Of a DNA stretch of 14,099 bases, positions 1-14,099 are shown one piece after another. Position numbers and translations under genes: made by a program. How positions within the stretch are numbered: the first letter of the stretch is position 1; every line of letters begins with the position of its first letter. A model generated the notes under the pieces. That model saw only the letters and a program-made list of their open reading frames with translations. It was not told where the DNA came from and searched no databases. The DNA is from Tannerella sp. (lineage in GTDB: Bacteria > Bacteroidota > Bacteroidia > Bacteroidales > Tannerellaceae), in assembly GCA_031289445.1 (NCBI GenBank), contig JAITPL010000209.1, positions 1 through 14,099 on the forward strand. Reading direction: 5' to 3'.

Positions 1-123
1 AATCCTACCGTAATGTAGTATTTCCTTTATCCCGAATCCCTTGACATGTTTGTTACCTTGCTGAATTATAATCGTTTACGCATGTTGGCACGCTTTTTGA
101 TTGTGTATTTTATAAAAGACTGT

Positions 124-477
124 ATGTTTAAGTCGTTCAGAATTGGTAACAGATTGGAAATTGAGAAGAACGGCGCTTGTTTTCTCAATTCGAGACGCAT
201 AGAGCTGCTTGGGCTTATTCGTGAGCACGGCTCGATTCTCTCTGCATCGAAAGCGCTTAGAATGTCTTATCAACAGGCCTGGTCGATAATTCGTGACATC
301 AATTCGTCGTCGCCCCTGCCTGTCGTCGTAAGGCAACGCGGCGGAGCTAACGGCGGCGGAGCTGTCGTAACCGAGTACGGACAGAACCTGATAAGCCGTT
401 ACGAGTCGCTTCTCTATCGCTTCAACCGGTGCATCGCCGAGATGGACGATGAATTGCAGTCTATTTGTTCGTTTTGA
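124..477 (+). CDS. ModE-type winged helix DNA-binding protein (N-terminal domain only)
   Basis: This is a small (117 aa) transcription regulator resembling the DNA-binding domain of ModE, the molybdate-responsive repressor. The sequence shows an N-terminal strand pair (RLEIEKNGACFL, residues 10-21), then RRIELLGLIREHGSI leading into a helix-turn-helix (about 37-58, with SASKALRMSYQQAWSII). A glycine-rich wing follows (GGANGGGAVVT, 73-83), then a dimerisation-type helix (85-113). The protein ends there: no MOP/TOBE molybdate-binding domain follows, so sensing must work differently from E. coli ModE. The frame is open from an ATG at 46, but I chose the ATG at 124 because homology to the family starts with MFKSFRIGNRLEIEKNG and the upstream residues look like translated leader. 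It lies 55 bp upstream of a five-gene transport operon on the same strand, with a ModE-like operator between them, so it probably regulates that operon. The wHTH family call is firm; the ligand is inferred. Confidence 0.85.
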   Translation: MFKSFRIGNRLEIEKNGACFLNSRRIELLGLIREHGSILSASKALRMSYQQAWSIIRDINSSSPLPVVVRQRGGANGGGAVVTEYGQNLISRYESLLYRFNRCIAEMDDELQSICSF

Positions 478-491
478 TTTTTTTTGAAATG

Positions 492-515
492 CGTTATTCT
501 GAAGTTTTTATAACG
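492..515. promoter_or_regulatory. Candidate ModE operator (CGTTAT-N12-ATAACG)
   Basis: A perfect 6-bp inverted repeat, CGTTAT at 492-497 and ATAACG at 510-515, is separated by 12 bases. It lies in the 55-bp gap between the ModE-like gene and the permease gene and ends 17 bases before the permease ATG. The E. coli modA operator, as I recall it, has the same half-sites and the same 12-base spacing, although the E. coli consensus extends further inward (CGTTATAT..) and that extension is not kept here. A weak Bacteroidetes-type promoter may overlap it (TTTG at 473-476, TATTCTGA at 495-502), which would suit repression. The inverted repeat is seen directly; its role is inferred. Confidence 0.65.
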
Positions 516-532
516 AAAAAGAAACGGTAAAT

Positions 533-1546
533 ATGGATAAAATAAAATATGTACGAAAAAGAGGGATTTTCATCCTGTTGTCGGCGATTTTACCGGCGAC
601 AGTCCTTTTCTCCCTAAGCGTGGGAAGGTATCCGATAGCTGTGGGCGACATCCTTCAATACCTGCTGTCGGGCAAATATACGGACGAAAACGTTCCCGTT
701 CTGATTACCCAGGTCCGCATGCCGCGTATCGTCATGGCTATACTGGCGGGAGGCGCCTTATCCGTATCCGGAGCGGCTTATCAGGGCGTGTTTCGCAACC
801 CGATAGTCAGTCCGGATATATTGGGCGTCAGTTCGGGAGCAGGATTCGGCGCGGCGCTGGCCATTTTGTTTTTCCCCGGACTGGCCGGCCTGCAAATATC
901 GGCGTTTGTGCTGGGTTTGCTTTCCGTCAGCCTGTCGCTGATTATCAGCAAAAGCATGGCGGCTTATCACGACCGGACGCTGATGCTGGTATTGTCGGGC
1001 ATGATTGTAGGCTCGCTTTTCAGCGCTCTTATTTCATTGATGAAGTACATTGCCGACGGCGAATCGAAACTTCCCGAAATCACGTTTTGGCTGATGGGCA
1101 ACCTCTCCGCGGCAAGCATGGTCGAAATAAGGTATATCCTGCCTGTCGTCATCATCGCGCTGATACCGATACTGCTCACTTCGTGGAAGCTGAATATCCT
1201 CTCGTTCGGCGACGAAGAAGCGCGAGCCATGGGATTGAATCCCGACCGTCTGCGCTTCACCGTTATCTGTTGCGCCTCTCTGCTGACTGCGTCCATCGTT
1301 TCCGTAACCGGACTGATAGGCTGGGTGGGATTGATTATTCCCCATTTTGCGCGTTTTGTCGTCGGGCCGAATCACAAGCAGTTATTTCCGGCTTCGTTTC
1401 TGATAGGCAGTTCCTTCATGCTCTGCGTGGACGACATAGCGCGGTCGGCTTTCCCGCTCGAAATACCCTTGGGCATTATCACGTCGGTGATTGGAGCGCC
1501 CCTGTTTTTTATTATAATAAGAATGTCGTCGAAAAAAATATGGTAA
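533..1546 (+). CDS. BtuC/FecCD-family ABC transporter permease
   Basis: This is the inner-membrane permease subunit (337 aa) of a type II ABC importer; two copies normally form the channel and pair with the ATPase and binding protein encoded further down. The sequence has about nine or ten hydrophobic segments. Family signatures are VRMPRIVMAILAGGALSVSG (61-80), YQGVFRNPIVSPDILGVSSGAG (83-104), the cytoplasmic GDEEARAMGLNPDRLR segment (226-241) and GLIGWVGLIIPHFAR (260-274). The length is normal for the family. The family carries iron-siderophores, haem and cobalamin, and also, in the Haemophilus influenzae MolBCA system, molybdate and tungstate, so the sequence alone does not give the substrate. 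The ModE-like regulator and operator just upstream favour molybdate or tungstate. It is the first gene of a tight operon; the methyltransferase gene starts 29 bp after its stop, or overlaps the stop if the earlier ATG at 1540 is used. Confidence 0.92.
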   Translation: MDKIKYVRKRGIFILLSAILPATVLFSLSVGRYPIAVGDILQYLLSGKYTDENVPVLITQVRMPRIVMAILAGGALSVSGAAYQGVFRNPIVSPDILGVSSGAGFGAALAILFFPGLAGLQISAFVLGLLSVSLSLIISKSMAAYHDRTLMLVLSGMIVGSLFSALISLMKYIADGESKLPEITFWLMGNLSAASMVEIRYILPVVIIALIPILLTSWKLNILSFGDEEARAMGLNPDRLRFTVICCASLLTASIVSVTGLIGWVGLIIPHFARFVVGPNHKQLFPASFLIGSSFMLCVDDIARSAFPLEIPLGIITSVIGAPLFFIIIRMSSKKIW

Positions 1547-1575
1547 ATCATTTAACAACAAAAATAAAAGAGATT

Positions 1576-2313
1576 ATGGAAAAGAAGTTCAACAGTTATC
1601 CTGTCCGAATAGTCGGTACAGGACCCGGAGACCCCGATTTACTCACGGTAAGAGCCAAACGGTATATCGAAGAAGCCGATGTTTTGTTTTACGATTGCCT
1701 TCCGGCGGTGCACGTGCTTAAAACCGCGCCGAATGCCGAAGTGATCTATGTGAACAAGCATCCCGAAGAGGGGGAAAAGAAGGAAGACATCCTGAAGATC
1801 GTGCGCACGCATTACGAAGCAGGGAGAAAGGTGGTGCGCCTGAAAGCCGGCGACGCCATGATGTTCAACGGCGGAGACGTGGAAGCCCGCATCCTGAAAG
1901 AATGGGGCATTCCGTTTGAAATCGTGCCCGGCATTACGGCGTCGTGCGCGGCGTCCAACATTTTTGCCGTTCCAACTACGGAAATATACAAAAGCAATGC
2001 GCTTGTCAATGTGATTGCCTACGAGATTCACGATGATTTTGCGCATATCAGGGCTATAGCCGGACTTTTCAAACACGGCACAACCGTCGCGCTATACATG
2101 GCATTCGACAATATCGAAGCCATATTCAGGGTATTCGTGGAAGAAGGCGTAGATGAAAACATTCCGGTTGTAATAGCCGCGATGGTCTCCCTGTCGAACG
2201 AAGACGTAGCCCTTGCCACGATGGATACCGTCATGGACGTCATCAACCGGCGCGAAATGGTTTCTCCCTTCGTGTTTTTTATCGGTAATCATATCGGAGT
2301 ATTAACAAATTAA
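1576..2313 (+). CDS. Divergent SUMT/CobA-like tetrapyrrole methylase
   Basis: This 245-aa protein belongs to the S-adenosylmethionine-dependent tetrapyrrole methylase family, closest in layout to uroporphyrinogen-III C-methyltransferase (SUMT/CobA/CysG C-terminal half). Seen: the N-terminal GTGPGDPDLLT motif (14-24), YD at 39-40, VVRLKAGD (86-93), VPGITASCAAS (118-128) and a C-terminal FVFFIGNHIGVL. Several SUMT hallmarks are altered. YDRLV is YDCLP, the usual GDPFIFGRGGEE is GDAMMFNGGDVE (92-103), and the usual V.GH segment is IAYEIHDD (147-154). It probably binds SAM, but its tetrapyrrole substrate is doubtful. The frame is open far upstream inside the permease gene. I chose the ATG at 1576 because it sits a normal distance from the first motif; the ATG at 1540, overlapping the permease stop, is an alternative. 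It lies between permease and receptor genes, 10 bp before the latter, so it is part of the operon. An assimilatory role in sirohaem or cobalamin synthesis is possible but would not explain this location. Confidence 0.85.
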   Translation: MEKKFNSYPVRIVGTGPGDPDLLTVRAKRYIEEADVLFYDCLPAVHVLKTAPNAEVIYVNKHPEEGEKKEDILKIVRTHYEAGRKVVRLKAGDAMMFNGGDVEARILKEWGIPFEIVPGITASCAASNIFAVPTTEIYKSNALVNVIAYEIHDDFAHIRAIAGLFKHGTTVALYMAFDNIEAIFRVFVEEGVDENIPVVIAAMVSLSNEDVALATMDTVMDVINRREMVSPFVFFIGNHIGVLTN

Positions 2314-2323
2314 TTATATTATA

Positions 2324-4375
2324 ATGAAAGCAAAATCTTTATTTTTAGTTTCAGCGTTTATCTGTTTGCAAATACATGCACAGGAAACGGATAGCATATC
2401 CGGAGTATATTTGCTCGGCGAGGTTTCGGTGTCGGGCAGCAAGGCAGGCAAGTCGATGTCGAACAGGGTGAATGCCGCGCAATTGCGCCTGTTTAACAGG
2501 GACAATGCCGCCGACGCACTCAATCTGCTGCCGGGAATAACAATCACGGAAGCCGGCGCACGCAACGAAGGCCAGATATATCTGCGCGGTTTCAATCTCC
2601 TGCAAACGCCGGTTTTCTACGACGGCATTCCGGTTTATGTGCCCTACGACGGAAATGTGGACATCAACCGTTTTACCACGTTCGACCTGTCGCAGATTTC
2701 CGTATCCAAAGCCCTGACTTCCGTCCTCTACGGGCCTAATACGATGGGCGGAGCTATCAATCTCGTTTCGCGCAAGCCGGCGAAACAGCTGGAAGTATGG
2801 GGACTTTCGGGCATGAAACTGAGCAGGGAAGGCTTCAGCGGTTACAATACTGCCGTCAGTGTCGGCTCCAAATCGGACAAATTCTACGCGCTCGGAAGTA
2901 TTTCGTATCTCGAAAACAGTTTCGCGACGCTTTCGGGGAAATTCGCGCCGGGCACGAACGAAGACGGCGGCAAAAGGGACAACTCCGAAACAAAGGACTT
3001 TAAATTCAGCGCCAAGGCAGGTTTTACGCCCAACGCGACCGACGAATATTCGCTCAACTTTATTCTTCAGGATGCGCAGAAGGGAATACCTCCCGGAGTA
3101 GAGGGCAACCAGTTCAGAAGCTATCCGGAATACAACAAGAAAAGCCTGTACTACAAATCGAAAAATCTTTTGGGCGAGAGCATAACGATGGATATTACCG
3201 CCTTCTACGACAATTACTATAACATCATGAGCCAGTTCGACGATAACACGTATGGCTTGCAAAACAAGGGAAGTTCGTTCAACAGCGTGTATGACGACAA
3301 GTCGTTGGGAGCTTCGACGAATTTCGCATTCAGCATGATTGAGAACAACTTATTGAAGGTGGCGCTGTATGAAAAATATGATTCGCACAAGGAACATAAC
3401 GCCGGTATTCCGGCCGACGACGCCGCGGGACAAACCGAAAAAACGGGCGAGCCGGTACAGGAATATCTCGACAACACGCTTTCTGCCGGACTGGAAGACG
3501 TTTATACAGTCAACGGCTATCTGGATGTGATTGCGGGCGTCAATTACAGTTACAGAGCCAACAACAAGGCGCAGGAATACGGCACGCATTACGATACCGG
3601 CGAACGGAATGTCCTGTTCGACTTTCCGACAGGCAGCGACGATGCTTTTAACTGGCAGCTGGCAGCGGTCGTCAAACCGGCCTACGGACATGAGATTTCA
3701 CTGTCGGCGTCGCGAAAATCGCGTTTCGCTTCCCAGAAAGACCGTTATTCCAGCCGGTTTGGCTCGGTTCGTCCCAATCCCGACCTCAAATCGGAATTTA
3801 GCTGGATTTTCGACCTCACCTACAAGGGCGAAGTAAAATCCGTCTTTCAGTATGAGGTGTCCGTCTTCCGCAACAATATCGACAATGCCATCTATCAGGT
3901 TACCATTCCCGGAGAATTTCAGGCTGACGGCGTTACGCCACTCTATCAGAACCGGAATGTGGGAAAATCCTTTGCAACAGGCTACGAGGTATCTTTAGGC
4001 GTGAAGCCGGTCAGGGAAATAACCCTGGGCGCTGCATATACATATATATATCGCGAAAACAAAGAGGACAGGAATTTGAAATACGTGGACGTGCCCGCAC
4101 ACAAGGGCATTATCTACGGCAAGTTCGGTCTGCCTGCGTGGAGCGATACTTATTTGCATGTCGATTTGGAAACAAACAGCAAAAGATACTATACCAGCGA
4201 CGGAATGACATTGCCCGGCTATACGCTGCTGAATCTGAAGGTTTTCTCGAAAATATGGAAAGGATTTTCGGCGGAAGCAGGCGTCAGAAACCTTTTGGAC
4301 AAGGATTACAGCCTGTCGTTCAACTATCCGAGAGAAGGCAGGGTTTATTTTATGTCTCTGGTATATGATTTTTAA
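2324..4375 (+). CDS. TonB-dependent outer-membrane receptor
   Basis: This is a 683-aa outer-membrane gated channel that takes up a scarce ligand using energy passed from the inner membrane by TonB-ExbBD. It has a signal peptide (1 to about 19, ending QIHA before QETD) and a short periplasmic N-terminus in which LLGEVSVSG (30-38) may contain the TonB box. A plug domain follows (about 45-150: ALNLLPGITITEAGARNEGQIYLRGF, YDGIPV, LTSVLYGPNTMGGAINLVSRKP). The rest is a roughly 22-strand beta-barrel with a typical C-terminal end (VRNLLDKDYSLSFNYP, then YFMSLVYDF with terminal Phe). It lacks the carboxypeptidase-like N-terminal domain and the SusD partner of polysaccharide receptors, so it belongs with the metal, siderophore or cofactor receptors. 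Translation probably starts at the ATG 10 bp after the methylase stop. Being in one operon with a complete ABC importer, it likely supplies the same ligand; which ligand cannot be read from the sequence. Confidence 0.93.
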   Translation: MKAKSLFLVSAFICLQIHAQETDSISGVYLLGEVSVSGSKAGKSMSNRVNAAQLRLFNRDNAADALNLLPGITITEAGARNEGQIYLRGFNLLQTPVFYDGIPVYVPYDGNVDINRFTTFDLSQISVSKALTSVLYGPNTMGGAINLVSRKPAKQLEVWGLSGMKLSREGFSGYNTAVSVGSKSDKFYALGSISYLENSFATLSGKFAPGTNEDGGKRDNSETKDFKFSAKAGFTPNATDEYSLNFILQDAQKGIPPGVEGNQFRSYPEYNKKSLYYKSKNLLGESITMDITAFYDNYYNIMSQFDDNTYGLQNKGSSFNSVYDDKSLGASTNFAFSMIENNLLKVALYEKYDSHKEHNAGIPADDAAGQTEKTGEPVQEYLDNTLSAGLEDVYTVNGYLDVIAGVNYSYRANNKAQEYGTHYDTGERNVLFDFPTGSDDAFNWQLAAVVKPAYGHEISLSASRKSRFASQKDRYSSRFGSVRPNPDLKSEFSWIFDLTYKGEVKSVFQYEVSVFRNNIDNAIYQVTIPGEFQADGVTPLYQNRNVGKSFATGYEVSLGVKPVREITLGAAYTYIYRENKEDRNLKYVDVPAHKGIIYGKFGLPAWSDTYLHVDLETNSKRYYTSDGMTLPGYTLLNLKVFSKIWKGFSAEAGVRNLLDKDYSLSFNYPREGRVYFMSLVYDF

Positions 4376-4392
4376 TTTAACAGCAAAACAGG

Positions 4393-5445
4393 ATGAAATA
4401 CAAGATAACAGTTATTTTATTTATATCCGTTCTTGCCGGATGCAACTCCAACAAGCGGACTTCCCCGCCAAACCTCCGGACAATAACGGATATGGCGGGA
4501 CGACAGGTCGAAATTCCGATGGAAATAGACTCCATCTTTATCGACCGCCATTCCGTTCAGCTGATTTACGCTTTCGATACGGCGGCGCCTGTAAATACGG
4601 TTTTCCATTATTACGAAACGGAGAAAAAGTACTTAAAGCGCTCTTTTTACGAGAACAAACCGTACGTGCTGGAACGGTCGATAGAGGAAATAACCGTACT
4701 GAAACCGGATATAATCGTTTATTCCATGCCGCTCGCTCCTGAAAATATCGAAGAAGCAGACATCTTGCAGCAAAAGGCGCAAATACCGGTCGTCGTGATA
4801 GATATGGACATCCTGAAATACAAGGAAATTCTGGCATTTACCGGCGAACTGCTGAACAAAAAGGAAAAAGCGGACGAGCTGATCCGGTTTGTGGAAGAAT
4901 ACGTTGACCCGATTTTCGAGAAGGCGAAAACGATTCCTCCGGAAAAGAAAAGAAGCGTATATTATGCCGAAGGAATGAAGGGTTTGAACACCGACCCTTC
5001 AGGCTCCGTGCACAGTCTGCTGATTGATTTGACAGGAGGCGACAATGTGGCCCGCGTGGACGTCTTGCCGATGAAAGGCATGACGAGCGTATCCCTGGAA
5101 CAGATATATACGTGGAATCCGGAACTTATTCTGGTATGGTCGGGTAATTTCGACAATATGGATTCGTACCGCGAAATCAAAACCGCGCCGTCATGGGCAA
5201 ACCTGAAAGCCGTCAGGGAAAACAAGGTATATCAGGTGCCATGGCGACCCTTCGGCTGGATTGACCGCCCGCCGGGCATTAACCGGCTGATTGGCGTCGT
5301 GTGGCTGTCGAACCTTTTGTATCCGGACGTGTATCGTCAGGAAGACTTGCCGGCCGTTACCAAGGAATTTTTCCAAAAATTTTACCACTATGAAATGACG
5401 GACGAGGAAGCGCTTGATTTACTTAATCCGCAACCGGCATTCTGA
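4393..5445 (+). CDS. ABC transporter substrate-binding lipoprotein (BtuF/FepB/MolA-type fold)
   Basis: This is the periplasmic ligand-binding subunit (350 aa) of the importer. It begins with a lipoprotein signal, MKYKITVILFISVLAGC, with the lipobox cysteine at residue 17, so it should be membrane-anchored. The mature part matches the helical-backbone binding proteins (periplasmic_binding_2). Visible features are ITDMAGRQVEIP near the start, EEITVLKPDIIVY, GELLNKKEKADELIRFVEEYV (the long connecting helix), GSVHSLLIDLTGGDNVA, SLEQIYTWNPELILVW and ENKVYQVPWRPFGWIDRPPGINRL. The last segment, with its WIDRPPGINRLIGVVWLSNLLYP run, is a pattern I associate with oxyanion/iron binding proteins annotated generically as 'iron' SBPs; the H. 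influenzae MolA molybdate protein belongs to this fold. It starts 17 bp after the receptor stop and is followed 17 bp later by the ATPase gene. Its metal or oxyanion ligand is inferred from the ModE context only. Confidence 0.9.
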   Translation: MKYKITVILFISVLAGCNSNKRTSPPNLRTITDMAGRQVEIPMEIDSIFIDRHSVQLIYAFDTAAPVNTVFHYYETEKKYLKRSFYENKPYVLERSIEEITVLKPDIIVYSMPLAPENIEEADILQQKAQIPVVVIDMDILKYKEILAFTGELLNKKEKADELIRFVEEYVDPIFEKAKTIPPEKKRSVYYAEGMKGLNTDPSGSVHSLLIDLTGGDNVARVDVLPMKGMTSVSLEQIYTWNPELILVWSGNFDNMDSYREIKTAPSWANLKAVRENKVYQVPWRPFGWIDRPPGINRLIGVVWLSNLLYPDVYRQEDLPAVTKEFFQKFYHYEMTDEEALDLLNPQPAF

Positions 5446-5462
5446 AAACAAATGACTTGTAT

Positions 5463-6248
5463 ATGAAACTTGAGATTAAAAACGCAGTATTGGGGTATCA
5501 CCGGAAGACCGTGCTGAAAAATGTAAACCTCACACTGGAAACCGGACAGACAACTTGCGTAATAGGTAGAAACGGCGCAGGGAAAACGACTTTGTTCAAG
5601 TCGATGCTGGGACTTTTACCTTTGCTTCGGGGCGAGATTCTCCTCGACGGCAAAAGCGTGGATGCGTGGAGCAGGCGTAAATTTGCCCGTCGGGTTGCAT
5701 ATATTCCGCAAGTACGCGCTCTTCCGTTTCCCTATACGGCATTTGACGTCGTGCTTTTCGGACGGACAGCCCATTTAGCCGCGTTCTCCTCGCCGGGCAA
5801 AAAAGACCGCCTTATTGCCGAAGAATGTCTGGACAAATTACATATCGCTCACCTGAAAAACCGCATTTTCACTCAGTTGAGCGGAGGCGAGCAACAGATG
5901 ATAATCGTAGCGCGAGCCTTGGCTCAACAACCGTCCTTTCTGATTATGGACGAGCCTACTTCGGGTTTGGATTTCGGAAACCAGATAAAAATAATCAATC
6001 AGGTAAACGAGCTGAAAAACGATTCCTTAGGCATCCTGATGGCAACCCATTCGCCCGACCATGCTTTTATGTGCGACGCAGGCGTTGTGGTTGTTCACAG
6101 GGAAGAAATCCGGCAACACGAAGACTGCAACCGGATGATAACGGAAGAGATTTTGAAGGAAATATACAGCGTCGATATAAAAATCTGCTCCATCACAGAC
6201 CCGCAATCCGGCTATAACCGAAAAACCTGTATGCCGACTATGGAATGA
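5463..6248 (+). CDS. ABC transporter ATP-binding protein (FecE/BtuD type)
   Basis: This is the cytoplasmic ATPase (261 aa) that drives the importer. All nucleotide-binding motifs are present and intact: Walker A GRNGAGKTT (35-43), Q-loop Gln83 in YIPQV, signature LSGGEQQ (139-145), Walker B FLIMDEP (159-165), D-loop SGLD (167-170) and switch His196 in MATHSPDH. The GDVVLFGR-like stretch FDVVLFGRTAHL (94-105) is typical of the FecE/BtuD/FepC branch that works with FecCD permeases. I chose the ATG at 5463; an in-frame TTG two codons earlier adds nothing. It is the last gene of the operon. The C-terminus extends beyond the core with an NRKTCMPTME tail of no known role. Downstream lies a 61-bp tandem repeat array and then a convergent gene. 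Confidence 0.93.
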   Translation: MKLEIKNAVLGYHRKTVLKNVNLTLETGQTTCVIGRNGAGKTTLFKSMLGLLPLLRGEILLDGKSVDAWSRRKFARRVAYIPQVRALPFPYTAFDVVLFGRTAHLAAFSSPGKKDRLIAEECLDKLHIAHLKNRIFTQLSGGEQQMIIVARALAQQPSFLIMDEPTSGLDFGNQIKIINQVNELKNDSLGILMATHSPDHAFMCDAGVVVVHREEIRQHEDCNRMITEEILKEIYSVDIKICSITDPQSGYNRKTCMPTME

Positions 6249-6258
6249 AATACGGGCG

Positions 6259-6439
6259 TTTGCGAAAATTCCTGTACAACGCGGCACTGTTGCCTGTCGT
6301 CGCGTCCAGAATTTCGAGGTTTGCGGAAACTCCTGTACAACGCGGCGCTGTTGCCTGTCGTTATGTCCAGAATTTCGAGGTTTGCGGAAATTCCTGTATA
6401 AGGGCGCTGTTGCCTGTCGTCGCGTCCAAAACTTCGAGG
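6259..6439. repeat. Three tandem copies of a 61-bp repeat
   Basis: Copies begin at 6259, 6320 and 6381, each opening with TTTGCG(G)AAA.TCCTGTA and closing with TTTCGAGG or CTTCGAGG. The first two are 61 bp and the third 59 bp, with only a few mismatches (for example ACAACGCGGC against ATAAGGGC). A fourth, heavily decayed start (ATGCCGGCGAGTTCGTTTTACAATGGC, in part) seems to run from 6440 into the end of the convergent gene. The array fills the gap between two convergent stop codons. Frames through it are open on both strands because the repeat contains no stop in some frames, but I do not regard those as genes. I see no strong hairpin followed by a T-run. Confidence 0.9.
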
Positions 6440-6456
6440 ATGCCGGCGAGTTCGTT

Positions 6457-7089
6457 TTACAATGGCTTGTATTCGACGTTCGTGAAGTAAGCCGTTTCAA
6501 TCACATCGTTCTCGTGCGAACAGACATACAGACCAACGTAGCACGAGACCGGGAGATTCAGTTCGATTTCGCCGGTAAACTCCTGCGGATACTTGCCCTT
6601 TGCCGTTTTCATGGCAATCTTGTCGCCCCGGCGTTCCAGATAGATGTAGTCGCCGTCTTTAGGCCCGACGACCTCTTTGGTCGCCTTGCCTGTTTCGGGA
6701 CGATACTGAAGCGAGGTCAGACCGTCGCCATGCACCGCCACATCAGCATACCGCGATTCTCCGGTAAGCGATTCGCGAATCATCACACCCACCTTGCGAT
6801 GCAGATTCACGCCTTTACCCTTGAACGACACGCGGGCGGATAGGGAGAAATTGCCTGTCGCCTTGCGCCATACGTAGAAGAACTCGTCGCTCTCTGCCCA
6901 GACGTTCTGTCCGGCTCCCGAAACAGTATATTTTCCGGCTGTGGCGTCGTATGCTACAGCGCCTTTCAACTTAGGGCTTCCTACATCGCCTGAGCCTTCA
7001 AATATCCCTGCGCCTCTCTTGTCGGCGCTCACAAACATAAACACGAAAATAACGGCGCATACGGCCTTGATTGATAACTTTGATTTCAT
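6457..7089 (-). CDS. Small secreted protein with predicted concanavalin-like (DUF1349-type) domain
   Basis: A 210-aa protein begins with a clear signal peptide (MKSKLSIKAVCAVIFVFMFVSADKRG), so it is exported. The mature part is a single beta-rich domain containing IFEGSGDVGSPKLKGAVAYDA, YTVSGAGQNVWAESDEFFYVWRKATGNFSLSARVSFKG, VGVMIRESL and YIYLERRGDKIAMK. This pattern (a damaged-by-convention 'N(I/V)W...D.F.Y.W....G.F.L.A.V' core with 'K.G.MIR.SL') resembles the DUF1349/concanavalin-like domains that are found alone or next to WD40-like TolB propellers in Bacteroidetes. Here it stands alone. The frame is open to an ATG at 7116, but the ATG at 7089 gives the proper signal peptide. It is the only gene here not obviously linked to its neighbours: it follows ftsW by 143 bp on the same strand and converges on the transport operon. 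Function unknown; glycan or protein binding is a guess. Confidence 0.75.
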   Translation of the reverse strand: MKSKLSIKAVCAVIFVFMFVSADKRGAGIFEGSGDVGSPKLKGAVAYDATAGKYTVSGAGQNVWAESDEFFYVWRKATGNFSLSARVSFKGKGVNLHRKVGVMIRESLTGESRYADVAVHGDGLTSLQYRPETGKATKEVVGPKDGDYIYLERRGDKIAMKTAKGKYPQEFTGEIELNLPVSCYVGLYVCSHENDVIETAYFTNVEYKPL

Positions 7090-7178
7090 AACATTTATTT
7101 TTAATTTTGTAATCATTCCTGCCTTGCAATCTTCAAATCCTCACAATTACGGACTCGGCTATCCCCTAACAGGTGAAA

Positions 7179-7197
7179 ATCAACGTTTTCTGTTGAT
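7179..7197 (-). terminator. Weak hairpin downstream of ftsW
   Basis: On the - strand, ATCAAC (7197-7192) and GTTGAT (7184-7179) can pair around a 7-base loop, followed by TTTC. The stem is short and AT-rich, so this is only a candidate for the 3' end of the ftsW transcript. If it works, the secreted-protein gene downstream needs its own promoter, but I found no convincing one in the 143-bp gap. Confidence 0.25.
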
Positions 7198-7232
7198 ATG
7201 AATCTTATTATGGGGATATATAACAATTCGGT

Positions 7233-8435
7233 TTATTCCGTTGATTTCACTGCATCCGCTGCTTCCGTGGCATCCGCTGTTTCCTCGATGGCGTCGTCTT
7301 CTTCGTTGCCCATACCGGCGCCAAAACGACTTACACTCAGGATAATACCAAAATATATACATGTCAGAACCGTAGATGTGCCGCCACGACTTATCAAGGG
7401 TAAGGGCTGGCCGGTTACAGGGATGAGATTGACGGCTACGGCCATGTTGATAAAGGCTTGAATGACAATTATTAAACCGCAGCCGAGAACCAGGTATTTG
7501 GGGAAGAGTTTTTCGCATCGTCGCGCAATTATTGCCACTCGAAACATCAACATGATATACAGTAACAACACGCCTATTCCACCGATTATCAGCCCCATCT
7601 CTTCGATAATGATGGCATAAATGAAGTCGGAAAAGGCTTGAGGCAGTATGTCGCGCTGTTTGCTGTTACCGGGCATCACACCCCAGAAACCTCCGTTAGC
7701 AATGGCTATCTTGGCATGGTTGACCTGAAAATCATCCTCGAAAACAGCCTCTTTGTCGTCCTTGCCGAAGTCCGAGATGCGTTCCTGCCAGGTTGTAAGG
7801 CGGTCGGGCAGATATTTTTCGGGCACAAACCTGATGGCTGTAAACGCCAATGCTCCCAAGATGACAAGCACGGCCGTTAGCTTCAGCATCTTTTTCATCG
7901 GTACCTGCCCGATAAACATCATGATGAAACAGACAAGGCCGAGAAGCGCCGATGTAGAGAAGTTGTCGGGAAGGATTAGTCCGCAGGTGAGAGCCACACC
8001 TGTGACGATTATCCAGAACGTGCGGTCGGGATTGAATCGCTCCTGCTTGCTAAGCATGAAAGCGACGAAAAGGATGCACGAAATCTTGGCTACTTCGGAG
8101 GGCTGAAACTGTATGCCGAAGATGTTTATCCAGCGATGGGCGTCGTTGAGACGGACTCCTATGATAGGGGTTACAAAGAGCAGTATTATTGATAGCAACA
8201 ACACACCTATGCCCACCGAGAAATACTTGCTCGGTATATTATGTACCAGCAGCACGCCGCAGAAACCGAAAAAGAGGAAACCGGCGTGGCGCATTATCGG
8301 CGTCCAGAAATGCGCTTGGCGATAGGCCAGAGTGCTTGTTGCGCTGTAAACCTCGACCAACGACACGAGGCACAACAGCATGAATATTATCCAGACAGAG
8401 CGGTCGCCCTTGAAAAGTTTATTTGCTAATTCCAT
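7233..8435 (-). CDS. ftsW: FtsW, septal peptidoglycan glycosyltransferase (SEDS family)
   Basis: This 400-aa, multi-pass inner-membrane protein polymerises glycan strands from lipid II at the division site, working with the FtsI transpeptidase encoded at the other end of this cluster. About ten hydrophobic segments are visible. SEDS motifs are DAHRWINIFGIQFQPSEVAK (98-117), LPDNFSTS (155-162), LPQAFSDFIYAIIIEEMG (264-281) with the likely catalytic Asp270, and TGQPLPLISRGGTS (341-354). These are closer to FtsW than RodA, and the dcw context agrees. The last ~25 residues are a low-complexity acidic, Ala/Thr-rich cytoplasmic tail (EEDDAIEETADATEAADAV). It follows murD after a 209-bp gap full of short repeats. 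In the usual dcw order murG would come next, but here an unrelated secreted-protein gene follows. Confidence 0.96.
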   Translation of the reverse strand: MELANKLFKGDRSVWIIFMLLCLVSLVEVYSATSTLAYRQAHFWTPIMRHAGFLFFGFCGVLLVHNIPSKYFSVGIGVLLLSIILLFVTPIIGVRLNDAHRWINIFGIQFQPSEVAKISCILFVAFMLSKQERFNPDRTFWIIVTGVALTCGLILPDNFSTSALLGLVCFIMMFIGQVPMKKMLKLTAVLVILGALAFTAIRFVPEKYLPDRLTTWQERISDFGKDDKEAVFEDDFQVNHAKIAIANGGFWGVMPGNSKQRDILPQAFSDFIYAIIIEEMGLIIGGIGVLLLYIMLMFRVAIIARRCEKLFPKYLVLGCGLIIVIQAFINMAVAVNLIPVTGQPLPLISRGGTSTVLTCIYFGIILSVSRFGAGMGNEEDDAIEETADATEAADAVKSTE

Positions 8436-8459
8436 ACATTAAAATTTTTATCAATAACA

Positions 8460-8543
8460 TTCTTTAACTGCGAAACTAAGTTCTTTAACTGTTAGATGAA
8501 GCTCTTTAACCGCGAGATGAAGTTCTTTAACTGCGAAACTAAG
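8460..8543. repeat. Four tandem copies of a 21-bp repeat
   Basis: Units begin at 8460, 8481, 8502 and 8523, all exactly 21 bp. Each opens with (T/C)TCTTTAAC and ends AAG. The first and fourth are identical; the middle two differ at several bases (GTTAGATGAAG, CGCGAGATGAAG). The array lies in the 209-bp murD-ftsW gap, immediately upstream of ftsW on the - strand, so it probably lies in the ftsW mRNA leader. I see no known regulatory motif in it. Confidence 0.92.
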
Positions 8544-8610
8544 TATGCCCCAAAAGGCAATTACACGAAAAAAAATCGCAAAATCCTTATATGCTTTTTA
8601 TCGCGCAGCT

Positions 8611-8643
8611 AATTGTCAATTCTCAATTGTCAATTCTCAATTG
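8611..8643. repeat. 14-bp tandem repeat (AATTGTCAATTCTC) directly after murD
   Basis: Two perfect copies of AATTGTCAATTCTC (8611-8624 and 8625-8638) plus a partial third (AATTG, 8639-8643) end one base before the murD stop codon. AATTGTCAATT-type simple repeats are common between genes in Bacteroidales in my experience. Each unit contains the short palindrome CAATTG or the near-palindrome AATTGTCAATT, so small hairpins are possible, but there is no T-run to make a standard terminator. Confidence 0.9.
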
Positions 8644-8644
8644 C

Positions 8645-10027
8645 TTACAGCTTTCTGACGCATTTCTTGAACTGATTACCGCGGTCTTCGTAGTTATTGA
8701 AGAGGTCGAAACTTGCGCAGCAGGGCGAGAGCAGCACCGAGTCGCCTTTCAGGGCTATTGTATAAGCCTTATCGACCGCTTCCTGCATTGAGCGGGCATC
8801 CTCGATGTTCGCTACCTTGCCGTCGAAGAAAGCGTGCAGTTTAGAGTTGTCTATACCGAGAAAAATAAGCGCCCGCGCCTTCTTGACTGCGAGGTTTTCT
8901 ATCTCGGTATAATCGTTGCCCTTGTCGCTGCCTCCGAGTATCAGTACGAGCGGCGTAGTGATGCTTTGCAGCGCATACCAGCAGGAGTTGACGTTAGTGG
9001 CTTTCGAGTCGTTGATATAATCGACCCCTCGCACTCGCGCAACCATTTCGAGTCGATGCTCGACGCCCGCAAAGTCGCTTAGCGAGGCTCTAATCCTGTC
9101 GTCATGAATATCGAGCACACGTGCAGCGATGCCCGCCGCCAACGAATTGTACAGATTGTGCGTTCCTTTGAGTGATAATAATTCTCTCTCCATCGTATAT
9201 TTGTTATTAATTAATTCAATGATAAACCGACCGTTTGAAACATATCCCGCGAGGCCTCCGCCTTCGCTTGCGGTTTCGGTTTCGCCTCCGATTGAGGTTT
9301 CGGCAAAGGGATATAGCCTTGCTTGAGGGTGAAATTTTTCGATGCCGCGGCGTATCGTCGGGTCGTCGTTCCAAAAGATAAAAGCATCCTCCGAAGTCTG
9401 GTTTTGGATGATACGCATTTTGGCGTCCGCATATTCCTGAAAATCATAGTGATAGCGGTCAAGATGGTCGGGGGTAATATTGAGCAGGATAGCTATGTCG
9501 GCCTTGAAATCGAACATGTTATCAAGCTGAAAACTGCTTAGCTCTATAACATAGTACCGATGCGGGGTTTCGGCTACCTGCAACGCGAGACTTGCGCCTA
9601 CGTTACCTGCCAGACCTACGTCCAGACCTGCCTCTTTCAATATGTGATACGTCAACATCGTCGTTGTAGTCTTGCCGTTGCTGCCTGTGATGCAAATCAT
9701 TAGTGCATCCGTGTAACGACCGGCAAATTCTATTTCCGAAATGATATGTATGTTGTGTGATATAATCTGCTGAATGACAGGCGCTTTATCGGGTATGCCG
9801 GGGCTTTTGACGACCTCGTCGGCATTAAGTATTTTTTCGAGAGTATGCCCCCCGGCTTCCCACTCTATACCGTGCATTTCGAGCATCTCGCGATACTCCG
9901 GTTTGATAACCGACGAATCGGAAAGAAAAACGTCGAAGCCCTGTTTTTGGGCAAGGATGGCAGCTCCGGCACCGCTTTCGCCGCCTCCAAGTATGACAAT
10001 TCGATTATTCCCTTTTGTATTCGACAT
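8645..10027 (-). CDS. murD: MurD, UDP-N-acetylmuramoyl-L-alanine:D-glutamate ligase
   Basis: This 460-aa cytoplasmic Mur ligase adds D-glutamate to UDP-MurNAc-L-Ala, consuming ATP. The N-terminal Rossmann-like domain has ILGGGESGAGAA (12-23) and KSPGIP (74-79). The central ATPase domain has GSNGKTTTT (115-123), NVGASL (142-147), ELSSFQLD (162-169), NITPDHLDRY (183-192) and the carbamylated-lysine site YADAKM (199-204). The C-terminal domain has HRLE (324-327), NDSKATN (339-345), GGSDKG (365-370) and SPCCASFDLF (434-443). A Gly/Glu/Thr-rich insert (SIGGETETASEGGGLAG, 245-261) makes it slightly longer than E. coli MurD. It starts 5 bp after the ORF6N gene stop, so the two are almost certainly co-transcribed. 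Confidence 0.97.
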   Translation of the reverse strand: MSNTKGNNRIVILGGGESGAGAAILAQKQGFDVFLSDSSVIKPEYREMLEMHGIEWEAGGHTLEKILNADEVVKSPGIPDKAPVIQQIISHNIHIISEIEFAGRYTDALMICITGSNGKTTTTMLTYHILKEAGLDVGLAGNVGASLALQVAETPHRYYVIELSSFQLDNMFDFKADIAILLNITPDHLDRYHYDFQEYADAKMRIIQNQTSEDAFIFWNDDPTIRRGIEKFHPQARLYPFAETSIGGETETASEGGGLAGYVSNGRFIIELINNKYTMERELLSLKGTHNLYNSLAAGIAARVLDIHDDRIRASLSDFAGVEHRLEMVARVRGVDYINDSKATNVNSCWYALQSITTPLVLILGGSDKGNDYTEIENLAVKKARALIFLGIDNSKLHAFFDGKVANIEDARSMQEAVDKAYTIALKGDSVLLSPCCASFDLFNNYEDRGNQFKKCVRKL

Positions 10028-10032
10028 AGTGT

Positions 10033-10602
10033 TTACTCCGATTTTCTTTTAACAGTATGTTTCAGCTTCAAGAGCGCGAGGTTGATTTCGATACTTGTTT
10101 CAGTATTCGTCGTTTTCAAGCCGTCGTCCAAAAGGTCGGAGATGAGTTCACCGCTTTTCTGCATAAGCGATTTCTGTTTCACCTTATCGTCCATGCTATC
10201 ATGCAATTCGTTGATAACGCGCGACAATTCTCTCATTTTCGCAAAGGCTTCGACGATGGCGATGGTGGTTCGGGTGGCAGCCGGACTTTTCAGGATGGTC
10301 GCCAACATGTACAAGCCTTTTTCGGTAAAGGCTTTAGGCAACACTCTCGTTTTTGCCATATTTGCGGTCAAAATTTTTGACCGCAAACCTATAAACTCCT
10401 TATTGTCAATCTCAATAAGATACCCTTGAGGAAACTTATCCGGATTATTTTTCACCGCCTGATTAATCTCCTTGGTCTGCACGCCATAAAGCGCCGCCAC
10501 ATCGCTATCTATAATGACTTGTGTGTCGCGGATAGTGATGATTTTTTCTTCTACTGCATTAAAATTCAGCAAGTTGCTTTTGATACTCTTGTTTTCTTCC
10601 AT
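10033..10602 (-). CDS. ORF6N-domain protein inside the dcw cluster
   Basis: A 189-aa cytoplasmic protein with an ORF6N domain at about residues 18-105 (EEKIITIRDTQVIIDSDVAALYGVQTKEINQAVKNNPDKFPQGY, in part, then TEKGLYMLATIL). The C-terminal half (108-185) is helical and charged, probably a coiled coil (AFAKMRELSRVINELHDSMDD). ORF6N is a presumed DNA-binding domain first described in phage and large-DNA-virus proteins related to KilA-N and Rha, and single-domain versions are scattered through Bacteroidetes chromosomes. Its start lies 29 bp after the mraY stop and its stop 5 bp before murD, so it is inserted in the middle of the cell-wall operon without breaking either gene. A regulatory role, a domesticated phage remnant, or a neutral passenger are all possible. 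No integrase or other phage gene is next to it. Confidence 0.85.
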   Translation of the reverse strand: MEENKSIKSNLLNFNAVEEKIITIRDTQVIIDSDVAALYGVQTKEINQAVKNNPDKFPQGYLIEIDNKEFIGLRSKILTANMAKTRVLPKAFTEKGLYMLATILKSPAATRTTIAIVEAFAKMRELSRVINELHDSMDDKVKQKSLMQKSGELISDLLDDGLKTTNTETSIEINLALLKLKHTVKRKSE

Positions 10603-10631
10603 AATTTTATATTTATCGTCTTACTTGTTGC

Positions 10632-11894
10632 TTATCGAACTTTTAGTGTAACAATAGTGATGGCGGCCAATACAATGCAAATCAACCAGAACCGGACAAC
10701 AATTTTCGATTCGGGCACAATATTATAAGGTTTTTGTATCAAAGCCTGTATCCCTGAAAGACCTTTTTTCTGAAAATGATGATGCAGAGGCGTCATTTTG
10801 AATATCCGCCTGCCCTCTCCATATTTGCGTTTGGTATATTTGAAATAACACACCTGAAACATTACCGAAAGGCTCTCTACAAGGAAGATTGCGCACAGTA
10901 TAGGTATAAGCAGTTCTTTGCGGATAATGATAGCGAAAACGGCGATAATGCCACCGAGGGTAAGGCTGCCGGTGTCGCCCATAAAAACCTGCGCCGGATA
11001 GGAATTATACCACAGGAAGCCCATAGTTGCCCCTATAAAGGCAGCCGCGAAGATAACAAGTTCTTCGGCTCCGGGCAGGAACATGATATTGAGGAATGAA
11101 GCGTATTCTATATGCGAGGACATATAGGCCAGGATGCCGAGAGCCACGCCTATGATTGCCGACGAACCCGCTGCCAGACCGTCAAGTCCGTCGGTCAGGT
11201 TAGCGCCGTTGGATACCGCCGTAACGATAAAAATCACTATCAATATGAAGAATAGCCATGTCAGTTCATCCTTCCATTCACCTGCCCACGAGGCCAACTT
11301 TGCATAGTCGAAATTGTTGTTTTTGATGAAGGGGATAGTCGTTTTGGTTGACTTGGTCGCCGAAGGATGAATTTGTACTGCCTCGATGATGTTCTCGTGG
11401 TTTGTAACCTCCACATTCTCGCGTATTACCGCATCGGGACTAAGATAGAGCGTCATCCCTACTATCAGTCCCAAGCCTGTTTGCGCCACAATCTTGAACT
11501 TGCCGTGCAAGCCTTCTTTGTCCTTCTTGAAGACCTTGATGTAATCGTCGGCAAAGCCCAGAATGCCAAGCCAAACGGTAGTTATCAGCATTAAGATGAT
11601 ATAAACGTTGTTGAGCCGCGTGAAAAGCAGCACAGGGATTAGGATTGCGATGATGATGATGATACCGCCCATCGTAGGCACGCCTTTTTTGCTAAATTGG
11701 CCTTCGAGATCAAGGTCGCGTATGGTCTCGCCAATCTGCAGGACTTGCAGTTTGTTGATGATGCGTCGCCCGATGGCTGTCGAGATAAACAGCGCAAAAA
11801 CAAGCGCCAAGCCCGACCTGAACGAGATGTACTTGAACATCCCCGCTCCGGGCATATCTATTCGGTCTAAATAAGCAAAAAGGTCATATAACAT
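10632..11894 (-). CDS. mraY: MraY, phospho-MurNAc-pentapeptide translocase
   Basis: This 420-aa integral membrane enzyme transfers phospho-MurNAc-pentapeptide from UDP to undecaprenyl phosphate, making lipid I. Signature motifs are all present: [10 protein letters not shown] (69-78), FADDYIK with the catalytic-site Asp pair (114-120), [18 protein letters not shown] (228-245), [12 protein letters not shown] (304-315) and [12 protein letters not shown] (367-378). About ten transmembrane segments are visible. It is about 60 residues longer than E. coli MraY. The extra part is a hydrophilic segment (about 156-209, [20 protein letters not shown] onward) between two membrane helices, predicted to face the periplasm; I believe this is a normal Bacteroidetes feature. 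Its 5' gap to murE (179 bp) carries a 28-bp tandem array. Confidence 0.97.
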
Positions 11895-11929
11895 TGAACT
11901 GATTTTAAATGATTTCTAAATTCTTATAA

Positions 11930-12062
11930 CATAGTCAAACGTAAGGGGTTGCTTCTACCATGGTCAACCGCAAGGGTTGCTTTTACTATGGTCAACTGCA
12001 AGAGTTGCTTCTAACATAGTCAACCGCAAGAGTTGCTTTTACCATGGTCAACCGCAAGAGTT
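11930..12062. repeat. Tandem 28/29-bp repeat, nearly five copies
   Basis: Units begin at 11930, 11959, 11987, 12015 and 12043 (one 29-bp step, then three of 28 bp), the last one being partial. Each opens (C/T)AT(A/G)GTCAA(A/C) and continues with CGCAAGAGTTGCTT or close variants. Two copies carry the palindrome ACCATGGT. There are no unique spacers between units, so this is not a CRISPR array. It lies in the 179-bp murE-mraY gap, in the presumed mraY leader. No promoter or terminator is evident within it. Confidence 0.92.
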
Positions 12063-12073
12063 TTCCCTTATTT

Positions 12074-13540
12074 CTAACTTCTACTTTCTAACTTTATAAC
12101 CGTTTCTTTGTCGTCGAAGTGGTGTTTGACGCCTTTGACATCCTGATAGTCTTCGTGGCCTTTGCCGGCTATCAGCACCACATCGCCTTTCTGTGCAAGC
12201 GTCAGGGCAAGTTTGATAGCCTCCTTGCGGTCGGTTATACGAAACATTGTCTTGCGCTCTTCTTCGTTCAAACCGGCAACCATATCGTCAAGTATAGCCT
12301 CAGGCTCCTCGAAGCGCGGGTTATCGGAGGTCAGTATCAGTCGGGTACTGCGTCTTGCCGCTTCGCGAGCCATCAGTGGACGCTTGCCCTTGTCGCGATT
12401 ACCGCCTGCCCCGACAACGGTAATAATCTGGCTGTCGTTCGTTCTCTCAATTTCGTTTATCGTATCCAGCACATTGATCAGTGCGTCGGGCGTATGGGCA
12501 TAATCGACAATAGCCGTAACCCCTTTGGACGTATGGATGGTTTCGAAGCGACCCGCAACCGGATGCAATGCCGAGAGAGCTATCAGCGCCTCTTCGCTGT
12601 CCTCGCCAAGCGCTACCGTCGCCCCATAGACCGCCAGCAGATTATAGACATTGAAACGGCCTGCGAAGTGAGTGAACACATCCCGACCGTTAATTATCAT
12701 TTCCGTGCCGTCGATATGCGTTTCGATAATTTTCGACTTGAAATCCGCCGCCGTTCGCAGAGAATAGGTCAATCGCTTCGCCACAGTGTTTTGCAACATC
12801 ACCTCGCCGGTTTTATCATCTACATTAGTGAGTGCAAAAGCCTTGCCGGGAAGCTCGTCGAAGAAAGTCTTCTTCGCTTTCAGATAATTATCTACTGTTC
12901 CGTGATAATCAAGATGGTCGCGGGTAAGATTAGTAAATATACCGCCGTCGAAATCAATGCCTGCGATGCGTTTCTGGTCAATCGCGTGCGAGCTTACTTC
13001 CATAAAGGCATATTCGCAGCCTGCATCAACCATCTCGGCCATAAGGCGGTGGATAGTCAGCGGGTCGGGCGTAGTATGCTCCGTAGGCGAGGGTTTGCCG
13101 TCAATATAGTTGCAGACGGTTGAGAGCAGACCCGCCTTGTAACCGAGCCTGCGGAAGATATCGTAGAGCAGGGTGGCAATAGTCGTCTTGCCGTTAGTGC
13201 CGGTAACGCCCACAACCTTCATCCGGCGCGAGGGGTTGCCATACCATCCCGAAGCCAGCAGACCCAAGGCCAGTGCCGGGTCAGGCACATTAACGACAAC
13301 AATATCGGCATTGTCGGCGAGAGTTGAAAGCCTCTCGCAGTCGCACACAATAACCGCTGCGCCCTGTTCTATGGCTTTATCTACAAAGTCATGCCCATCT
13401 ACCGCCGTCCCCTTGACCGCCACGAACAGCGATCCTGAGCCTACCTTGCGCGAATCCGACTGAACATCAGATATTTCGACGTCAGGAATATTCTCGCCGG
13501 CCGAGCCAAAAGCATTAATCAGTAACTCGCTTAATTTCAT
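12074..13540 (-). CDS. murE: MurE, UDP-MurNAc-L-Ala-D-Glu:meso-diaminopimelate ligase
   Basis: This 488-aa cytoplasmic Mur ligase adds the third residue of the peptidoglycan stem peptide. Domain order is N-terminal UDP-binding ([17 protein letters not shown], 28-44), central ATPase ([15 protein letters not shown], 111-125; EHTTPDPL, 154-161; [11 protein letters not shown], 181-191; [13 protein letters not shown], 202-214; carbamylated-Lys site KAKK, 221-224) and C-terminal (GRFETI, 330-335; [10 protein letters not shown], 345-354; [14 protein letters not shown], 377-390; GKGHEDYQ near the end). DNPR at 406-409 is the motif of enzymes that add meso-diaminopimelate, predicting DAP-type peptidoglycan. 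The stop lies in a TTCTAACTT-rich stretch, so the last residues (KLESRS) may have been shaped by simple-repeat expansion. The start is 42 bp after the ftsI stop. Confidence 0.97.
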
Positions 13541-13582
13541 ACTTATATAATTTCATTTTTCAGTTTATATTGTTTTCTTAAT

Positions 13583-14099
13583 TTAATTCAAAGTCAGAGA
13601 AACAGTCTGCCCTGTAGCCGCCTTGCTGCCTCCACTTATAGACTGCTTTACAACGCTTCCGTGACCTGTGAGCGAGACCCGCAAACCGCATTTCTCCATT
13701 GCGTAAACCGCATCTATAGCGCCCATGCCTACGACGTTCGGCACCAAGTCGCCTTTCAGTTTATTAACCGTCTTGAAGTCGCCATTCAACACTTTAGCCT
13801 TGCTTACTCTCGCCGAGTCGCGCGGCATATCGGCTACATCAACTACCGTGCAACCGGCATAAATCTTCTCGGCTATCTCTTTCACAACCGTACCGCACAT
13901 CGTGCCGCCCGAAGGCAGTCCGTTGCGAGGGCGGGTGATAGTAACTATGCAGGTGTAGAGTGGTTTTTCGTAAGGAAAATAGCCGCAAAACGCGACGTTA
14001 TGCCCGATAACGCTTCCACCTTGCTGTATCTGTGCCGTGCCGGTCTTGCCTGCTATCGTTATCACCTCCGACTTGGCCGGTTTGCCTGTACCGTCACGC
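13583..14099 (-). CDS. ftsI: FtsI/PBP3-type septal transpeptidase, C-terminal part (runs off the window)
   Basis: This is the 3' end (about 172 codons) of a class B penicillin-binding protein gene; the start lies beyond the right edge. The visible protein begins RDGTGKPAKSEVITIAGKTG, so the KTGTAQ active-site motif of the transpeptidase domain is present soon after the edge, followed by the end of that domain (FCGYFPYEKPLYTCIVTITRP, in part). After a linker comes a C-terminal PASTA domain (LVPNVVGMGAIDAVYAMEKCG ... TVSLTLN, in part), as is usual for Bacteroidetes FtsI. The enzyme cross-links new wall at the septum with FtsW. Its place just upstream of murE fits the standard dcw order and separates it from elongation PBPs. 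Confidence 0.93.
   Translation of the reverse strand, partial: RDGTGKPAKSEVITIAGKTGTAQIQQGGSVIGHNVAFCGYFPYEKPLYTCIVTITRPRNGLPSGGTMCGTVVKEIAEKIYAGCTVVDVADMPRDSARVSKAKVLNGDFKTVNKLKGDLVPNVVGMGAIDAVYAMEKCGLRVSLTGHGSVVKQSISGGSKAATGQTVSLTLN

Follow-up and report, generated by a model that had tools for sequence, protein, structure and literature searches.

Vitamin B12, nickel and sugars are among the cargoes of TonB-dependent uptake. In the available sections of PMC8602904, such uptake is treated as established for iron, zinc, copper and manganese. No TonB-dependent receptor was assigned to molybdenum among the matches listed for open PubMed Central papers, a collection with subscription papers mostly outside it and compatible with an earlier prediction, for example in regulon databases. 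This agrees with the initial annotation of the DNA studied here, which had called a TonB-driven step for molybdate and tungstate not well described. PMC11658791 and PMC13367063 hold no word starting with molybd or tungst, and the accessible part of PMC5343134 gives no ModE regulon.

Several described systems resemble parts of the locus. MolBC-A of Haemophilus influenzae (HI1470-1472) includes, in MolB, the closest solved relative of our permease. The available text of PMC4031551 presents it as a low-affinity transporter that moves bare molybdate without a chelator, with MolA binding tungstate as well as molybdate. Our locus differs in adding a receptor, a methylase and a ModE-like gene, and the residues invariant in its binding-protein family (E193, H207, D291 and R292) are not conserved in MolA. 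The E. coli prrA-modD-yc73-fepC cluster has in common with it a TonB receptor (30% identity over the full length), a MolBC-like importer, a methyltransferase and a ModE box, but is distinguished by modD, by a methyltransferase of class I and by a cluster without a ModE gene. As none of the six proteins encoded at our locus is ModD, we regard the operon as a relative of this type and not as a member. The ModE-ModABC system likewise places molybdenum uptake under a ModE-type operator (consensus in the accessible part of PMC545781), but full ModE has Mop domains and ModABC is without an outer-membrane part. The same portion of PMC545781 describes single-domain ModE proteins of Desulfovibrio and Desulfotalea that, like ours, consist of the DNA-binding domain alone; their operator is CGGTCACG-N14-CGTGACCG, whereas ours retains the E. 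coli-type core, and how the Desulfovibrio protein senses molybdenum is left unexplained there. An outer-membrane step for molybdate is likewise provided by T6SS-ModA-IcmP of Pseudomonas aeruginosa.

The window, meaning the whole stretch of 14,099 nucleotides that was analyzed, is an entire contig, beginning at position 1, of a Tannerella MAG that is 61% complete. A search of a collection of genome contigs with the binding protein returned one locus, and the nearest named locus (L015) lies in a Dysgonamonadaceae MAG. Regulator and operon together span 124-6248, with intergenic gaps of about 30 bp at most inside the operon, and are made up as follows.

124-477, plus strand: single-domain ModE-like regulator, 117 aa (TIGR00637, E 5.2e-23, below the curated cut-off)
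492-515, no strand: ModE-like operator CGTTAT-N12-ATAACG, a perfect inverted repeat (same box before nifH in this genome)
533-1546, plus strand: FecCD-type permease, MolB-like (PF01032, E 1.2e-87; 2nq2_A, 251 bits)
about 1540 or 1576 (start) to 2313, plus strand: SUMT-like tetrapyrrole methylase (PF00590, E 3.8e-37)
2324-4375, plus strand: TonB-dependent outer-membrane receptor, plug and 22-strand barrel domains (PF07715 and PF00593, both over their cut-offs)
4393-5445, plus strand: periplasmic binding lipoprotein, Peripla_BP_2, MolA-like fold
5463 (or a TTG at 5457) to 6248, plus strand: ABC transporter ATPase (PF00005)

Every part that the initial annotation had named, a single-domain ModE-like gene, a ModE-like operator and an operon of permease, methylase, receptor, binding lipoprotein and ATPase, is present where it had been placed. 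Standard annotation and the Pfam families assign the genes to iron-complex transport, and BtuC profiles are among the permease matches, much as had been foreseen for the transporter genes taken alone, namely a reading as iron or cobalamin uptake. We consider it very likely that the operon imports molybdenum across both membranes and is controlled by a ModE-like repressor.

Among solved structures, MolB is the best match of the permease, with FhuB next at 172 bits, and the best match of the ATPase is HI1470 (MolC; 122.4 bits), practically tied with others. The comparison with MolA and MolB proposed at the outset placed the permease nearest MolB; for the binding protein, MolA ranks third by profile, behind two other structures, and fourth by structure, close to the catecholate protein YiuA, which nearly ties with it. 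On sequence scores we rejected a haem, cobalamin or siderophore transporter, though structure comparison puts YiuA almost level with MolA: BtuC and BtuF score far under MolB and MolA, and lower scores than for these two were also obtained with haem and siderophore transporters whose ligand is known.

The regulator scores 81 bits against TIGR00637, for which the curated cut-off is 98.5. Its closest solved structures are 2ijl and ModE (1b9m/1o7l), and a ModE-type winged-helix DNA-binding domain is present across residues 18-101 (1b9m, E 3.6e-13). No Pfam family matches it at E 0.001, the C-terminal molybdate-binding (Mop) domain included, from which we conclude that the regulator has no molybdate-binding domain. 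Because it has 117 residues and no Mop domains, we class it as ModE-like and not as ModE. A search of the same genome with PF00126 found no match, which is uninformative given that the regulator is a single-domain ModE-like protein. The search with PF00994 gave one match in this genome.

The operator, CGTTATTCTGAAGTTTTTATAACG, starts 41 bp 5' of the permease and has zero mismatches to CGTTAT-N12-ATAACG. At a tolerance of two mismatches, chance alone would give 0.78 matches per window; one was found, and it has none. Shuffles of the upstream region never equalled its match at the 10 core positions (0/200). Compared by sequence only with the full consensus CGNTATATA-N6-TATATANCG, the core CGNTAT-N12-ATANCG is exact and the inner TATA incomplete, and the core spacing equals that of the E. 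coli ModE consensus in the accessible part of PMC545781. We scanned 61 genomes for CGWTAT-N12-ATAWCG, with the reversed pattern as control, and the window's own genome yielded five sites against none for the control. One of these is the operator itself; another, CGTTATGATTTTTTTTGTATAACG (G000:C94:1745), begins 101 bp 5' of the nifH gene in a nifHDKEN-nifB run (L082), so that the operator of the initial annotation recurs at a nitrogenase locus of the same genome; the other three are at C36:3699, C115:329 and C115:7286. The pattern is also present in members of the genus without the regulator, such as G009, G023 and G034.

Boxes of the same type precede nifH in G003, G004, G024 and G036, and nifB in G004 and G024; upstream of nifH and nifB in G002 and G029, and of nifH in G133, no box was found within one mismatch. 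In G017, a ModE-like gene lies directly 5' of nifH with a one-mismatch site in between, and an exact box stands upstream of a siderophore-type receptor. At operon starts in Bacteroidota, 21 of 35 upstream regions, several of them from one genome, carry a site no more than one mismatch away from CGNTAT-N12-ATANCG, or 21 of 42 once seven siteless starts tested later are added; in these 21 regions, an equally good site arose in no more than 1 of 200 mononucleotide shuffles. No box within one mismatch precedes the transport operons of G004, G012, G017, G024 and G133, and G129, G329, G087 and G125 carry a palindromic variant with two mismatches, for example CACTATTC-N8-ACATAGTG.

Within the genus, regulator and nitrogenase tend to occur together. 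The regulator is present in 9 of the 37 genomes and a nifD-like gene in 9, with both in 8 (Fisher p 2e-6), counting nifD-like genes at E below 1e-60 and leaving out weaker matches in G007, G021 and G028 (1e-38 to 1e-40) and G009 (2e-4). In G003, nifH begins at the end of a contig and is left out of these counts; with it, 8 of 10 nif genomes carry the regulator. Nif without the regulator is seen in G008 and the regulator without nif in G011, genomes that are each about 80% complete, and the nif cluster is divergent in G029 (nifH 66%) and partial in G036. Shared descent was considered as a source of this link. In a MurD tree with 30 rows, 2 of them outgroups and 28 drawn from the 37 genomes of the genus (leaving out 6 without a MurD match, 1 split and 2 not fetched), the regulator-plus-nif label takes 6 changes against a shuffled mean of 7.1, so the label is scattered and does not form one clade. 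A tree-corrected contrast of independent pairs, a test without power, gave 5 of 6 (p 0.22). Only the permease comes after the regulator in G004, G012 and G024, genomes in which a search at E 1e-30 found no receptor of the window's family.

Across 395 genomes of the class, the receptor occurs in 13 (E 1e-60), the regulator in 63 (with the G129 copy as query) and moeA in 183. The regulator is present in 12 of the 13 receptor genomes (p 1.2e-9) and moeA in 58 of the 63 regulator genomes (p 1e-16); the association of receptor with moeA alone is weak (10/13, p 0.04). Receptor genomes without moeA are the window's own and G133, both with nif, and G055, in which the receptor directly follows a nitrate reductase gamma gene. 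Of the 22 receptor loci read, 18 have a ModE-like gene no more than 3 kb away, the exceptions being G017, G048 (at a contig end), G055 and G133. We also scanned the gene 3' of the receptor in nine loci: in the five outside the window's taxonomic order it carries the molybdopterin-binding domain PF00174 (30-34 bits, cut-off 24), and in the four within that order it is NTPase_1 (G055, G048), DUF364 (G046) or a helicase (G056). A survey of Bacteroidales genomes for the gene set near molybdenum genes, as the initial annotation had advised, found such company in the box before nifH, the pairing of regulator with receptor and the nar neighbor in G055. ModABC was considered as the normal molybdenum route and rejected: of 25 genomes picked because they have the receptor, the regulator or nif, the modA model matched 1, compared with 11 of 14 controls. 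G133 has modA in addition to the operon.

Relatives of the locus extend to Proteobacteria. The receptor, searched by tblastn against plasmid records, hit 23, some of them chromosome-sized, of which 10 were read; the binding-protein listing comprised 114 records, and 16 loci with the binding protein (13 annotated, 3 not) were read. In E. coli KE48, Nissle 1917 and TOE51, genes for a binding protein, permease, ATPase, class I methyltransferase, ModD and receptor follow one another between treA and ymgE. The ModD scores 504 bits (cut-off 179), and the site CGATATATATGTAAATATATAGCG, an exact CGNTATATA-N6-TATATANCG with 0 expected by chance, starts 48 bp before the first gene. From its flanks and gene names, this region is taken to be the prrA-modD-yc73-fepC cluster; at least 80% of it is found in one place in 2094 of 5426 complete E. 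coli genomes. Proteus mirabilis keeps both the E. coli gene order and an exact box, and Shinella PSBB067 has an exact box at the binding-protein gene and another at the receptor gene. At proteobacterial operon starts, a box with at most one mismatch occurs in 11 of 19 regions (21 tested, with the second L154 region and a modA promoter excluded), then in 13 of 22 after three later regions, two of which match; L154 and L159 are near-copies, and the L162 and L172 neighborhoods likewise. Within 6-7.5 kb on each side of the binding protein, modD, glp/moeA, modA-type genes or msrP are present at 9 of 14 loci, Proteus being assigned by homology. Named molybdenum genes are absent from the neighborhoods in Bartonella, Paracoccus, Agrobacterium vitis, Paroceanicella and Rhizobium Q54, and likewise from those of receptor relatives in Azospirillum, Methylorubrum and Sphingomonas, where di-heme or cytochrome c peroxidase genes lie nearby.

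Taken with the MolB-like permease, the nifH boxes, the regulator-receptor linkage and the E. coli relative with modD and a box lend support to the molybdenum uptake first suggested for this locus. Counting against it are the regulator's missing molybdate-binding domain and its score under the curated cut-off, the binding-protein residues not shared with MolA, the operon starts without a box, the three genus members that have regulator and permease but no receptor, modA in G133, and some alphaproteobacterial receptor relatives with peroxidase genes nearby. In the route that we infer, as to direction of regulation, TonB dependence and ligand alike, scarcity of molybdenum would cause the ModE-like repressor to leave the operator at 492-515, and the operon would then be transcribed. 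The receptor would take up a molybdenum compound, either molybdate or a molybdenum complex, at the cell surface in a TonB-energized step; the lipoprotein would capture it in the periplasm, and the MolBC-like permease and ATPase would carry it into the cytosol. The chief destination of the molybdenum would be the nitrogenase FeMo-cofactor in the genus and, in other lineages, molybdopterin enzymes. If this is correct, molybdenum joins the substrates of TonB-dependent transport, a receptor family of Bacteroidota and Proteobacteria gains a function, and the supply of molybdenum to nitrogenase in N2-fixing gut Bacteroidales without detected modA is explained. The E. coli cluster, so far filed as possible iron uptake, would become a candidate for molybdenum uptake that can be tested in Nissle 1917, and the recurrence of methyltransferases would turn into a testable puzzle.

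The role of the methylase, which we also infer, bears on the form in which molybdenum enters. The protein scores 166 bits against TIGR01469 (cut-off 185) and reads AGDAMMFNGG where canonical SUMT has GGDPxxFGRG, as seen in an alignment to 2ybq and seven copies; by curated score and motif the predicted enzyme is not a canonical SUMT. It hit two plasmid records, both annotated cobA. Three unrelated methyltransferases occupy such operons, SUMT-like in Bacteroidales, class I in E. coli and Proteus, and TrmO-like in four alphaproteobacteria. Mainly because this recurrence is unexplained by a carrier of bare molybdate, we keep in play a tentative alternative: molybdenum would enter as a complex, bound to a molybdophore (a catechol chelate, for instance) or as thiomolybdate in a sulfidic gut, and the methylase would then act on the imported ligand. 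Chelates are the usual cargo of FecCD-type importers, and the near-tie of YiuA with MolA and the exact box before a siderophore-type receptor in G017 point the same way. E. coli possesses ModABC, so a second route for bare molybdate would be less needed there. Against a complex stand the chelator-free transport by MolBC-A given in the available text of PMC4031551, the surroundings of the operon, in which no gene for making a chelator was noticed, and the chance that the methyltransferase genes are passengers. This alternative is a narrower version of two-membrane molybdenum import and not its opposite. Its broadest form, which we find rather doubtful, would be a trans-phylum class of ModE-controlled molybdophore systems in which TonB receptor and FecCD-type importer take up molybdenum attached to a small ligand, organic or thio. 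A methyltransferase, exchangeable among the three kinds and in some species joined by ModD, would release the metal by modifying that ligand in the cytosol, and the E. coli prrA-modD cluster would be a member of this class rather than an iron system.

An importer of iron or haem, with ModE merely tying iron supply to nitrogenase demand, would suit the annotation and Pfam families of the genes and the high iron requirement of nitrogenase. The accessible parts of PMC1890555 and PMC12928451 (2026), moreover, respectively propose iron uptake as the role of the prrA-modD-yc73-fepC cluster and give it as possible. We nevertheless judge this improbable: all 10 receptor genomes that have moeA and no nifH over its cut-off also have the regulator, so the iron demand of nitrogenase is not the general reason for the pairing, and both the modD, glp/moeA, modA and msrP neighbors and the lower sequence scores of haem and siderophore transporters argue against it.

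That tungstate is carried in place of molybdate is very improbable; MolA binds both oxyanions (PMC4031551, available text), but the partner genes found (nif, moeA, nar, msrP, modD) are molybdenum ones, in a search with tungsten enzymes outside it. Import of a tetrapyrrole or corrinoid such as a cobalamin precursor hardly deserves belief, for although a tetrapyrrole-methylase family gene with altered motifs is kept in 7 of 7 aligned operon copies and BtuC profiles match the permease, the methylase departs from the SUMT motif and cut-off, BtuC and BtuF score far lower than MolB and MolA, and ModE control does not fit. Two-membrane molybdenum import is also consistent with the rise of ModD and TonB-dependent receptors in Zymomonas fixing N2, reported without a link between them in the available part of PMC8600466.

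A candidate second ModE target, judged from sequence, is found in genome G017, where a receptor gene is followed by one whose product shares 27% identity with the window's binding lipoprotein. The receptor, in the stretch L084:5303-7511, is a TonB receptor of the siderophore type (TIGR01783, E 6e-59), and an exact match to the ModE-like operator pattern, CGTTATAAAATAAAAAGAATAACG, starts ~30 bp upstream of its gene. In the same genome, a gene of the window's TonB receptor family is split over two frames (L085:7398-9397), so that it is either disrupted in the genome or misassembled.

Genes carrying DUF364/DUF4213 or NTPase_1 domains adjoin the receptor gene in G046 and G048 and lie downstream of an exact operator match in G056, at the following loci:

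L025:11642-14153
L091:5954-8501
L106:2173-3933

The DUF364/DUF4213 gene of L025 bears the family label "putative heavy-metal chelation," and among these neighbors the NTPase_1 domain is C-terminal in proteins of ~570-590 aa.

The receptor gene of G055 (L104) lies directly downstream of a gene for nitrate reductase gamma, but a MoeA_N search of this genome, which is 99% complete, gave no match. In G133, probably Bacteroides ihuae, a modE-like gene, genes for 442-aa and 247-aa proteins, and nifHDKENB form one run on a single strand (L149:2940-14586), with the modA match falling at the 247-aa gene.

Outside the operon, features of the window include three tandem repeats and two genes on the minus strand:

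6258-6439, 61 bp x 3 repeat, immediately 3' of the operon
6457-7116, 219-aa protein adjoining the operon, no family match in Pfam and NCBIfam profile searches
8460-8544, 21 bp x 4 repeat, within the cell-wall cluster
10033-10602, ORF6N-domain gene, phage antirepressor-like by domain match
11948-12062, 28 bp x 4 repeat, within the cell-wall cluster

The ORF6N-domain gene sits within the murD-mraY stretch of that cluster.
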